DNA of 64,000 nt from Rhodanobacter panaciterrae (GCF_014651895.1 NZ_BMXT01000001.1:744001-808000); one strand, 5' to 3'; positions 1 through 64,000 are shown, counted from the first letter of the stretch. The notes: a model not told the origin generated them from the letters alone. Numbers and translations are program-made.

Positions 1-1727
1 GCCAGTCCCCCGCCTACGATCCGAACCTGACGTACATCGGCAACTACACGGCCCAGAATCCGGCACTGAACGGCGGAACGCCGATCAGCAACAACCAGAA
101 CGTCAACCAGATCACCAACCCGGGCATGAATTTCGTGTCCACCAATTTGCGCGTCGCGCTGACGTATTCCCTGGGCGACCACACGATCACCGCCGGCATC
201 GACAACCTGCGCACGGCGGCCAGGAATCAGGACGAGTTGACCTCCGGGCCGGGCTACCAATGGATTTATGGTTATGTGACGCCCGCGAATCAGCCGCTGT
301 TTCCCAGCCTCGGTGTGGGAGCTCCGGCCAGTTACCCGAACGGGGCGAGTGGCTACTACGCCTACAAGTACATCTTCAACCAGGGCGGCAACCTGTTCTC
401 CAGCGAGCGCGCCGAGTACATCGAGGACCAGTGGCAGTTCAACGACCGACTGCTGTTCTCCATCGGCCTGCGCGACGACGGCTTCACCAACACCAATGCC
501 AGCGCCAGCGCCTATATGCGCCAGACCAAGCCGCAGTGGGCGCCGCGCCTGGGCTTCAGCTGGGACGTGTTCGGTGACAGCTCGTTCAAGGTGTTCGGCA
601 ATGCCGGGCGTTACTACCTCGGCTCGCCGATCGCCCCGGGCGATCCCGCCAACGGTTACGTGGCCACCTCGCAGTTCTACACGTACAGCGGCATCGCGGC
701 GGACGGCACGCCAACCGGCCTGACGCAGATGTCGCCGCCGGTGTCGCCGAACGGTGCCTACGGCCAGACGCCCGATCCACGCACCATGACAGCGACCAGC
801 CTCAAGGCGATGGATCAGGACGAGTTCATGCTCGGCTTCAGCAAGACCGCCGGTCCGAATTGGGTTTATGGTGCCAAGCTCACCCGGCGCATGCTGCGGC
901 ACGTGATCGACGATTGGTGCGACGTCCAGGCGGTGGTGGACAAGGCGGCTTCGGAAGGCATCACCGACGTCAACACCGCCACCTGCTACTACATCAACCC
1001 GGGCCACGCCAACACCTTCTCGGTGCAGGATCCGAGTGGCGCCTTCCACAGTGTGACGCTGTCCAACACCGACATGCAGTTCCCGCGTGCGGTGCGCCGC
1101 TATTACGCACTGGAGACCTTCCTCGAGCATCCGTTCGACGGCAAGTGGTACGGCAAGGTCAGCTATGCCTTCTCGCGCAGCTACGGCAACAGCGAAGGTC
1201 AGGGTCAGTCCGACATTCAGGCCATCGGCGGCACGCAGAACGAGGACTGGGATTTTCCGGAACTGATGGCTTACGCCAATGGCCCGCAAGGCAACGATCA
1301 TACGAACGTGATCAAGGCCTATGGCTACTACGCAGTAACGCCCGAGCTGCTGGTTTCGGCCAACCTCAACCTGACCTCGGGTGGACCGAAGTACTGTCTG
1401 GGCTACTACGGGCCAGGCCAGACTGATCCGGACGGTTACGGCTCCAACTATCACTGGTGCAACGGCCAGCCGTCGCCGCCGGGAGCCACCGGACGCCTGC
1501 CATGGCTGAAGCAGCTTGACCTGGGCATCCACTACCGCCCGGCGTTTGCCGAACACAAGCTCGGTTTCAGCCTGGACGTGTTCAACGTGTTCAACGGTCA
1601 GGCGCCGCTCAACCTGTCGCCCGACTACAACGGGAACAGCGCGGGCACGCCGAACCCGCTCTACGGCACGCCGATGGTGCTGCAGTCGCCGCGTTATGTG
1701 CGGGTCGGCGTTACCTACGACTACTGA
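1..1727 (+). CDS. TonB-dependent receptor, C-terminal part (5' end outside window)
   Basis: The reading frame is open from base 3 and runs off the left edge, so only the last 574 or so residues of an outer-membrane receptor are visible. The protein is rich in alternating aromatic/polar strands, has many Tyr, Asn and Gly residues, and ends VRVGVTYDY with a terminal aromatic residue, the usual C-terminal signature of beta-barrel outer membrane proteins. It has no plug domain in view. The style resembles the large Oar/CarboxypepD-regulatory TonB receptors of Xanthomonadales. Two galactosidases follow on the same strand, so uptake of a galactose-containing oligosaccharide is the likely role (inferred). 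The exact substrate cannot be told from the barrel alone. Confidence 0.85.
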   Translation, partial: QSPAYDPNLTYIGNYTAQNPALNGGTPISNNQNVNQITNPGMNFVSTNLRVALTYSLGDHTITAGIDNLRTAARNQDELTSGPGYQWIYGYVTPANQPLFPSLGVGAPASYPNGASGYYAYKYIFNQGGNLFSSERAEYIEDQWQFNDRLLFSIGLRDDGFTNTNASASAYMRQTKPQWAPRLGFSWDVFGDSSFKVFGNAGRYYLGSPIAPGDPANGYVATSQFYTYSGIAADGTPTGLTQMSPPVSPNGAYGQTPDPRTMTATSLKAMDQDEFMLGFSKTAGPNWVYGAKLTRRMLRHVIDDWCDVQAVVDKAASEGITDVNTATCYYINPGHANTFSVQDPSGAFHSVTLSNTDMQFPRAVRRYYALETFLEHPFDGKWYGKVSYAFSRSYGNSEGQGQSDIQAIGGTQNEDWDFPELMAYANGPQGNDHTNVIKAYGYYAVTPELLVSANLNLTSGGPKYCLGYYGPGQTDPDGYGSNYHWCNGQPSPPGATGRLPWLKQLDLGIHYRPAFAEHKLGFSLDVFNVFNGQAPLNLSPDYNGNSAGTPNPLYGTPMVLQSPRYVRVGVTYDY

Positions 1728-1768
1728 CCCAGGACGGCGGCGATCCATGCCGCCTTGCGGTAACCGCC

Positions 1769-1791
1769 GCCGCCCGGCCATGCCGGGCGGC
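1769..1791. other. Intergenic hairpin between receptor and galactosidase
   Basis: Ten-base arms GCCGCCCGGC and GCCGGGCGGC are separated by the 3-nt loop CAT. There is no T-tract. It lies 42 bases after the receptor stop and 64 bases before the next start, so it could stabilise the receptor mRNA end or attenuate read-through. Confidence 0.5.
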
Positions 1792-1854
1792 GCCATTGAG
1801 TCACGCCGACGGGGCGCTTCCGTCGATCCAGTCAAATCATCACAAGAGGTAGTC

Positions 1855-3918
1855 ATGCCAGCATCGCGTCTCCAATCCTTTCGCTCGCCGTGCGTGAATC
1901 TGCTGGCTTCCTGCCTGCTTGCTGCGCTGGTGGGTTTCAGCACGGCGCATGCCGAGAACAGCGTCGCCACCGACAAGCGGGTGCTCGATCCCGGCACGGC
2001 GGCGTTCGTCGACCAGCAAGGCGCGGAGAGCTTCGGCAACGCCGCGATCGAGGCGCGCTGGAAGCTCGACGGGCAGCATCTCGTCGATATGACAGTGGCC
2101 GACCGCGTGCACGGCCGTACGTTTTCCGTGCCCGCACCGTTCACGCTGGTGCTGGCTGATGGCAGCACGCTCAAGGCGTCCGACATGAGCCTGCTGTCGT
2201 CGCCGCGCGTGGTGGCGTTGCCGGTAGACGCGCAGGCCTCGCAGTTTTCCGCCCGGCTTCCCGGCAAGGCGGTCGAGGCCAGCTTCGGTGATGCGGACGG
2301 TCGCTTTCGCGTGGACTGGAAACTCGTGCAGCGCGACGGCTCGCCCTATCTGCGCGAGGAGGTGAGCATCAGTGCGCTGAAGCAGGACGAGAAGATCGCC
2401 AAGGTATCGCTGCTGCAATCGCAGGTGGGCGATGCCGAGGTGGTGGGCACGGCCAACGGTTCGCCCGTGGTGGCTGGCGATGTCTACCTCGGCTTCGAGA
2501 ACCCGCTATCCGACAGCACGGCATATCACCATGAAGCAAAGCTCACGTTGTCGCGCACGTTGCCGCTGGAGAAGGGCAAGACGGTGGACTACTCGGCGGT
2601 GGTCGGCGTGGTGCGCGACGGCCAGCTGCGCCGCGACTTCAACGGTTACGTCGAGCGCGAACGCGCGCATCCGTACCGCACGTTCCTGCACTACAACTCC
2701 TGGTACGACATCGGCTTCTTCACCCCGTACACCGAGGCGGAGGCGCTGGATCGCATCAACACGTTCGGCGAGGAACTCAGCGTCAAGCGCGGCGTGAAGC
2801 TCGACTCGTTCCTGTTCGACGACGGCTGGGACGACCGCAGGGGCAGCTGGAATTTCAGCAAGGATTTTCCGCACGGCTTTGTGCCGCTGCGTGAGGCGGC
2901 CGCGAAGTACGACGCAGCCCCGGGCGTGTGGTTGTCGCCGTGGGGCGGCTACAGCAAACCGCAGCAGGAGCGCCTGCAGAACGGCAAGGCCGCCGGTTAC
3001 GAGATCAACGAGGGCGGCTTCGAGCTGTCCGGTCCGAAGTATTACCAGCGCTTCCACGATGTGGTGCTGAGTCTGCTGGACAAGAACGGTGTCAATCAGT
3101 TCAAGTTCGACGGCACCGGCAACGTCAGCAGTGTGTTTCCGGGCAGCCGCTTCGACAGCGACTTCGCCGCGGCGATCCAGTTGATCAACGATATCCGCAA
3201 GGACAAGCCGAACACCTTCATCAACCTGACCACCGGCACCTGGGCCTCGCCGTTCTGGCTTCGTTACGCCGACACCATCTGGCGCGACGGCGAGGACGAC
3301 TGGTACACCGGCGTGGGCACGATGCGCGAGCAGTGGATCACCTACCGCGACCAGCAGACCTACCAGAACATCGTGTTGAAGGGACCGCTGTTCCCGATCA
3401 ACTCGCTGATGCTCCACGGCATCATCTACGCGCAGAAGAACCCGCGCTTGAACACCGATCCGGGCCACGACTTCGCCAACGAAGTGCATTCCTACTTCGC
3501 CACCGGCACCGAGCTGCAGGAGATGTACATCACACCGTCCTTGTTGGCCAAGGAAGACTGGGACACGCTGGCGGAGGCCGCGAAATGGTCGCGCGCGAAT
3601 GCCGATGTGCTGCGCGACACGCACTGGATCGGTGGCGATCCGGGCCGACTCGATGTCTACGGCTGGGGCGCGTGGTTGCCGAAGAAGTCGATCATCACGC
3701 TGCGCAATCCGGATGCGAAACCGCAGCTGGCGGTGATCGATCTGCAGCGGCAACTGGAGCTGCCGCAAGGGGCGGTGCGCAGTTTTCAGGTGAAAAATGT
3801 CTGGAAAACCGGCGTTAGCAACGTACCGGGTCAGCTGGATGCGGATCATGCAAGCACAATCCAGCTCGCGCCGTTTGAGGTGCTGACTCTGGAGCTGACC
3901 CCGACGACATCGCACTGA
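1855..3918 (+). CDS. Secreted GH-D clan glycosidase, alpha-galactosidase (GH36)-like
   Basis: A protein of 687 residues. I start it at ATG 1855 because AGAGG lies just upstream and a signal peptide follows immediately (hydrophobic core near residues 14-26, cleavage after THA/HAE). The open frame extends further upstream but only through the receptor gene. An N-terminal beta-sandwich half is followed by a TIM barrel with DDGWDD (D322-D323-G-W) and KFD (K417-F-D419); the KxD aspartate is the expected nucleophile of GH27/GH36 enzymes. The segment WRDGEDDW further on may hold the acid/base. Related proteins are often mislabelled enterotoxin in databases. It should cleave alpha-galactosyl or similar alpha-linked sugars in the periplasm. 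It sits between a TonB receptor and a GH35 enzyme, consistent with one utilisation locus. Confidence 0.75.
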   Translation: MPASRLQSFRSPCVNLLASCLLAALVGFSTAHAENSVATDKRVLDPGTAAFVDQQGAESFGNAAIEARWKLDGQHLVDMTVADRVHGRTFSVPAPFTLVLADGSTLKASDMSLLSSPRVVALPVDAQASQFSARLPGKAVEASFGDADGRFRVDWKLVQRDGSPYLREEVSISALKQDEKIAKVSLLQSQVGDAEVVGTANGSPVVAGDVYLGFENPLSDSTAYHHEAKLTLSRTLPLEKGKTVDYSAVVGVVRDGQLRRDFNGYVERERAHPYRTFLHYNSWYDIGFFTPYTEAEALDRINTFGEELSVKRGVKLDSFLFDDGWDDRRGSWNFSKDFPHGFVPLREAAAKYDAAPGVWLSPWGGYSKPQQERLQNGKAAGYEINEGGFELSGPKYYQRFHDVVLSLLDKNGVNQFKFDGTGNVSSVFPGSRFDSDFAAAIQLINDIRKDKPNTFINLTTGTWASPFWLRYADTIWRDGEDDWYTGVGTMREQWITYRDQQTYQNIVLKGPLFPINSLMLHGIIYAQKNPRLNTDPGHDFANEVHSYFATGTELQEMYITPSLLAKEDWDTLAEAAKWSRANADVLRDTHWIGGDPGRLDVYGWGAWLPKKSIITLRNPDAKPQLAVIDLQRQLELPQGAVRSFQVKNVWKTGVSNVPGQLDADHASTIQLAPFEVLTLELTPTTSH

Positions 3919-3949
3919 TGAGGCCGACCAGCAGCATGGGTCGAAAAAT

Positions 3950-3974
3950 CCGATGCCGGTTTCCCCGGCATCGG
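3950..3974. other. Hairpin between the two galactosidases
   Basis: Arms CCGATGCCGG and CCGGCATCGG with a 5-nt loop; no clear T-tract follows. Possible partial terminator or RNA-stability element separating the two genes. Confidence 0.45.
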
Positions 3975-4085
3975 GTCTGGCAGGCAAGCTGATCGACCGA
4001 TTTTCACTGAAGTGAAAACCGAAGTGATCGCAGCGTAGGTCAACATTTCTCGCATGGCATTCAACATTCCCGAGAAGAGGTCGTG

Positions 4086-5948
4086 ATGCAACGCAGAGAG
4101 TTCCTGAAACTGTCGCTGCTGGCTCCCAGCCTGGCATACATGGGTCCGGCCATCGCGGCGAATGTGCTGGCGCGCCGCCTCGATCACGTGGCCCTGCCGG
4201 ATGGACGTCCGCACCGGTTCGAGTTGGGCAAGCGGCAGTTCCTGCTGAATGGGCTGCCGTTCCAGATCCGCAGCGGCGAGATGCATCCGATCCGTATCCC
4301 GGTCGAGTACTGGCGTCAGCGCATTCGGATGGCCAAGGCGATGGGGCTCAACACCATTGCGATCTACCTGATGTGGAATTCGATGGAGTCCGAGCCCGGC
4401 GTGTTCGACCTGAGCACCGGCAACCGCGACTTCGCGAAGTTCATCCGGCTGTGCCAGGAAGAGGGCATGTGGGTGTATCTGCGCCCCGGCCCCTACGTCT
4501 GCGGCGAGTGGGATCTCGGCGGCCTGCCCCCGTACCTGTTGCACCACCCGCACATCCGCCTGCGCGACAAGGACGACGCCGACTACATGGTGGCGGTGAG
4601 CCGCTACATCGGCAAAATCGCGCCCGTGGTGAAGCCGCTACTGGCGGAAAACGGCGGCCCGATCCTGATGGTCCAAGTGGAGAACGAGTACGCCTCGTTC
4701 GGCCATGACCTTGCGTATCTCAAGGCCGTTCAGGCGTTGTGGCAGCAGAACGGCATCCACGGGCCGTTCTCGATCGCCGATGGCCTCGGTCAGGTGCGCG
4801 AGGCCAGGACTTATCTACCTGGCGCGGCGCTAGGCATCGATGGCGACACCGATTTCGCGGGCGCGCAGGCCATTGCGGGCGAACTGCCGGTGTGGATGGG
4901 CGAGGGTTATCCCGGCTGGATCACCCACTGGGGCAAGCAGGAATTTTCGCGCGGCGATTTCGCCGGCACGCTGGCCAAGCTGATGGCCGAAGGCCGCTCA
5001 TTCAACATGTACGTGGTGCACGGCGGTACCAACTTCGGCTTCAGCGCGGGCGCCAACGTGGAAGACGACCAGACGCAATTCCAGCCTGTCATCACCAGCT
5101 ACGACTACGGTTCACCCATCAACGAACACGGCGCTCCCACGGCGGACTATCACGCCTTCCGCAAACTGATCGCCGCGCACCTCGCGCAGCCGCTGCCCGA
5201 GTTGCCGCCCGTGCCGCCGATGGCGAGCTTCCCGACCATCACGCCGCAACCGCATGCCTCGCTGTGGGACAACCTGCCCGCGGCGAAGCAGGTGCAACGC
5301 CCGCAGGCCAACGAACTGCTGTTCGCCCAGGATCACGGCATGGTGCTGTACCGCCGTGCGTTGAAGGGCGGCGGCGAGCTGGTGCTGGACGGCGTGCGTG
5401 ACTACGCCACGGTGTTCCATGGCGGCCGCTACGTGGATTATGTCTCGCGCATGCAGCACCCCAAGTTGCGCGCGGGCAACAAGCTGCCACTGCCGGCGGG
5501 CGGCGAGGCGTCGCTGGAAGTGCTGGTCGACAGCTTCGGCCACGTGAACTACGGCCGCGCCATGGCGGACCGCAAGGGCCTCGTTGGCGAGGTGCAGCTC
5601 GATGGCAAGCCGCTGCAGGATTGGGAAGCCGTGAGCCTGCCGCTGGACGATGCATGGCTGGCCGCATTGAAACCGTTGAACGGCAAGCCCGCACGCCCGG
5701 GTGTGTTCTTCAAGGGCGTGCTGTCACTTGCGCAGTCTGGTGATTGCTATCTCGACATGGCGGACTGGGCCAAGGGCTACCTGTGGGTCAACGGCCACCT
5801 GCTCGGTCGCTACTGGAACATCGGCCCGCAGCAGCGCCTGTATTGCCCCGCGCCGTGGCTGCATGCCGGCGACAACGAGGTGCTGGTGTTCGACCTGCAT
5901 CGCACAGAAGGAGCGGCGATCCGCAGTGCGGCCTCATTGAGCGCCTGA
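4086..5948 (+). CDS. Beta-galactosidase, GH35, Tat-exported
   Basis: A protein of 620 residues. ATG 4086 follows GAGAAGAGG; a GTG lies one codon earlier. The N-terminus QRREFLK plus a hydrophobic stretch is a twin-arginine signal, so the enzyme is exported folded. The GH35 barrel is clear: an early GxxHPxRxP-type segment (SGEMHPIRIP), then ENEY with E201 as acid/base, and WMGEGYPGW with E273 as nucleophile. The C-terminal half carries beta-jelly-roll modules including the GRYWNIGPQQ segment typical of the family. It hydrolyses terminal beta-galactose and fits the galactoside locus with the upstream receptor and GH36-like enzyme. Length is usual for bacterial GH35. Confidence 0.92.
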   Translation: MQRREFLKLSLLAPSLAYMGPAIAANVLARRLDHVALPDGRPHRFELGKRQFLLNGLPFQIRSGEMHPIRIPVEYWRQRIRMAKAMGLNTIAIYLMWNSMESEPGVFDLSTGNRDFAKFIRLCQEEGMWVYLRPGPYVCGEWDLGGLPPYLLHHPHIRLRDKDDADYMVAVSRYIGKIAPVVKPLLAENGGPILMVQVENEYASFGHDLAYLKAVQALWQQNGIHGPFSIADGLGQVREARTYLPGAALGIDGDTDFAGAQAIAGELPVWMGEGYPGWITHWGKQEFSRGDFAGTLAKLMAEGRSFNMYVVHGGTNFGFSAGANVEDDQTQFQPVITSYDYGSPINEHGAPTADYHAFRKLIAAHLAQPLPELPPVPPMASFPTITPQPHASLWDNLPAAKQVQRPQANELLFAQDHGMVLYRRALKGGGELVLDGVRDYATVFHGGRYVDYVSRMQHPKLRAGNKLPLPAGGEASLEVLVDSFGHVNYGRAMADRKGLVGEVQLDGKPLQDWEAVSLPLDDAWLAALKPLNGKPARPGVFFKGVLSLAQSGDCYLDMADWAKGYLWVNGHLLGRYWNIGPQQRLYCPAPWLHAGDNEVLVFDLHRTEGAAIRSAASLSA

Positions 5949-6053
5949 CGATATCCCGGGAAATATTTTCACAGGGCATGCCCATGCGCGATGACTCGGG
6001 CTTTGGTCAAACGCCGGGGTCATTGCGCATGTGTCTCGAAGGAGAGCGTGCCG

Positions 6054-7211
6054 TCACGCCTTGCCGTGAAACAGCTCGCGCCCGATCAGCATGCGCCGGA
6101 TCTCGTTGGTGCCGGCGCCGATCTCGTACAACTTCGCATCGCGCAGCAGGCGGCCGGCCGGGAACTCGTTGATGTAACCGTTGCCGCCAAGCGTCTGGAT
6201 CGCTTCCAGCGCCACCTGCACCGCGTTGACCGAAGCATTGAGCAGACAGGCGGCCGGATCGATGCGCGACTTCACGCCGTTGTCGAACTGCTGCGCCACC
6301 ATATAGGCGAAGCCGCGCGAACTCTGCAGCGCGGTGTACATGTCGGCGATCTTCGCCTGCATCACGCCGAACGTGCCGATCGGTGCATTGAACTGCTTGC
6401 GCTCGCGCACATAAGGCAGCGCGAGATCCAGCGCCGCCTGCATCAGGCCGATCGGGCCGCCGGACAGCACCAGCCGTTCGGTGTCCAGCCCGTTCATCAG
6501 CACGCGCACGCCTTCGTTGACTTCGCCGACGATGTTCTCGGCCGGGATCTCGCAATCCTCGAACACCAGCTCGCAGGTGTTGGAGCCGCGCATGCCGAGC
6601 TTGTCCAGCTTCTGCGCCGTGCTGAAACCCTTCATGCCCTTCTCGACGATGAAGGCCGTCATGCAGCGGCTGCCGGCGGTACGCGGCGCGGTGCGCATGT
6701 AGACCAGCAGCACGTCGGCGTCGGGGCCGTTGGTGATCCACATCTTGGTGCCGTTGGCGACCCACACGTCACCGCGCAGTTCGGCCTTGCAGCTCATCGA
6801 GCCAACCACGTCGGAGCCGGCGCCGGGTTCGCTCATCGCCAGCGCGCCGACGTGTTCGCCGCTGCACAGCTTCGGCAGATATTTTTTCCGCTGCGCTTCG
6901 TTGCCGTTGTGATAGATGTTGTTGACGCACAGGTTGGAGTGCGCGCCGTAGGACAGTCCGACCGAGCCGGATGCGCGCGAGATTTCCTCCATCGCCACCA
7001 TGTGCGCCAGGAAACCCATGCCGCTGCCGCCGTACTCCTCGGCCACGGTGACGCCGAGCAGGCCCATCTCGCCGAACTTGCGCCACAGGTCGGCCGGGAA
7101 CAGGTTGTCGCGATCGATGCGGTCGGCGCGCGGGGCGATTTCCTTTTCCGCAAACGCGTGCACGGACTCGCGCAACAGGTCGATGTCTTCTCCGAGCGGA
7201 AACGGACGCAT
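6054..7211 (-). CDS. ivd: Isovaleryl-CoA dehydrogenase
   Basis: A protein of 385 residues. The ATG at 7211 has AAGGAG six bases upstream, which decides the start over a longer open frame. It is an acyl-CoA dehydrogenase of the leucine pathway, FAD-dependent, converting isovaleryl-CoA to 3-methylcrotonyl-CoA. Family marks: SYGAHSNLC near residue 87, [10 protein letters not shown] near 125, WITNGPDAD near 158, and a C-terminal GAGTNEIRR. The catalytic base of isovaleryl-CoA dehydrogenases sits in helix G (LDxERLV), here E245; the position used by short- and medium-chain enzymes is replaced by the AGT motif. Both features separate it from general acyl-CoA dehydrogenases. The rest of the liu cluster is not adjacent, but leucine dehydrogenase and IcmF lie nearby. 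Confidence 0.92.
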
Positions 7212-7274
7212 CACGAACTCCTTGGGTATGCAGATGATCATTTTAGCGCGTGATGCGCTGACTATGCCGTTTGG

Positions 7275-7414
7275 CTCCCTCCCCTGCGTGCCCCAAGGGA
7301 CTTCCTTCGGTCGCAGGGGAGGGTTGGGGAGGGGGCTCTTGCGATTGACTGGGTCTTTAAGCTGCAGAGCAAAAGCACCCCCTCCCAGCCTCCCCCTGCT
7401 TGCAGGGGGAGGGG
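7275..7414. repeat. Pair of REP-like GC-rich palindromes in opposite orientation
   Basis: Two hairpin-forming units made of CCCTCCCC/GGGGAGGG blocks: 7275-7335 and 7377-7414. Each is a hairpin, and the second unit is roughly the reverse complement of the first, as in REP doublets scattered in Xanthomonadales genomes. It lies upstream of ivd and beyond the terminator of the next gene. No coding potential. Confidence 0.6.
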
Positions 7415-7451
7415 TAAAGGAGAAAACAGTCACGCCAATCAGAAGCGCAAC

Positions 7452-7483
7452 AAAAAAGCCGCCAATCAACCGGCGGCTTCTTC
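7452..7483 (-). terminator. Rho-independent terminator of leucine dehydrogenase
   Basis: On the minus strand the stem AAGCCGCC/GGCGGCTT (8 bp, 8-nt loop) is followed by a run of six T. It starts 20 bases after the stop codon of the 7502-8605 gene. Confidence 0.85.
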
Positions 7484-7501
7484 TGTAACGGGGCGTGTCG
7501 C

Positions 7502-8605
7502 TTACTGACCGCGCATACGGCCCTGGAAACGGGTGCCGTTGTTGCCCATGTGCGCCAGCTTGATCTTGCCGATCGCGTTGATGCGCTCTTCGGCCAGACG
7601 GTCGGCAGCCTTGTAGGTCGGGATGCTTTCGTTTTTGCTGATCTCGAAGATGCGGCCGAGGTTGTAATAGATCGTGCGCATCATGCGCATCGCGCGCTCG
7701 CGGTTGTAGCCGTCGATTTCCAGCGACACGTTCATCACGCCGCCGGCGTTGACCGCGTAATCCGGCGCATACAGCACGCCGCGGCGCTGCAGCTCGTCGC
7801 CGATCTCGTCAGTGGCCAGCTGGTTGTTGGCCGGCCCGCAGATGATCTTCGCCTTGATGCGGTCGATGGTCTGCTCGTTGACGGTGCCGCCCAACGCGCA
7901 CGGCGAGTACACGTCGGCGTCGACATCGTAGATCTCGTCCAGGCCGACCGCTTCGCAGCCCAGCTCGTCGACGCAGCGCTGCACGGCTTCCTTGTTGATG
8001 TCGGTGACGAACACCTTGGCGCCCTGTTCGCGCAACAGCTTGATGTACTCGCCGCCGACGTGACCGCAACCCTGCACGGCGTAGCTGTACTTGCCCACGT
8101 CTTCGTTGCCGTTCTTGAACTGCAGCGCGGCCATCAGGCCCTGCAGGGTGCCGTAGGCGGTAAACGGCGACGGGTCGCCCGAACCACCGTGCACCTGGTG
8201 CACGCCGGTGACGTACTCGGTTTCACGGAACACGTATTCCATGTCGTTGACGTCGATGCCGACGTCCTCGGCGGTGATGTAGCGGCCGTTCAACGAGTTG
8301 ACGAAGCGGCCGAACGCGCGGAACAGCGCTTCGGACTTGTCCTTGCTCGGATCGCCGATGATCACGGCCTTGCCGCCGCCCAGGTTCAGACCGGCCACGG
8401 CGTTCTTGAAGGTCATGCCGCGCGACAGGCGCAGCACGTCGTTCACCGCCTCCTGCTCGGTCTTGTACGGCCACATGCGCAGACCGCCGAGCGCAGGGCC
8501 CAGCACCGTGTTGTGAATCGCGATGATGGCCTTCAGGCCGGCGTCCTTGTTGTGGCAGAAGACGACTTCTTCGTGACCCGTGTTGGCGATGGTTTCAAAG
8601 ATCAT
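7502..8605 (-). CDS. ldh: Leucine dehydrogenase (Glu/Leu/Phe/Val dehydrogenase family)
   Basis: A protein of 367 residues. I prefer ATG 8605 (MIFETIAN), which matches the usual N-terminus of the family; an in-frame ATG 13 codons earlier is the alternative. It is an NAD-dependent oxidative deaminase of branched-chain amino acids. The dimerisation/substrate domain has TFKNA (K67) and GGGKA (K79), equivalent to the substrate lysine and catalytic lysine of Bacillus LeuDH. The Rossmann domain shows GCGHVG (G179-x-G181-x-x-G184). The 367-residue length is normal for LeuDH and shorter than GDH. It has its own terminator. Its product feeds the pathway of the neighbouring isovaleryl-CoA dehydrogenase, though that gene is separated by the terminator and repeats. 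Confidence 0.9.
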
Positions 8606-8823
8606 TGGAACGGTGACTCCATGATTTATGGTGCCGGAGGGCATCTACAAATGGGCGGCGGAGAGTGTTGTCGGGACCCCGCCAGAGGGCTGTCAAAACG
8701 CCGGAAACTCATCGCCCCGACCGAGGCCGGGGCGAGAATCAAAGCGCGAAGTTTAATACTTCGCCCCGGCAGATGGTGACGCGGCGCAACAAACCGCAGG
8801 CGTATGGAATGCCAGTCCGGATG

Positions 8824-8853
8824 AAGAAACGCCCCGCAAGCGGGGCGTTTCTT
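8824..8853. terminator. Strong hairpin terminator, probably bidirectional
   Basis: Arms AAACGCCCCGC and GCGGGGCGTTT are flanked by A-rich and T-rich bases on the two sides. It lies 30 bases beyond the stop of the minus-strand lipoprotein gene at 8884, whose transcript it should end. Confidence 0.75.
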
Positions 8854-8883
8854 GCCATCAGGCCAGGTCGAATCGACTCGGGA

Positions 8884-9249
8884 TCAGCCGGTCACCCAGA
8901 CACCGGCGCGCCAGTGCCAGCCGTCGCTGCGCTGTTCCCAGTGCGGGTGCGCATAGTGGTGGCCGGGTCGGATCGGCTCCCAATGGCCGCGTTCAGCCAC
9001 GTAGTGGCGGCCATCCCAGCGCCAGTAGCCACGGGCCCAGACAAAGCCGGGTCGCTCCACGACGTTTTCCACGAACATCGGCGGCGGCGGTTGTGGTGCC
9101 ACCACTTCTTCGACGTACTCGCGCTGCACGACAGGCCGCTGTTCGTAAACCACCGGCGGACGCGGGCGCGGGGCCGGCTCCACCACACAGCCAGCCGCCA
9201 GAGCGGTCACGGCAGCAAGGGAGGCTAGGGCAACAAGGCGAATGGACAT
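8884..9249 (-). CDS. WXXGXW (BcpO-type) repeat lipoprotein
   Basis: A protein of 121 residues. The N-terminus ends in LAAGC, a lipobox with C21 as the lipidated cysteine. A Pro-rich linker (residues about 24-57) is followed by tryptophan/tyrosine repeats such as ARGYWRWDG and DGWHWRAGVW, the hallmark of the small YXWGXW/WXXGXW repeat family of unknown function found in envelopes of beta- and gammaproteobacteria. The start at 9249 has GGAAG about 11 bases upstream. The next gene (9363-9689) carries the same type of repeat, so they look like paralogues. Function is not known. Confidence 0.75.
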   Translation of the reverse strand: MSIRLVALASLAAVTALAAGCVVEPAPRPRPPVVYEQRPVVQREYVEEVVAPQPPPPMFVENVVERPGFVWARGYWRWDGRHYVAERGHWEPIRPGHHYAHPHWEQRSDGWHWRAGVWVTG

Positions 9250-9362
9250 GGTCAGCAGTCTTCCTGATCAGGGTTGAGGATGTGCCGCGGTGATGCGTGA
9301 CGTAGTGTCACGGGGCGGACGCCTGCATGGCAGCTGTCCGCCCTTCGCAGGTTGTTGCGCGT

Positions 9363-9689
9363 TCAGCGGCCCCAGTAGCCCTGGTGGAAGCGCCAGCCGC
9401 GATGACCGTGCACCCAATAGGCCGGGCGATAGTGGTAACCCGGACGGGCACGGACCCAATAGCCACCGGCCCACACATGGCGTCGGCCATCCCAGCGCCA
9501 GTAACCCGGTGCCCACACGTAACCTGCGCGGGGCGGCGGCACACGCTCGAAGCGCGGTGCCGGCGGCCCGACGTTGATGCCGACGCCGACCGAAACCTGG
9601 GCCGCGGCCGGCGGCGCGTAGGTCAGGCCGGCACAGGTCAGGCCGAGTCCGGCGAGCAGTGCCAGCTTGAGCGGCAGCGTGTTTTTCAT
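9363..9689 (-). CDS. WXXGXW repeat periplasmic protein
   Basis: A protein of 108 residues. ATG 9689 has GGAGAA eight bases upstream and begins a signal peptide with cleavage expected after PPAAA. The mature part has repeats APGYWRWDG, AGGYWV and HQGYWGR, the WXXGXW pattern. No lipobox, so it is probably soluble in the periplasm or surface-linked. Same family as the downstream lipoprotein gene (113 bases away, same strand), possibly co-transcribed with it. Function unknown. Confidence 0.75.
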   Translation of the reverse strand: MKNTLPLKLALLAGLGLTCAGLTYAPPAAAQVSVGVGINVGPPAPRFERVPPPRAGYVWAPGYWRWDGRRHVWAGGYWVRARPGYHYRPAYWVHGHRGWRFHQGYWGR

Positions 9690-9805
9690 GGTGTTCTCCG
9701 TCAGCGCCGCAACACGCGGCATGCAGTATGGAAAAACGAGACGCGTGAAAATTTGTTGACCTTGTCCGGCCGCCTTGTTCAGGTTCGGGTTGGGCTGTTG
9801 AAATA

Positions 9806-9821
9806 AAACGAACGGTCGTGC
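9806..9821. promoter_or_regulatory. Candidate TetR operator
   Basis: AACGAACGGTCGTGCT contains ACGA and TCGT in inverted orientation, the form of TetR-family operators (compare ACGAACGGTCGT-type sites). It is 13 bases ahead of the tetR-type start at 9834, so autoregulation is likely. Confidence 0.55.
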
Positions 9822-9833
9822 TATTTTTAGTTA

Positions 9834-10436
9834 ATGACGACCACTACCGCTCCCGGCAAACGCGCCAACACGCGCGAGACCATCCTCGACCACGCCTATG
9901 CGCTGGCCCGCCACGACGGGCTGGAAGGCCTGTCGATCGGCACGCTGGCGGCAGCTGTGGGGATGTCCAAGAGTGGTGTGTTCGCCCATTTCGGTTCGCG
10001 TGAAGAGCTGCAGCTGGCCGTACTTGATGCGGGCGGACAGCGCTTCATGACCACGGTGCTGCTGCCTGCGTTGAAGCAACCGCGTGGTCTGCCACGCCTG
10101 CGAGCCATCGTCGCCAGCTGGTCCGAATGGGTGCGCGAGCATCAAAGCGGCTGTGTGCTGCTTTCCGCGGCCAGCGAATACGATGGACGAAATGGTGCGC
10201 TGCACGATAAGGTGGTTTCACAGCAGGTCGATTGGCGCGGCGGGTTGCAGACGGCCATCGCGCAGGCCGTGACGGAAGGGCAGCTGCGTGCCGATACGGA
10301 TACCGCCCAGCTCGCGTTCGAGATCTACGCACTGATGCTCGGCCTGCACCACGACGCCGGGTTGTTCGGGTTCGACGAGGCCGGCCAACGCGCCGCGCAG
10401 GCCTTCGAGCGTCTCTGGCGCAGCTGGCAAAGCTGA
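9834..10436 (+). CDS. TetR/AcrR family transcriptional repressor
   Basis: A protein of 200 residues. The N-terminal helix-turn-helix is clear: TRETILDHAYALA, then LSIGTLAAAVGMSKSGVFAHF with the recognition helix near residues 43-55. The C-terminal ligand domain resembles the TetR C-terminal class with a Cys-rich pocket (SGCVLLSAAS). An operator-like inverted repeat lies just upstream. The alpha/beta hydrolase gene starts 11 bases after the stop, so the regulator probably controls its own operon with the hydrolase. The inducer is unknown. Confidence 0.88.
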   Translation: MTTTTAPGKRANTRETILDHAYALARHDGLEGLSIGTLAAAVGMSKSGVFAHFGSREELQLAVLDAGGQRFMTTVLLPALKQPRGLPRLRAIVASWSEWVREHQSGCVLLSAASEYDGRNGALHDKVVSQQVDWRGGLQTAIAQAVTEGQLRADTDTAQLAFEIYALMLGLHHDAGLFGFDEAGQRAAQAFERLWRSWQS

Positions 10437-10447
10437 GGAAGACAACC

Positions 10448-11383
10448 ATGTCCTCCAAATCCACCACCGCGATCCATCGTCCCGGTTTCGCCGCCCGCTT
10501 CAAGCTGGGTACCGTGCGTGCCGGTTTTGCTTTTGGCAGCCGGCTGGCGCCGCAGCGCACGGTGAATCGCGCCGCGCAGCTGTTCGCCACCCCGTTCGCC
10601 AGCAGCCGCACTCGTGCGCAGGCCGTGCAGGGCGATGACGAGATGCAGCGCAGCCAGCTTCAGATCAACGGCGAAACCATCGCTACCTATGTCTGGGGCG
10701 ATCCGGTGCTGCAACCCTACGCGTTGCTGGCGCATGGCTGGTCGAGCTTCGGCCTGCGTTTCCTGCCGTGGGTGGCCCGGCTTCGCGCAGAGGGTTTCGC
10801 CGTGGTCACGTTCGACCAGCCGGGGCACGGCTACAGCAGCGGCAAGCTGTGCACCTTGCCGGAATTCACCGAGACCGTGCACGCGATCGGCCAGTACTAC
10901 GGCGAGGCCGCGCTGGCGATTGGCCACTCGCTCGGTGGCGCTGCCATCACTCTGGCGCAGGACCAGGCCTGGCACGCCCGCAAACTGATCCTGGTGGCGC
11001 CCGCCATCGACATGGCCGCCGCCGCGGGTCGCTTCTTTCGTTTCGTGCATCTGGGCGAAAACCTGCGCGAAGCGTTCTACCTGTGGCTGCTGCGCCGCAC
11101 CGGCGTCAGCGTGGAGCAGTTGCAGGTGCATCGTCATCTGCCCGCGCTGGGTGTGCCTGGCCTGATCGTGCACGACCTCGACGACGAGGATGTGCCGTGG
11201 AGCGAGGGTGAGCGTTACGCCCAGTTCTGGCCTGGTGCACGGCTGTTCACCACTGAAGGACTTGGCCACCGCCGCGTGCTGGATGCACCCGAGGTGATCG
11301 ATGCCGCGCTCGCCTTCGTGCGCGGCGGGTCGGTGGGCCAGCGCGTGGTGGGTTCGCTCAACCTGCCATACGGCGTGGCTTAA
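10448..11383 (+). CDS. Alpha/beta hydrolase
   Basis: A protein of 311 residues. ATG 10448 follows GAGGAAG; the longer open frame upstream overlaps the regulator and is not needed. Fold marks: LLAHGW oxyanion region, FDQPGHGYS, the nucleophile elbow GHSLGG, a late acid in LIVHDLDDEDVPW and the catalytic histidine in GLGHRRVL. About 60 N-terminal residues precede the hydrolase core. It forms a two-gene unit with the TetR regulator. It could be an esterase or lipase-like enzyme; the substrate cannot be deduced. Confidence 0.85.
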   Translation: MSSKSTTAIHRPGFAARFKLGTVRAGFAFGSRLAPQRTVNRAAQLFATPFASSRTRAQAVQGDDEMQRSQLQINGETIATYVWGDPVLQPYALLAHGWSSFGLRFLPWVARLRAEGFAVVTFDQPGHGYSSGKLCTLPEFTETVHAIGQYYGEAALAIGHSLGGAAITLAQDQAWHARKLILVAPAIDMAAAAGRFFRFVHLGENLREAFYLWLLRRTGVSVEQLQVHRHLPALGVPGLIVHDLDDEDVPWSEGERYAQFWPGARLFTTEGLGHRRVLDAPEVIDAALAFVRGGSVGQRVVGSLNLPYGVA

Positions 11384-11426
11384 AGCCTCGGTTGGCGCAC
11401 AACAATCTGCACGCCATGGCGGGGCG

Positions 11427-11461
11427 GCAGCGCCCGTCCTGACCCAACGGACGGGCGCTGC
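11427..11461. terminator. Hairpin between convergent genes
   Basis: Arms GCAGCGCCCGTCC and GGACGGGCGCTGC (13 bp, 9-nt loop) lie between the hydrolase stop (11383) and the convergent TonB-like stop (11468). No T-run, but position and stem strength fit a shared terminator. Confidence 0.6.
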
Positions 11462-11467
11462 AGCGTG

Positions 11468-12310
11468 TCAGCTGTGGTTGAGCGGGGAGAGCAGGGTAGG
11501 GCCTGCGCCGTCGGTCTGCACGCTATCGTCGACGAGAGCGTCGGCTGCGTTCATGTCGGGCTTGTCGACCCAGGGCGCCGGTGTATACGGCCCGGGGATG
11601 TAGCTCACCCAGGTGCGATTGGGTTGGGGCGCATTGACTACATTCAATGTGTAGTTGACAGGAACATGCGCGGTCCAGCTGTCCTGCTTTGCCAGCGGTC
11701 CCGTCGTTGGGATCGCGTAGCTCCACTGGCGCGCCGCCTTGAGGGCCGACTCGGCCAGGATCGCGCGATATTGCTTGATTATGCGATCAGGGCCGGTGTT
11801 GCCGAGGTTGACCTGTTCGGCGGTGGCATCGACCACGTGACCGCTGCGATCCACGCGCAACGCTAGGTACACCGTTCCCTGCACGCGGCCGCGTACTGCT
11901 GCCTCGGGATATCGCGGCGGGATTCTCTTGTTTTCCTCGGTAGTGTGCAGCGTATCGGTGGAATCCGTGCTGCTGTCGCCGAACGTGGCGCCCTTGATGC
12001 GCGCACTGTAGTTGCCGTCGGATGTCTTCTTGAGCACGACCCGGACATGCATGCTGCTCTTGGCGACCACGGGTTCGTCATGGCGCAGCACGGGGTGGAA
12101 TCGCCACTGCAATGCAGCGTTGCGCACCAGGTCCGCGATGGGCTGCCCGTACTTGGCCGCGTCGTCGATGACCGCAGTCTGCACCGTGCCGTCCTTCGCG
12201 AGCACGATGGTTCCACTGACGACGGCAGAGGACTCGATATCCTCGATGGAGCTGGCCTGGGCGGTCATCGTCGCCATGGCGAGAAGTGCGCCGAGCATTG
12301 CTTTCTTCAT
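11468..12310 (-). CDS. TonB C-terminal domain protein (energy transducer-like)
   Basis: A protein of 280 residues. ATG 12310 (MKKAMLGALL) starts a signal peptide and has AAGGGGAA upstream; the longer frame is a shadow. Residues about 25-120 form one beta-rich segment, and residues about 127-215 carry the TonB_C signature PPRYPEAAVRGRVQG followed by a VDxxGxV motif. It lacks the cytoplasmic anchor and the Pro-rich spanning region of true TonB, so it is more likely a periplasmic protein that uses the TonB_C fold. No ExbB/ExbD is nearby. Confidence 0.7.
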   Translation of the reverse strand: MKKAMLGALLAMATMTAQASSIEDIESSAVVSGTIVLAKDGTVQTAVIDDAAKYGQPIADLVRNAALQWRFHPVLRHDEPVVAKSSMHVRVVLKKTSDGNYSARIKGATFGDSSTDSTDTLHTTEENKRIPPRYPEAAVRGRVQGTVYLALRVDRSGHVVDATAEQVNLGNTGPDRIIKQYRAILAESALKAARQWSYAIPTTGPLAKQDSWTAHVPVNYTLNVVNAPQPNRTWVSYIPGPYTPAPWVDKPDMNAADALVDDSVQTDGAGPTLLSPLNHS

Positions 12311-12684
12311 GCGTGCTTTCCCCTTGTGAGGTTGCGTGAACTCAATCAGTCCTGCGCGGCATGCGGGCCAGTGGGACCCGATGGGGCCGGTGCCCGAGCC
12401 GCTTTCGGCAGCCATGCTCCCGTTTGCGCCGCGCTCGACAACGCCATCCCGGTCATGGTGGCTCGCTCTGCCTTTTCGTGACTTCCCCTAGGCGGGCATC
12501 CGATGGATGCCGCATCGTCGGCGTCGAGTATGCAAGCAAACTGTGGCTTGCGTAAGCCAGTCCGGGTGTGTCCGAATTCCGTCGAGATCATCGCGTCCAT
12601 ACGCTCCGGTACGCGCAGCAGCAAACCCTTGGCACCGATCCCCATTAGAATCGACAAGTTCAAGCACACGATGCCGGAGTTGCC
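12311..12684. other. Divergent intergenic region upstream of icmF
   Basis: This 374-bp stretch holds the divergent control regions of the TonB-like gene and icmF. GGAG at 12672-12675 serves icmF. I looked for a cobalamin riboswitch ahead of the B12 enzyme and did not recognise one. No gene seen. Confidence 0.5.
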
Positions 12685-15600
12685 ATGAGTTCCCCCGCCA
12701 AGCACGTTCCCGCCGGCGCCACGCAGGCTGAAGCCACGCCGCTGCGTTTCGTTACCGCCGCCAGCCTGTTCGATGGCCACGACGCGGCGATCAACATCAT
12801 GCGCCGCATCATCCAGTCGCAGGGCGCGGAGGTGATCCACCTCGGCCACAACCGCTCGGTGGAAGACGTGGTGCGCGCCGCGCTGCAGGAAGACGCCGAC
12901 GCGATCGCGCTGTCGTCCTACCAGGGCGGCCACGTCGAGTACTTCAAGTACATGGTCGACATGCTGAAGGAGCGCGGCGCCGGCCACATCCGCGTGTTCG
13001 GCGGCGGCGGCGGCACCATCACGCCGGAAGAGATCAAGGAGCTGCAGGCCTACGGCGTCGAGCGCATCTACCACCCGAACGACGGTATGAAGCTCGGTCT
13101 CACCGAGATGATCGAGGACGTGATGCATCGCGCCGGTTCGGCCGCGATCAAGCGCGCCGAATCCGAAACCAGCGCCGTACCCAAGGTCGACATCGACGAC
13201 GAAATCTCGATCGGCCACATGCTCTCGGCGATCGAGGAAGGCAAGCTCAGCGACGCGGAACTCGAACACCAGCGCAAGCAGTGGAAGCTCGCCGGCAAGC
13301 ACACACCTGTGCTCGGCCTCACCGGAACCGGCGGCGCCGGCAAGTCGTCGGTGGTGGACGAACTGCTGCTGCGCTTCCTGCACGCGTTCCCGCAGATGCG
13401 CATTGCCGTGCTCGCGGTCGATCCCACGCGTCGCCGTTCCGGTGGCGCGCTGCTCGGCGACCGCATCCGCATGAACTCACTGCGCAGCCATCGCGTCTAC
13501 ATGCGCTCAATGGCCACCCGCCGCCAGCACGCCGCCACCAGCATCGTGCTGCACGACTGCATCGATTTCCTGAAGAGCCAGCCGTACGACCTCGTCATCG
13601 TCGAAACCGCCGGCATCGGCCAGAGCGATTCGGAGATCGTCGACCTGGTCGACTTCCCGGTCTACGTGATGACCAGCGAATACGGCGCCGCCAGCCAGCT
13701 CGAGAAGATCGACATGATCGACTACGCCGAGCTCGTGGTGCTCAACAAGTTCGACAAGCGCGGCGCCGAAGACGCGCTGCGCGACGTGCGCAAGCAGTGG
13801 AAGCGCAACCGCACCGCCTTCACCCTGAAAGACGAAGACGTGCCGGTGTATCCCACCATCGCCAGCCAGTTCAACGATCCGGGCGTGACCTGGATGTTCT
13901 CGAACCTGTGCCGCCTGATGCGCGACAAGCTCAAGCTGCCGGAAGAGAAATGGTCGCCGCAGCTCGACACCACCCTGAAATCGCCGCGCGCCACCGTGCT
14001 GATTCCCGGCTCGCGCGTGCGCTACCTCGCCGAGATCGCCGAGCAGGGTCGCAGCATCAACAGCGGCATCGAGCACCAGGCCGTCTACGCCAGCAAGGCG
14101 CAGCACTACTACGAAGCGCTGAAGGAACTGGGCGACGACAAGCTGCCGCGCGCACTCGACCTGTATCACAGCGTCGACCTGCACGCCGAAGGCGACCGCT
14201 CGTTGATCACCCTGCGCCAACGCTACAACGCCGCGCTGAAAGAACTCAGCCACGAAGCCATCCACCAGCTGCGCGAGTGGCCGGCGCTGTACAAGTCGGT
14301 CACCGCCGACGTCAACGAATACAAGGTGCGCGACAAGGTCATCCGCGTCGAGAACTACCGCGACTCGCTCAGCCACCAGAAGATTCCGAAAGTGGCGCCG
14401 CCGAAGTCGAAGGACTGGGGCGAGCTGGTCAGCTTCCTCGGTCGCGAGAACCTGCCGGGCCATTACCCGTACACCGGCGGCGTGTATCCGTATCGCCGCA
14501 GCGGTGAGGATCCCACCCGCATGTTCGCCGGCGAAGGCACGCCCGAGCGCACCAACCGCCGCTTCCACTACCTCAGCCAGGGCGGCGCCGCCACGCGTCT
14601 GTCCACTGCGTTCGACTCGGTCACGCTGTACGGCGAAGACCCCGCGCCGCGTCCGGACATCTTCGGCAAGATCGGCAACTCCGGCGTCAACATCGCCACC
14701 CTGGACGACATGAAGAAGCTGTACTCCGGCTTCGACCTCAGCGCGCCCAGCACCTCCGTCTCCATGACCATCAACGGCCCCGCACCGATGATCCTGGCGA
14801 TGTTCATGAACACCGCGATCGACCAGAACGTCGAGAAGTACCTGCGCGCAGACGACGCCCGCTGGGCCGCCGCCGAAAAGAAGATCGCCGCGATCTACAA
14901 GAATGTGCAGCGCCCGCAATACCACGGTGAACTGCCCAAGGGTAACGAAGGCCTGGGCCTGGGCCTGCTCGGCGTCTCCGGCGATGAGCTGGTGGATGCG
15001 GAAACCTACGCGCGCATCAAGACGGAAACCCTGCAGGCGGTGCGCGGCACCGTGCAGGCCGACATCTTCAAGGAAGACCAGGCGCAGAACACCTGCATCT
15101 TCAGCACCGAATTCGCGCTGCGCATGATGGGCGACATCCAGCAGTACTTTGTCGACAACAAGGTGCGCAACTTCTACTCGGTGTCGATCTCCGGATATCA
15201 CATCGCCGAAGCGGGCGCGAACCCGATCAGCCAGCTCGCCTTCACCCTGAGCAACGGCTTCACCATCGTCGAGTACTACCTCGCGCGCGGCATGAGCGTG
15301 GACGACTTCGCGCCCAACCTCAGCTTCTTCTTCTCCAACGGCATGGACCCGGAATACACCGTCATCGGTCGCGTCGCCCGCCGCATCTGGGCGCGCGCCA
15401 TGCGCGAGCGCTACGGCGCCAGCGCACGCAGCCAGATGATGAAGTACCACATCCAGACCTCCGGCCGTTCGCTGCACGCGCAGGAAATCCAGTTCAACGA
15501 CATCCGCACCACGCTGCAGGCGATGTACGCGCTGTTCGACAACTGCAACAGCTTGCACACCAACGCCTACGACGAAGCCATCACCACGCCCACCGAAGAA

Positions 15601-16146
15601 AGCGTGCGCCGCGCCGTGGCGATCCAGATGATCATCAACAAGGAACTGGGCCTCAACTTCAACGAGAATCCGTGGCAGGGCAGCTACGTCGTCGACGTGA
15701 TCACCGACCTGGTGGAAGAAGCCGTGTACAAGGAGTTCGAGGCGATCAGCGAGCGTGGTGGCGTGCTCGGCGCGATGGACACCATGTACCAGCGCGGCAA
15801 GATCCAGGAAGAGTCGATGTACTACGAGCACAAGAAACACGACGGCTCGCTGCCACTGATCGGCGTCAACACCTTCCTGCCGAAAGACCACGGCGGCGAG
15901 ATCGCCACCGAGATCGAACTGATCCGTTCCACCGAAGAAGAGAAGGGCCAGCAGATAGCCAACGTGAAGCGCTACGGCGAGGCACGCAATGCGCTGGCGT
16001 CAGACAGTCTCAAGGTGCTGCAGGTGACGGCGCGTGATCGACGCAATGTGTTCGAGCAGCTGATCGAGGCGGTGAAGTACAACTCGCTGGGGCAGATCTC
16101 GCATGCGCTATATGACGTGGGCGGGGAGTATCGGCGGAATATGTAG
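12685..16146 (+). CDS. icmF: Fused isobutyryl-CoA mutase IcmF (B12-dependent)
   Basis: A protein of 1153 residues with the order diagnostic for IcmF: B12-binding domain (about 20-150, DGH with H32 as lower axial ligand), MeaB-like G-protein chaperone (about 200-430; P-loop GTGGAGKS at 214-221, NKFD at 354-357), then a mutase barrel (about 560-1140). It interconverts isobutyryl-CoA and n-butyryl-CoA and loads its own cofactor. The substrate-specificity positions are F614 in RMFAGEG and Q801 in EDQAQNT, matching isobutyryl-CoA mutase rather than the Tyr/Arg of methylmalonyl-CoA mutase. Start ATG has GGAG upstream. It complements the nearby branched-chain dehydrogenases. It ends 21 bases before the convergent RT-nitrilase gene. 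Confidence 0.95.
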
Positions 16147-16167
16147 GGCGTGCATGTAAACCCTTTT

Positions 16168-19140
16168 CTATTTTCGCATAGGTGATTTTTTATAGCCTAT
16201 TGGCCACGGCTTAAAGGGTTTGCCGGGCGGCCGGGTCGCGCTCTGATATTTTCTTAGCGCGCGATAATCAATTTTTGCAGAAACAAAAAAGTCGTTTGTC
16301 CCACCCTTGATTCGGATTAGGTCCCGCTCGTAGTCAATTTTTCGGGGTACTCGTATCCGGCTATCACCGTAAGTTCGGTTATTAACCTGGATAACATAAG
16401 AGTGTAGATCGAGAGCGGTGGATTCAACTAGCGAACCAAAAGTCTCAGTATCTGGGTTCCACTCGAGAACAAACAAAGCGTCTATATGTCCTTGGTAGTG
16501 AATTCTATTTTCGAGGGAAGTCAAATCACTGCACAGAAGAACCCCAAAAAAGAAGTCTCCATGGACGTATATTGCACGCGCGCTATCTAGATCATTTGCG
16601 CCGGATAGCGGCGGTCCGCCGGCAGCTTTAATTAGCTTCGCCTCATTGTGCGCAGGGAGAATTTTCTGTTGCTTTATCCAGACAGATGCTGAATACCCGG
16701 GCCAGTTGGTGGTTAGCGATAAGAAAGCATCACTAACCATTTTGGGTTTCTTAGTGATTTTGTCTTTAGAATGTTCGTATTCTAGACCACAAATAAAAGA
16801 TATTCCCTTTTGGGCAAGCTTTTGAGCGGCACTATGCGCCCATCGAGCAGGCACGCTGCATTCTGGAAGGACGATATAAGTTGGTCTGACTTCATCTACT
16901 AAAATTTTATTTATTAAAGATTTAAATTTTTTGTATCTCTCATAGGATAGGTCGTGGCGGTTATTCACGCTCGCCTCCCACTGCGCATCAGTGGTTTCCC
17001 AGCTAGTAATAGTAACAACTAGATCTTTGCTGTGGCGTTTCGGGATTAAGACATGATCGGGTGAATCTGGGGGCTGCAAAACCTCCAGATTGGGCGATTT
17101 AAATCGCGCTATTCTGGCGCCGCGAAGCGCAAATATCGCGGCTTCTAGTAGCCTCGAGCGTTTGATAAGGCTTGGTGCTACTAGCGTAATTTCTGCGATC
17201 GACAATGGCCTGGTAGGAAAGACTAGAGCCGGCCACCACGGCTCCGGTAGCTGCGCTGCTTTTCTGAAGTTGCGAATCGCACCTAAACGCAGCGCCCTCC
17301 TAATCTCCAGCTGTTTGGGCACCAGCGGCGGGTTGACGTCTTTTTGAGTGCTCGTTAGCCAATGCTCGCGATAAGATCGGCGGCCCCAGTCTGCTAACAA
17401 GTATCTTTTCGAAATACCTCTGGCTTGTTCGATAGTTCGTGGTGCTCGGACTGCACTTATCAATGCAACTGCTTTTAGACAAGTGAGATAATTCTGGTTG
17501 AAGGGAAAACGAGCGACGGTGGAAGCTTGAATCGCCACCTGGGAAAAAGCTTGCGCGTAATACTGCAGACATAGCTCAAACTCTGTCGCCTTCTCAGAAC
17601 CAGCAGTGCTAGTCTCTTTTAAAACTCTAACCACGTTGACGAAGTTCTGAATGAAGATGTCCGCATCAGAGTAGTCTCGACACGCTACCATTAACCCAAA
17701 TACTCGATGGCTGTAGCTGAAGAATTCGAAGAAGCCTATAGGTGTAATTACGTGACGCTGCACTATGCCGTAGAATTTTTTTCTGAGTGAACGCCATTCG
17801 ATTGGCTTCAAATCTCTGGCATAGGATTCAACGTCCCTCAACAAAAGAGAAAATCCCAGTCTTTTAATTGAGACGACGTCTGCCTTGCGTAGAGCGTCTG
17901 CTACAAGACTTGCGTTCGGCGTTGCGAGAAGAGACTGCGCGACCATCTCCGTACTGCTTTCCGGGAGCTCTGGAAGCAATCTATGCTCGCTCGACTGGAC
18001 GCGAATATGCTCTGAGATATTTTTAATTAAATCTAGTCCGGAGGCTCCGTCGAGATTGAATATGCGCTGCTTCTTCGAACTGAAGATGATGCTCGACTTA
18101 TGGGCGTAATCCAAGTTTACGGCTATATCTTTTCCAGTTATTCGAAGAAGATTTGGCATGCATGACGTAATCCATGTCATAACTTCCTCAGACGAGCTAA
18201 AGTCGGTATGTGATTCGATAACAAGAAAAATGTCGTCTACGTATCTTCCATAATACAAAGGCTTCAACCGCTTTACGATTTCGTCGTCAAACTCTTTCAA
18301 TAAGACATTTGATATCACTTTTGAAGCTGAAAGACCTACGGGCAGCGACGAATCGGTAGGCGACGAATTTGGCAGGGACGCCTGATGCCATGTATGAATC
18401 GCTTTTTGCAGATTTTTTGTAAATTCGTACTGATTACTATTTAAATTTAAGCCTATCTTTTTAAGAAAAACTGGGTCGGTCAGAAATTCGGGGTTTATTT
18501 GATGGTAAAAACTCTTGGCGTCCATCGTTATTGCAATAATTTTTTTATCTTCGAGCAGCGCCTCGCGCATTATTGTCAAACCCTTTTCTCGCCAAGCCTT
18601 ATACGCCGAATAATAGGGTGTAAAGAGGCCGTTTGCGTCAAGGTTTAGTGCGTGATCGAAACCGATGCGTCTCAGTCTGTTCCCATACGAACAGAAACTG
18701 CTCAATTTTTCGTCGTATAGATGTCCGACTCGAATTATCCAAAGCGCAGATATTATTTGCATATCTACGGTTGGCGAGATGACCAATCTAAACGACGCAT
18801 TAAAGCGCGTAAATCCGTTTGCTTGATATTTTTGCACCCAATCTTTTTCAGCATTGGAGGTGCTAAAGTGTGATTTTGATTCCTGCTCGTTAGCGTTACT
18901 GTTTTCGTGATCAACGCTTTTTGGGCAATACAAATGCGACCCTATTCGCAACGGATTTGTGGTCCATTTTGAGCCATTTTTATTGAGTTCGGCTTTCAGT
19001 TTTCTTAAATTGACGGCGAGTTCGCGTTCGTATTCAACAAAAGCATTTGCGGTGAAGTGCGAGCTTTCGTAGAAAGCGTCTGCTTTGGCTTTTTTATATG
19101 CTTGATAGAGTTCGACTAATTTGAACACGAGTTCACCCAC
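16168..19140 (-). CDS. Defence-type reverse transcriptase fused to nitrilase (DRT1/UG1-like)
   Basis: A protein of 990 residues from GTG 19140; no earlier start exists because a stop lies 12 codons upstream. The RT palm is clear: motif A ITMDAKSFY with D207, then a VGLSASKVISN segment, and YVDD at 300-303. A helical region (about 400-640) links to a C-terminal carbon-nitrogen hydrolase domain with the triad E760 (LPEC), K826 (IKQQK) and C870 (LLCSD); spacings 66 and 44 fit nitrilases. RT plus nitrilase is the layout of UG1 (DRT type 1) defence proteins; UG5 is an alternative. The gene is AT-rich (a sampled line has 37% G+C against 70% in icmF), so it was acquired. It likely mediates abortive or replication-blocking phage defence (family knowledge). 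Confidence 0.85.
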   Translation of the reverse strand: MGELVFKLVELYQAYKKAKADAFYESSHFTANAFVEYERELAVNLRKLKAELNKNGSKWTTNPLRIGSHLYCPKSVDHENSNANEQESKSHFSTSNAEKDWVQKYQANGFTRFNASFRLVISPTVDMQIISALWIIRVGHLYDEKLSSFCSYGNRLRRIGFDHALNLDANGLFTPYYSAYKAWREKGLTIMREALLEDKKIIAITMDAKSFYHQINPEFLTDPVFLKKIGLNLNSNQYEFTKNLQKAIHTWHQASLPNSSPTDSSLPVGLSASKVISNVLLKEFDDEIVKRLKPLYYGRYVDDIFLVIESHTDFSSSEEVMTWITSCMPNLLRITGKDIAVNLDYAHKSSIIFSSKKQRIFNLDGASGLDLIKNISEHIRVQSSEHRLLPELPESSTEMVAQSLLATPNASLVADALRKADVVSIKRLGFSLLLRDVESYARDLKPIEWRSLRKKFYGIVQRHVITPIGFFEFFSYSHRVFGLMVACRDYSDADIFIQNFVNVVRVLKETSTAGSEKATEFELCLQYYAQAFSQVAIQASTVARFPFNQNYLTCLKAVALISAVRAPRTIEQARGISKRYLLADWGRRSYREHWLTSTQKDVNPPLVPKQLEIRRALRLGAIRNFRKAAQLPEPWWPALVFPTRPLSIAEITLVAPSLIKRSRLLEAAIFALRGARIARFKSPNLEVLQPPDSPDHVLIPKRHSKDLVVTITSWETTDAQWEASVNNRHDLSYERYKKFKSLINKILVDEVRPTYIVLPECSVPARWAHSAAQKLAQKGISFICGLEYEHSKDKITKKPKMVSDAFLSLTTNWPGYSASVWIKQQKILPAHNEAKLIKAAGGPPLSGANDLDSARAIYVHGDFFFGVLLCSDLTSLENRIHYQGHIDALFVLEWNPDTETFGSLVESTALDLHSYVIQVNNRTYGDSRIRVPRKIDYERDLIRIKGGTNDFFVSAKIDYRALRKYQSATRPPGKPFKPWPIGYKKSPMRK

Positions 19141-19186
19141 GGCAAATATTTCTTGGTAACAAAGGAGGCAGGGTTAGTCATTGCAA

Positions 19187-20017
19187 TCATGCTGCTCTCG
19201 TACCTCGGCATGCCGGATATTTCGAGCAACCCCAAAAGTGATCTTTGGTTTGCCGATTCGACCGCTGGACCATATCGGCGCCGCACTTAGGACAGATTGG
19301 ATTTGATGAAGATACCGGGTCAGGTGCGGCGGTAACGACGGGTCTGGTCGTTGCCATCGCCACTTTGGCTGGCGTCGGCGTCTGAACTTCGCGCACCATC
19401 GCAAGCAATGCCTCACCATGGATCAGCTCAATCGGTTTGCCTTGTGCAAAGCGCTGTGCGTCCACGGTGTAGTTACCTACCGCGACGATCTTCACCGCAG
19501 CGGCGCCGTGATGCGCTAGCAGACCAAACATTTCTCGTACAATCTTGACGTCGACACGCTGCGTCTTCCATTGCTTGCACTGTACGAGCATGGTCTTGCC
19601 ATCTTTGCGCAGAATCAGGTCGATGCCACCATCAGCGCCGCCGAGCCCGGTTTCCTGGATCGTGTGGCCTTGGCGACGAAACGCTTCGCCTACCAGCATT
19701 TCAAATTCGCGCCAGCTCATGGCGCGCAGGCTGTCGAGTCCGGTTTGCTTTTCCAGAAGATCCCTACGCCGACGGCTGCCCATGATGGAAGCGAGCGCAG
19801 CCATCCAGCACAGAATCAGCGCGATCCATGCAAACGGGGCATAGGCCCCAGCTGAAAGTTGTCTTCCCATGGCCTGCCAGACAGGATTGTTCACCGTCGA
19901 CATGTACCAGCCTATGCCGTAGCGAATCGCTACATAGGCAAAAATGCCCAGCACGAAACCGATGGGCCAAGGCATCGATGCCAGTAGCTCAATGCCGCCT
20001 TCCTTGCGCTTTGCCAT
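19187..20017 (-). CDS. Membrane-anchored Mrr-like nuclease with zinc ribbon
   Basis: A protein of 276 residues. Two transmembrane helices (about 15-37 and 58-80) precede an Mrr_cat domain starting LRAMSWREFEMLVGEAF, with the PD-(D/E)XK core GGADGGIDL then VQCKQWK (D...QxK form). The C-terminus carries a topoisomerase-type four-cysteine zinc ribbon, CPKC and later CSKYPAC. It should bind and possibly cut DNA at the membrane. It lies 46 bases upstream of the RT-nitrilase gene on the same strand. Its base composition is host-like (67% in a sampled line), unlike the RT gene, so it may be a resident gene beside which the RT inserted, or a functional partner. No methylase is present. Confidence 0.8.
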   Translation of the reverse strand: MAKRKEGGIELLASMPWPIGFVLGIFAYVAIRYGIGWYMSTVNNPVWQAMGRQLSAGAYAPFAWIALILCWMAALASIMGSRRRRDLLEKQTGLDSLRAMSWREFEMLVGEAFRRQGHTIQETGLGGADGGIDLILRKDGKTMLVQCKQWKTQRVDVKIVREMFGLLAHHGAAAVKIVAVGNYTVDAQRFAQGKPIELIHGEALLAMVREVQTPTPAKVAMATTRPVVTAAPDPVSSSNPICPKCGADMVQRSNRQTKDHFWGCSKYPACRGTRAA

Positions 20018-20080
20018 TGCTCCCCCTGAGTCAATACGGCACTCCGTGCACCATACCGCGAAACCTAGCCATGAGAGGGC

Positions 20081-20183
20081 AAAAAGGTGTCAGGGACAAT
20101 TTCTGATGGGAGATTGGCTCTTTGAATGAGCGTAAAAGGGGACGGAGGGAATTAAATTGAAATCATTGCCTCCGTCTCCTTTG
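20081..20183. repeat. Composite short repeat: MITE-type end plus GGACGGAGG palindrome
   Basis: Bases 20081-20106 repeat the end sequence AAAAAGGTGTCAGGGACAAT seen at 21202 and, inverted, at 21408-21430. Bases 20134-20183 form an inverted repeat with GGACGGAGG and CCTCCGTCTCC arms, matching the palindrome at 22907-22950. The stretch fills the gap between the Mrr-like and AHSA1 genes and holds no gene. It looks like debris of REP/MITE-type elements. Confidence 0.6.
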
Positions 20184-20199
20184 TCGTGTGTCTTCTCCT

Positions 20200-20697
20200 T
20201 CACTGTGCAGCTTTGAACATGTCGTCGAGGCGGGTGTAGCTGTGCTCCATGCCGTCGGTCATGCCGGTGGAGACCGCGTCTTCACGCGCTTGCTTCGAAG
20301 CGAACGTCAGATTGCAGACGAGCGTAGTGACGCCGTTCTGCTCACTGAGTTCGAGTGACACGATGCATGGATCGCCAGTTGGCATGGCGAAGTCCATATC
20401 GCCCGGGTCGAAGTATTGTTCGTGGACCAGCTTCGACGGGTCGTTGACTTCGGTGAAAGTGCCGAGGAAGCCGAATCCCTTGCCGTCTTCGCGGCTTCTC
20501 CACTGCCATCTGTATTTGCCGCCGACGCGGACATCCATGTCGCACACCGGCATATCCCAGCCGTCATACCCCTGCCATTTCCGCACGAGTTCGGGGCGGG
20601 TATGCGCATCCCACACCAATTGGCGGGGCGCGTTGAAGGTACGCGTGACGCGGACTTCGCGATCACTGGGAAGTGTCACTTCTGCGGGCTTGGGCAT
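20200..20697 (-). CDS. SRPBCC/AHSA1 family protein
   Basis: A protein of 165 residues. ATG 20697 has AAGGAGAAG upstream and is chosen over an earlier in-frame ATG. It has the helix-grip fold of the activator of Hsp90 ATPase homologue 1-like family: RTFNAPRQLVWDAHTRPELVRKW at the N-terminus, then GGKYRWQW, and a C-terminal helix with GMEHSYTRLDDM. Such proteins bind small hydrophobic ligands. It is preceded by an ArsR-type repressor 79 bases upstream on the same strand, a common pairing in which the repressor controls the AHSA1 gene. Ligand unknown. Confidence 0.85.
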   Translation of the reverse strand: MPKPAEVTLPSDREVRVTRTFNAPRQLVWDAHTRPELVRKWQGYDGWDMPVCDMDVRVGGKYRWQWRSREDGKGFGFLGTFTEVNDPSKLVHEQYFDPGDMDFAMPTGDPCIVSLELSEQNGVTTLVCNLTFASKQAREDAVSTGMTDGMEHSYTRLDDMFKAAQ

Positions 20698-20776
20698 GGT
20701 CTTCTCCTTGGTGTTTCGTCGTGATGGCGCGCCGCCATGAGGATGAACGGGCGAACAGCGCGCCGACATGTACGCG

Positions 20777-21133
20777 CTATTTTTTTGCTCGTTTGCGCCC
20801 GGACGGTTTGGCCTGGAGTTGCTCGATCAACGCATCGAGGCGCTGGTAGCTCTGTTCAAAGATCTCGCGGTAACGTTCGATCCAATCCACGGCCTCTTGC
20901 AATCGCTTCGGTTCCAGTTTGCGTGGACGCCGTTGCGCATCGACGTCCATCGAGATGAGGCCGGCGCGCTCAAGCACTTTCAGATGTTTGGAGATGGCTG
21001 GCTGGCTCATCTCGAACGGCTCGGCGAGTTCCGTCACCGTGGCCTCTCCCGTGGCCAGCCGCGCCAGGATGGCGCGACGGGTGGGGTCGGCCAGAGCGGC
21101 GAAGGTGAGGTTGAGACGTTCCGATGTTTGCAT
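20777..21133 (-). CDS. ArsR family HTH repressor paired with AHSA1
   Basis: A protein of 118 residues with a winged HTH: LADPTRRAILARLATGE, then VTELAEPFEMSQPAISKHLKVL with the recognition helix around 42-56, and a wing ending GLISMDVDAQRRPRKL. No metal-binding cysteine motif, so it belongs to the non-metal ArsR subgroup that accompanies SRPBCC genes. A perfect palindrome ACTTATAAGT lies 17 bases before its start and could be its operator. Probably transcribed with the AHSA1 gene. Confidence 0.88.
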   Translation of the reverse strand: MQTSERLNLTFAALADPTRRAILARLATGEATVTELAEPFEMSQPAISKHLKVLERAGLISMDVDAQRRPRKLEPKRLQEAVDWIERYREIFEQSYQRLDALIEQLQAKPSGRKRAKK

Positions 21134-21150
21134 AGCCGCCTAGTTCCATA

Positions 21151-21160
21151 ACTTATAAGT
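21151..21160. promoter_or_regulatory. Palindrome ACTTATAAGT, candidate ArsR operator
   Basis: Perfect 10-bp palindrome in an AT-rich stretch directly upstream of the ArsR gene starting at 21133. Position over the likely promoter suggests autoregulation. Confidence 0.5.
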
Positions 21161-21201
21161 AATATACAAAGACCGGACTGACCGGTCAAGACCTGCGCAA
21201 C

Positions 21202-21430
21202 AAAAAGGTGTCAGGGACAATTTCTGACAGCGGAATGGTTTCGGGGGATGAGGGTGAGGTGCGGCTCGCGCTGATCGTCAAAGGAAGGGCGCTGCGTAAC
21301 CCTGTCGGACATGGCCCGACTTCCACGCTTCGAACTCGCCAGTGTTCCGTGACGCGTGGTGCAGCGGGGCAACAATCGTCTGCCGTGTTTTCTGGACGAC
21401 GAGGATCGAAATTGTCCCTGACACCCTTTC
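21202..21430. mobile_element. MITE-like element, 229 bp, with imperfect terminal inverted repeats
   Basis: The left end AAAAAGGTGTCAGGGACAAT continues TTCTGA; the right end, read in reverse complement, is GAAAGGGTGTCAGGGACAAT continuing TTCG. About 20 of the end bases match. The 185-bp interior is GC-rich and codes for nothing I recognise. A solo copy of the same end lies at 20081, and degraded ends lie near 30149 and 38563. No transposase is in the window, so it would move only in trans. Confidence 0.6.
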
Positions 21431-21435
21431 GGTGG

Positions 21436-21876
21436 TTATCGCGCTACCAGCCGCGGCCTGAAGCGGCTGACATGCGCGGCCTCGACCCCTGTGAAGGTGT
21501 CATCGGGCGCGGGTTCGGTCACCACGTGACCGGGATGCGGCCGCCGATGCACCTCGGCCATGAAGCGATAACCGAGGGTATGCACGGTGGCGATGTAACG
21601 CGGATGGAGTGCCGAGTCGCCCAGGGCATGACGCAGCTGCGAAATGGCGTGGCTCAGTACGCCCGGGGTGACGTTGCGGTGGCCCCACGCTGCATCGAGC
21701 AACGTGTCCTTGTCGACCATAGTGCCGGCCTGCTCCAGCAGCGTCACGAGCACGGTATAGGTCTTGGGCTCCACTTGCCGGGCTTGACCGTCACGCTCCA
21801 GTCGGTGCGCGCATGGATCGACGACGAGGCCGTCGCATTGATAGATCCAGTTGTTGTCGAGTTCGGGGGGACGCAT
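21436..21876 (-). CDS. OmpR/PhoB-type winged-helix transcriptional regulator (DNA-binding domain only)
   Basis: A protein of 146 residues if ATG 21876 is used; ATG 21939 is an alternative. The Trans_reg_C fold is visible: a beta strand (GLVVDPCAHRLER), then EPKTYTVLVTLLEQAGTMVDKDTLLDAAWG, LSHAISQLRHALGD as recognition helix, and a hairpin with YIATVHTLGYRF. It has no receiver domain and no transmembrane helix, unlike CadC/ToxR. Many Xanthomonadales carry such stand-alone wHTH proteins. It ends six bases from the MITE-like element. The much longer open frame upstream is composition-driven. Confidence 0.7.
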   Translation of the reverse strand: MRPPELDNNWIYQCDGLVVDPCAHRLERDGQARQVEPKTYTVLVTLLEQAGTMVDKDTLLDAAWGHRNVTPGVLSHAISQLRHALGDSALHPRYIATVHTLGYRFMAEVHRRPHPGHVVTEPAPDDTFTGVEAAHVSRFRPRLVAR

Positions 21877-22386
21877 GATCGTGCCTGTCGATGACTCACC
21901 CTGCAGGCGAAGTGTGTGCCTGTCGTTGACCGGCGCCATCTGCCAGACGTAACACCTGCCGCATGGTCTGCGCCTGGTCGGTTGGGCACGATTTTTTCCC
22001 GGTGTTGCCGACGGGTCTCGAGCGGTGCGGGCGAAAACCGGCCTGGGTGTCGTGACACCTTTCCGGCGCGACGCGCAGCGTCTAGGGATGCGGTGCCAGC
22101 CATGGCGCCGGGAACGTACCAGACTGTTTTCCGGCAAGGCTGGTCGCACCCACGGGTACGGGCCAGGGAATGCGGGGCGGCGGTGCCAGCCCAGCTCCAT
22201 CGCTTGAGCCGACTGGTGGCCACCATGTGGTGATGCTTCCGGGTTTTCCGGCCTGCGCATCCAGCCGGTGGATCTGCCGGAAATCCTCATGGAATCCACG
22301 CATATTCCACAGGAATCCCTCAAGCAAGCGCCGGGGGCGCGGCGCACGATCATCCAACGGACATTGGTGTCCGTCTGGAGGCTCCC
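21877..22386. other. Divergent intergenic region
   Basis: A 510-bp region between the wHTH gene (leftward) and the secreted-protein gene (rightward). GGAGG at 22377-22381 is the ribosome site of the right gene. No convincing gene, repeat or RNA structure seen; open frames here overlap each other and lack ribosome sites. Confidence 0.45.
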
Positions 22387-22893
22387 ATGAGACATCTGAT
22401 CAGCGTCACCACCCTTGTGCTCGGTCTTGCCTGCGTCGGCGGCGTCAGTGCGGCCCAGGACCAGACGCAGGCCACCAACATGCGCAATGTCACCGTCAAC
22501 GCCGTGCCCCAGTACGAAACCTACGTGGCCAACCTGGATGCCGGCTTCGCGTTGCACGCCCTGGTCGGTCACACACGCCGGCAGTTCGTGCAGGCCGAAC
22601 GGACGGCCGAGAGATCGGAATCCCTGCGCAAGCAGGGCATGGCCACGCAGCCGCTCGTCGCCGTGGCTGTCGACGACTCCTCGGGCCCAGGCGTGGCGAG
22701 ACAGTTCCAATTGCTCGACGCCGATAACGAGACGGTTGCCATCGTCAACGTGTATTGCAAGCGGGCCGTGCCGTCGGGAGGCCCGCATTGCAGGTTGGAT
22801 CCTCTGCCCAACGGGACCGGCAGGGGCAGCCAGAGCATGGCGGCAACGCAGGCGAAGTATCTGCAGGTCGCCGAGGTGGATTTGCGTGACTAG
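22387..22893 (+). CDS. Hypothetical secreted protein
   Basis: A protein of 168 residues. ATG 22387 is preceded by GGAGGCTCCC. It has a signal peptide (hydrophobic core 4-20, cleavage after VSA or SAA). The mature part has no repeats or known motif and includes two cysteines (CKRAVPSGGPHC) that could form a disulfide. It is divergent from the wHTH regulator gene, so that regulator could control it. I do not recognise the family. Confidence 0.65.
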   Translation: MRHLISVTTLVLGLACVGGVSAAQDQTQATNMRNVTVNAVPQYETYVANLDAGFALHALVGHTRRQFVQAERTAERSESLRKQGMATQPLVAVAVDDSSGPGVARQFQLLDADNETVAIVNVYCKRAVPSGGPHCRLDPLPNGTGRGSQSMAATQAKYLQVAEVDLRD

Positions 22894-22906
22894 ACAGACG
22901 ACAAGC

Positions 22907-22950
22907 GGACGGAGGCAATCAAGTTGAATTCATTGCCTCCGTCCCCTTTT
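22907..22950. terminator. Perfect 13-bp inverted repeat with T-tract (dispersed palindrome)
   Basis: Arms GGACGGAGGCAAT and ATTGCCTCCGTCC with a 12-nt loop, followed by CCCCTTTTT on the plus strand. It starts 14 bases after the stop of the secreted protein, so it works as a terminator, and it is also a copy of the palindrome at 20134-20183. Confidence 0.65.
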
Positions 22951-23085
22951 TGCCGCCGTTTTGCGACGGAACTAGGGCGCTGGCGGAACGGGCTCTGACC
23001 GGTTTAATTCAAGCGGGTAACGGCGATACACGAGCGGAGCGGGGTCAACCGGGCTATCGTGCTGTCCTGATCACGAAGAAACACC

Positions 23086-23352
23086 ATGACGAAAAGCTAC
23101 GACCCACCGCTGACCACGAACCCGCATGCTCCCCTTTATCGCATCGACAAAGCTATCAGGGCAGCCCAGCAACGGCTGGATGCCGCCATCGACGCGAAGC
23201 GGCATCACACCAGCCAGAATCTGGCCCACGAAGTGATCAAAGAGGCGCGCGAAGGACTCAAAAAGTCTGAATTGTTGCGTGTGCTCAAGATCAAGGAACT
23301 GGCGCAGAAGGCGGCGGAGACTGCGGCGGCTGGAAAATTGGAGCAAAACTGA
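23086..23352 (+). CDS. Small hypothetical cytosolic protein
   Basis: A protein of 88 residues with an Ala/Lys/Glu-rich helical character (IRAAQQRLDAAIDAKRHH, then EVIKEAREGLKKSELLRVL), likely two helices or a coiled coil. The start has only a weak ribosome site (AAGAAACACC). It lies alone between the palindrome and the convergent mtfA gene. I do not recognise the family; coding is supported by GC-phase and length only. Confidence 0.5.
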   Translation: MTKSYDPPLTTNPHAPLYRIDKAIRAAQQRLDAAIDAKRHHTSQNLAHEVIKEAREGLKKSELLRVLKIKELAQKAAETAAAGKLEQN

Positions 23353-23405
23353 CCGGGAACTGGAGTGAACCTCTCGTGCTGGGCTCCGCTCTGGAACACG
23401 AGCGC

Positions 23406-24158
23406 TCAGAACGGGTGCTGTCGATAAAACTGCTCGAGCTGCCGATAAACGTCCGGCAAATGCTCGCGCAAAGTTGCCGGAGTCTCGAAAAATTGCTCAC
23501 TGGCCACCGCAAAAAACTCGGCCGGGCTTTCGAGCGCATACGGATCGATCGGCAATTCGACCCCGTTTCGTTGATCCTCCTTCAGGCGATCCCACGCGCT
23601 CGAGAAGACCCGCGACCACACGCGGCGATCCATGCGCCGGTGCAAGGGCGGAAAGCCGTTGGCGTCCCCGTTGAGCAGGTCGAGCTTGTGGGCCATTTCG
23701 TGGATGACCACGTTGTGCCCCGGTTTTTTCCCACTCAGCACATCCGCCCACGACAGGATCACCGGCCCACGCCCCCATGCCTCACCGGCCATTACGGTGT
23801 TGGTCTGGTGCACCACGCCCGCGGCATCGGTTTGAGTGCGACGCGGAATGAACGCGTCCGGATACACGATGATGCTGTGCCAACCGTCGTACCAATCAAG
23901 GCCCAGCTTCAGGATCGGTATGCAGGCATGCGCCGCGAGCAAGACACGATCGGCGTCGCCCAGTTCCAATCCTTGGACCGGCTCCAGCGACTTGCTCTCC
24001 AGGAACAGCGTTGCCAGCACGCGCAGCGTGGCCTGATCGGAAGCACCCAACCGTTGCGCTGCGGGACAGCGCCGCAACGCATCTTTCCAGAGCGATTCGG
24101 CGATCGGGCGCCGAGCGACGATGCGCCGTACGCGCCATTTTCTGATTTTGTCGAACAT
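23406..24158 (-). CDS. mtfA: MtfA-type zinc metallopeptidase (M90)
   Basis: A protein of 250 residues starting MFDKIRKWRVRR. The zinc motif is HEMAH (H153-E154-H157) followed by KLDLLNGDANG, and the third ligand is expected in SPAEFFAV near residue 225, the pattern of E. coli MtfA (YeeI). In E. coli MtfA is a peptidase that interacts with the repressor Mlc; whether Mlc exists here is unknown. It is a soluble cytosolic protein of normal length. It lies downstream of the effector gene on the same strand with about 90 bases between. Confidence 0.88.
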   Translation of the reverse strand: MFDKIRKWRVRRIVARRPIAESLWKDALRRCPAAQRLGASDQATLRVLATLFLESKSLEPVQGLELGDADRVLLAAHACIPILKLGLDWYDGWHSIIVYPDAFIPRRTQTDAAGVVHQTNTVMAGEAWGRGPVILSWADVLSGKKPGHNVVIHEMAHKLDLLNGDANGFPPLHRRMDRRVWSRVFSSAWDRLKEDQRNGVELPIDPYALESPAEFFAVASEQFFETPATLREHLPDVYRQLEQFYRQHPF

Positions 24159-24245
24159 CGCCACAAGTTGGAGGGCGTCGTAGCGAAAGCAAGGGTCGGG
24201 GTGGATTCCCCCCCGGAGGGGCTCCCTTTTCCGCTTTTCTTCGAT

Positions 24246-24784
24246 ATCTACGGTGAGCGCTGCAACGCCGGCTGATCCATCTGCGAGTTTTGCATCTGCT
24301 GCATGGGCGGCGCGTTCTGGGTCGAGGCAGGCTCTTGAATATCGTGCTGCCACTGGCCGCTGCTCTGCACGAGCGGCGTGCCGATCGCCTGGCCCACGTT
24401 GACGTCGGTATAGCGCTTGAACAGGGAGCTCGTGTCGCCCTGCACGGCGAACGCCCGACTGGCATCATCGCTCAACACAACATGGTCGACCCGACTCATG
24501 CCGTGGCCGTGAGCGGCGACGGCCAGTGCCGCGGCAAGATTGTCACTGCGCTGATCCGGTGCACGTCCTTGCTGCGCATCCAGGCGATGTACGGCGTCGA
24601 GCGCCTGCCGGTAGATTCCGTTGCCGGGGTGCGTGGCATCGGCGAGAGTCGGCTGCGGCGGGTGCACGGCCATCCGCAAAGCGTTCAGCGTCTTCGGGCC
24701 GGCGACGCCATCGGGCGTCATGTGATGCGCGCGCTGGAACTGCTCGACCGCTGCCTTCGTGCATGGGCCGAAGTCGCCGTCCGG
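24246..24784. repeat. Paralogous block A (with 28069-28607), 539 bp
   Basis: Same length and nearly identical sequence as 28069-28607. It covers the second half of the peptidoglycan-binding domain, the whole XVIPCD and the stop codon of the effector, while the N-terminal halves of the two effectors differ. This points to C-terminal module duplication or gene conversion. Confidence 0.85.
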
Positions 24785-25834
24785 ATGCAATGCACGGCCG
24801 TGTGCATCGGTGTAGCCCAGTCCCGCGAGGTTGCGTTGCAAGGCTGTCACCTCACTGCCTTTGCTTCCTTCCTTGAGCAACGATTGCGCGCCGTGCACAT
24901 GGCTGGTGCGCGAATGCGTCTGACGCTGTTCCCTGCCGCCCAGTTCGGCTAGCGCCTTCAGCTGGGGATCGTCGAGGATCTTTGTGTCGCGCCCGTGATC
25001 ATGCAGGTACTTCTCCAGACCGGTCTCTAGGAACGTCTTGTCTTCTGCCGACAGGCTGGCTTTCACGTTGTCGACGCCGGCCGCTTCGACACAGTGTGAG
25101 ATGCGTCGCAGCACGTCCTTCGTGCCCTGGTTGTTCTGGCCGTACTGTGTTTCGAGCTTGTAGCGAATCATGTCGTCCAGACCAAACTCGCCATCCACCT
25201 TGATGGTGGCACCGGCGGAGCGCCCCGGCATGTTCATCGCTGGATCGCCCTTTGTCTTGTCGACGAATTCCTTCAGGCCATCGTTCACGGCCTTGCCATA
25301 CTGATTCTTCGTATCGATGAGGATCAGTTTGGCGACGTCGCTGTGCTGGACGAAGGTCTTGTTCGGTTCCGTCGTCATGCCGTCGACGACGGCATTCATG
25401 GCTGTTACTTTTTTCTGTATACCCGGAACGAAATCGGCATCGATGGCGCGCACACCCGCGTCCGAGCTCAGTGCCGCATCGAGCTTGGGTTTCATCTGCG
25501 TGTAGACGGTGCGGTCCGCTTCCGTGAAGGTATTGAACGGCTTGTAGAGATGGCTCTTGATGCTCTCCAGTTCCTGATCGCTGATGATGCGATGGCCTTG
25601 GGCGTCCGTGGCATTCGTCGCGATCGACTCGAGCAGATGGCGACCGTCCTGATTGGCTCCTACGTCGTACTGGAACGGCCCGAAGCTGGGTCCGCTCGCT
25701 GCCGCGCCGGCATTGCCTATCTCGTAGGCACCCTTGCCGTTACGCAACTCGCTTTTCATCATGATCTCGTACGCGCGGTGCTCCATTGAACCCGGCACGA
25801 GGCCATCGCCGCCAGAAAATACCCGGTCGCTCAT
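24248..25834 (-). CDS. Antibacterial T4SS effector: lysozyme-like N-domain, PG-binding domain, XVIPCD
   Basis: A protein of 528 residues; ATG 25834 has AAAGGAG upstream. The N-terminal part (1-300) resembles peptidoglycan-cleaving domains: an early Glu-rich helix and a PSFGPFQYD motif (residues about 50-58) like the GxxQ motif of lysozyme-like enzymes. A PG_binding_1 repeat (about 315-385, LQRNLAGLGY, DGDFGPCTKAAVEQFQ) follows. The C-terminus (about 395-528) is the Xanthomonadales XVIPCD secretion signal: LDAVHRLDAQQGRAPDQRSD, the MSRVDHVVLSDD segment, and a Gln-rich tail. Such X-Tfe proteins are delivered by the X-T4SS to kill competitors. Two DUF1311-type immunity genes lie directly upstream in the same transcript. 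Confidence 0.85.
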   Translation of the reverse strand: MSDRVFSGGDGLVPGSMEHRAYEIMMKSELRNGKGAYEIGNAGAAASGPSFGPFQYDVGANQDGRHLLESIATNATDAQGHRIISDQELESIKSHLYKPFNTFTEADRTVYTQMKPKLDAALSSDAGVRAIDADFVPGIQKKVTAMNAVVDGMTTEPNKTFVQHSDVAKLILIDTKNQYGKAVNDGLKEFVDKTKGDPAMNMPGRSAGATIKVDGEFGLDDMIRYKLETQYGQNNQGTKDVLRRISHCVEAAGVDNVKASLSAEDKTFLETGLEKYLHDHGRDTKILDDPQLKALAELGGREQRQTHSRTSHVHGAQSLLKEGSKGSEVTALQRNLAGLGYTDAHGRALHPDGDFGPCTKAAVEQFQRAHHMTPDGVAGPKTLNALRMAVHPPQPTLADATHPGNGIYRQALDAVHRLDAQQGRAPDQRSDNLAAALAVAAHGHGMSRVDHVVLSDDASRAFAVQGDTSSLFKRYTDVNVGQAIGTPLVQSSGQWQHDIQEPASTQNAPPMQQMQNSQMDQPALQRSP

Positions 25835-25866
25835 AGCAAACTCCTTTTAGTTAGTGATCCTTGATC

Positions 25867-26379
25867 TCAGTGCGATTGGCGAGCGGAAAGGCTGTTGCGC
25901 CAGTCCTCCAGCTGCTGTGCGCGGATGGCCGTGCTGTCCATGCGGCAGATCGACTCGGTGGCCGGCGCATTGTCCGAACCAAAGCGGGCAGCGCGTGCCG
26001 AGCAGTCCTTGGCGAAGAAGGCAAGCCACGCACGCTGGGCATCCACGGCCGTCTGCCTGGCTGTGCCGCTGAGACCGGTGGTCAGCGCCTTGTATGCCTT
26101 GTTGAGTCGTTCATCCTGGTACTTGAATTCGGTATCCGCGCAATCGCCCTGATCAGCCACGCGTCCTTGCGTTTCCTTAACGCATGCATCGTAGGCCGGT
26201 CGAATGCCGTAGTACTCATTGGAAATGTAGGACAGGCGCTCCACGCCGGGCACGATGGCAACGCCGTTGATCGTGTCCTGATTACCCGTGGAAGATGCCG
26301 GCGGCGACATTGCTACAGCACTCCCGACATATACCGCACACGCCAGCATCGTTAGCAAAGCACTCCGTACCTTCTTCAT
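25867..26379 (-). CDS. DUF1311 (LprI-like) immunity protein, X-Tfi
   Basis: A protein of 170 residues. ATG 26379 with GAGGA upstream starts a signal peptide (cleavage after GSAVA). The mature domain has the DUF1311/LprI pattern: YDACVKE, then CADTEFKYQDERLNKAYKAL, then AVDAQRAWLAFFAKDC. LprI-type proteins inhibit lysozymes in the periplasm. It ends 32 bases before the effector start, so it is the likely immunity partner protecting the producer's peptidoglycan. Confidence 0.85.
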   Translation of the reverse strand: MKKVRSALLTMLACAVYVGSAVAMSPPASSTGNQDTINGVAIVPGVERLSYISNEYYGIRPAYDACVKETQGRVADQGDCADTEFKYQDERLNKAYKALTTGLSGTARQTAVDAQRAWLAFFAKDCSARAARFGSDNAPATESICRMDSTAIRAQQLEDWRNSLSARQSH

Positions 26380-26474
26380 CGTGTTGTCCTCGTCGCTTGA
26401 CCAAACCAAAATTCAAAGAAGCTTCCCGATGTATTGGAACCGCTCATGGTGTTGCTCATCCAGCGATGATGCAG

Positions 26475-26957
26475 TTACTGACCGCTGGCGATGGACAGGT
26501 ATCTGTTCAATGTGTTGGCTCGCTCACAAATGCTGAAAATCTCGCTTTGGGTCACGTCAAGGTTGTCGATGATTTCATCGCCGTAGAGTGAATCTTCAAA
26601 TGCTCCATTTTCGCCCTGCAACTTCAGCCAGGTCCGTTCGGCAATGATCAACTTGTCTTTCGCCTTGTCATTGAGCTTGCCGAGCAGCGTCTTGTACGTG
26701 CTGTTAAGCCGGCTGTCCTTTGTGGTCTTTTCAGCAGAGAGACACGCGCCGAGAGCAACGGTGTCCGAGCCGGCCTTGTCGATGCATGTATAGAACGTCG
26801 TCGTTATGCCTTTCGGCGCATCGCGCTGAATGACTTGGCTCGTACTACTGGTGTCCTTTGCGTGTGCCGAGCAGAGGAGCTGGCTGACGATCAGCGTGCC
26901 GAAAAAGAGGACGCCGAAGGTCTGACACAGGCGTATGCGAGCGGGAATGGGGAGCAT
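26475..26957 (-). CDS. Second DUF1311 (LprI-like) immunity protein of locus A
   Basis: A protein of 160 residues. ATG 26957 follows AAGGAGATCGC. Signal peptide with hydrophobic core around 14-30, cleavage after AHA. The DUF1311 pattern is clear: FYTCIDKAG, CLSAEKTTKDSRLNSTYKTLLG, LIIAERTWLKLQ. First gene of the locus A transcript, 95 bases before the next immunity gene. Its N-terminus (IPARI) and the 92-bp leader upstream match the immunity gene of locus B (IPTRI), so it is the orthologous copy; the 25867 gene is the extra one. Confidence 0.82.
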   Translation of the reverse strand: MLPIPARIRLCQTFGVLFFGTLIVSQLLCSAHAKDTSSTSQVIQRDAPKGITTTFYTCIDKAGSDTVALGACLSAEKTTKDSRLNSTYKTLLGKLNDKAKDKLIIAERTWLKLQGENGAFEDSLYGDEIIDNLDVTQSEIFSICERANTLNRYLSIASGQ

Positions 26958-26977
26958 GCGATCTCCTTGAAAGGCGA

Positions 26978-27069
26978 ACCCTGAAATCCTTTGCCGGAAA
27001 GCCTAGCATCGGTACTTCGCGGCAAAATGTGAGCGTGCTCGGGAAATGACGTCGGGGAATAGCGCGATG
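26978..27069 (-). promoter_or_regulatory. Duplicated control region, copy A
   Basis: A 92-bp stretch that matches 29992-30083 at 86 positions. It lies 20 bases before the first immunity gene start and presumably contains the promoter of the effector/immunity transcript, so both loci should be co-regulated. Confidence 0.65.
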
Positions 27070-27112
27070 GCGATCCCGATGACCATCATTGATAGGCAGG
27101 GTCACGCAGCTA

Positions 27113-27144
27113 TAACGACTTGCGTCATATGACGGTTGGCGTTA
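27113..27144. promoter_or_regulatory. Nested palindrome, candidate HigA operator
   Basis: CGTCATATGACG (27123-27134) is a perfect palindrome, and TAACG (27113-27117) and CGTTA (27140-27144) add outer arms with exactly the same centre. It lies just upstream of higB, where HigA-type antitoxins bind to repress their operon. Confidence 0.7.
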
Positions 27145-27154
27145 TGGTTTGCCC

Positions 27155-27436
27155 GTGATCAGAAACTTTGCCGACAAGGAAGCGGAAAAGGTCTGGGGCG
27201 GAACGCCATCCCGGCGCCTGCCTGCCGATATCCAGTCCGTGGCGCGTCGCAAGCTGCGTATGCTCGCGAATGCCTCTGTGCTGGATGATCTTCGCGTTCC
27301 TCCGGCCAATCGGCTCGAAGCCCTCAAGGGCAATCGCAAAGGTCAGTACAGCATCCGGATCAACGATCAATGGCGTATCTGTTTTCGATGGATTGACAAT
27401 GACGCCTACGACGTGGAAATCGTCGATTACCACTGA
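27155..27436 (+). CDS. higB: HigB-type toxin (RelE superfamily mRNA interferase)
   Basis: A protein of 93 residues from GTG 27155 (MIRNFADKEAEKVW); a TTG two codons upstream is possible. The fold marks are the N-terminal beta strand, LPADIQSVARRKLRMLANA, LRVPPANRLEALKGNRKGQYSIRINDQWRICF and a C-terminal VEIVDYH, classic for HigB/RelE plasmid-maintenance killer toxins. The basic residues and C-terminal His expected for ribosome-dependent mRNA cleavage are present. higA follows 16 bases later, the toxin-first order typical of higBA. Confidence 0.92.
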   Translation: MIRNFADKEAEKVWGGTPSRRLPADIQSVARRKLRMLANASVLDDLRVPPANRLEALKGNRKGQYSIRINDQWRICFRWIDNDAYDVEIVDYH

Positions 27437-27452
27437 CACCAGCGAGTCGATC

Positions 27453-27743
27453 ATGAAGAGCCTGCCCAACATCCATCCCGGCGAAGTGCTGCTTGAGGAG
27501 TTTCTGACGCCCATGGGCATCAGCCAGAACGCCTTGGCGCGGGCTGCTGGCGTACCGCCGCGTCGTATCAACGAGATCGTGCTTGGCAAGCGCGGTGTTA
27601 CAGCGGATACCGCGGTGCGTCTGGCTGTGGCCCTGGGCACCAGTGAGCGCTTCTGGCTGGGGCTCCAGGCAGACTACGATCTGGAAGAGGCGCACCGTAC
27701 GCTCGGCAACGCGGTCGACCAGATTGAGCGGATTGCGGCGTGA
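27453..27743 (+). CDS. higA: HigA-type antitoxin, XRE family
   Basis: A protein of 96 residues: NIHPGEVLLEEFLTPMGISQNALARAAGVPPRRINEIVLGKRG is the standard HigA helix-turn-helix, followed by TAVRLAVALGTSERFWLGLQ. It binds HigB and represses the operon, probably at the nested palindrome upstream. The pair sits between the two effector/immunity loci on the opposite strand. Confidence 0.93.
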   Translation: MKSLPNIHPGEVLLEEFLTPMGISQNALARAAGVPPRRINEIVLGKRGVTADTAVRLAVALGTSERFWLGLQADYDLEEAHRTLGNAVDQIERIAA

Positions 27744-28070
27744 TGGTTTACTCATCGGCTAGCGCGGTGGCGTACTCACGCGAAGGGTGAGGGGCGGGTG
27801 CTTGCGCTAAGCTTCCTTGCGACAAACTCATTCGCAAGGGATGCGAGCCCATGCCCATCATCTCGAGCTTCTTCGGCATTTACGTTCGTATGTACTTTGT
27901 CGGCCACGCGCCGCCGCATGCTCCAATGGACTCGACTTGAGTGCCGAATCATTGCATCGACGACTGCAGGAATCCGGTAGCTTGCGGCGCGATGCCGAAG
28001 CGGCTTGATCCGGTACGACGGCACGTATCAACAAGAAAGTTGTGCCCCCTTCCTGCAGTCGTGACGACAT
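27744..28070. other. Intergenic region between higA and effector B
   Basis: A 327-bp gap between convergent genes. Small open frames exist on both strands but none has a ribosome site or a recognisable product. No clear hairpin terminator seen. Probably filler left by the duplication or insertion events around it. Confidence 0.4.
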
Positions 28071-28607
28071 CTACGGTGAGCGCTGCACCGCCGGCTGATC
28101 CATCTGCAGGTTTTGCATCTGCTGCATGGGTGGCGCGTTCTGAGTCTGGGCAGGTTGTTGAATATCGTGCTGCCACTGACCGCTGCTCTGCGCGAGCGGC
28201 GTGCCGATCGCCTGGCCCACGTTGACGTCGGTATAGCGCTTGAACAGCGAGTTCGTGTCGCCCTGCACGGCATACGCCCGACTGGCGTCATCGCTCAACA
28301 CGACATGATCGACCCGACTCATGCCGTTGCTGTGAGCGGCGACAGCCAGTGCCGCGGCAAGATTGTCACTGCGCTGATCCGGTGCACGTCCTTGCTGCGC
28401 ATCCAGGCGATGCACGGCGTCGAGTGCCTGCCGGTACATTCCGTTGCCGGGGTGCGTGGCATCGGCGAGAGTCGGCTGCGGCGGGTGCACGGCCATCCGC
28501 AAGGCATTCAGCGTCTTCGGGCCGGCGACGCCATCGGGCGTCATGTGATGCGCGCGCTGGAACTGCTCGACCGCTGCCTTCGTGCCTGGACCAAAATCAC
28601 TGTCCGG
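28069..28607. repeat. Paralogous block B (with 24246-24784), 539 bp
   Basis: Counterpart of the block in effector A; encodes the end of the PG-binding domain and the XVIPCD of effector B. Confidence 0.85.
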
Positions 28608-29405
28608 AACAATAGGGCGGCCGTGAGCATCATGCAGGCCGAGCTGGGCCAGCTTGGTCTGCAGATCGTGGACCCCGGCACCGTGGTCGTGCTCACGTAG
28701 CGTGCCTGCATGCTGCACTCGATCTGCGGCAGCATGATGAGTGGCTTGATGCGCGGTCTTGGCACGCGCAACCGTATCGACGGGAATGCCAGTTTCTGCG
28801 AACTGGACAAGGTCGGCCTTCTCTTGCAGCGCTCTTTCCTTCAATGCTTCCCATTGCAGTGGTGAGCGGCGGAACAGGGTTTCCGTATGATCGTGCTTGT
28901 AGTCCTGGACAGCTTCGACAATGTCCTTGTCGCTCAGCTTTGCCAGTTCGTACTGATCGCCGAACTTGGCTTTTAGCCCTTTTTCGAATATCGGTACGGT
29001 CAGGTTCCGGGTTTGAACTGCCGTACTCCACAGCGCGTCTTGCACAGCTGGCCCGCGCCCGGTGAGATCAAGACCGTCACGCTTGAGCGCCGCGACTTGC
29101 ACATCGTAGTGAGTGCGCTTGATGAAGTCGTGCTGATCATCGACAAAACCATCCTGTTTCGCCATCTCCTTCCACTTTGTACTAAACGTATCGGTGCCAG
29201 GAGTTAGGCCATCGAAATCCTTCTTGTATTTCGACTGCTCCAGATACTCTCTGACGGTTCCGGACGAAGAGGAAAGTTGATACTCCCCGTAAGACACGCC
29301 GCCGTGATCATTTTGTCCTGTCGATACAGTCCCTGCGCCATGGCCGCGCGTCTCGAACCACGCCGATGTTTGACCCAATCGCCATGCTTTCTGTTCGTTA
29401 TCCAT
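28071..29405 (-). CDS. Antibacterial T4SS effector: lysozyme-like N-domain, PG-binding domain, XVIPCD
   Basis: A protein of 444 residues. The N-terminal domain (1-210) has WFETRGHGAGTVSTG and GGVSYGEYQLSS, a pattern I associate with phage-type and VgrG-linked muramidase-like domains; E18 of WFETRG is a candidate catalytic acid. A linker (about 205-230) leads to a PG_binding_1 domain (232-300, DLQTKLAQLGL, DSDFGPGTKAAVEQFQ) and the XVIPCD (310-444), which is nearly identical to that of effector A. It should be secreted by an X-type T4SS into rival cells and attack their peptidoglycan. The DUF1311 immunity gene lies 47 bases upstream. No T4SS structural genes are in this window. Confidence 0.85.
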   Translation of the reverse strand: MDNEQKAWRLGQTSAWFETRGHGAGTVSTGQNDHGGVSYGEYQLSSSSGTVREYLEQSKYKKDFDGLTPGTDTFSTKWKEMAKQDGFVDDQHDFIKRTHYDVQVAALKRDGLDLTGRGPAVQDALWSTAVQTRNLTVPIFEKGLKAKFGDQYELAKLSDKDIVEAVQDYKHDHTETLFRRSPLQWEALKERALQEKADLVQFAETGIPVDTVARAKTAHQATHHAAADRVQHAGTLREHDHGAGVHDLQTKLAQLGLHDAHGRPIVPDSDFGPGTKAAVEQFQRAHHMTPDGVAGPKTLNALRMAVHPPQPTLADATHPGNGMYRQALDAVHRLDAQQGRAPDQRSDNLAAALAVAAHSNGMSRVDHVVLSDDASRAYAVQGDTNSLFKRYTDVNVGQAIGTPLAQSSGQWQHDIQQPAQTQNAPPMQQMQNLQMDQPAVQRSP

Positions 29406-29452
29406 GTTTGCCCATCCCTAGTTGATTCGACACACCAGCCTCTACCAAGCTG

Positions 29453-29971
29453 CTACTTTCGATACAGACGTGACTCCAGCTCGGTTGCTCGATCGGCCGT
29501 TTGATCAACTAGGCATTCGTCGGATTCAAGTTCCTGTCCCTGGCCGGGTTCGCTGCCCGGTGCGCAGAACTTGTCTCGGAACGAGATCCATCGACGCTCT
29601 TCTTCGCGCAAACGTTTACGGTCAGCTTCATTCAATGAGCCCATCAATTTTTTGTAGGTCTGGTTCAGTCGATGATCCTGAAAGCCATGCTCGTCGCGCA
29701 GGCAGTCGCGGATACCAGGCGTTGTCCCTTCGGCATCCTTGAGGCACGCACCTAGCGAAGGTCGAAGCCCTATGGTGCGACCATAAGCGACTGCTTCAGA
29801 ACTCTTGGCGGGCAAAGGGTGGCTCGGCCATTGATCGGCGAAACAAGGGCCTGATGCCAGTGTCGCAGCGATGGACAGGGAAGCGAGCACGTTCCGTTTC
29901 TTTGATGACGGGAACGTATGGAGCGTGCTGAGAGGCCGACGCAGCCAGATACGAGTTGGAATGGGGGGCAT
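29453..29971 (-). CDS. DUF1311 (LprI-like) immunity protein of locus B
   Basis: A protein of 172 residues; ATG 29971 follows GAGGAG. It has a long basic n-region and a hydrophobic core around 27-42 with cleavage after CFA. DUF1311 marks: GACLKDAEG, CLRDEHGFQDHRLNQTYKKLMG, LREEERRWISFRDKFC. It is the probable immunity protein for effector B encoded next in the transcript. Its leader and N-terminal codons resemble those of the 26475 gene of locus A. Confidence 0.85.
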   Translation of the reverse strand: MPPIPTRIWLRRPLSTLHTFPSSKKRNVLASLSIAATLASGPCFADQWPSHPLPAKSSEAVAYGRTIGLRPSLGACLKDAEGTTPGIRDCLRDEHGFQDHRLNQTYKKLMGSLNEADRKRLREEERRWISFRDKFCAPGSEPGQGQELESDECLVDQTADRATELESRLYRK

Positions 29972-29991
29972 GAGAACTCCTCGAAAGATGG

Positions 29992-30083
29992 ACCCTGAAA
30001 TCCTTTGCCGAAAAGCCTAGCATCGGAACTTCGCGCCAAAATGTGAGCGTGCTCGGGAAATGGCGTGGGGGAATGGCGCGATG
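29992..30083 (-). promoter_or_regulatory. Duplicated control region, copy B
   Basis: 92 bp matching 26978-27069 at 86 positions; lies 20 bases before the locus B immunity start. Shared regulation of both killing loci is the natural reading. Confidence 0.65.
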
Positions 30084-30220
30084 AACAAGGGGCAGTGTGG
30101 TTCCGCTTGCCCGCAGGCTTGGGCACGTTGACCCGTCTTGACGGGCCGCCCTGACACCCTTTCGTTTTTTTTGCCAACATCCATGTCTCCGATAGCTTCG
30201 ACTGTTCAAAGAGCAAAATC

Positions 30221-31582
30221 ATGATTTCCGGAAGAACGCTTGAAAGCTGGTACGTCAGCCATCCGTTGATTCGCGAACTGGTCGCGCTGCAGGAAACCAC
30301 CTGGTTCAATCCCGCAGTGGCCCCGGTCGCGGAGTCGATCAGTGATGTGGGATTGACGGCTGCCGATGTCGCCGATGCCAGCGCGCGATTGACGCGTTTT
30401 GCTTCCTATCTCAGACGCGTGTTTCCGGAAACGGAGGACAGCGGCGGCATCATCGAGTCGGACGTGCGTCCTTTGCCAAAGCTGCATGCCTTGTTGGGCG
30501 AACGCTACAGTCGGACCTTGGGTGGATCGCTATGGCTCAAGCGGGACAGCCATCTGCCTATTTCCGGCTCGATCAAGGCGCGCGGCGGCATCTATGAAGT
30601 GCTCAAGCATGCCGAGGATCTGGCGTTGGCGGGAAAGTTGTTGAGGCTTGACGACGATTACGCGGTGCTGGACAGCGACAAGGCACGGGCCTTCTTTGGT
30701 CAATACAAGATAGCGGTCGGCTCGACCGGCAATCTTGGTCTGTCCATCGGCATCATGGGTGCGGCGCTGGGTTTTCAGGTGACGGTGCACATGTCCGCGG
30801 ATGCACGGCAATGGAAGAAAGACATGTTGCGCTCGCGCGGCGTGACGGTCATCGAGTATGCCTCGGATTACAGCGTGGCCATTGCCGAAGGCCGTAAGCA
30901 GGCCGAGCGCGATCCCGCCTGTCATTTCGTGGATGACGAAAACTCGGTCAACCTGTTTCTGGGTTACGCGGTCGCGGCCGAGCGACTACAGAAGCAATTG
31001 GCGGAAGCGGGTATTGCCGTGGATGCGCAACATCCACTGTTTGTCTATTTGCCGTGTGGCATCGGCGGCGCGCCCGGTGGCGTGGCCTTCGGCCTGAAGC
31101 TGGTCTACGGCGATGCCGTCCACTGCATTTTCGCCGAGCCCACGCATTCGCCGTGCATGTTGTTGGGCGTCTATACCGGGCTGCATGACGCGGTCTGCGT
31201 GCAGGATTTTGGCATCGACAACGTGACAGCTGCCGATGGACTCGCGGTCGGACGCGCTTCGGGTTTTGTCGGGAAAGCCATGCAGCGCCTGGTGGATGGC
31301 TACTACACCGTCAGCGATGAGGAGATGTACAGCTTGCTGGCGCTGATGGAGCGCAGCGAGGGCGTACGGCTGGAGCCGTCTGCGCTCGCCGGCGTGCCGG
31401 GCATCGCCAGAGTTCATGGTGATCAGGGCTATCTGGTTCGCGCTGGCCTGGACAGTCAGGCCATGGCGCAAGCCACCCATCTGGTCTGGGCAACTGGAGG
31501 CAACATGGTGCCGTCAGACGAGATGCAAGCCTATCTGGACAAGGGGCGTCGGTTGCTTGCGAAGGATTCGACTGCCGGGTGA
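30221..31582 (+). CDS. dsdA: D-serine dehydratase
   Basis: A protein of 453 residues, close to the 442 of E. coli DsdA. It is a PLP fold-type II enzyme converting D-serine to pyruvate and ammonia. The Schiff-base lysine is K119 in GSIKARGG (Lys118 in E. coli), the phosphate-binding loop is GSTGNLG, and [10 protein letters not shown] and a C-terminal WATGGNMVP follow. The last element binds the PLP ring. No dsdC-type regulator or transporter is adjacent, so it is likely a stand-alone detoxification or catabolic gene. Confidence 0.93.
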
Positions 31583-31768
31583 GATGTTCGATTCCCGAGG
31601 CGCGGCTTCCGCAGAGAGCGTGATCCTGATCGAACGTCGATTTCCCTTCATCTCGTTCGTCGTGGAAGAGGTCCGCTCACTGACGCCTATGGCTTGGGTG
31701 CCATCGGGGACGATCCAGAAAGAGTCAGATCTTCATGATGTCTATGCGATCAGATCGGGAGAGATGAG

Positions 31769-32479
31769 ATGAAGCAAGATGCCGGCCGCTTGAAGATGGG
31801 CGTGACGCTAAGTCTGCTTTTGGCGATAGCCGTTGCCGAAAGTTCGTCAGCTCAAAATTCGCAACATGCCTATCCGAGCATGGCGCCTCTGTCCCAATAC
31901 CTGATGGCGGACCGCAATGCGGAAATCGCACTGGCGCGCAGCGCGGCGCCCGAGGCCATTTCCGGCGAAGCCACGATTCTGGTGCTCGGGCCACATGGTT
32001 ACGTCACGGCGGTCGAAGGCAAGAACGGCTTTGTGTGCATGGTCGACCGGTCCTGGTCGGCGCAGTTCGATTTCCCGGAATTCTGGAATCCGAAATTGCG
32101 TGGACCGACCTGCTTCAACCCGCAGGCGGCGCGATCGGTCCTGCCGATAACCACCAAGAGGACCGAGCTGGCTCTCGCCGGACAATCCAGGAATCAAATC
32201 ATGGAGGGCATCAAGAGCGCACTCGCCAAAAAACAGTTGCCACCTCTGGAACCTGGCGCGATGTGCTACATGATGTCGAAACAAGGCTACTTGAATGATT
32301 CCGTGGGGCACTGGATGCCGCACCTGATGTTCTATATGCCACTTGATGCGGATTGGGGTGCCGACTTGCCAGGCGCTCCGATCATGCTGAATCCGCAGTT
32401 TCAGGACCCTGAAAAGATAAAGGTGTTCATGGTATCGGCCGGCAAGTGGTCCGACGGAACGCCTGCGCCGGCGATGTAG
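31769..32479 (+). CDS. Hypothetical secreted protein
   Basis: A protein of 236 residues with GGGAGAG upstream of ATG 31769. Signal peptide with hydrophobic core 11-26, cleavage after SSSA. The mature protein has ILVLGPHGYVTAVEGKNGFVCMVDRSW and four cysteines (VCMV, TCFN, MCYM spacing), and a C-terminal MVSAGKWSDGTPAPAM. I have seen such proteins only as uncharacterised secreted proteins; I assign no function. Confidence 0.7.
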   Translation: MKQDAGRLKMGVTLSLLLAIAVAESSSAQNSQHAYPSMAPLSQYLMADRNAEIALARSAAPEAISGEATILVLGPHGYVTAVEGKNGFVCMVDRSWSAQFDFPEFWNPKLRGPTCFNPQAARSVLPITTKRTELALAGQSRNQIMEGIKSALAKKQLPPLEPGAMCYMMSKQGYLNDSVGHWMPHLMFYMPLDADWGADLPGAPIMLNPQFQDPEKIKVFMVSAGKWSDGTPAPAM

Positions 32480-32527
32480 GGAAGGAGCGCTGATCCGCCT
32501 TGGCGGCTTGAGAGATCGACGCGGCTA

Positions 32528-32884
32528 TCAATGCCGCGTGCGCTTGGTGCTCGCGCTGGCGGGGGTCATCTCGACACTCAGGGTGAAAGTGCGTTGTTCG
32601 TCCGGCTGCATGGCGCCGACGCCCACCAGTTTGCGCGCGATCTCCTCGCCGCGTTCGTTGCGAATGGTCAGCACCATCGAGTATTCCCATGCGCCGCTGC
32701 CGACGGGGTTGCGAAAGCTGCCTTCCACGCGCAGTGGCACGGACGCTGGCGCCGCGGTCGCGCCGGTGGATTCACTGAAACGCAGCTTGTGGCGACAGGC
32801 GGGGCACACTTCCGCACTTTCCAGGATGGTCTCCCGGCAGTGCGGACAGGTGCGCGTCGCCCCGGCCGTGCTTGGGTTGCTCAC
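32528..32884 (-). CDS. Small zinc-ribbon protein, operon partner of bactofilin
   Basis: A protein of 118 residues from GTG 32884. Two CxxC knuckles, CPHC and CPAC near residues 13-30, form a zinc ribbon; a beta-rich domain of about 70 residues follows. The GTG overlaps the bactofilin stop by four bases (GTGA), so translation is coupled. Function unknown, perhaps an accessory to the bactofilin scaffold. Confidence 0.75.
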   Translation of the reverse strand: MSNPSTAGATRTCPHCRETILESAEVCPACRHKLRFSESTGATAAPASVPLRVEGSFRNPVGSGAWEYSMVLTIRNERGEEIARKLVGVGAMQPDEQRTFTLSVEMTPASASTKRTRH

Positions 32885-33411
32885 GAAGCGGTGCCGTCGT
32901 GCCCGAGAGTCTTGTTCGCGCTGTGGCTGCTCTTTGTATCGTCCCAGCCGAACTCGGCCTGGCCGCGCATGCGCGAACCTGCCGCCACGCTGAGCGAGCC
33001 TGCTTTCAGGTCGCCGGTCAGTGCGCCGCTTTGCTGCAATTCCACGTGCGCCGCGGATTCGATGTTGCCGATCAGTTCGCCCGCGATGGTGACCTTCTCG
33101 GCGCGCACGCTGCCAGTCACTTTGGCGCCGGGTTCGATGGTGAGGTCGCCGCGCACGTTGACGTCGCCCTTGAAGTTGCCGGCGATGCGCACATGACCCT
33201 CACCTTCGATCTTGCCCTCGATGGTGATATCGGGCGCGATCAGCGATTCGGCTCTGGGCTTGCCCGGCGTGGGCGCGGGCGTGGGACGAAATGCGGGCTG
33301 CACCGGCGCTTGCGCTTCGTGCTTGGTCTCCGGGATGCCGGGTCGCGCCAGGTCGGTGGCTTCGGGCATTTCGGTGGCGGAGGTCTTGGCGGTTTCTTTC
33401 CACAGGGCCAT
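32881..33411 (-). CDS. Bactofilin
   Basis: A protein of 176 residues with GGAG seven bases before ATG 33411. A disordered Pro-rich N-terminus (1-55) is followed by the bactofilin beta-helix (about 57-145) with repeating IEGKIEGEGHVRIAGNFKGD and GxVRAEKVTIAGELIGNI elements. Bactofilins polymerise without nucleotide into filaments that organise envelope enzymes or stalks. Co-transcribed with the zinc-ribbon gene. Confidence 0.9.
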   Translation of the reverse strand: MALWKETAKTSATEMPEATDLARPGIPETKHEAQAPVQPAFRPTPAPTPGKPRAESLIAPDITIEGKIEGEGHVRIAGNFKGDVNVRGDLTIEPGAKVTGSVRAEKVTIAGELIGNIESAAHVELQQSGALTGDLKAGSLSVAAGSRMRGQAEFGWDDTKSSHSANKTLGHDGTAS

Positions 33412-33548
33412 GGCGGGACTCCAGTTCGGTCGGACGGAGGGTCAGCCTACCCCCCAAACGGCACGCAAAAACGGGGTCAGGGTCACTTACCTGTGCAAAA
33501 GCAGGGTTAGGTTCAGGTTCGCTCCCTAATTTGCTGTTTGTTATGGAC

Positions 33549-33720
33549 TTGAGCACTTCGGCGTCGAGCGGAACGATGGTGCAGATGAACATCCCGCTCG
33601 CGCTGCGCGCATGTCGGCCGGGCACCTCAGTCGAGAGTTCAAGCTCGTCTTCGACGAGTCGCCTTGCAAGCTATCTGTTGATCCGACGCATCGAGCGCGT
33701 GTGCCGGGCAAATGAACTCG
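33549..33720 (+). pseudogene. AraC-type regulator remnant (internal deletion and frameshift)
   Basis: The sequence repeats the intact AraC-type gene at 35747-36005: the leader CTTGAGCAC and GATGAACA at the start, then after loss of roughly 100 bases the segment ATGTCGGCCGGGCACCTCAG. The remnant also carries a one-base insertion after TCGCCTTG that breaks the frame. It precedes a glyoxalase-fold gene, as the intact copy does. Confidence 0.8.
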
Positions 33721-33764
33721 AAGCGTCACCGGGCGGCTCATCCGGGGTTCCTGCAGTTCTTCGT

Positions 33765-33805
33765 CGCACGAGCGCCATGACCTCCGAGGTCATGGCGCTC
33801 GTGCG
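33765..33805. repeat. Perfect 20-bp inverted repeat with one-base centre
   Basis: Arms CGCACGAGCGCCATGACCTC and its exact complement flank a single C. It lies between the AraC remnant and the glyoxalase gene start at 33850. Such a long perfect palindrome could be a transcription barrier or a recombination scar; no T-tract follows. Confidence 0.75.
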
Positions 33806-33849
33806 CTTCCGTCGACGAAAATCGCGACACTTCCACCAAGGGACTCTCC

Positions 33850-34839
33850 ATGCGCCGCCCGATGTTGCTCGTTCTGGCAATGTTCCTGTGTCTCGGTGCT
33901 GCACAGGCCTCGCCTCGTCCTGTTGCGGCACCTCCTGCACGACTCGACCACGTCCTGCTCTGGGGTCGCGGGATCGATCAGATCACCTCGGTCATGGCGG
34001 TCAAGCTGGGCTTTCAGGTGCGCCCCGGGCACGACCCCGACGGAGTCGCCAATCGATACGTCAGGTTTGCCGACAGCAGTTTCTTCGAGCTGCTTGGTAT
34101 CACCCGTCCAGATCCGAGCTTCGATCCAGGCATGAAGGAAGACCAGCTGGCGCTCAAGGGTGGCCCGGGATCGCGCAGTTTCGGCTTCCGCTCCGCAGCG
34201 CTCGATGCGATCCACCGCTCGCTCAAGGGGCTCGGCTATGCGGTCACGCCTTTTTTCACCGGGCCTGACAGCAAGAAACCGGGTTGGCGGTTGTTTGCGT
34301 TCGATCGTGCGCCGCTGTCGAGCAACACCTTCTTCATCGACTATGCCGCCAACTACGCACCCGACCAGATCGATCCTGCCAATGCGGACGATTACCGCGT
34401 GACGCGCGAGCATCCCAATGGCGCACGCGAACTGTCGGCGATATGGCTGGTGTCGGGCGATGCCGAATCCGACCGCAGGCAGCTCGAAAAGATGGGCTTC
34501 GGTGGCGCGGTACCGACCCGGTTGCCCGCGGTCGGCGCCCGCGGTTTTTGCGTGCCAGTCGGGCCGACGGCGCTGCTGGTGCTTCAGCCCGATGGCGCTG
34601 GCGCCGCAGCCGAGGCCATGGCGGCCGGCGGGCTGCGCATTCTGGGCGTGAGTGTCGGCGTCGCCGAGCTCGGGCGTGCGCAGCGTTGGGTCGAACGCGG
34701 CTACGAGCGCAGGCTGGCAACTTATCGCGGCTTGTCCGGTGAATCCTTTCTTGCGCCGACGCGGGATGATCTAGGTCTTTCGATCGAGTTCCACGCGATC
34801 CTGCCGGGCGGTGCACCGTGTGCTGGCGCCAGCATCTAG
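33850..34839 (+). CDS. Secreted glyoxalase-like (VOC, Glyoxalase_3) protein
   Basis: A protein of 329 residues with AAGGGA upstream of ATG 33850. Signal peptide with core 5-20, cleavage after AQA. The body starts RLDHVLLWGRGIDQ and continues through FFELLGITRPDP and TFFIDYA, the pattern of glyoxalase-like domain proteins of the VOC fold. Export is unusual for the fold. It overlaps none of its neighbours when the next gene starts at GTG 34853. Ligand unknown. Confidence 0.75.
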   Translation: MRRPMLLVLAMFLCLGAAQASPRPVAAPPARLDHVLLWGRGIDQITSVMAVKLGFQVRPGHDPDGVANRYVRFADSSFFELLGITRPDPSFDPGMKEDQLALKGGPGSRSFGFRSAALDAIHRSLKGLGYAVTPFFTGPDSKKPGWRLFAFDRAPLSSNTFFIDYAANYAPDQIDPANADDYRVTREHPNGARELSAIWLVSGDAESDRRQLEKMGFGGAVPTRLPAVGARGFCVPVGPTALLVLQPDGAGAAAEAMAAGGLRILGVSVGVAELGRAQRWVERGYERRLATYRGLSGESFLAPTRDDLGLSIEFHAILPGGAPCAGASI

Positions 34840-34852
34840 AGATATTCTTTGC

Positions 34853-35716
34853 GTGGCACCGCATGAAGGATTCACCATCGCCACGCTCACAGCCCCTCTG
34901 TCCCATCCGCCGATCGGCGCCTTGCTGCGCGAGTGGCGCGCGGCAAGGCGTCTGAGCCAGCTCGACCTGGCGCTGGAAACCGGCATATCGACCCGGCATC
35001 TCAGCTGCGTCGAAACCGGCAAGGCGCGCGCGAGCCGCGACACGGTATCGCGGCTGGCCGACGCGCTGGGCATGCCGCTGAGGGAACGCAACGCATTGCT
35101 GCGCGCCGCGGGTTTCGCGGCGATGCATCCTGAGCGTTCGCTGGCGGCTCCCGCACTCGATCGCGTGCGCCAGGCGGTCGACCTGATCCTCGCGCACCAG
35201 GAGCCGTATCCGGCGTTCGTGATCAGCCGTCATTGGGATGTGCTGGCGACCAATGCGGCGGCGGTCAGGGTCGGCCAGATGCTGATGGATGGTCGGCCGG
35301 GCCGGCACGTCAATCTGCTGCACCAGATTTTCGACCCAGAAGATTTTCGTCCGGTGATCGCCAACTGGCACGAAGTGGCTGCGCGATTCATCCGGCACCT
35401 GCACGACGACCTCGCGGCCAATCCGACCGACCGCCGGACGCAGCAGTTGCTCGACGAAGTGTTTGCCTACCCCGATGTCCCGGCGCGCTGGCGCGAACGC
35501 GAGCTGGGCGACGAACCCTCGCCGATCGTCACCTTCAGCTTCCGCAGCAAGTTCGGCGAGCTGCGCTTCTTCGAAACGTTCACCACCTTCGCGGCGCCGT
35601 ACGACGTGACCCTCGACGAGCTACGCATCGACTGCACCTTCCCGGCCGACGATCACACCGCCGTCGTGTGCGCCGAGCTCGCGGTAGGGGAGGCTGTGAG
35701 TTCGGCCATAGAGTAG
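34853..35716 (+). CDS. XRE family regulator with MmyB-type ligand domain
   Basis: A protein of 287 residues if GTG 34853 is used; an earlier GTG at 34811 would overlap the previous gene by 29 bases. N-terminal HTH: LLREWRAARRLSQLDLALETGISTRHLSCVETGKARAS (about residues 20-57). The rest (about 100-287) is the MmyB-like ligand-binding region with AFVISRHWDVLATNAAA and ETFTTFAAPYDVTLDELRIDCTFPAD, typical of this family in actinobacteria and proteobacteria. These regulators often control oxidoreductase or VOC genes nearby. Confidence 0.85.
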   Translation: MAPHEGFTIATLTAPLSHPPIGALLREWRAARRLSQLDLALETGISTRHLSCVETGKARASRDTVSRLADALGMPLRERNALLRAAGFAAMHPERSLAAPALDRVRQAVDLILAHQEPYPAFVISRHWDVLATNAAAVRVGQMLMDGRPGRHVNLLHQIFDPEDFRPVIANWHEVAARFIRHLHDDLAANPTDRRTQQLLDEVFAYPDVPARWRERELGDEPSPIVTFSFRSKFGELRFFETFTTFAAPYDVTLDELRIDCTFPADDHTAVVCAELAVGEAVSSAIE

Positions 35717-35777
35717 TGGTACACACCCTGCTTCAACGGGCTTGAGCACGCCGATACCACGTGGGACGATCACGCCG

Positions 35778-36238
35778 ATGAACAGCCGATCCGCCGCAGA
35801 GCAACACCTGCGCGACCTCGCGCGACTGCGCCGCGTGCGTGACCGGATCGACCGGGAGTACGCGCAGCCGCTGGATGTCGAAGCGCTCGCCGACGGCGTG
35901 CACATGTCGGCCGGGCACCTCAGTCGCCAGTTCAAGCTCGCCTTCGGCGAGTCGCCTTATTCCTATCTGATGACCCGGCGCATCGAGCGCGCGATGGCGA
36001 TGCTGCGTCGTGGCGACCTCAGCGTCACCGAGGTCTGCTTCGCGGTGGGCTGCGCCTCGCTGGGCACCTTCAGCACGCGCTTCACGGAGCTGGCCGGGGT
36101 GCCGCCCAGCGTCTATCGGCGCGACGCGGCGGCCGCGACCGCGTGGATGCCATCCTGCGTGGCGCGGCAGGTGACGCGACCGGTCAGGACGCAACCGATC
36201 AGGAATGGAGAAGCACCGGCCCCGGAGTCGGACTTAGC

Positions 36239-36242
<4 letters not shown>
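35778..36242 (+). CDS. AraC family helix-turn-helix regulator (DNA-binding domain only)
   Basis: A protein of 154 residues from ATG 35778; a TTG 12 codons earlier is in frame. The two HTH motifs are visible: DVEALADGVHMSAGHLSRQFK (about 33-53) and SVTEVCFAVGCASLGTFSTRF (about 80-102), followed by a disordered basic tail. No sensory domain. The stop overlaps the next VOC gene by four bases (ATGA), so the two are translationally coupled, a common AraC-VOC pairing. A decayed copy lies at 33549. Confidence 0.88.
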
Positions 36243-36682
<440 letters not shown>

Positions 36683-36716
36683 GATTTTCGATGCGAATCC
36701 ATGTGAGGAGTTTCCT

Positions 36717-37196
36717 ATGAGTCCGGTTGCAAAGAAGGTCACACGCAAATCCGCCACGGCGGCCGCGAAGAGTGCGCAGACATTCACGGCTGAGGAGCGG
36801 GCCGCGATGCAAGCGCGCGCCCAGGAGCTGAAGGCGGAGGCGCGCGCGAACAGGAGCAGGGAGGAAGGGGAGCGCGAGCTACTGGCGGCGATCGCCGCGA
36901 TGCAGGAGCCCGATCGCAGTATGGCGACGCGGCTGCACGCCGTCGTCAAGGCCAGCGCGCCGGCGCTGACGCCGAAGACCTGGTACGGCATGCCGGCGTA
37001 CGCCCTGGACGACAAGGTCGTCTGCTTCTTCAAGGGCGCACACAAGTTCAAGGACAGGTACGCCACCTTCGGCTTCAATGACAAAGCCAGGCTCGACGAC
37101 GGCGCCATGTGGCCGACTACATTCGCGCTGAAGGCCTTGAACGCCGAGGTGGAGAAGCGGATCGCCGCGCTGGTGAAACAGGCGGTGGGCAAGTAG
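36717..37196 (+). CDS. DUF1801 (YdhG-like) protein
   Basis: A protein of 159 residues with GAGGAG upstream of ATG 36717. A basic, Ala/Lys-rich N-terminus (1-55) precedes a DUF1801 domain with KTWYGMPAYALDDKVVCFFKGAHKFKDRYATFGF, the core of this small domain also found in frataxin-like iron carriers of Bacillus (YdhG). No iron-site residues can be assigned from sequence. Follows the VOC gene by 34 bases and may be in the same transcript. Confidence 0.82.
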   Translation: MSPVAKKVTRKSATAAAKSAQTFTAEERAAMQARAQELKAEARANRSREEGERELLAAIAAMQEPDRSMATRLHAVVKASAPALTPKTWYGMPAYALDDKVVCFFKGAHKFKDRYATFGFNDKARLDDGAMWPTTFALKALNAEVEKRIAALVKQAVGK

Positions 37197-37222
37197 CTCT
37201 TGGGAGATATTTCTCTTGCTGA

Positions 37223-38548
37223 TCAAATATCGCTGCCCTCTATGGCCGTCCGCTCGCGGGCACGAGTTCTGACCAGACCCGGCTGCGTCTCCGGCATGGT
37301 CAGCAAGACAGGTATGACGGCCAGGGCGACGACGGCGATCATGGCGCCGGGCAGGGCGGTCCATCCGGTCATCCGGATGAAAAGCTCGGCGAGGAAGGGT
37401 GTCAGGCCACCGAAGATGGCGGTGGCAACGGTGACGCCCAGAGCCAAACCGCTGAGTCGCCCTTCGCCGGGAAACTGTTCGGCGGTCGCCGGCGCGCCTA
37501 CCGCACTCACACCGCCGGCGAGACAGGCCAGCACGATCGCGCCAGCGGCGATGGGCAGCTCGCCGCCGCCGGCCATCAGGCCGAACATCGACAACGGCAG
37601 CAGCATGCCGGCAACGCCCAGCCAGATCAGCACCGGCTTGCGCCCGACCCGGTCGGACAGCGCACCCGCCAGTGGCGTGACCAGGATCACTGCCACTGCG
37701 GCAATCGTCGACAGCCACAGCGAACGGCCTTCGGCGAGGATGCCCGACGAGCTCAGGAACGCCGGCACATAGGTGATGCCGACGTAATAGGTGATCGAGC
37801 CCAGCGCCGAGATGGCGAAGGTGCGCAGCAGCGCAGGTCGGTGATGGGCGAGCGTGTAGCGGAGTGGGGAGTCGGGCACGCTGTGCTGCTTCAGTTGGCG
37901 CAGGAAATCCGGTGACTCTTCCATGGTGGACCGCGCGAACCACACGCAGCCGGCCAGCGCCGCGCCTACGAAGAACGGAATGCGCCAGCCCCAGCCGTCG
38001 AGATGGGCTGTGCTCATCGCACCGACCACGAGGGCGGCGATTGCCACGGCCATCAGCGCACCGATCTCGCTGGCGGCAGCTGCCAGCGAGGTGATCAAGC
38101 CGCGCCGGTCCTCGCGCGCGCCTTCCAGCAGGTAGGCGACCACGCCCGTATATTCACCGCCGACCGAGAACGCCATGAAACAGCGCAGCAGCAACAACAG
38201 CGCCCCCGCCGCCGGCCCGATCGCAGCGTAGTCGGGCAGCAACGCCGTCGCGAGCATTGCCAGCGTCATCAGCATCATCGACAGCACCAGTGTGCGCTGT
38301 CGCCCGATGCGGTCGCCGATATGGCCGAACACCATCGCGCCCAGCGGCCGCATGCCGTAGGCAATGGCGAACCCGGCGAGCGTGGCCAGCAACGAGTTGT
38401 GGCCACCACCGAAGAACACCCGCGACAGCACGGTGGCGAAATACAGGTAGAGCGTGAAGTCGTACCACTCCACCACCGTCGACAGTGCCGCGACCACCAT
38501 CGAGGCACGCGAGACTTCGGGACTGCTGTGCTGTTCGGTCGAGGTCAT
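37223..38548 (-). CDS. MFS transporter, MHS (metabolite:H+ symporter) type
   Basis: A protein of 441 residues. ATG 38548 (MTSTEQHSSP) is used; the longer frame is not supported. Twelve membrane segments are expected. The first segment WYDFTLYLYFA and the loop RPLGAMVFGHIGDRIGRQRTL are the MHS subfamily signature, shared with proline/betaine, citrate and shikimate transporters. A second GRKPVLIW loop lies midway. Substrate cannot be told. A MITE-type end fragment lies at 38563, directly upstream of the start. Confidence 0.88.
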   Translation of the reverse strand: MTSTEQHSSPEVSRASMVVAALSTVVEWYDFTLYLYFATVLSRVFFGGGHNSLLATLAGFAIAYGMRPLGAMVFGHIGDRIGRQRTLVLSMMLMTLAMLATALLPDYAAIGPAAGALLLLLRCFMAFSVGGEYTGVVAYLLEGAREDRRGLITSLAAAASEIGALMAVAIAALVVGAMSTAHLDGWGWRIPFFVGAALAGCVWFARSTMEESPDFLRQLKQHSVPDSPLRYTLAHHRPALLRTFAISALGSITYYVGITYVPAFLSSSGILAEGRSLWLSTIAAVAVILVTPLAGALSDRVGRKPVLIWLGVAGMLLPLSMFGLMAGGGELPIAAGAIVLACLAGGVSAVGAPATAEQFPGEGRLSGLALGVTVATAIFGGLTPFLAELFIRMTGWTALPGAMIAVVALAVIPVLLTMPETQPGLVRTRARERTAIEGSDI

Positions 38549-38615
38549 GCGGTTGCCGGAAGCGAAAGGTGTCAGAGACCATGCCTGACGCAGCCACGGT
38601 GATGGCGATGCAGGA

Positions 38616-39083
38616 TCAGCGCAGCGGTTCCGCCGCCAGGTCACCTTTGCATGCGATCGGCGCGCCATCCTTGCCGACGGCTTGGGTAAAGCTCGAACCG
38701 CTGCGGTTGATCACGAGGCCACCAGCGCAGTGCTGGTTTTGGTCCAGTCGGTAGCTTGCCTGTACGCGAAGCTCCTCCTGGTGCTGCTTTTCCAGGCGTA
38801 TGGCTTGCGCCGCCTGATACTGCCGAGCCTGCTCATTCACCTCTTGATAGGCGTTGGACAAGTCTTCGCGCTGCTGCTTCAGACTGGCCGCCAGCTGTGC
38901 CTGGCGTTGCTGGGCCAGGGCTTTGGCCTGTTGTGCCTCCAGCGCGGCAGCGCGAGCGGAGTCGCGCGTGATCTCATCGGCGTGGCGCGCCGCGACGTAT
39001 TGGGAAAGTCCATTCCAGGCAAATATGGCCGCGATCAAGGCCGCGGCGGCGGCAGCGATTTTCCACGACAACGGCATGGCCAT
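38616..39083 (-). CDS. Membrane-anchored coiled-coil protein, hypothetical
   Basis: A protein of 155 residues from ATG 39083 (an ATG two codons later is equally possible). One N-terminal membrane helix (about 7-28) is followed by a long Ala/Gln-rich coiled coil (about 45-110), then a short domain with two cysteines (QHCAGG and IACKGD) that may form a disulfide. Probably a periplasmic protein tethered to the inner membrane. I do not recognise a function. Confidence 0.65.
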   Translation of the reverse strand: MAMPLSWKIAAAAAALIAAIFAWNGLSQYVAARHADEITRDSARAAALEAQQAKALAQQRQAQLAASLKQQREDLSNAYQEVNEQARQYQAAQAIRLEKQHQEELRVQASYRLDQNQHCAGGLVINRSGSSFTQAVGKDGAPIACKGDLAAEPLR

Positions 39084-39304
39084 GAAACCCAACCCCCTGC
39101 AAGACTGTGGAGAATCCCGCACATCCATACCCCGACACAACGTTCATCGAGCGTCGGTTGACGGAGTCTAGCAGTGTGAAAAAAGGTGCCAAGGGCAAAC
39201 CGGTGATCCCCGATAAGATCGGCCCTGTCCAAATCGCCGAACCTCGCGCGTCATGGGAATGGCGACGCATACTGCCCGCCGATCACTCATTGCGGAGAAT
39301 CCCG

Positions 39305-39652
39305 ATGCAATATCTATTGATGCTGTACGCGAACGAGAACGGTTGGTCGCAGATGACGCCGGCCGAACAGGAGCAGGGCGTCGCGGCCTATGGGGCGTAT
39401 ACGCAGGCGCTGAAGACGGCGGGTGTACTGGTCGGCTCGAACCGCCTGCAAAACAGCACGACCGCGACCACCGTGCATGTGGCGGACGGCAAATCGCAGG
39501 TACTGGATGGTCCCTATGTGGACTCCAAGGAGCAGTTGGCCGGCTACTACCTGATCGACGTGCCTGACCTGGATGCGGCGCTTGCCTGGACAGCGCGTTG
39601 TCCCGGCGCGAGCCACGGCACGATCGAAGTGCGGCCGATCTGGAGCATGTAA
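39305..39652 (+). CDS. YCII/DGPF-domain protein
   Basis: A protein of 115 residues with GGAGAATCCC upstream. It begins MQYLLMLYANE and contains the DGPYVDSKEQLAGYYLIDV motif that names the DGPF subgroup, with a C-terminal GTIEVRPIW. The fold is ferredoxin-like as in YciI. Genes of this kind stand next to ECF42-type sigma factors, as here (the next gene starts two bases after the stop). Enzymatic role not established. Confidence 0.9.
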   Translation: MQYLLMLYANENGWSQMTPAEQEQGVAAYGAYTQALKTAGVLVGSNRLQNSTTATTVHVADGKSQVLDGPYVDSKEQLAGYYLIDVPDLDAALAWTARCPGASHGTIEVRPIWSM

Positions 39653-39654
39653 CG

Positions 39655-40905
39655 TTGGATAGTACGGCGCAGGCGCGCAGTACCGCGGACGCCGTCGCGC
39701 GCCGCAGCTACAGCAAGCTGGTCGCCTTTCTGGCCGCCGCCATGCGTGACGTGGCGGCGGCCGAGGATGCATTGTCCGAAGCGTTTGCCGCAGCGCTGGC
39801 GGACTGGCCGCTCAACGGCTGTCCCGCGAATCCGGAAGCGTGGTTGCTGACCGTGGCCCGGCGTAAAGGGATCGATGGCATCCGGCGGCGCCGCAGCGGT
39901 GAGGCGGCGGCCGTGCAGTTGCAGATACTGGCGGAGCTCGACGCGGCCGCATCGACGGCGATGGATGACGCGGCCATTCCGGATCGGCGTCTGGCGCTGC
40001 TGTTCGCCTGCGCACATCCGGCGATCGATGCCGGCATTCGCGCACCATTGATGTTGCAGGCCGTGCTCGGGCTGGATGCAAAAACCATCGCCTCGGCGTT
40101 TCTCGCGTCACCGGATGCCATGGGCAAACGCCTCGGGCGGGCGAAACAGAAGATCCGCCAGGCCGGCATTCAATTTGCCATCCCCGCACGCGACGAACTG
40201 GCCGGACGGTTGGCCGGTGTGCTGGATGCGATTTACGCCGCCTTTGCGGAAGGCTGGAGCGATCCCGGCGGCACCGATGTGATCCGGCGCGACCTCACCG
40301 CGGAAGCGCTGTTCCTCGCCGGCCTGGTCGCTGGACTGCTGCCGCAGGAGCCGGAAGCGCTAGGCCTGCTGGCCTGCATGCTGCACGCGGAGGCGCGGCG
40401 CCGTGCGCGCCGCAATGCCGATGGTGACTACGTGCCGCTGGCCGAGCAGGATGTCGCGCTGTGGGATGCAGTCATGATCGACGAGGCCGAAGCGCTGCTG
40501 ATGCGTGCGAGCGCGCTTGGTCGCATCGGCCGTTATCAGCTGGAAGCGGCGCTGCAGTCCGCGCATGTCGAACGTCGCCGCAGCGGACGCACCGACTGGA
40601 CGCCTGAAGTGCAGATTTACGACGCGCTGCTCGCGCTCTCCGGTTCGCCAGTAGTTGCCCTCAACCGTGCGCTGGCCATCGCGGAACTGCAGGGCCCGCG
40701 CGCCGCCCTCGAGATCGTGGATGCACTCGCTGCCGACGGCCGGCTCGTCGATTACCAACCCTACTGGGCCGCACGCGCGGCACTGCTGGCCAGGACCCAT
40801 GCCTACCCCGAGGCTCGCGCTGCCTTCGACATCGCAATCGGCCTCGCCGGCGACCCCGCCGTCCGGCGCTTCCTGCAGGGGCGGCAGGCTGAATTGCCGC
40901 GCTGA
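39655..40905 (+). CDS. ECF sigma factor with TPR-like C-terminal extension (ECF42 type)
   Basis: A protein of 416 residues. I choose TTG 39655, two bases after the YCII stop, with GGAG ahead of it; no ATG or GTG is available near. Sigma-2 region: MRDVAAAEDALSEAFAAALADWP and PEAWLLTVARRKGIDGIRRRR (about 30-75). Sigma-4 region: LMLQAVLGLDAKTIASAFLASPDAMGKRLGRAKQKIRQ (about 125-165). Residues about 180-416 form a helical TPR-like extension characteristic of ECF42, in place of an anti-sigma factor. It should direct transcription of the YCII gene. Confidence 0.88.
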   Translation: MDSTAQARSTADAVARRSYSKLVAFLAAAMRDVAAAEDALSEAFAAALADWPLNGCPANPEAWLLTVARRKGIDGIRRRRSGEAAAVQLQILAELDAAASTAMDDAAIPDRRLALLFACAHPAIDAGIRAPLMLQAVLGLDAKTIASAFLASPDAMGKRLGRAKQKIRQAGIQFAIPARDELAGRLAGVLDAIYAAFAEGWSDPGGTDVIRRDLTAEALFLAGLVAGLLPQEPEALGLLACMLHAEARRRARRNADGDYVPLAEQDVALWDAVMIDEAEALLMRASALGRIGRYQLEAALQSAHVERRRSGRTDWTPEVQIYDALLALSGSPVVALNRALAIAELQGPRAALEIVDALAADGRLVDYQPYWAARAALLARTHAYPEARAAFDIAIGLAGDPAVRRFLQGRQAELPR

Positions 40906-40998
40906 GTCGGTCCCTGTGCGCTGATTGGAAAAGGGCTCTGCCCCCGCCTTGATCGGGAGTAGGCTACGCAGCACTTGCCTGGATAAGGAAGAAGCCTG

Positions 40999-41457
40999 AT
41001 GAACAAGCTGATGGTTTTCGTTGTGGCTGCGCTCGCGATGCCGATTGGTGCGGCCTATGCCATCGATCACCCGCCAACGAAGGAAGGACTCTGGTTGGTC
41101 CGGACCCAGACCATTGGCAATCCGGGTGGCAAGAAGTCCGAGAACACGATGAAAGTTTGCCGCGACCATGCTTCCGAGAGAGCGGGAGAGGCGGTGATGA
41201 GAAATATGAAGGGTTGCACCATCAGCAACGAAAGCCTCAGCGGCAATGTGTATTCCCTCGCCATGCATTGTGCCATCGCAGGTATGGTGATTGACTCGAA
41301 GGGAACGACCACGTTCCAGAGTGACACGGCAGTGCACTCCGAGAGCCATGTCACCTACTCCCCCGCCATGAATGGCGAAACGGATCAAACGGCGATCAGT
41401 GACCAGACATACCTGGGCAGCTGCCCGGCCGGGATGAAGCCGGGCATCGTGCATTAG
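40999..41457 (+). CDS. DUF3617-like secreted protein
   Basis: A protein of 152 residues; AAGGAAG lies upstream of ATG 40999. Signal peptide with cleavage after AYA. The mature part has the DUF3617 layout: KEGLWLVRTQ, a central CRDHA and MKGCTISNES, then SHVTYSPAMNG and GSCPAGMKPG near the end, with conserved cysteines. A periplasmic protein of unknown role, common and often multi-copy in Xanthomonadales and sphingomonads. Confidence 0.8.
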   Translation: MNKLMVFVVAALAMPIGAAYAIDHPPTKEGLWLVRTQTIGNPGGKKSENTMKVCRDHASERAGEAVMRNMKGCTISNESLSGNVYSLAMHCAIAGMVIDSKGTTTFQSDTAVHSESHVTYSPAMNGETDQTAISDQTYLGSCPAGMKPGIVH

Positions 41458-41722
41458 CGCCGCAGGCAGCGCCAGACGTAATGAGGTCAAAACAGGGGCT
41501 GGGGTGCCATTTCCTGGAGTCGAGGGTTGCAGGGAGTGGCCGATTTTGGCGAGGCCGTCATGACCTTGCTCAACGGCCCGCGAACACGCTCAGGCCGTTA
41601 CCCTTGTCGGGATATGCGATAGTTTGTGCATCGGTCTTCCGGACCGATGGCTGACGGGGGCGTTGCCGATGGCACGGTACCGGGACGGAAACCGGATCGC
41701 AGGGGGAGCGGTTGGATTGCGC

Positions 41723-44635
41723 ATGAATGGCTGGATCAGGGGATGGGGTTCGCTCGTCCTGGCGGTGTGTGGTTTGCTGGCGGTGTCACCGGCTCGCGCG
41801 CTCGACCCCGATCGCGCGATCGGGCAGTTGACCCATGTCTGGTACGAGAACCAGCTGCCGCAGGGCACGGTGTTGTCCATCGCACAGGGCAAGGGCGGCT
41901 CGATCTGGCTCACGACATACGGCGGGCTGGTTCACTACAGCGGTGCGGAATTCGACACCATCGATCCGCGCGTGGCGCCGGTGCTGAAGAGCACGGCGAT
42001 CACCGCGGTCTATGTCGATCGCGACGGCACGCTGTGGGTCGGCACGCTGAACGATGGGCTGTACCGCCGCCGGGGGCGCGAGCTGGAGCCGGTCGCGCTG
42101 CCGGCGAGCATCAAGAGCGTGTTCGGCATCATGCAGGATCGGGGCGGCGCGCTGTGGCTGACCACCAACGCCGGCGTCGCGCGGATGGGCGCGAACGGGA
42201 TCCATCTGCTCGGCGAAGAAAGCGGGTTTCCGCCGCGCGGGTTCTATCACGCGATCGTGGCCGATGCGGCGGGCGGGGTGTGGATCGCCGCCGATGATTT
42301 CGGTGTCGTGCACTGGCTCGATGGCCACGTCGAGACATTCGATACCCGGCGCGGTCTGCCGACCAATGCCGTCCACAGTCTCGCGTTCGACCATGCCGGC
42401 ACGCTCTGGGTCGGCACGCAGGCCGGTCCCGCGCGCTACCGCGACGGGCACTTCGAGCGTGATCCGCGCCTGGCCGCACTGGATGGGAAGAACATCTATT
42501 CGCTGTATGGCGACCGCGACGGCAATATGTGGTTCGCGCCGCTCGGCATGGGTATCTGCCGCCTGACGGCCACGCGCTTCGATTGTGACAACACACTGAG
42601 TGGCCTGGTTGGCGAGACCGTGCGGTCGATGTTCGAGGATCGCGAAGGCAACCTCTGGATGGGTACCACCTCCAGCGGCATCCATCGCTTCAGCGATTCG
42701 AAGCTGGTCACCGTCACCGGGAAAATGGATTCCAACGCGGTGCGTGCCGTCTACCAGGATCCTGTGGGGACGCTCTGGATCGGCACCGACGGCGCAGGCC
42801 TGGCGCGTTACGAGAACCAGGCGTTGGTGCCAGCGACGGCGATCAACGCGAAGCTGTCGAGCCGGCTGCTGCGCGCGATCCAGTTCGACGCGGCTGGCAA
42901 CCTCTGGGTGGGATCGATCAATGGAGCGAGCCGGATCGCGCCCGATGGCACGGTGCGCAACTTCGGCATCAGCGATGGTCTGCCCGGCACCATCGTGTTC
43001 GCGTTCGCGCCGAGTCGCGATGGCGGCATGTGGGTGGCGACCCTGCAAGGTGTGGTGAAGATCACTGGCGACAAGATCAACGTGGTTCAGGGCACGCAAG
43101 GTGATGACACGCGTGCGCTGTACGAGGATCCGGCCGGACGTGTGTGGATCGGCGAGCGCAGCGGCTTGCGCTGCCTGCATGATGGGGTGGTCGACCGCTG
43201 CGGCACCGATGGCTTGTCGGGCATCAGCGTGTTCGCGTTTCATCCGGAACCCGGTGGTGACCTGTGGCTCGGCACCAGCCTCGGCCTCATGCGTATTCAT
43301 GATCAGAAGGTGCAGGCTTATACCGAGCGAGCGGGCTTCTACGGCGACGCGGTGTTCGCGATACTCGACGACGATGCGAGTAACTTCTGGGTGAGTTCGA
43401 ACCGCGGCATCGCGCGGCTCGCGCGGGCCGATATTGAAGCGCTCGACCGCGGCACGGTGAAGCAGATCGAACCCCGCTGGTACGGCAAGAATGACGGCAT
43501 GCTTTCCCAGCAGGCCAACGGCGCCTCGCAGACACCGGCGTGGCGCACGCGCGACGGGCGGATGTGGTTCGGCACGGCCAACGGTGTCGTTATCGTGGAT
43601 CCGAAGCACGAGCGGGCGAACCGGATGCGTCCGCCGGTCGCGATCGAGCGTGTGCTGGTGGACGGCAAGGATGTTGTCCCGGACCACATCGGCCGGATCG
43701 GTCCCGACGTGGAGCGCATCGAACTGCACTATGCCGCGATGAGCTACGTGGCGCCGGCTGCGGTGCAGTACCGCTATCGGATCGAGGGCTTCGATCGTGG
43801 CTGGATCGACGCCGGCAACACCCGGGTTGCCTACTACACCAACCTTCCACCGGGCGACTACGTGTTCCGCGCGATTGCCAGCAACAACGACGGCGTGTGG
43901 AACACCGATGGCGCCAGCGTGGCCTTCACCATCGTGCCGAGTTGGTACGCCACCTGGTGGTTTCGCATCCTTGTCGCGGTGATCGTCATCGGTTTGCTGG
44001 CCGTGATCCATCGGTTGCGCGTATGGCGCCTGCACGAGCGCGAGCGCGAGCTGACCCGCGAGGTCGCGCAGCGTACCGAGGCATTGCGCAACGCGTATGC
44101 CGAGTTGAAACGCATCGCCGCACGCGACGGCCTTACCCGCATTGCGAATCGCGGCGCGTTCGACCAGCGGCTACGCGAGGCGCTGGACGAGCATGCGGCG
44201 CGCGGTGCGTCGCTGGCCGTGCTGATGTGTGACGTTGATGCATTCAAGGCCTACAACGATACCTATGGCCATCTCGCCGGCGATGTCGCGCTGACCGCCG
44301 TCGCGGGCGCGCTGACGAAAGTGCTGCGCTCGAATGCCGCGGATATCCCCGCACGCTACGGCGGCGAAGAGTTCGCGGTGCTGCTCAACGAGTGCGACAT
44401 CGACGAAGCGACGGCGGTCGCGCAACGCATGCTCGATGCCGTGCGCGCGCTGGCGATCGAACATCGCTGCTCCGACGTCGCGCCGCACGTGACGATCAGT
44501 ATCGGCATCGCCGCCATCGTGCCCACGGCCACGGAATCGCCGGAACAACTGCTTCGCTGTGCGGACGAGGCGCTGTATCGCGCCAAGGCAGCGGGACGCG
44601 ACCGTATGGGCGGTGGTTCCATGCTCGCGGGGTGA
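41723..44635 (+). CDS. Beta-propeller sensor diguanylate cyclase (Reg_prop-YYY-GGDEF)
   Basis: A protein of 970 residues starting at ATG 41723, chosen because the signal peptide follows at once (cleavage after ARA); ATG 41669 is an alternative. The periplasmic part (about 30-650) has many two-component propeller repeats such as GTLWVGTLNDGLYR and NLWMGTTSSGIHRF, then a Y_Y_Y domain (about 660-735). One membrane helix (about 750-775), a short coiled coil, and a GGDEF domain follow; the active site is GGEEF at 880-884. The inhibitory I-site (RxxD) is replaced by NAAD, so product inhibition is probably lost. It should make c-di-GMP in response to a periplasmic ligand. Confidence 0.92.
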   Translation: MNGWIRGWGSLVLAVCGLLAVSPARALDPDRAIGQLTHVWYENQLPQGTVLSIAQGKGGSIWLTTYGGLVHYSGAEFDTIDPRVAPVLKSTAITAVYVDRDGTLWVGTLNDGLYRRRGRELEPVALPASIKSVFGIMQDRGGALWLTTNAGVARMGANGIHLLGEESGFPPRGFYHAIVADAAGGVWIAADDFGVVHWLDGHVETFDTRRGLPTNAVHSLAFDHAGTLWVGTQAGPARYRDGHFERDPRLAALDGKNIYSLYGDRDGNMWFAPLGMGICRLTATRFDCDNTLSGLVGETVRSMFEDREGNLWMGTTSSGIHRFSDSKLVTVTGKMDSNAVRAVYQDPVGTLWIGTDGAGLARYENQALVPATAINAKLSSRLLRAIQFDAAGNLWVGSINGASRIAPDGTVRNFGISDGLPGTIVFAFAPSRDGGMWVATLQGVVKITGDKINVVQGTQGDDTRALYEDPAGRVWIGERSGLRCLHDGVVDRCGTDGLSGISVFAFHPEPGGDLWLGTSLGLMRIHDQKVQAYTERAGFYGDAVFAILDDDASNFWVSSNRGIARLARADIEALDRGTVKQIEPRWYGKNDGMLSQQANGASQTPAWRTRDGRMWFGTANGVVIVDPKHERANRMRPPVAIERVLVDGKDVVPDHIGRIGPDVERIELHYAAMSYVAPAAVQYRYRIEGFDRGWIDAGNTRVAYYTNLPPGDYVFRAIASNNDGVWNTDGASVAFTIVPSWYATWWFRILVAVIVIGLLAVIHRLRVWRLHERERELTREVAQRTEALRNAYAELKRIAARDGLTRIANRGAFDQRLREALDEHAARGASLAVLMCDVDAFKAYNDTYGHLAGDVALTAVAGALTKVLRSNAADIPARYGGEEFAVLLNECDIDEATAVAQRMLDAVRALAIEHRCSDVAPHVTISIGIAAIVPTATESPEQLLRCADEALYRAKAAGRDRMGGGSMLAG

Positions 44636-44682
44636 TGACTCTGACGAGGAAGCGGTAACGTCAGACTCTGGCCTTGGTTCGA

Positions 44683-45069
44683 TCATGCTCCGGAATGTTT
44701 CGGGTTGGCGCCGTGTAGCGTCAGGCGTAGGCCACTGCTACGACAGACATCGATGCGCGGAAAGAGCTGGGTACGTCCACCGTTGAAGGTGACGCGGAGG
44801 TCGCGCAGGCATCCGCCGGCGGGAACGTCGAAGGTCATGGATGTCAGGCCGCCTTGCAGCGGTTGGCCGAGATCGATGTCCTGGAAGGCATCACGGTCGG
44901 CCGGCGCGACGGCGAGCGTGATGACACTGTCCAGCGTGGCGTTCACCAGATCGAAGTGCCGAGCGGGCCTGGGCCCTGCGTCGGCGCAGGCCGCTGATGG
45001 AACGATGAGCAGGGTGCTGAGCGCGACGGCAAACATGGCGACGAGGCTGGTGGGGTGGGTCGAATTCAT
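44683..45069 (-). CDS. Hypothetical secreted protein
   Basis: A protein of 128 residues with GGAG upstream of ATG 45069. Signal peptide with cleavage near ACA. The mature domain is short and beta-rich (HFDLVNATLDSVITLAVAP, GGLTSMTFDVPAGGCLRDLRVTFNGG) with two cysteines (GGCLRD and DVCRSS). This looks like a small periplasmic family common in Xanthomonadales, without known role. Confidence 0.7.
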   Translation of the reverse strand: MNSTHPTSLVAMFAVALSTLLIVPSAACADAGPRPARHFDLVNATLDSVITLAVAPADRDAFQDIDLGQPLQGGLTSMTFDVPAGGCLRDLRVTFNGGRTQLFPRIDVCRSSGLRLTLHGANPKHSGA

Positions 45070-45277
45070 GGCGGTGCTCCGGCTGAGGTAGGGTGCCGCC
45101 AGTGGCTCGTGTGCACACCGTCGGCACCGTGATATGGCCGGATGGAGCTGTCCTGCGAAAGCGGTTCGGGACGAATCGTATTGACGCGGTGGCGAATCGT
45201 AGTGGCGTCGCGGTCATGCTGTTCAGCGCCGCATGCAGCACCTAGGATGGCCACTCCAACCCACGGAACATCCCTCG

Positions 45278-46390
45278 ATGATGGTTCGCCTCGGCAACAC
45301 GCAGATCGGTCTGTTCCGCTACCTCGGCCTGTGGACGGCGGTGGCCGTGGTGTTCGCGGCGCAGGGCTTCCTGCACGATCTGATCAACCATCATACGTGG
45401 TCGCTCTTCGACTATCTGCGCTGGTCGATGATCCAGTGGTACACATGGGCAGCGCTGGCGCCGTTGGTGTTCCGGCTGGCGGTGAAGTATCCAATCCAGG
45501 CGCCGGTGCGCCTGCGCGGCCTAGGCCGACAGCTGCCGGCTAGTGTGGGCGTGACCCTGTTGGCGATGCTGATCGGTGCCTTCGTCTCCACGCTGTTCGA
45601 GCCAGGCTCGTTCGATGAGCAGATCTGGCAGTTCCTCGGCCAGCATTTCGCCGTCGGGCTGCTTACTTACTGGGCCTTGTTCGCGATGCAGCAAGCCATA
45701 CAGTTCCATGCCGAAAAGACGCGCCGCGAGATCGAGGCGAGCCAGTTGGCGACAGAGCTCGCACAGTCGCGCCTGCGTGCGTTGAAGTCGCAGCTGCAGC
45801 CGCATTTCCTGTTCAACACGTTGCACGCGATCGCGACCCTGCTGGATGAGGACACGCTGTCAGCCGAAGACATGCTGCTGCGCCTGAGCGATCTGCTGCG
45901 TGCATTTCTCGAGGACTACGACGGCCAGGAAGTCAGTTTGCGGCGGGAGCTGGTGCTGCTGGATCTCTACCTCGGCATCCAGCGCATACGCTTCAAGGAT
46001 CGCCTCACCACGCAGATCTACGTCGCCCCGGACACGTTGGATTGCGCCGTGCCCAGCCTGATCCTGCAGCCGATCGTGGAGAACGCCATCACCCATGGGA
46101 TCAGCAAACGGATCGGCGTGGACTGCATCGAGATCGAAAGCCGGCGCGAAGGCGACACCTTGTGCATCGATGTGCGCAACCGCAACAGCACACTGGAAGC
46201 CGGGGCTGCATCCACGTCGGGGCATGGCATCGGCCTGTCAAACACCGAGTTGCGCCTGCGCGAACTGTATGGCGACATTGCGCAGGTGCGCCTGGACATG
46301 ATCTGGCCCGAGGGCGTGATCTGCCGGCTGCGCCTGCCGTTTCGTGAGATCGAGGAAGCTGACGATGCGCCCGAGGTCGCGTCCATATGA
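45278..46390 (+). CDS. LytS/YpdA-type sensor histidine kinase
   Basis: A protein of 370 residues from ATG 45278 (a second ATG follows directly). Four membrane helices (about 12-145) are followed by a His_kinase domain with the phosphoacceptor LQPHFLFN (H176) and an HATPase domain with LQPIVENAITHGI and GHGIGLSN. This is the LytS/AlgZ class. Its stop overlaps the response-regulator start by four bases, so they form a two-component pair. The signal is unknown. Confidence 0.92.
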   Translation: MMVRLGNTQIGLFRYLGLWTAVAVVFAAQGFLHDLINHHTWSLFDYLRWSMIQWYTWAALAPLVFRLAVKYPIQAPVRLRGLGRQLPASVGVTLLAMLIGAFVSTLFEPGSFDEQIWQFLGQHFAVGLLTYWALFAMQQAIQFHAEKTRREIEASQLATELAQSRLRALKSQLQPHFLFNTLHAIATLLDEDTLSAEDMLLRLSDLLRAFLEDYDGQEVSLRRELVLLDLYLGIQRIRFKDRLTTQIYVAPDTLDCAVPSLILQPIVENAITHGISKRIGVDCIEIESRREGDTLCIDVRNRNSTLEAGAASTSGHGIGLSNTELRLRELYGDIAQVRLDMIWPEGVICRLRLPFREIEEADDAPEVASI

Positions 46391-47175
46391 GCATCGCTAC
46401 CCTGGTCGTGGACGACGAGCCGATCGCGCGCCATGCCATCGTGCGCCTGCTGCGCGACGATCCCGACATCGAGCTGTTGGCCGAATGCGGTGATGGCGCG
46501 TCGGCGGTCGCGGCGATACGCAGCCAGTCGCCGGACCTGGTCTTTCTCGACATCCAGATGCCTGCCCTCAATGGCATGGACGTGGTGGCGACGATCGGTG
46601 CGGAGCGCATGCCGGCGACGGTGTTTGTCACCGCCTTCGAGCAATACGCGGTGCGGGCGTTCGAGGCGAACGCGGTGGATTATCTGGTCAAGCCGTTCAG
46701 CCGGGAGCGTTTTGCGAACACGCTGCGGCGCGTGAAGGCGCGGCTGTCCAGCGGTGAGGGCGCGGGCGGGGCCGCCTCTGTGCAGATCCTGCAAGCGCTC
46801 GACGCCTTGCGCCAGCGCGACGACTACATCCAGCGCCTTCCTGTGCGCAGCGACGAGCACATCAGCTTCATCGACGTCGACCAGATCGTGTGGATCAAGG
46901 CCAGCGGCAACACGGTGCAGATCCATCTGGCCGACGGCGTCCACGAAATGCGCGAGACCATGAGCGCGCTCGCCGCACGACTCGATCCGCGGCATTTCGC
47001 GCGCGTCCATCGCTCGGCCATCATCAACGTACGCCGGATCCAGGCCATCCATCCGTGGTTCAACGGCTACCACGTCGTCACGATGGATACCGGCCAGAAA
47101 CTGCGCATGAGCCGCTACCAGCACGAAACCTTTTTGCGCCTGGCTTCGCCCAGCGGTGGGAAACGGGTGGAATAG
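46387..47175 (+). CDS. LytTR-family response regulator
   Basis: A protein of 262 residues. Receiver domain 1-120 with DD at 9-10, phosphoacceptor D55 in FLDIQMP, and K in LVKPF. The LytTR DNA-binding domain (about 150-250) shows IDVDQIVWIKASGNTVQIHL and FARVHRSAIINVRRI. Relatives such as AlgR control virulence, biofilm and peptidase genes. The M61 peptidase gene starts 150 bases downstream and may be a target (inferred). Confidence 0.93.
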   Translation: MSIATLVVDDEPIARHAIVRLLRDDPDIELLAECGDGASAVAAIRSQSPDLVFLDIQMPALNGMDVVATIGAERMPATVFVTAFEQYAVRAFEANAVDYLVKPFSRERFANTLRRVKARLSSGEGAGGAASVQILQALDALRQRDDYIQRLPVRSDEHISFIDVDQIVWIKASGNTVQIHLADGVHEMRETMSALAARLDPRHFARVHRSAIINVRRIQAIHPWFNGYHVVTMDTGQKLRMSRYQHETFLRLASPSGGKRVE

Positions 47176-47325
47176 GGCGGCGGGCGCAAACAGCAAAGCA
47201 GGGCATCGTTTCGCTTTGGCCGGATTCCCTCTCCACATTCGGGAATGGAAATACATCGGGCTACATAGTTTGCGCAGCGATGTTAAGTTGTGCGAATTCC
47301 CTGGGCCTGCCTGTCGGAGTTCATC

Positions 47326-49284
47326 ATGTCCGTTCCCTCTCTCTCCCGATCGTCGTTTGACGCGCGTCGCAAGCTCGTACGCCTTGCTGTGGCCATATCG
47401 ATGGCCATCGCGACAGGTGCCGTCTGTGCGCAGGATCCGCGAACCGACCAGGTGCCCCCGCCACAAGACACGCCCTATGCCGGCACGATCGCGCTTCATG
47501 TCGATGCCAGCGACACGGCGCAAGGCATCTTCCGCGTGCACGAGACGATTCCCGTCACGGCCGGCGCATTGACGCTGCTGTACCCACAGTGGATTCCCGG
47601 CGACCACTCGCCGACCGGCCCGATCGCCATGCTCGCCGGCCTCGAACTCCGCGCCAACGGCAAGCGGCTGATGTGGAAGCGCGACAAGTACAACGTGTAC
47701 GCGTTCCATCTCGACGTACCCGCGGGCGTCTCCACGGTCGATGCGACCTTCCAGTACATGTCCGGTCGCACCGACAACGAAGGGTTCGAGATCACCGACC
47801 GCATGATGGACATGGAATGGAGCAAGGTGTCGCTCTATCCGGCCGGCTATTTTTCGCGCGGTATCACCGTTGCACCCAGCGTGACGCTGGCGCATGGCTG
47901 GCAGCTCGGCACCGCGCTCGAGACGGCCTCGCAGTCGGGCGACACCACGACCTTCAAGTCGGTCACGTTCAACAACCTGGTCGATTCGCCGATCTACGCG
48001 GGCAAGTACTTCAAGCGCGTCGATCTCAACCCGGGCGGTGACGCGCCGGTGCATCTGGACATCGTCGCCGATGCACCGAAGTACCTGGAGATGACGCCCG
48101 AGCAGTTGAACGTGCATCGCGCGCTGGTGACGCAGGCGGTGAAGCTGTTCGGCTCGCACCACTACGACCATTACGACTTCCTGTTCTCGCTGTCGGACGT
48201 GCTGGCCGGCAACGGCACCGAGCATCACCAGTCCAGCGAGGACGGCATGGGTGCCGACTACTTCACTGCCTGGAGCGACAACTCGCCTGGCCGCGACCTG
48301 CTGGCGCACGAGTACACCCATTCGTGGAACGGCAAGTTCCGCCGTCCGTCCGACCTGTGGACACCCAACTTCAACGTGCCGATGGGCGATTCGCTGCTGT
48401 GGGTGTACGAGGGGCAGACGCAGTACTGGGGTTACATACTCACTGCGCGCGCCGGCATGTGGACGCCGCAGGAGTTCCGCGACGCGCTGGCGATGGAGGC
48501 GGCCAACTACGAGCGCAACCGCGCAGGTTTCCAGTGGCGCACGCTGGAAGACACCACCAACGACGCGACCGCCGCGCGCCGCTCGAGCCTGCCGTACCGC
48601 AGCTGGCAGATGAGCGAGGATTACTACAGCGGCGGCCAGATGATGTGGCTGGAAGTGGACGCCAAGCTGCGCGCCCTCACGCAGGACCATAAATCGCTGG
48701 ACGATTTCGCGAGTGCATTCTTCGGCGTCGACAACGGCAGCTACGTCACCAAAACCTACACCTTCGACGACGTGGTGGCAGCGCTGAACGGCGTGGCCAA
48801 GTACGACTGGGCGAGCTTCCTGCATGCGCGCGTGCAGACGCTCAATCCACCGCTGGAAAACGGTATCGCGGCGACCGGCTGGAAACTGGTCTACACCGAT
48901 CAGGAGAGCGGGTACGAGAAGCAGTACAACAGCCGGCCGGAACCGTCCCGCCATCTGTACAACTTCGCCTGGTCGATCGGCCTGACGATGACCGACAAGG
49001 GCGAGGTCAACGACGTGCGCTGGGACGGGCCGGCGTTCAAGGCCGGCGTTAGCACCGGTGCCAGCCTGGTTGCCGTGAACGGTCAGGACTACTCAAGTGA
49101 CGTACTGAAGAGCGCGATCGCGGCGGCCAAGAACAACAAGGCACCGATCCAGTTGCTGCTGAAGTACCAGGGCGGTTACCGCACGGTGCCGGTGGATTAC
49201 CACGGCGGCCTGCAATACCCGCATCTGGTACGCATCGAGGGCACGCCGGATTACCTGAGCGAGATCATCGCGGCGCGCAAATAG
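47326..49284 (+). CDS. M61 family glycyl aminopeptidase-like metallopeptidase
   Basis: A protein of 652 residues; ATG 47326 has GGAG upstream. Signal peptide with cleavage after VCA. The zinc site is HEYTH in LLAHEYTHSWNGK, with the third ligand Glu in YEGQTQYWG. A C-terminal PDZ domain (about 530-610) contains VNDVRWDGPAFKAGVSTGASLVAVNG. The M61 order N-domain, catalytic gluzincin, PDZ matches the family. It probably trims peptides in the periplasm. Confidence 0.92.
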   Translation: MSVPSLSRSSFDARRKLVRLAVAISMAIATGAVCAQDPRTDQVPPPQDTPYAGTIALHVDASDTAQGIFRVHETIPVTAGALTLLYPQWIPGDHSPTGPIAMLAGLELRANGKRLMWKRDKYNVYAFHLDVPAGVSTVDATFQYMSGRTDNEGFEITDRMMDMEWSKVSLYPAGYFSRGITVAPSVTLAHGWQLGTALETASQSGDTTTFKSVTFNNLVDSPIYAGKYFKRVDLNPGGDAPVHLDIVADAPKYLEMTPEQLNVHRALVTQAVKLFGSHHYDHYDFLFSLSDVLAGNGTEHHQSSEDGMGADYFTAWSDNSPGRDLLAHEYTHSWNGKFRRPSDLWTPNFNVPMGDSLLWVYEGQTQYWGYILTARAGMWTPQEFRDALAMEAANYERNRAGFQWRTLEDTTNDATAARRSSLPYRSWQMSEDYYSGGQMMWLEVDAKLRALTQDHKSLDDFASAFFGVDNGSYVTKTYTFDDVVAALNGVAKYDWASFLHARVQTLNPPLENGIAATGWKLVYTDQESGYEKQYNSRPEPSRHLYNFAWSIGLTMTDKGEVNDVRWDGPAFKAGVSTGASLVAVNGQDYSSDVLKSAIAAAKNNKAPIQLLLKYQGGYRTVPVDYHGGLQYPHLVRIEGTPDYLSEIIAARK

Positions 49285-49316
49285 GGCAGGGTCGGTAACG
49301 CTATCGCGACAACATG

Positions 49317-49349
49317 GCAGGGGTCACCTCCCGAAGAAGTGGCCCCTGC
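49317..49349. terminator. Hairpin between convergent genes
   Basis: Arms GCAGGGGTCAC and GTGGCCCCTGC pair over 11 positions with one T-G wobble, between the M61 stop (49284) and the convergent peroxiredoxin stop (49377). Confidence 0.6.
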
Positions 49350-49376
49350 GCTATCTGGCTGTTATCGGAGCCACGT

Positions 49377-49940
49377 TTACTTCGCGGTGCTATCCGGTTG
49401 CTCGAGCGCTTTCACCGCATTGAGTGTCTCTTCCACATGTTTCTTCGGGCTGAGGTCCGAATAGACGTGGGTGATTTTCCCCGATGGAGCGATCACGTAC
49501 GAGGTCCGGTTCGACCAGCCGGGCCTCAGCAGCAACATGGCGTCGTATTCCTTCGCGATCTTCGCGCCGTCATCGGCGGCGACCGGGAACTTGCCACCGC
49601 AGTGTTCGGTTTCCTTCGAGAAATCGGCCAGCTCGGTGATGTTGCCGGCGGTGACACCGATCACGGTGGCATGCTGCGCCTTGAACTTGTCGATGGCCTC
49701 CGAGAACAGGTGAGCCTCCACATTGCAGCCCGACGTGTGTGCGGCGGGGAAGAAATAGACCACCACGGGACCCTGCTTCAGGGCGTCGGCGAGCTTGAAC
49801 GTGAAGGGCTTGCCGGCGAGATAGGCCGGCGCGGAAAAATCGGGCGCCTGCGCGCCTTCCTTCAGTGCGGCGAAAGCCGGTGACGCCAGAGTGGCGGTAA
49901 CGACAAGAGCGAGTGCAGCGAGCTTCAGTGAAGACTTCAT
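49377..49940 (-). CDS. Secreted peroxiredoxin
   Basis: A protein of 187 residues from ATG 49940 with AGGA upstream. Signal peptide with cleavage after AFA. The thioredoxin fold contains VVVYFFPAAHTSGCNVEAH with the peroxidatic Cys in the TxxC motif, and a second Cys in EHCGGKFPV that could be the resolving residue. A conserved Arg follows in LRPGWSNRTSYV. It reduces peroxides in the periplasm; the electron donor is not known. Confidence 0.9.
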   Translation of the reverse strand: MKSSLKLAALALVVTATLASPAFAALKEGAQAPDFSAPAYLAGKPFTFKLADALKQGPVVVYFFPAAHTSGCNVEAHLFSEAIDKFKAQHATVIGVTAGNITELADFSKETEHCGGKFPVAADDGAKIAKEYDAMLLLRPGWSNRTSYVIAPSGKITHVYSDLSPKKHVEETLNAVKALEQPDSTAK

Positions 49941-50021
49941 GGGAACGATCCTGGGACGGCGAGGGAGGGCATCAGCTTTATACGCCAAAAGCGCCTATCC
50001 GGATGTCGCGACCTGTAATCC

Positions 50022-50386
50022 TCAGGCTTCGGCCAGGCTGCCGCTCTCGGTATCGGCAATGACCCGATTGCGTCCGGCGCGCTTGGCGCGATAGAGCGCC
50101 GCATCCGCTTCCATGCAAAGCCGTTGCAGCTGGTAGCCGGAAGTGTCGGTGGAGGCCAGGCCGACGCTGGCGGAAATCGATATGACACAGTCGTCTTTTT
50201 CCATCGGCGATGTGCCGATGGCGATCCGGATGCGATTGGCGATATCCAAGCCCTGCTTGCGGGAGCACTCGTGCAGCAGGATGCCGAATTCTTCGCCGCC
50301 CAGACGGCCGAAGAAGAATGAAGAATGCTGTTCTGCTTGCTGAGTTCTTCGGTTGCCAGCTTCATGGTCAGAACCAGTAGTTGCAT
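50022..50386 (-). pseudogene. Remnant of TPR-GGDEF gene of borosin locus 1
   Basis: The first part encodes EELSKQNSIL, matching EELGKQNSIL of the intact 52054-53835 protein, and then jumps directly to LGGEEFGILLHECS and continues to the C-terminus (YRAKRAGRNRVIADTE). About 130 residues, including the membrane helix and half the GGDEF domain, are deleted, and the join shifts the frame (the two halves read in different frames). All upstream TPR sequence is gone as well. The tail is close to identical to the intact copy, so the decay is recent. Confidence 0.9.
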
Positions 50387-50450
50387 TACCTGCTAGGCCA
50401 TCGTAAGGGCGTTAACTGAGTGTGAAAGCCATAGGCGAGCTCTTGCGCAT

Positions 50451-50486
50451 AAAGCAAAAGGCCATGGCCGCAAAGCGGCCATGGCC
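50451..50486 (-). terminator. Strong rho-independent terminator after borosin precursor 1
   Basis: On the minus strand GGCCATGGCCGC, loop TTT, GCGGCCATGGCC is followed by TTTTGCTTT. It lies 105 bases after the precursor 1 stop and cuts the GGDEF remnant off from the transcript. Confidence 0.85.
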
Positions 50487-50590
50487 AACAGTGAGTCAAT
50501 AGGCGAGGCAATCTACCAACTATTGGTCTAGCAATTCTTCACCGAGATCGGATTCTTGGCGTGAATTATCGTTATCGAAATTTGCTTTGG

Positions 50591-50809
50591 TTAATCCTCG
50601 TCGCCCCAAAAAAACTGAGTATGAGGGGCATATATCTTCTTTTGTCCGAGTTCGTCGGCTAAGAGTGAACTGTCACCAGACAAGGTGGCGGCTTTGAGTG
50701 CACTTGATGCATCTACCTGTTCTAACGTATGTGCAAGCACATCGGTCGAAGCATAACGCAGTGTAGCGTTTTGGCCGATGGCATCCAGCAGTTCAATCGT
50801 GTCTAACAT
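50591..50809 (-). CDS. Borosin-type precursor peptide 1 (SonA-like leader)
   Basis: A peptide of 72 residues; ATG 50809 follows AGGAGAAGC. The leader (1-55) has LLDAIGQNATLR near 7-18 and SGDSSLLADELG at 44-55, resembling the binding domain of the split-borosin precursor SonA (GQDA motif, then GD...L..L.G). It shares 38 of the first 55 residues with precursor 2. The tail, GQKKIYAPHTQFFWGDED (55-72), is the likely core and is hydrophobic with FFW. The adjacent methyltransferase (51004-51831) is the probable modifying enzyme. The core boundary and methylated residues are not known. Confidence 0.8.
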   Translation of the reverse strand: MLDTIELLDAIGQNATLRYASTDVLAHTLEQVDASSALKAATLSGDSSLLADELGQKKIYAPHTQFFWGDED

Positions 50810-50886
50810 ATGCTTCTCCTGTTCTATGTGACCTTCAAACATCAGGTTGATGCGAGTTGTAAGCCGAATCAAGTGAGCATTGACTT

Positions 50887-50915
50887 AATAAAACATCATG
50901 ACAGTAGTTATCAAC
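50887..50915 (-). promoter_or_regulatory. Predicted promoter of borosin precursor 1
   Basis: On the minus strand TTGATA, 17 bases, TTATTA, ending 78 bases before the precursor start. The same geometry (TTGATG, 17, TATCAA at 77 bases) is kept in locus 2, although most surrounding intergenic sequence has drifted. Confidence 0.5.
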
Positions 50916-51003
50916 ATGTATTGATTGAAGCGTCATCATGGTCCCGCTTTCCTGTCACGCGCCTCGCGCAGACGGGGCCCCACTTCCTTGTTTCTGTATC
51001 AGT

Positions 51004-51831
51004 TCAAGCGATGGAATATTCCTTGTCCAAGTCCGCCAATCGCTCACGCATGGCGAGATTTGGCTTCAAGGGTGAAGCGGGAGCCAGTATCACCGTCTCT
51101 TCCGCGGTCAATGTGACGTCGGGCAAATCGCGCAGGACGATACGGTGAATTCTTGGCTTCTGGATCGGCAAGGTGGCACAGCGATAGATGATCACTTCGT
51201 GATCAAGCGGATAGTCTTTGCTCAAGAGATCCACCAGCACCTGCCGGTACGCTGGCCCGGTGGAAAAGCGCTTCAACGACAAGTCACCGACTAGCCCGAC
51301 CTGCCACAGGATCAGGTATCCGGTGGGATCGATTCGGCGCTCATAGAAAAGCAGCTGGCTGGCCTCGAAGTGCTGACATCCGAAGCGGCCCGGGTCGATG
51401 CCCAGATCGGCATAGAGACAGTCTTCGGCGGAAATGCCCGGTTCCATGTGCGCTGCGAAACCCTCGGCACGCGCGACCTCGATGACCTTGTGTGGCGACC
51501 AAGCGAAGATACCGGGGTGACCATAGAACACGCCGCAAACCTTCTTGCCGGCACGCACCTCGAACATCATCAGATCGACCCATTGCTGATACGTAATCCT
51601 CCTCGACTTGCCCTCAGCGTAGTAGGACTGCAAGCTGCGCACATCTGGATGCATGCGTTGCAGCCACATCTCCACGGTACCATCGGAAAGTGCCGCAAAT
51701 ACCACGTCCGCCTGCTCGATATGGCTGCGTGCCAGCGGAGTGAGGTGAGAGCCTAAGGTCATGCCCATGCCCACGCACGCCAGGCTGCCTCGTTGGGCGT
51801 CATTTGAAGTACGGAGAATAAGTTTGCTCAT
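51004..51831 (-). CDS. Borosin-type peptide backbone alpha-N-methyltransferase 1
   Basis: A protein of 275 residues of the tetrapyrrole methylase fold. It contains ACVGMGMTLGSHLTPLAR, FYGHPGIFAWSPHKV and PGISAEDCLYADLGIDPG, hallmarks of borosin methyltransferases. The four catalytic residues of OphMA (Y66, R72, Y76, Y98) correspond to Y71, R77, Y81 and Y103 with identical spacing. Unlike OphMA there is no fused peptide, so it is the split (SonM-like) form acting on the small peptide encoded 194 bases downstream. It uses SAM to methylate amide nitrogens of the core. It is very similar to the second copy at 54349. Confidence 0.85.
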   Translation of the reverse strand: MSKLILRTSNDAQRGSLACVGMGMTLGSHLTPLARSHIEQADVVFAALSDGTVEMWLQRMHPDVRSLQSYYAEGKSRRITYQQWVDLMMFEVRAGKKVCGVFYGHPGIFAWSPHKVIEVARAEGFAAHMEPGISAEDCLYADLGIDPGRFGCQHFEASQLLFYERRIDPTGYLILWQVGLVGDLSLKRFSTGPAYRQVLVDLLSKDYPLDHEVIIYRCATLPIQKPRIHRIVLRDLPDVTLTAEETVILAPASPLKPNLAMRERLADLDKEYSIA

Positions 51832-52053
51832 GCTTAGGATAGTAGTGAATATTCAACTTAGAAGGGAAGCCGTTGTAGCTAATTAGTTGGCCAGAGTGGC
51901 CTGCAATCCTTTTCACCAGATTGACGGCAGTCAATACCGAAATGTGGTTTGCCGTGTTGCAGTGCATGCATCGAAGCGTCGGCGAATCGACGTGGATAAG
52001 TTGCAAGCGCCAACCGCTGGTGGCGCGTTGACTCTAACTTGCACATTGACCTT

Positions 52054-53835
52054 TCAGGCCTCGACCAGGCTGTCGTTCTCAGTATCGGCGATGACCCGAT
52101 TGCGTCCGGCGCGCTTGGCGCGATAGAGCGCCGCATCCGCTTCCATGCAAAGCCGTTGCAGCTGATAGCCGGAAGTGTCGGTGGAGGCCAGGCCGACGCT
52201 GGCGGAAATCGATATGACATCCCCGTCTTTTTCCATCGGCGATGCGCCGATGGCGATCCGGATGCGATTGGCGATATCCATGCCCTGCTCGCGGGAGCAC
52301 TCGTGCAGCAGAATGCCGAATTCCTCGCCACCCAGACGGCCAAACAAGTCGGCGGGGCGCAATTGTTGCTGGCAGACAGCGACGGTGCGCCTCAGTACGG
52401 CATCGCCCATGGCGTGGCCATGGGTATCGTTGACCTGCTTGAAGTGATCCAGGTCGATGGATACCAGGCAGGCATGGCCGAACTTCTTCTGCAGCACATT
52501 CAGGACGCGCTCGGCCTCGCCGATGAAATGCTGATGGTTGAAAATGCCGGTGAGGCTGTCGTGATGGGACAGCCGCTTGAAGCCAAGCTGCGAGCGCTTG
52601 AGCCGGTAAAGCCAAAGTACGATGAATCCGAACGCCGCCAGCAACAGGATGATATAGAGCCGACTGGTCTCGACGGCCTTGGTGTCCAGTGCCTGTTGCA
52701 ATCGAAGAATACTGTTCTGCTTGCCGAGTTCTTCGGTTTCGAGCTTGTGGGTCAGGACTTGCTGCTGGACTGTTTGATAGGCCAATGCCTGAGCAGTGGC
52801 ATCATCGAGCGAGCCCTTGTCCTGGGCGACATAATGCTCGTAGTAGGCAAGCGCGGAAGTCGTGTTGCCGTGCCGCTTCGCGACGCGGTAGAGCACCTCA
52901 TAGGCATCCTTGAGATAGTCGTTGATGTCGTCCGGGCTGGCCATCGCCACGGCCGCGAGCGCGGCCTTCCGGGCGTCTTCGTCTTTACCTAGCTGTTCAT
53001 ACGCCTGAGCTCGCTGCACCTGCGCGGATAGCGTGTGCGGGTAGTAATGGTTGACCTGGATGCCAGGTGCTATCTGGTCGAGCAGCGACAATGTTTTGGC
53101 AGGCTGGTGTTCTTCGAGGTGGAGGGTGCCAAGGATGAGCTGCATGGCTGTTGCCACGATGGGCTGTCGAGACGCTTCGCACGTATCGATGGCCTGCTTC
53201 AGTTCCGGGCTGGAAGAAGTCAGCCGCTTGGCGTTCCAGAGCGCGGCAACCAGCTTGGAGCGCGGGTAGCACGAGGTCATGCCTGGAGGAACGGCGTCCT
53301 CCATCATGTGGGCGTACTTGATCGCCAGATCCGTCTGTCCGGCCAAGTTCAACACCTGCGACAGGTAGCCGAGGACTTGGAGGCGGACTGTCTTGTCCTG
53401 AATCCGGGGCAGGTCGATCGTGAGCTGTTGAGTCAGCTTGAAGGCGTCTTCGTAGCGACGACCGACCGCCAGGTTGTTCATGAGAAGTGCCGATGCCTTG
53501 GCGGCTAGCATCGGATCGCCCGAATGATCGATCACATCGCGCAGCGGCTGCTCCGCGGCGACGTATTTGCCATCCAGCGAAGACTCAAGTGCATCGAGAT
53601 AGCGCAGGTGCCATTGGTCGGCTGTGCTAAGCGTGGGCGACTCGCGGTGGATTTGCTCCAGCCGTTGGATGAACTGCCGGTGGTCCTTGATGCGCAGGCT
53701 TTCGGTTTGATCGAGGAATGCGCTTGCGTCGCTAATCTTGGCTGTGTCGGCGGCGTAGTTTGCCTGCATCAGGGCGCAGAGAAGCAGGCCCGCCAAAGCG
53801 GTTCCCGGTCCCCTGCGTTGCCGGCCGATGGACAT
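52054..53835 (-). CDS. TPR-GGDEF membrane diguanylate cyclase of borosin locus 2
   Basis: A protein of 593 residues. Signal peptide (core 13-27), a periplasmic helical TPR-like sensor (about 30-370), a coiled coil, one membrane helix (about 402-420, IILLLAAFGFIVLWLY) and a GGDEF domain. The active site GGEEF is at 502-506 and the I-site RPAD lies five residues before, so product inhibition is kept. It starts 11 bases after the precursor 2 stop, so it is in the same transcript. A truncated relic occupies the same place in locus 1. The link between a RiPP and c-di-GMP synthesis is unusual; it may sense the peptide or export state (speculative). Confidence 0.9.
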   Translation of the reverse strand: MSIGRQRRGPGTALAGLLLCALMQANYAADTAKISDASAFLDQTESLRIKDHRQFIQRLEQIHRESPTLSTADQWHLRYLDALESSLDGKYVAAEQPLRDVIDHSGDPMLAAKASALLMNNLAVGRRYEDAFKLTQQLTIDLPRIQDKTVRLQVLGYLSQVLNLAGQTDLAIKYAHMMEDAVPPGMTSCYPRSKLVAALWNAKRLTSSSPELKQAIDTCEASRQPIVATAMQLILGTLHLEEHQPAKTLSLLDQIAPGIQVNHYYPHTLSAQVQRAQAYEQLGKDEDARKAALAAVAMASPDDINDYLKDAYEVLYRVAKRHGNTTSALAYYEHYVAQDKGSLDDATAQALAYQTVQQQVLTHKLETEELGKQNSILRLQQALDTKAVETSRLYIILLLAAFGFIVLWLYRLKRSQLGFKRLSHHDSLTGIFNHQHFIGEAERVLNVLQKKFGHACLVSIDLDHFKQVNDTHGHAMGDAVLRRTVAVCQQQLRPADLFGRLGGEEFGILLHECSREQGMDIANRIRIAIGASPMEKDGDVISISASVGLASTDTSGYQLQRLCMEADAALYRAKRAGRNRVIADTENDSLVEA

Positions 53836-53846
53836 AGGGCGTGAAA

Positions 53847-54149
53847 CTACTGTTTGTGCGGCTTGTGGTGATCGGGTTCAGATGGATGATGCGGCTTGTG
53901 GTCGCCGTCATGGTGCTCCTCCTCTTCCTCCTCTTCCTCATGCCCCGGCGCATTGGTGATCTGAGGTGCATGATTCGGCTTGTGCCCGAGTTCTTCGAAC
54001 AGAAGCGAGCTGTCGCCAGCAGCGACGGCTGACTTGAGCGCTTCGGACGCTTTTGCCTGTTCGAGGATGGGCGCAAGCTCGTCGGCGGATGCATGGCGCA
54101 GCGTGGCGTCCTGGCCAATCGCATTCAGCAACTCAATCGTGTCTGACAT
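53847..54149 (-). CDS. Borosin-type precursor peptide 2 with acidic/His-rich tail
   Basis: A peptide of 100 residues; ATG 54149 follows GGGGAAAA. The leader (1-55) has LLNAIGQDATLR and AAGDSSLLFEELG, closely matching precursor 1 and the SonA pattern. After APQITNAPG (61-69) the tail is extreme: eight Glu in a row (71-78) followed by a His/Asp/Pro/Lys-rich stretch with 10 His in the last 22 residues, like a metal-binding tail. The core is probably the APQITN region, in the same place as APHTQFFW in precursor 1. The methyltransferase gene lies 199 bases upstream. Confidence 0.8.
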   Translation of the reverse strand: MSDTIELLNAIGQDATLRHASADELAPILEQAKASEALKSAVAAGDSSLLFEELGHKPNHAPQITNAPGHEEEEEEEEHHDGDHKPHHPSEPDHHKPHKQ

Positions 54150-54225
54150 GTGTTTTCCCCTGTTCCCCGTGATTTTCAAGCATCAGGTTGATGCGGATTG
54201 CAAGCCGGGCCATGCGGCCATGGGC

Positions 54226-54254
54226 TTGATAAACATCATAACGGCGGTCATCAA
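54226..54254 (-). promoter_or_regulatory. Predicted promoter of borosin precursor 2
   Basis: On the minus strand TTGATG, 17 bases, TATCAA, ending 77 bases before the start. Conserved in place and spacing with locus 1. A separate promoter would let the peptide be made in excess of the enzyme. Confidence 0.5.
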
Positions 54255-54348
54255 TATTTGACGATCAAACGGCGCGCCATCGAAACTCTGTTTCCCCTGT
54301 GATGCGCCATGTATGGAAGGCTGCACTCCTTCGTTACCCATGTTTGTT

Positions 54349-55176
54349 TCAAGCGACGGAATATGCCTTGTCCAGCTCCATCAACCGTTCACGCATGGCT
54401 AGATTCAGCTTCAAAGGCGCGGCTGGAGGCAGTACCACCGTTTCCTCTGCGGTCAATGTAGCGTTGGGTAAATCACGCAGCACGATACGGTGGATGCGTG
54501 GTTTCTGGATCGGCAAGGTGACGCCGCGGTAGATGATCACTTCGTGGTCGAGCGGATAGTCCTGGCTCAGCACGTCCACCAGGACCTGTCGATACGCTGG
54601 CCCGGTGGAAAAGCGCTTCAACGACAAGTCGCCGACCAGCCCGACCTGCCACAGGATCAGATAGCCGGTGGGATCGATGCGGCGCTCATAGAAAAGCAGC
54701 TGGCTGGCTTCGAAGTGCTGGCAACCGAGGCGGCCGGGATCGATGCCAAGATCGGCGTAGAGACAGTCTTCGGCGGAAATACCCGGTTCCATGTGCGCTG
54801 CGAAACCCTCCGCACGCGCAACTTCGATGACCTTGTGCGGCGACCAGGCGAAGATGCCGGGATGGCCGTAGAACACTCCGCAGACCTTCTTGCCGGCACG
54901 CACCTCGGTCATCATCAGCTCGACCCACTGCCGATACGTGACCATCCTCGACTTGCCCTCCGCGTAGTAGGGCTGGAGGCTGCGCACATCAGGATGCATG
55001 CGCTGCAGCCACAGCTCCACGATGCCATCGGAAAGCGCGGCAAATACCACGTCCGCCTGCTCGATATGGCTGCGTGCCAGCGGGGTGAGGTGGGAGCCCA
55101 GGGTCATGCCCATGCCGACGCAGGCCAGGCTGCCGCGCGGGGTGTCGTTCGATGGCGGGGTAGTCAATGTGTCCAT
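54349..55176 (-). CDS. Borosin-type peptide backbone alpha-N-methyltransferase 2
   Basis: A protein of 275 residues; ATG 55176 (MDTLTTPPSN) is used. It is near-identical in the catalytic body to the 51004 enzyme and keeps Y71, R77, Y81, Y103 plus YGHPGIF and ISAEDCLYADLGIDPG. The two enzymes differ mostly in the first dozen residues and in scattered positions. It belongs to a three-gene unit with precursor 2 and the TPR-GGDEF gene. Assigned by fold motifs; the alternative, a corrin/porphyrin methylase, is unlikely because there are no tetrapyrrole genes around. Confidence 0.85.
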   Translation of the reverse strand: MDTLTTPPSNDTPRGSLACVGMGMTLGSHLTPLARSHIEQADVVFAALSDGIVELWLQRMHPDVRSLQPYYAEGKSRMVTYRQWVELMMTEVRAGKKVCGVFYGHPGIFAWSPHKVIEVARAEGFAAHMEPGISAEDCLYADLGIDPGRLGCQHFEASQLLFYERRIDPTGYLILWQVGLVGDLSLKRFSTGPAYRQVLVDVLSQDYPLDHEVIIYRGVTLPIQKPRIHRIVLRDLPNATLTAEETVVLPPAAPLKLNLAMRERLMELDKAYSVA

Positions 55177-55274
55177 CGTTCGATAGTAGGACAACTTCGG
55201 CGCTGGAGCGCACCTAGAGCGAATGACAAAGCCGATGGATGGAGTGAGCTGGCCCGGGTTTGATGGACACCTTC

Positions 55275-55496
55275 TCAATCCCCGTTTCGATCATCTCCGC
55301 CCGGCTGCCAGTGGAACACGTCGTCGATCCCCTTGCCGAACACATGGGCGATACGGAAGGCGACATCCAGCGACGGCGAATAGCGCCCTTGTTCGATCGC
55401 GGCGATGGTCTGGCGGGTGAGGCCCACGCGCTTGCCGAGTTCCGCCTGCGTCATGTCCTGCGCGAGGAAGCGCAGCAGACGCACCTCGTTGGTCAT
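55275..55496 (-). CDS. Small XRE-type HTH regulator
   Basis: A protein of 73 residues from ATG 55496. A single helix-turn-helix (MTQAELGKRVGLTRQTIAAIEQGRYSPS) followed by AFRIAHVFGKGIDDVFHW, the style of YozG-like regulators that pair with a small membrane protein. The partner gene stops four bases upstream of its start, so the two are in one transcript. Confidence 0.9.
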   Translation of the reverse strand: MTNEVRLLRFLAQDMTQAELGKRVGLTRQTIAAIEQGRYSPSLDVAFRIAHVFGKGIDDVFHWQPGGDDRNGD

Positions 55497-55500
55497 CGTT

Positions 55501-55926
55501 TCAGTGGGCAAGACGTGGCTGCCGGTAGCCGATCAGAATCAGTGCATAGCGCGCCGTCTCGGTCAGCACGATGAAGAACAGGGCAGCGTTGACGAGCTCC
55601 CAGCCGCTGTTGTTGAACGGCATGACCATGCCAACCACGATCATGCCCGTCAGCAGGATGAAATAAGCCGTGCGGGTCGCGCGTCCGTCGATGGCGCGGT
55701 CGCGCTCGTCCTCGAGGAGCGGCTCGCCAGCTTCATGCCGCTTGATCACCAGCAGGCCGCAGATATAGGCCACGGCATGAAGGCTGGCCACCACGGCGAG
55801 GCAGGCGATGCGTTCCAGCATCGTCGGCTGCAGGTACGGAAGCCCGATCTGGGCCACGAAGTAGACGCAGTAGACGGGGCACATGCTCCACAAGGCGAGC
55901 CATGCGCGCTTTTGAAGTGATGACAT
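55501..55926 (-). CDS. Small four-helix membrane protein, partner of XRE regulator
   Basis: A protein of 141 residues from ATG 55926 (MSSLQKRAWLALW). Four membrane helices (about 8-28, 40-60, 85-105, 112-132) are separated by a charged loop EAGEPLLEDERDRAIDGRA, the layout of DUF2178-like proteins that occur with YozG-type regulators. A TTGACA-like box at 55962-55967 (minus strand) could be the -35 of its promoter. Function unknown. Confidence 0.78.
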   Translation of the reverse strand: MSSLQKRAWLALWSMCPVYCVYFVAQIGLPYLQPTMLERIACLAVVASLHAVAYICGLLVIKRHEAGEPLLEDERDRAIDGRATRTAYFILLTGMIVVGMVMPFNNSGWELVNAALFFIVLTETARYALILIGYRQPRLAH

Positions 55927-56049
55927 GATGTGGACCGTTGAGTTAGCTATGGTGTACGTAATGTCAAACATATCTAACATCATGTCAAGAAAATTAACCA
56001 AATCGAGCCAGATTGAGCCGGTATCCGTCAGATGAGCCCATGGTTCGGC

Positions 56050-56180
56050 GCCGTGCCGCAAGTACGCCCCGTCCTGAGCGAGCGACACTTTGAAGCGGGC
56101 TGTCTCCCGCTTTTTCCACCTCGGCCGGGACATCGCGGCCGCTGGCGAGCCTGGTCGAACTGTCGGTGTACGAGTAGGTT
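56050..56180 (-). pseudogene. Decayed copy of the 3' end of the 57114 methyltransferase gene
   Basis: The stretch aligns with 57120-57240: shared blocks include CTTTTTCCACCTC, CATCGCGGCCGCT (CGTCGCGGCCGCT in the gene) and the CTTGAAGC region, in the same order and orientation. It has substitutions and small indels, and no open frame. It lies in the promoter region of the SGNH esterase, so the esterase gene is bracketed by the real and the decayed copy. Confidence 0.7.
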
Positions 56181-56248
56181 CCGACATCACCTCTCGCGCT
56201 GCCGGCACCTACCCAATGGCAGCGCGGGTCACGCGAGGAGATTTGAGC

Positions 56249-57049
56249 ATGAGCTTCCCGTCATCCTTGGTCGCGGCCTTTGTTCTGCTCGCTGGCATCC
56301 CGCTTGCGCTGCATGCCAGTGGTCAAGTGGCCGGATCGGCACCTGTCGCCATCAATCCGCTGTACACGGCGCCGCCGGCCTCGCTCAGCACGGACCAGGT
56401 CGCGTCCATGCAGCAGCAACTGGCTGACTGGCCGCAGTTGAACCGCTATCGCGCCGACAATGCCCAGCTCGCGCCGCCGGCACCCGGCCAGGCACGCGTG
56501 GTCTTTTTCGGCGACTCCATCACCGATGCCTGGGGGCGCGTCAAAGGCACCACGTTCTTCCCCGGCAAGCCGTACATCAACCGCGGCATTTCGGGGCAGA
56601 CCACGGCCCAGATGGTGTTGCGCTTTCGCCAGGACGTGATCGATCTGCACCCTGCAGCGGTAGTCATTCTCGCCGGCACCAACGACATCGCGGGCAACAC
56701 GGGCCTGGCCACGCTGCCGATGATCGAGGACAACTTTCGCGCCATGACGGAACTGGCGCAGGCCAACCATATCCACGTCATTCTCGCCTCGGTGCTGCCG
56801 GTCAGTGACTATCCCTGGCAGCCCGGTTTGCAGCCGGCTGGGAAGATCCGCACGCTCAACGCGTGGCTGCGCTTGTACGCCGCCTCGTCTGGCGCCACGT
56901 ATCTCGACTACTACCGTGCGCTCGCCAATGCGCAAGGCGGCATGGACAAGCATCTCGCCAGCGACGGCGTACATCCCACAGCCACCGGCTACGCGGTCAT
57001 GGCACCGCTGGCGCAACAGGCGATCGATCAGGCCCTGGCGCACCAGTGA
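56249..57049 (+). CDS. Secreted SGNH/GDSL hydrolase
   Basis: A protein of 266 residues; GAGGAG lies eight bases before ATG 56249. Signal peptide with cleavage near LHA. The SGNH blocks are present: FFGDSITDAWG (Ser), NRGISGQTT (Gly), LAGTNDIAG (Asn) and DGVHPTATGY (Asp/His). It is a lipase/esterase or carbohydrate acetyl esterase acting outside the inner membrane. Related Xanthomonadales proteins are annotated as SGNH/GDSL family without substrate. Confidence 0.92.
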   Translation: MSFPSSLVAAFVLLAGIPLALHASGQVAGSAPVAINPLYTAPPASLSTDQVASMQQQLADWPQLNRYRADNAQLAPPAPGQARVVFFGDSITDAWGRVKGTTFFPGKPYINRGISGQTTAQMVLRFRQDVIDLHPAAVVILAGTNDIAGNTGLATLPMIEDNFRAMTELAQANHIHVILASVLPVSDYPWQPGLQPAGKIRTLNAWLRLYAASSGATYLDYYRALANAQGGMDKHLASDGVHPTATGYAVMAPLAQQAIDQALAHQ

Positions 57050-57113
57050 CCAAACCGTGGTCAGGGTGCATCTGCTCCAGGACGTTGATGCCGGTCGCGG
57101 TTTTGGTGTGGCC

Positions 57114-57956
57114 TCAGCGCCGGGTTGCCAGCACGCCGTCCAGCGCGAGCTGCGCCTTGAAGCCGGCTTTTTCCAGGCGTTTTTCCACCTCGCGCGGCAC
57201 GTCGCGGCCGCTAGTGAGTTTGTTCGGGCTGCCGGTGTAGTGGAACAGGCGTCCGCCGCGGCGTAGCACGCGCGCAAGCTGATCGTAGAAAACCTGCGAG
57301 TACAGCTCGCCAGCGATGCCGAAGCGCGGCGGGTCGTGCAGCAGCGCGTCCACTGAGGCGTCGGCGATCTGCGTGATCGCCTGTGACACGTCGGCATGGG
57401 TGAGCTGCAGGCGGCCATCGCTGATGGCCGCGTCGGGATCCGGCGACCACGGGTTGAGCGTGCGCAGCCACAGCACGTCGGCATTCTTCTCGAACGAGTG
57501 AATGCGGGCCACACCGGCTTCCAGGCAGCAGGCCGCGAAGTAGCCGAGACCGCCACAGGTATCGAGCACGACCTTGCCACGAGGCTCGATCAGCGCCACC
57601 TTGCGGCGTGCATCCTCGAACGGCGACTCCTTCGAGGTGGGCAGCATCTTGATGCCGTCGATCTCGAAGGTGGGTGCCCCCCAGTCGGTGGGCACCAGCT
57701 TGATCAGCGAGCCGGCATAGCGCGCCACCGGCGCGAGCTCGTCGCCGTCCCAGTAATAAAGCGTGCGGTCTTTCAGCGTGTGCGGATACGGATAACGCTG
57801 ACCGCGCCACTGCCAGGCATCCGTCTCCAGCAGTGCGTTGCCGTTCGAGATCCCCAGGTCGAGCGAGCCAGTCCATTCGCCCGCACCGGCATCGCGCGCG
57901 GCCAGCAGTGCCTCGGCAATCGGGCGCGTGAGCAGGGGACCGGAATAATGCGACAC
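57114..57956 (-). CDS. Class I SAM-dependent methyltransferase
   Basis: A protein of 280 residues from GTG 57956, which has GGAG ten bases upstream; a TTG three codons earlier is possible. The SAM-binding motif is VVLDTCGGLGYFAACC near residue 132 and the acidic loop follows in IHSFEKNADVLWL. Motif IV is DALLHDPPRFG, a DPP-type active-site loop similar to nucleic-acid or archaeal-type methyltransferases. The C-terminal part ends FKAQLALDGVLATRR. Substrate unknown. A degraded copy of its 3' end lies at 56050. Confidence 0.82.
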   Translation of the reverse strand: MSHYSGPLLTRPIAEALLAARDAGAGEWTGSLDLGISNGNALLETDAWQWRGQRYPYPHTLKDRTLYYWDGDELAPVARYAGSLIKLVPTDWGAPTFEIDGIKMLPTSKESPFEDARRKVALIEPRGKVVLDTCGGLGYFAACCLEAGVARIHSFEKNADVLWLRTLNPWSPDPDAAISDGRLQLTHADVSQAITQIADASVDALLHDPPRFGIAGELYSQVFYDQLARVLRRGGRLFHYTGSPNKLTSGRDVPREVEKRLEKAGFKAQLALDGVLATRR

Positions 57957-58185
57957 GACGGGCAATCTCCAGGAACAACGGCGGTTGGCCGCAAGGCGAC
58001 GAAAGGACGGCATCGTAACCCACGGGAGTGGCCGGGGCGGTGAGGTGCCATTCGGGACTGGGCTTGCCAAGCCTCTTCTCAGTGTCCGCCGGCTGTCGTG
58101 GCTCGACGCTCCCCTTTTTCGCTGGGAAGTACGGGCCTATGCTGTGTGGACTGCGGCGAATGCCGCGTTGTTCGGGAGTTGTGCC

Positions 58186-58596
58186 ATGACGAAGAAAGTC
58201 ATTCAGTGGTTACCGACGCTTCTGCTGGCGATCGCGCTGCCGATGGCCGCGCAAGCAGCGGGTTCCGACAGTGCGGCGGTATCGAAGCAGGTCAGCACGG
58301 CCAGCGCACACGCCGGCATGGCGCTCGGCGCGGCGGATCTGAAGATGGCGCATGCGCATCTGCAGCATGTCATCAACTGTCTGGTCGGGCCGTCCGGCAA
58401 AGGCTACGACGCCCAGGAAGCGAACCCGTGCAAAGGCCAGGGCCAGGGCGCCATTGTCGATGCCAAGGGCGATGCCGCCAGCGAGTCCAAATTGCATGCG
58501 GCGCTGACCCAGGCCGAGCATGGCGTGAAGGCCACGACGCTGGATGGCGCACACGCGGACGCACAGCAGGCCATGGCTACCCTGCAAGCGAAATAG
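58186..58596 (+). CDS. Hypothetical secreted helical protein
   Basis: A protein of 136 residues with GGGAG upstream of ATG 58186. Signal peptide with cleavage after AQA. The mature part is Ala/His/Gln-rich with two regular helices (SKQVSTASAHAGMALGAADL and HAALTQAEHGVKATTLDGAH) and two cysteines (INCLVG, NPCKG). Several His in helical register suggest a small metal- or heme-handling four-helix bundle, but this is a guess. I do not recognise a named family. Confidence 0.65.
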   Translation: MTKKVIQWLPTLLLAIALPMAAQAAGSDSAAVSKQVSTASAHAGMALGAADLKMAHAHLQHVINCLVGPSGKGYDAQEANPCKGQGQGAIVDAKGDAASESKLHAALTQAEHGVKATTLDGAHADAQQAMATLQAK

Positions 58597-58692
58597 AGGG
58601 CGTCACAAGCACGGGTGTCTGCCCCGCTTTGACCCTTTAACCCAGCGACTGGTCGTAGACTCGACCAAACGCCCAGGCCAACTGCCGCCGCC

Positions 58693-59799
58693 ATGACACA
58701 TCCCACGGCATGTGACGAGTACGCGCATCAGCAGCGCTCGCCATGGGGCGAGCGCGATGCGTCCGACCGGCGCGCGATGCTCACCGAGATCCTGGCGCAG
58801 GTATCGATGGAGGCATTGCAGGGCGATACGCTGGAAGCAGTGCTGCAGCGGATCGTCGATTGCGTGGCGCGGTGCCTGCCGGTGGCGATTGCCAGCATCA
58901 TCCTGCTTAACGACGACGACACGCATTTCGTGCAGGAAGTCTGGTCGGGTGGCATTGGACTCGAGTTGCCGATCGAGCTGCCGTGGCCGGTGACGATAGG
59001 CGCGGCCGGCCGTTGTGCACGCAGCGGCGAGGCCCAGCTCATCACCGACGTGCAAGCCGATGCGGACTATGTGCCCGGCAATCGCGATGTGAAATCGGAG
59101 TACCTGGTGCCGATCCGGCATCGTGGACACCTGCACGGGGTACTCAACCTCGAAAGCACCTCCGCGGATTTCTTCACGGCGGAAGTGTGCGCGATGTTCG
59201 ACGCGGTCGCGTTGCAGATCGCCGGCACCGTCCATCTCGCGCGCGTGGTGCGCGAACTGGAGCTGGCCAACCGCAAGCTGGAGCAGCTGTCGATGAGCGA
59301 CGGTCTCACCGGCATCGCCAACCGGCGCAGCTTCGACCAGCGCCTCGTCGAGGAGTGGCAGCGGCATGCGCAGTCGGGCGAGTCGCTGGCTTTGCTGCTG
59401 GTCGATGTCGATTGCTTCAAGGCACTCAACGACGCTTGCGGCCATGTGTTCGGCGACGAATGCCTGCGCGAACTGGCTCGGTTGTGTGCCGAGATCGTCG
59501 ATGGCATGCAGGCCCACGTCTCGCGCTACGGCGGCGAGGAGTTCGTGTTGCTGCTACCGGGATGTGACCTGGACACGGCGCAGCAGCTTGGCGTGGATTT
59601 GTGCCGTCGTGTTGAGGCGTTGGCGATCGGCCATCCTGCGTCGGTCATTGCCAATCATATCACCGTCAGCATCGGTGTCAGCGCGGGGCGCCCGGATCCG
59701 AGGCAGCCACCGGAATCCCTGATCGCCGTCGCCGATCGCGCGCTCTACCTGGCCAAGGCCGGGGGCCGCAATGCTGTCGTCGCACGGTCCTGCATGTAA
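58693..59799 (+). CDS. GAF-GGDEF diguanylate cyclase
   Basis: A protein of 368 residues, cytosolic. A GAF domain (about 40-185, with VAIASIILLNDDDTH and LVPIRHRGHLHGVLNLES) is joined by a short coiled coil to a GGDEF domain with the active site GGEEF at 280-284. The I-site RxxD is absent. It should make c-di-GMP under control of a small ligand or redox signal bound by GAF. Third GGDEF-type protein in this window. Confidence 0.93.
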   Translation: MTHPTACDEYAHQQRSPWGERDASDRRAMLTEILAQVSMEALQGDTLEAVLQRIVDCVARCLPVAIASIILLNDDDTHFVQEVWSGGIGLELPIELPWPVTIGAAGRCARSGEAQLITDVQADADYVPGNRDVKSEYLVPIRHRGHLHGVLNLESTSADFFTAEVCAMFDAVALQIAGTVHLARVVRELELANRKLEQLSMSDGLTGIANRRSFDQRLVEEWQRHAQSGESLALLLVDVDCFKALNDACGHVFGDECLRELARLCAEIVDGMQAHVSRYGGEEFVLLLPGCDLDTAQQLGVDLCRRVEALAIGHPASVIANHITVSIGVSAGRPDPRQPPESLIAVADRALYLAKAGGRNAVVARSCM

Positions 59800-59956
59800 C
59801 CGCGGGCGGCTCTGGCGCGTAATGCATCAGTGAGCAGGTTGGGCTTCGCCCGGCCGCCCCAATCTATGCACTATTCCCAATCTATCGGCGACGTTGTCGG
59901 TCCGGATCAGGTTATCGGTTCATGCCGGGGACGGTTGTCTGCAGCAGGAGAGGCTC

Positions 59957-60406
59957 ATGAGCACGTACAGCAAGAACCCCGATGCCATCGCGAAGCTAAC
60001 GCCGGAGCAGTATCGCGTCACCCAGCAGAGCGCTACCGAGCGACCTGGTACCGGCGAATATCTGGACAACAAGCAGCCAGGCATCTACGTCGACATCGTC
60101 TCGGGCGAGCCGCTGTTTGCTTCGTCCGACAAATTCGAATCGGGCTGCGGTTGGCCGAGTTTCACCAGGCCGATCGAGCCCGCGAACGTCAACGAATTGC
60201 GCGACGGCACGCACGGCATGATTCGCACCGAGGTGCGTTCGGCCCACGGCGACAGCCATCTCGGGCACGTCTTTCCCGATGGCCCGCGGGATCGTGGCGG
60301 TTTGCGTTACTGCATCAACTCGGCCTCGCTGCGCTTCGTCCACCGCGATGACATGCAGGCCGAGGGTTACGGCGATTATCTGGGTCAGGTGGAGGACGTG
60401 CGATGA
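59957..60406 (+). CDS. msrB: Peptide methionine-R-sulfoxide reductase, zinc-less form
   Basis: A protein of 149 residues; AGGAG lies upstream of ATG 59957. MsrB marks: [40 protein letters not shown] and the catalytic Cys in [11 protein letters not shown]. The two CxxC pairs that bind zinc in many MsrB proteins are missing (DIVSGEPLF in place of the first). C in SGCGWPSF can serve as the resolving residue. Its stop overlaps the msrA start by four bases, so both repair enzymes are made together. Confidence 0.94.
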
Positions 60407-60912
60407 GCAACGAACGTGCGGTGCTGGCGGGTGGCTGCTTCTGGGGAGTGCAGGACTTGCTGCGCCGTTATCCCGGGGTGATCTCCACCCGCGTGGGTTA
60501 CACCGGCGGTGACGTGCCGAACGCGACCTACCGCCATCACGGCAGCCATGCGGAAGGCGTCGAAATCATCTTCGATCCATCCGCGCTGAGTTATCGCACG
60601 CTGCTGGAATTCTTCTTCCAGATCCACGATCCGTCCACGCCGAACCAGCAAGGCAATGATCGCGGCACGGCTTATCGTTCGGCGATCTTCTACACGTCCG
60701 AGGAACAGAAGAGGGTGGCCGAAGACACCATCGCCGATGTGAACGCTTCTGGCCTGTGGCCCGGCAAGGTGGTGACCGAGCTGGCGCCCGCCGGCGACTT
60801 CTGGGAAGCCGAGCCAGAGCACCAGGATTACCTCGAGCATTATCCCAACGGCTATACCTGCCACTTCGTTCGACCGGGCTGGAAGCTGCCTCGGCGCGAA
60901 GCGGCTGGCTGA
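60403..60912 (+). CDS. msrA: Peptide methionine-S-sulfoxide reductase
   Basis: A protein of 169 residues. The catalytic motif [11 protein letters not shown] is at residues 10-20, followed by [21 protein letters not shown] and [20 protein letters not shown]. No C-terminal recycling cysteine pair is obvious apart from Cys near YTCHF. It reduces the S-epimer of methionine sulfoxide while msrB takes the R-epimer. Confidence 0.95.
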
Positions 60913-60929
60913 GGTTCAACGCAAGATCA

Positions 60930-60953
60930 GGTTGCATTCTTTGGGATGCAACC
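60930..60953. terminator. Hairpin after msrA
   Basis: Arms GGTTGCAT and ATGCAACC with an 8-nt loop, 17 bases after the msrA stop; no long T-run. Possible weak terminator. Confidence 0.45.
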
Positions 60954-61115
60954 AGGTACGTGATCAGAGTGTGGTGACTGCCCCGCCATGTGTACGATTG
61001 ACGCGGCATGAGTTTCCCCGGGGCGCGGCGCATGTCGATTTCGGGAGCGCTCGTTCGACGCTAGAGTGAGGCCGCCGATCAGGCGGCATGAACCCGTCAT
61101 CCGCGAGATCCATGC

Positions 61116-62597
61116 ATGAGCAAAGCACTTATCGACAGCCCAACTGCGACGCCGCCACGCAGGCATGCGCATCACGACCGGCGCTGGCTGGCGTTACTGG
61201 TGCTGTGTCTTGGCGTTTTGATGATCGTGCTCGACACCACGATCGTGAATGTCGCGTTGCCATCGATCCAGACGGATTTGAAGTTCTCCGCGACGTCGCT
61301 GGCCTGGGTGGTGAATGCGTACATGCTGACCTACGGCGGCTTCCTGCTGCTCGGTGGTCGGCTCGGTGATCTGTACGGGCATCGACGCCTGTTCCTGCTC
61401 GGCATCGTGGTGTTCACCCTGGCATCGCTGGCCTGCGGCCTGTCCACCACGCAAGCTGCCTTGGTCATTGCGCGCTGTGTGCAGGGGCTCGGCGGTGCCG
61501 TGGTCACGGCGGTGGCGTTGTCGCTGATCATGGATCTGTTCACCGAAGCTGCCGATCGCGCCAAGGCGATGGGTGTCTACGGTTTCGTCTGCGCCGGCGG
61601 CGGCAGTCTCGGTGCGATGCTGGGTGGTGTGCTGACCAGCAGCCTGAGCTGGCATTGGGTATTCCTGGTCAACCTGCCGATCGGCATCGGTGTGATCGTG
61701 CTCTCCTTGCGCCTGCTGCCGGCGGTGTCGAGCGAGGCGGCATCACGGCATCTGGATGTGCTCGGTGCCGTGACCGTGACCGCGGCGCTGATGCTGGCCG
61801 TCTATGCGATCGTCAACGGCAACGAACTGGGTTGGACCTCGCAGCGCACGCTCGGGCAACTGCTCATTGCGATCGCCTTGCTGGCGACGTTCCTGCTGAT
61901 CGAAACGCGCGTGAGCACGCCACTGATGCCGCTGCGGCTGTTCAAACTGCGCAACCTGGCGGTGTCCAATATCGTCGGCGTGCTGTGGGCGGCGGCGATG
62001 TTTGCGTGGTTCTTCCTCTCCGCGCTCTATATGCAGCTGGTGCTGGGCTACAACCCGATGGAAGTTGGGCTGGCCTTTTTGCCGGCGAACCTGATCATGG
62101 CCGTGTTTTCGCTGGGCATCTCGGCGAAGCTGGTGATGCGCTTCGGTATACGTCGCCCGCTGGCGTTTGGCCTGCTGATGGCTGCGGCGGGGTTGTTGCT
62201 GTTCGCGCGTGCGCCGGTCGGTGGTCATTTCCTGATCGATATTCTGCCCGGCATGGTGTTGCTCGGCCTGGGCGCAGGCATCGCGTTCAATCCCGTGCTG
62301 CTGGCTGCCATGAGCGACGTGTCTGCCTCCGAATCCGGGCTTGCCTCGGGCGTGGTCAACACTTCCTTCATGATGGGCGGTGCGTTGGGTCTGGCTGTTC
62401 TTGCCAGTCTCGCGGCTTCACGTAGCGAAGGCCTGCTGACGAGTGGTCAGCCGCCGCTTGTCGCGCTCGCCAGCGGCTATCAAACCGCGTTCCTGGTTGG
62501 CGCCTGTTTCGCTGCGTTGGGTGCGTTGCTCGGTGCCGCGCTGCTGCGTACGACCTCGGGCGTGACGGAAAGCGATCAGGTCGCGTCGATGCCTTGA
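61116..62597 (+). CDS. DHA2-type MFS drug exporter (14 TM)
   Basis: A protein of 493 residues. The first helix ends in LDTTIVNVALPSIQ, the DHA2 motif D1, followed by the motif A loop GGRLGDLYGHRRLF. The hydrophobic profile supports 14 helices. Motif C is recognisable in GGSLGAMLGGVLTSSLSWHW. It probably exports drugs or toxic metabolites by proton antiport. No adjacent regulator on the same strand; the downstream gene is convergent. Confidence 0.92.
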   Translation: MSKALIDSPTATPPRRHAHHDRRWLALLVLCLGVLMIVLDTTIVNVALPSIQTDLKFSATSLAWVVNAYMLTYGGFLLLGGRLGDLYGHRRLFLLGIVVFTLASLACGLSTTQAALVIARCVQGLGGAVVTAVALSLIMDLFTEAADRAKAMGVYGFVCAGGGSLGAMLGGVLTSSLSWHWVFLVNLPIGIGVIVLSLRLLPAVSSEAASRHLDVLGAVTVTAALMLAVYAIVNGNELGWTSQRTLGQLLIAIALLATFLLIETRVSTPLMPLRLFKLRNLAVSNIVGVLWAAAMFAWFFLSALYMQLVLGYNPMEVGLAFLPANLIMAVFSLGISAKLVMRFGIRRPLAFGLLMAAAGLLLFARAPVGGHFLIDILPGMVLLGLGAGIAFNPVLLAAMSDVSASESGLASGVVNTSFMMGGALGLAVLASLAASRSEGLLTSGQPPLVALASGYQTAFLVGACFAALGALLGAALLRTTSGVTESDQVASMP

Positions 62598-62612
62598 ATT
62601 CCAGTACCCACC

Positions 62613-62641
62613 CGGGCGCATTCCGATGCCGGAATGCGCCC
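62613..62641. terminator. Hairpin between convergent exporter and SDR genes
   Basis: Arms GGGCGCATTCC and GGAATGCGCCC with a 7-nt loop, followed by TTTGGG on the plus strand. It lies between stops at 62597 and 62658 and can serve both. Confidence 0.7.
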
Positions 62642-62657
62642 TTTGGGACGTCGCTGT

Positions 62658-63404
62658 TTAACGCACGCCGCCGCCAGCAAGCAACTGCTCGCCGGTGAGC
62701 CAATACGAATCATCGGAAGCCAGGAACACCGCGATGGAGGCGATGTCGTTCGGCTGGCCGATGCGGCCCAGTGGCGTTTGCGCAACGGCGCCAGCCTCGA
62801 AATCCGAACCGATGAAACCGGCGGTGTGAGTGCCTTCGGTTTCGACCATGCCCGGGTTCAATGCGTTGACACGGATCTTGCGCGGGCCCAGTTCGCGTGA
62901 CAGCACGCCGGTGATGGCGTCCACGGCACCCTTGGTGCCGGTGTAGACCGCGCTGCCCGGCGGCGTGATGCGGGTGACGACGGAGCCGATGTTGATGATG
63001 CTGGAGCCTTCGCCCAGATGCTTGCTGGCGGCCTGGGTGGTCAGCAGCAAGCCGAGTACGTTGACGTTGAAGTGCCGGTGGAAGTCTTCCTCGGTGATGC
63101 TTTCGAGCGGGGAGAATCCGTAGACGCCGGAGTTGTTGACGAGGATATCCAGCCGGCCGAACTGCGCGATGGCGGCATCGACGATGGCTTGCGCATCGGC
63201 GGCCTTGGAGACATCGCCGCGTACGGCAACCGCCTTGCCGCCGGCCGCGCCGATCTCGGCGACGACGCTTTCGGCGCCAGTCTTGCTGGAGGCGTAATTG
63301 ACGACCACGGACGCGCCGGCGGCGGCCAGTGATTTGGCAATGGCCGCGCCAATGCCTTTGGATGCGCCAGTGACGATGGCGACTTTACCGGTGAGCTTGC
63401 TCAT
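62658..63404 (-). CDS. Short-chain dehydrogenase/reductase (SDR)
   Basis: A protein of 248 residues; AAAGGAAA lies upstream of ATG 63404. Classical SDR: TGASKGIGAA (residues 13-22) for cofactor, NNSGVYG near 91, catalytic S near 143 (INIGS), YTGTK (Y-x-x-x-K) and NPGMVETEG. The loop after the second strand (NYASSKTG) suggests NADP preference. It is divergent from the ArsR-type gene with an operator-like repeat between. Confidence 0.92.
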   Translation of the reverse strand: MSKLTGKVAIVTGASKGIGAAIAKSLAAAGASVVVNYASSKTGAESVVAEIGAAGGKAVAVRGDVSKAADAQAIVDAAIAQFGRLDILVNNSGVYGFSPLESITEEDFHRHFNVNVLGLLLTTQAASKHLGEGSSIINIGSVVTRITPPGSAVYTGTKGAVDAITGVLSRELGPRKIRVNALNPGMVETEGTHTAGFIGSDFEAGAVAQTPLGRIGQPNDIASIAVFLASDDSYWLTGEQLLAGGGVR

Positions 63405-63447
63405 GACATTTCCTTTGGTGCGGGTTGAGAAAGGTTCTGTACTTCAA

Positions 63448-63468
63448 TAGTTCGTAACTTATGAACTA
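63448..63468. promoter_or_regulatory. Inverted repeat, candidate ArsR operator
   Basis: TAGTTC, 9 bases, GAACTA: a perfect interrupted palindrome in the divergent SDR/ArsR promoter region. Symmetry and place suggest the ArsR protein represses both genes here. Confidence 0.65.
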
Positions 63469-63504
63469 TAGAACTAGATGTCAAGGGCTGTTACCATCAA
63501 AACC

Positions 63505-63888
63505 ATGAGGCCGCTGACTCACCCATCGATCGAAGACATCACCGTGGAGGGCATCCTGCATGCCCTGTCCGATCCGGTACGAGTGGCGATCTATGCGGAG
63601 CTGGCGGGTGCGACGTGCACCAATATCTGCTCGAACTTCCTGCAGATCAGTGACCGCAGCATCCCCAAGTCCACGCTTTCACAGCATTTCCGCGCGCTCC
63701 GCGAAGCCGGGCTGGTGCATAGCGAGCGGCGCGGTGTGGAAATGCACAACACCAGCCGTTGCATGGAGATCGAGCAGCGCTTCCCCGGTTTGCTTCCCGC
63801 GATCCTGAAGGCACATGGCGTCCAGTCCGCCGACCGCGTCCGCGCCGCCAAGCGCAAGCAGGCTGCTGCCAGGAAGCAGGGCGGCTGA
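63505..63888 (+). CDS. ArsR-type HTH repressor divergent from SDR
   Basis: A protein of 127 residues from ATG 63505; ATG 63478 is an earlier in-frame option that leaves little room for a leader. The winged HTH runs through ILHALSDPVRVAIYAELAG, then SIPKSTLSQHFRALREAGLVHSERRGVEMHN. It lacks the typical metal-binding CxC. Basic C-terminal tail (RAAKRKQAAARKQ). It probably regulates the SDR gene through the inverted repeat at 63448-63468. Confidence 0.88.
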   Translation: MRPLTHPSIEDITVEGILHALSDPVRVAIYAELAGATCTNICSNFLQISDRSIPKSTLSQHFRALREAGLVHSERRGVEMHNTSRCMEIEQRFPGLLPAILKAHGVQSADRVRAAKRKQAAARKQGG

Positions 63889-64000
63889 ACTCGGCGTCCC
63901 CCCGGGGCCAGTTCACTCGGCCCCATCAATGGCCGACGAACAGATCGGCATGAATCGACAGCCCGGACGGAGATAGGCATGCCTGACATGTCGATCCGGC

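Follow-up and report, generated by a model that had tools for sequence, protein, structure and literature searches.

The window analysed here, that is, the whole stretch of 64,000 nt from Rhodanobacter panaciterrae (GCF_014651895.1 NZ_BMXT01000001.1:744001-808000, with coordinates counted from its first letter), contains two methyltransferase genes that each precede a small peptide gene, as a first-pass annotation of the same DNA had proposed. All four ORFs were found where it had located them. They lie on the minus strand, where transcription reaches each methyltransferase before its peptide gene, and the nearly equal gaps were confirmed at 199 and 194 nt. The elements that it had not included are a TPR-GGDEF gene (52054-53835), a truncated GGDEF copy (50022-50374) and a third borosin locus situated outside the window. 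In order of transcription, the features in the window are:

54349..55176, minus strand: MT-A, predicted SonM-type peptide backbone alpha-N-methyltransferase, 275 aa (PF00590 fold; SonM homology)
54150..54348, minus strand: spacer from MT-A to precursor A, 199 nt, inside the duplicated segment of 80% identity and homologous to the unit B spacer
53847..54149, minus strand: precursor A, 100 aa (SonA leader profile match; core conservation)
52054..53835, minus strand: TPR-GGDEF membrane protein, predicted diguanylate cyclase, 593 aa (Pfam GGDEF 1e-38; AF2 model)
51004..51831, minus strand: MT-B, second predicted SonM-type methyltransferase, 275 aa (SonM homology; sister of MT-A)
50810..51003, minus strand: spacer from MT-B to precursor B, 194 nt, within the duplicated segment
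50591..50809, minus strand: precursor B, 72 aa, with a SonA-like leader and a short core IYAPHTQFFWGDED, without the long acidic tail
50460..50486, minus strand: terminator-like hairpin downstream of precursor B, a 12-bp stem with 10 GC pairs followed by TTTTGCTTTA
50022..50374, minus strand: truncated GGDEF gene copy, after the second pair

The hairpin is a consensus match only, terminator matches as a class showing no excess over shuffled sequences, and sigma-70 promoter matches were not in excess over shuffles either. A search of the 194- and 199-nt spacers for riboswitches or structured RNAs gave no Rfam match above the gathering score.

MT-A is 51% identical to SonM, and both enzymes are about 50% identical to it; SonM and SonA form the type IV split-borosin system of Shewanella oneidensis, which was published as a natural-product pathway (PMC8429565). 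Between themselves MT-A and MT-B share 89% identity. When MT-B was compared with PDB sequences by phmmer (E ≤ 0.001), SonM came first (E = 1e-77), followed by OphMA, dbOphMA and MroMA, and all 25 sequences matched were borosin enzymes, with no other PDB protein among them. In Pfam both enzymes fall in the broad TP_methylase family (PF00590), and the NCBIfam tetrapyrrole equivalogs scored far below their cut-offs (29.8 bits against 525 at best; 23.4 against 259.65 for cobM_cbiF). On these two grounds the enzymes are placed with borosin enzymes rather than with tetrapyrrole methylases, a comparison on which the borosin assignment had been staked beforehand. That they could be tetrapyrrole (corrin/porphyrin) methylases, as the PF00590 match might suggest, is extremely improbable, since borosin enzymes share the TP_methylase fold family, they alone were matched in PDB at that threshold, the equivalog models score so poorly and a SonA-like substrate gene adjoins.

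The catalytic set Y71/R77/Y81/Y103, which the first-pass annotation had mapped from OphMA, was recovered in both enzymes from the SonM side as well: SonM Y58, R67, Y71 and Y93 map to these positions. Furthermore, F109 and W176, corresponding to the ‘bottom lock’ of SonM (F99/W166), are kept in both, and Y71, R77, Y81, Y103, F109 and W176 are all found unchanged in every one of 84 related enzymes. Their SonM counterparts (Y58, R67, Y71, Y93, F99 and W166) matter for that enzyme, as judged by mutation or structure (PMC8429565). The methyltransferases and precursors are encoded by separate genes, the enzymes have a SonM/OphMA-type domain with the Y-R-Y-Y set, and the leader is predicted to be made of five helices. 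Judged from their sequences, MT-A and MT-B are type IV split-borosin enzymes, and the duplicated Rhodanobacter genes very probably make backbone-methylated peptides, i.e. split borosins. OphMA-type fungal borosins have a homologous methyltransferase domain in which the Y-R-Y-Y set is identically spaced, but there the substrate is fused to the enzyme, whereas it is a separate gene in Rhodanobacter.

The SonA-like GQ(D/N)A leaders proposed for the two peptides proved to be real, being part of a domain that matches SonA by profile search (E = 9.6e-12); the leader profile was built from twelve precursors and searched against PDB, and the SonA match spans the leader. Precursor A comprises a leader (residues 1-54), a conserved core register APQITNAPGH and a long acidic and His-rich tail. 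Five helices (3-13, 15-19, 22-31, 36-44 and 47-54) were predicted for precursor A, the same number as described for the leader of SonA, and the remainder is disordered. With a model so small and half disordered, Foldseek matched SonA weakly (E 7.8); the sequence profile, rather than Foldseek, is the usable evidence for the relation to SonA. Precursor B alone gave no match in PDB by phmmer. In a core alignment anchored on glycine 55, P62-Q63-x-x-Q66 was conserved, in the same register as SonA L63 and I65, the two residues that SonM methylates (PMC8429565). The predicted methylation of the Rhodanobacter precursors has good sequence support, and would be expected in the core around residues 63-66. 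The core itself differs from that of SonA ((A)PQxxQ instead of YLVIS), as does the long acidic tail of precursor A. No Sec signal was evident in the precursors.

The best explanation for the second pair is that unit B is a tandem duplicate of unit A from which the sensor has been lost. The duplicated segment extends from the methyltransferase through the leader, 55152-53962 aligning to 51807-50622 at 80% DNA identity, and this duplication accounts for the near-equal gaps. MT-A and MT-B are sisters (support 98/92) in a tree that was made without 24 sequences whose N-terminus missed the trimming pattern, fused enzymes among them, and whose bootstrap had not settled. Their dS of 0.54 is about the divergence of congeneric species, and their dN/dS of 0.12 indicates that both copies have been retained under purifying selection; for the leaders of precursors A and B the dN/dS is 0.18. 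As for the second GGDEF gene, its 3′ end alone survives, in two pieces (50022-50316, 93.6% identical to 52054-52348, and 50320-50374, 85% identical to 52704-52758). This surviving end has a dS of 0.13, younger than the rest of the duplication, which suggests a later gene conversion. The truncation of this copy, the longer branch of MT-B (0.11 versus 0.038) and the lower GC3 of MT-B and precursor B could also be taken to mean that unit B is decaying and without function. We consider this improbable, given that both frames are intact with every catalytic residue retained, that the dN/dS values of enzymes and leaders are low at such a dS, and that intact short-core extra precursors exist in other genera (L072, L080, L104).

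At least one methyltransferase of this kind occurs in 43 of the 45 Rhodanobacter genomes, and the close tandem pair in this one only. The third borosin locus (G000:C1:847505-851180, or L004:7491-11181), about 48 kb from the tandem pair in this genome, contains a methyltransferase, two precursors and a TPR-GGDEF gene, the enzyme belonging to a separate paralogue clade (99/93). Of the two pathways that the first-pass annotation had envisaged, the borosin identity stands but the count of two enzymes and two peptides does not, as the genome has three methyltransferases and four precursors. The precursors of the third locus have Pro-rich cores (VPPGPPGPPGP), and the locus stands directly behind an NfeD gene and an SPFH/band-7 gene.

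The sensor gene of unit A begins 11 nt after precursor A, and its product is predicted to consist of a signal peptide, a TPR superhelix (~33-321; ~320 residues), a TM helix (~390-410) and a GGDEF domain (423-585). The AF2 model (pLDDT 88) shows the TPR superhelix followed by a long helix, of which the hydrophobic stretch is a part, and by the GGDEF domain, which resembles SadC (Z 26.3). The RLGGEEF motif is invariant in 36 sensor homologues, and of 119 homologues 117 have an intact GG(D/E)EF and 99 the inhibitory RxxD site; by these motifs the GGDEF domain is catalytically complete and the protein a predicted diguanylate cyclase. Two cysteines in the TPR domain, C189 and C219, are also invariant in 36 homologues, from Rhodanobacter to Alteromonas, and possibly form a periplasmic disulfide. 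A hydrophobic N-terminus ending in ALMQANYA and a TM-like helix before the GGDEF domain, both read by eye from sequence and model, predict that the TPR domain is exported and make a cytoplasmic location unlikely. In structure this domain aligns with Rap-Phr pheromone receptors (8rsv, Z 23.0; 4i9c, Z 22.9; 311 residues), an unrelated TPR protein, APPBP2, being equal at Z 23.0, and by profile it matches RapF (E 3e-5) and AimR (4e-4), with eukaryotic TPR proteins matching as well as RapF. In its own genome, full-length homologues of the sensor were found only at two borosin loci; the other matches, the truncated copy aside, are confined to the GGDEF domain and the stretch leading up to it.

Comparative evidence gives good support to the view that the TPR-GGDEF protein is a dedicated borosin partner. 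In an independent genome collection, the TPR-GGDEF gene was found with the methyltransferase in 72 of 73 related loci, and methyltransferase, precursor and TPR-GGDEF were the only genes conserved throughout them. No exporter, protease or other tailoring gene was conserved in the operon across these 73 loci, and no resistance, export or maturation gene was conserved beside them. Among 147 genomes of the family, 94 have both the methyltransferase and the TPR protein and 52 have neither, the single exception being a TPR profile match at a contig end without the methyltransferase; moreover, within several genera the two are absent jointly. Loci of SonM orthologues (65-81% identity), which presumably belong to Shewanella, have the order methyltransferase, SonA, TPR-GGDEF. 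Three genomes, all from one genus, encode a fusion in which the methyltransferase follows on from the end of the GGDEF protein. Finally, at four more distant loci a TPR-histidine kinase replaces TPR-GGDEF beside SonM-like enzymes, with receiver domains in three of the four:

L122:7383-10631, TPR-histidine kinase locus
L142:7564-10419, TPR-histidine kinase locus
L149:8060-10132, TPR-histidine kinase locus
L150:7251-10319, TPR-histidine kinase locus

Since the histidine kinase stands in place of the GGDEF domain, the TPR front end is the constant part and the output exchangeable.

Some loci depart from the common layout in other ways. L149 has two tandem methyltransferases. In Arsukibacterium a GNAT acetyltransferase gene lies between methyltransferase and precursor, similar genes being found at nine loci in total. 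SonM-like enzymes with 38% identity to SonM adjoin a major-facilitator-type transporter, without a TPR sensor (L124:6462-8496 and L125:3734-5767), and orphan TPR-GGDEF genes with no precursor or methyltransferase detected nearby exist at L152, L153 and L157, in genomes that have borosin loci elsewhere.

The precursor is closely tied to the sensor. The gap between the two genes has a median of 12 nt and is at most 60 nt in 97 of 99 cases; several loci (L155, L158, L159, L127 and L107) have two or three precursor-sensor pairs with a single methyltransferase, and L156 has a precursor-sensor pair with no methyltransferase in 9 kb. Sensor-adjacent precursors, with their long tails, contain a median of 11 acidic residues versus 3 in extra precursors, a pattern seen in 10 of the 11 loci having both. 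Precursor B is of the tail-less extra type, which is also represented by six precursors of Luteibacter dw_328. In a partial Mantel analysis, divergence of the core was associated with divergence of the TPR part after removal of the GGDEF component (partial r = 0.36, 1/1000 permutations; 0.03 for the reverse), a result to which phylogeny and faster TPR evolution may contribute.

The gene content of the multi-precursor loci varies considerably. Luteibacter sp. dw_328 (L072:6885-9144) has seven consecutive precursors behind one methyltransferase, six with short FF/FL-type cores and the last, sensor-adjacent one alone with an acidic tail, and in L155:4221-16120 one methyltransferase lies amid five TPR-GGDEF genes and three precursors. 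The core motif occurs twice (CCLLVPAQVRCLLVPGINDEDE) in the first precursors of L081, L117, L127, L158 and L159, which are extras of the third-locus type, and this suggests tandem cores within one precursor.

We lean towards reading the locus as a cassette of peptide signal and receptor, where a backbone-N-methylated peptide would control a TPR-gated diguanylate cyclase and unit B would be a sensor-less duplicate; that such peptide genes are accompanied by a membrane sensor of their own in many bacteria points to a signalling role for the peptides more than to one as simple antibiotics. That is, the SonM-type enzyme would bind the helical leader of the precursor and methylate backbone amides around residues 63-66, the register that SonM uses on SonA, a step for which the homology is strong. 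The precursor would act with a membrane protein made up of an exported TPR superhelix, a TM helix and a cytoplasmic diguanylate cyclase, for which the comparative evidence is strong, the exported superhelix being coupled in other lineages to a histidine kinase instead. The methylated peptide, either processed and exported or membrane-permeant, may then be the ligand bound by the TPR domain, such that the cell would respond to its own peptide by altering c-di-GMP, as happens in cassettes of a peptide pheromone and its receptor. From unit B would come a further, short-core peptide that has no receptor of its own. Against a receptor role, TPR folds are generic, as the matches to APPBP2 and to eukaryotic TPR proteins illustrate. 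Furthermore, there is no evident route for a cytoplasmic peptide to an exported TPR domain, because the precursors have no evident Sec signal and the operon lacks a conserved exporter or protease. In the fusion proteins the methyltransferase follows the GGDEF domain and is therefore likely on the cytoplasmic side, which is thus the side that the precursor would meet first.

Alternatively, the genes could make a conventional split-borosin product, e.g. an antimicrobial or metal-related one, while the TPR-GGDEF protein or kinase would sense an unrelated envelope or surface cue and tie production to the biofilm state. Growth-state control is common in secondary metabolism, and the orphan TPR-GGDEF genes without a precursor (L152, L153 and L157) would be in keeping with this. 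So would the description of SonM/SonA as a natural-product pathway (PMC8429565). However, resistance, export and maturation genes are not conserved alongside, and it is the precursor, not the methyltransferase, that persists and multiplies with the sensor; we regard this explanation as rather unlikely. It is doubtful, too, that nothing is secreted and that the unprocessed, acidic-tailed precursor regulates from within the cell, its methylation state modulating a membrane-located enzyme (cyclase, kinase or methyltransferase). Such a role would agree with the absence of an export signal and transporter, with the GGDEF-methyltransferase fusion and with the long acidic tails of sensor-adjacent precursors, but what is conserved in the partner is the TPR domain, for which a signal peptide predicts export, and a kinase can replace the GGDEF domain.

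Read as a signal-receptor cassette, the system is reminiscent of Rap-Phr/AimR (RRNPP) pairs, in which a peptide gene also adjoins a TPR protein with a similar superhelix (Z ~23, a score that other TPR proteins equal) and pairs multiply as cassettes. RRNPP receptors are cytoplasmic proteins that bind a re-imported peptide, whereas the TPR domain of the borosin loci is predicted to be exported and anchored in the membrane, its output being a GGDEF domain or, at some loci, a histidine kinase, and the peptide is predicted to be backbone-methylated. With SonM/SonA the system shares the encoding of methyltransferase and BBD-leader precursor by separate genes, enzymes that are about 50% identical, the same mechanistic residues and, at SonM orthologue loci, a TPR-GGDEF gene directly downstream; the tandem duplication, the third locus and the lack of a sensor in unit B set Rhodanobacter apart. 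In RcbAB of Vibrio vulnificus a GGDEF domain is under the control of the TPR domain joined to it; according to the available part of the source, the TPR domain of RcbB represses the GGDEF domain, the partner is another TPR protein, and neither a methyltransferase nor a precursor peptide is described (PMC12282931). Split borosins are already known, and the tandem loci alone would be a further example. The literature searched, in a search that was incomplete, contained no report that connects borosins to signalling, to a histidine kinase or to a TPR receptor. A figure legend in one paper names GGDEF in some borosin architecture (PMC11395268), and priority for the borosin-GGDEF link is uncertain.

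More broadly, and more tentatively than for the locus itself, type IV split borosins might represent a form of Gram-negative peptide signalling, made up of a ribosomal, backbone-N-methylated pheromone, a dedicated periplasmic TPR receptor and an exchangeable output (diguanylate cyclase or histidine kinase), while extra precursors would act as additional or decoy signals. It is the conserved sensor with its exchangeable output that makes peptide signalling a hypothesis worth testing for this system. The Rhodanobacter genome has three enzymes, four precursors and two sensors and would be a compact setting in which to study specificity and cross-talk, and a dedicated sensor that co-occurs, co-duplicates and fuses with the pathway offers a hypothesis on the function of the peptides that can be tested directly.
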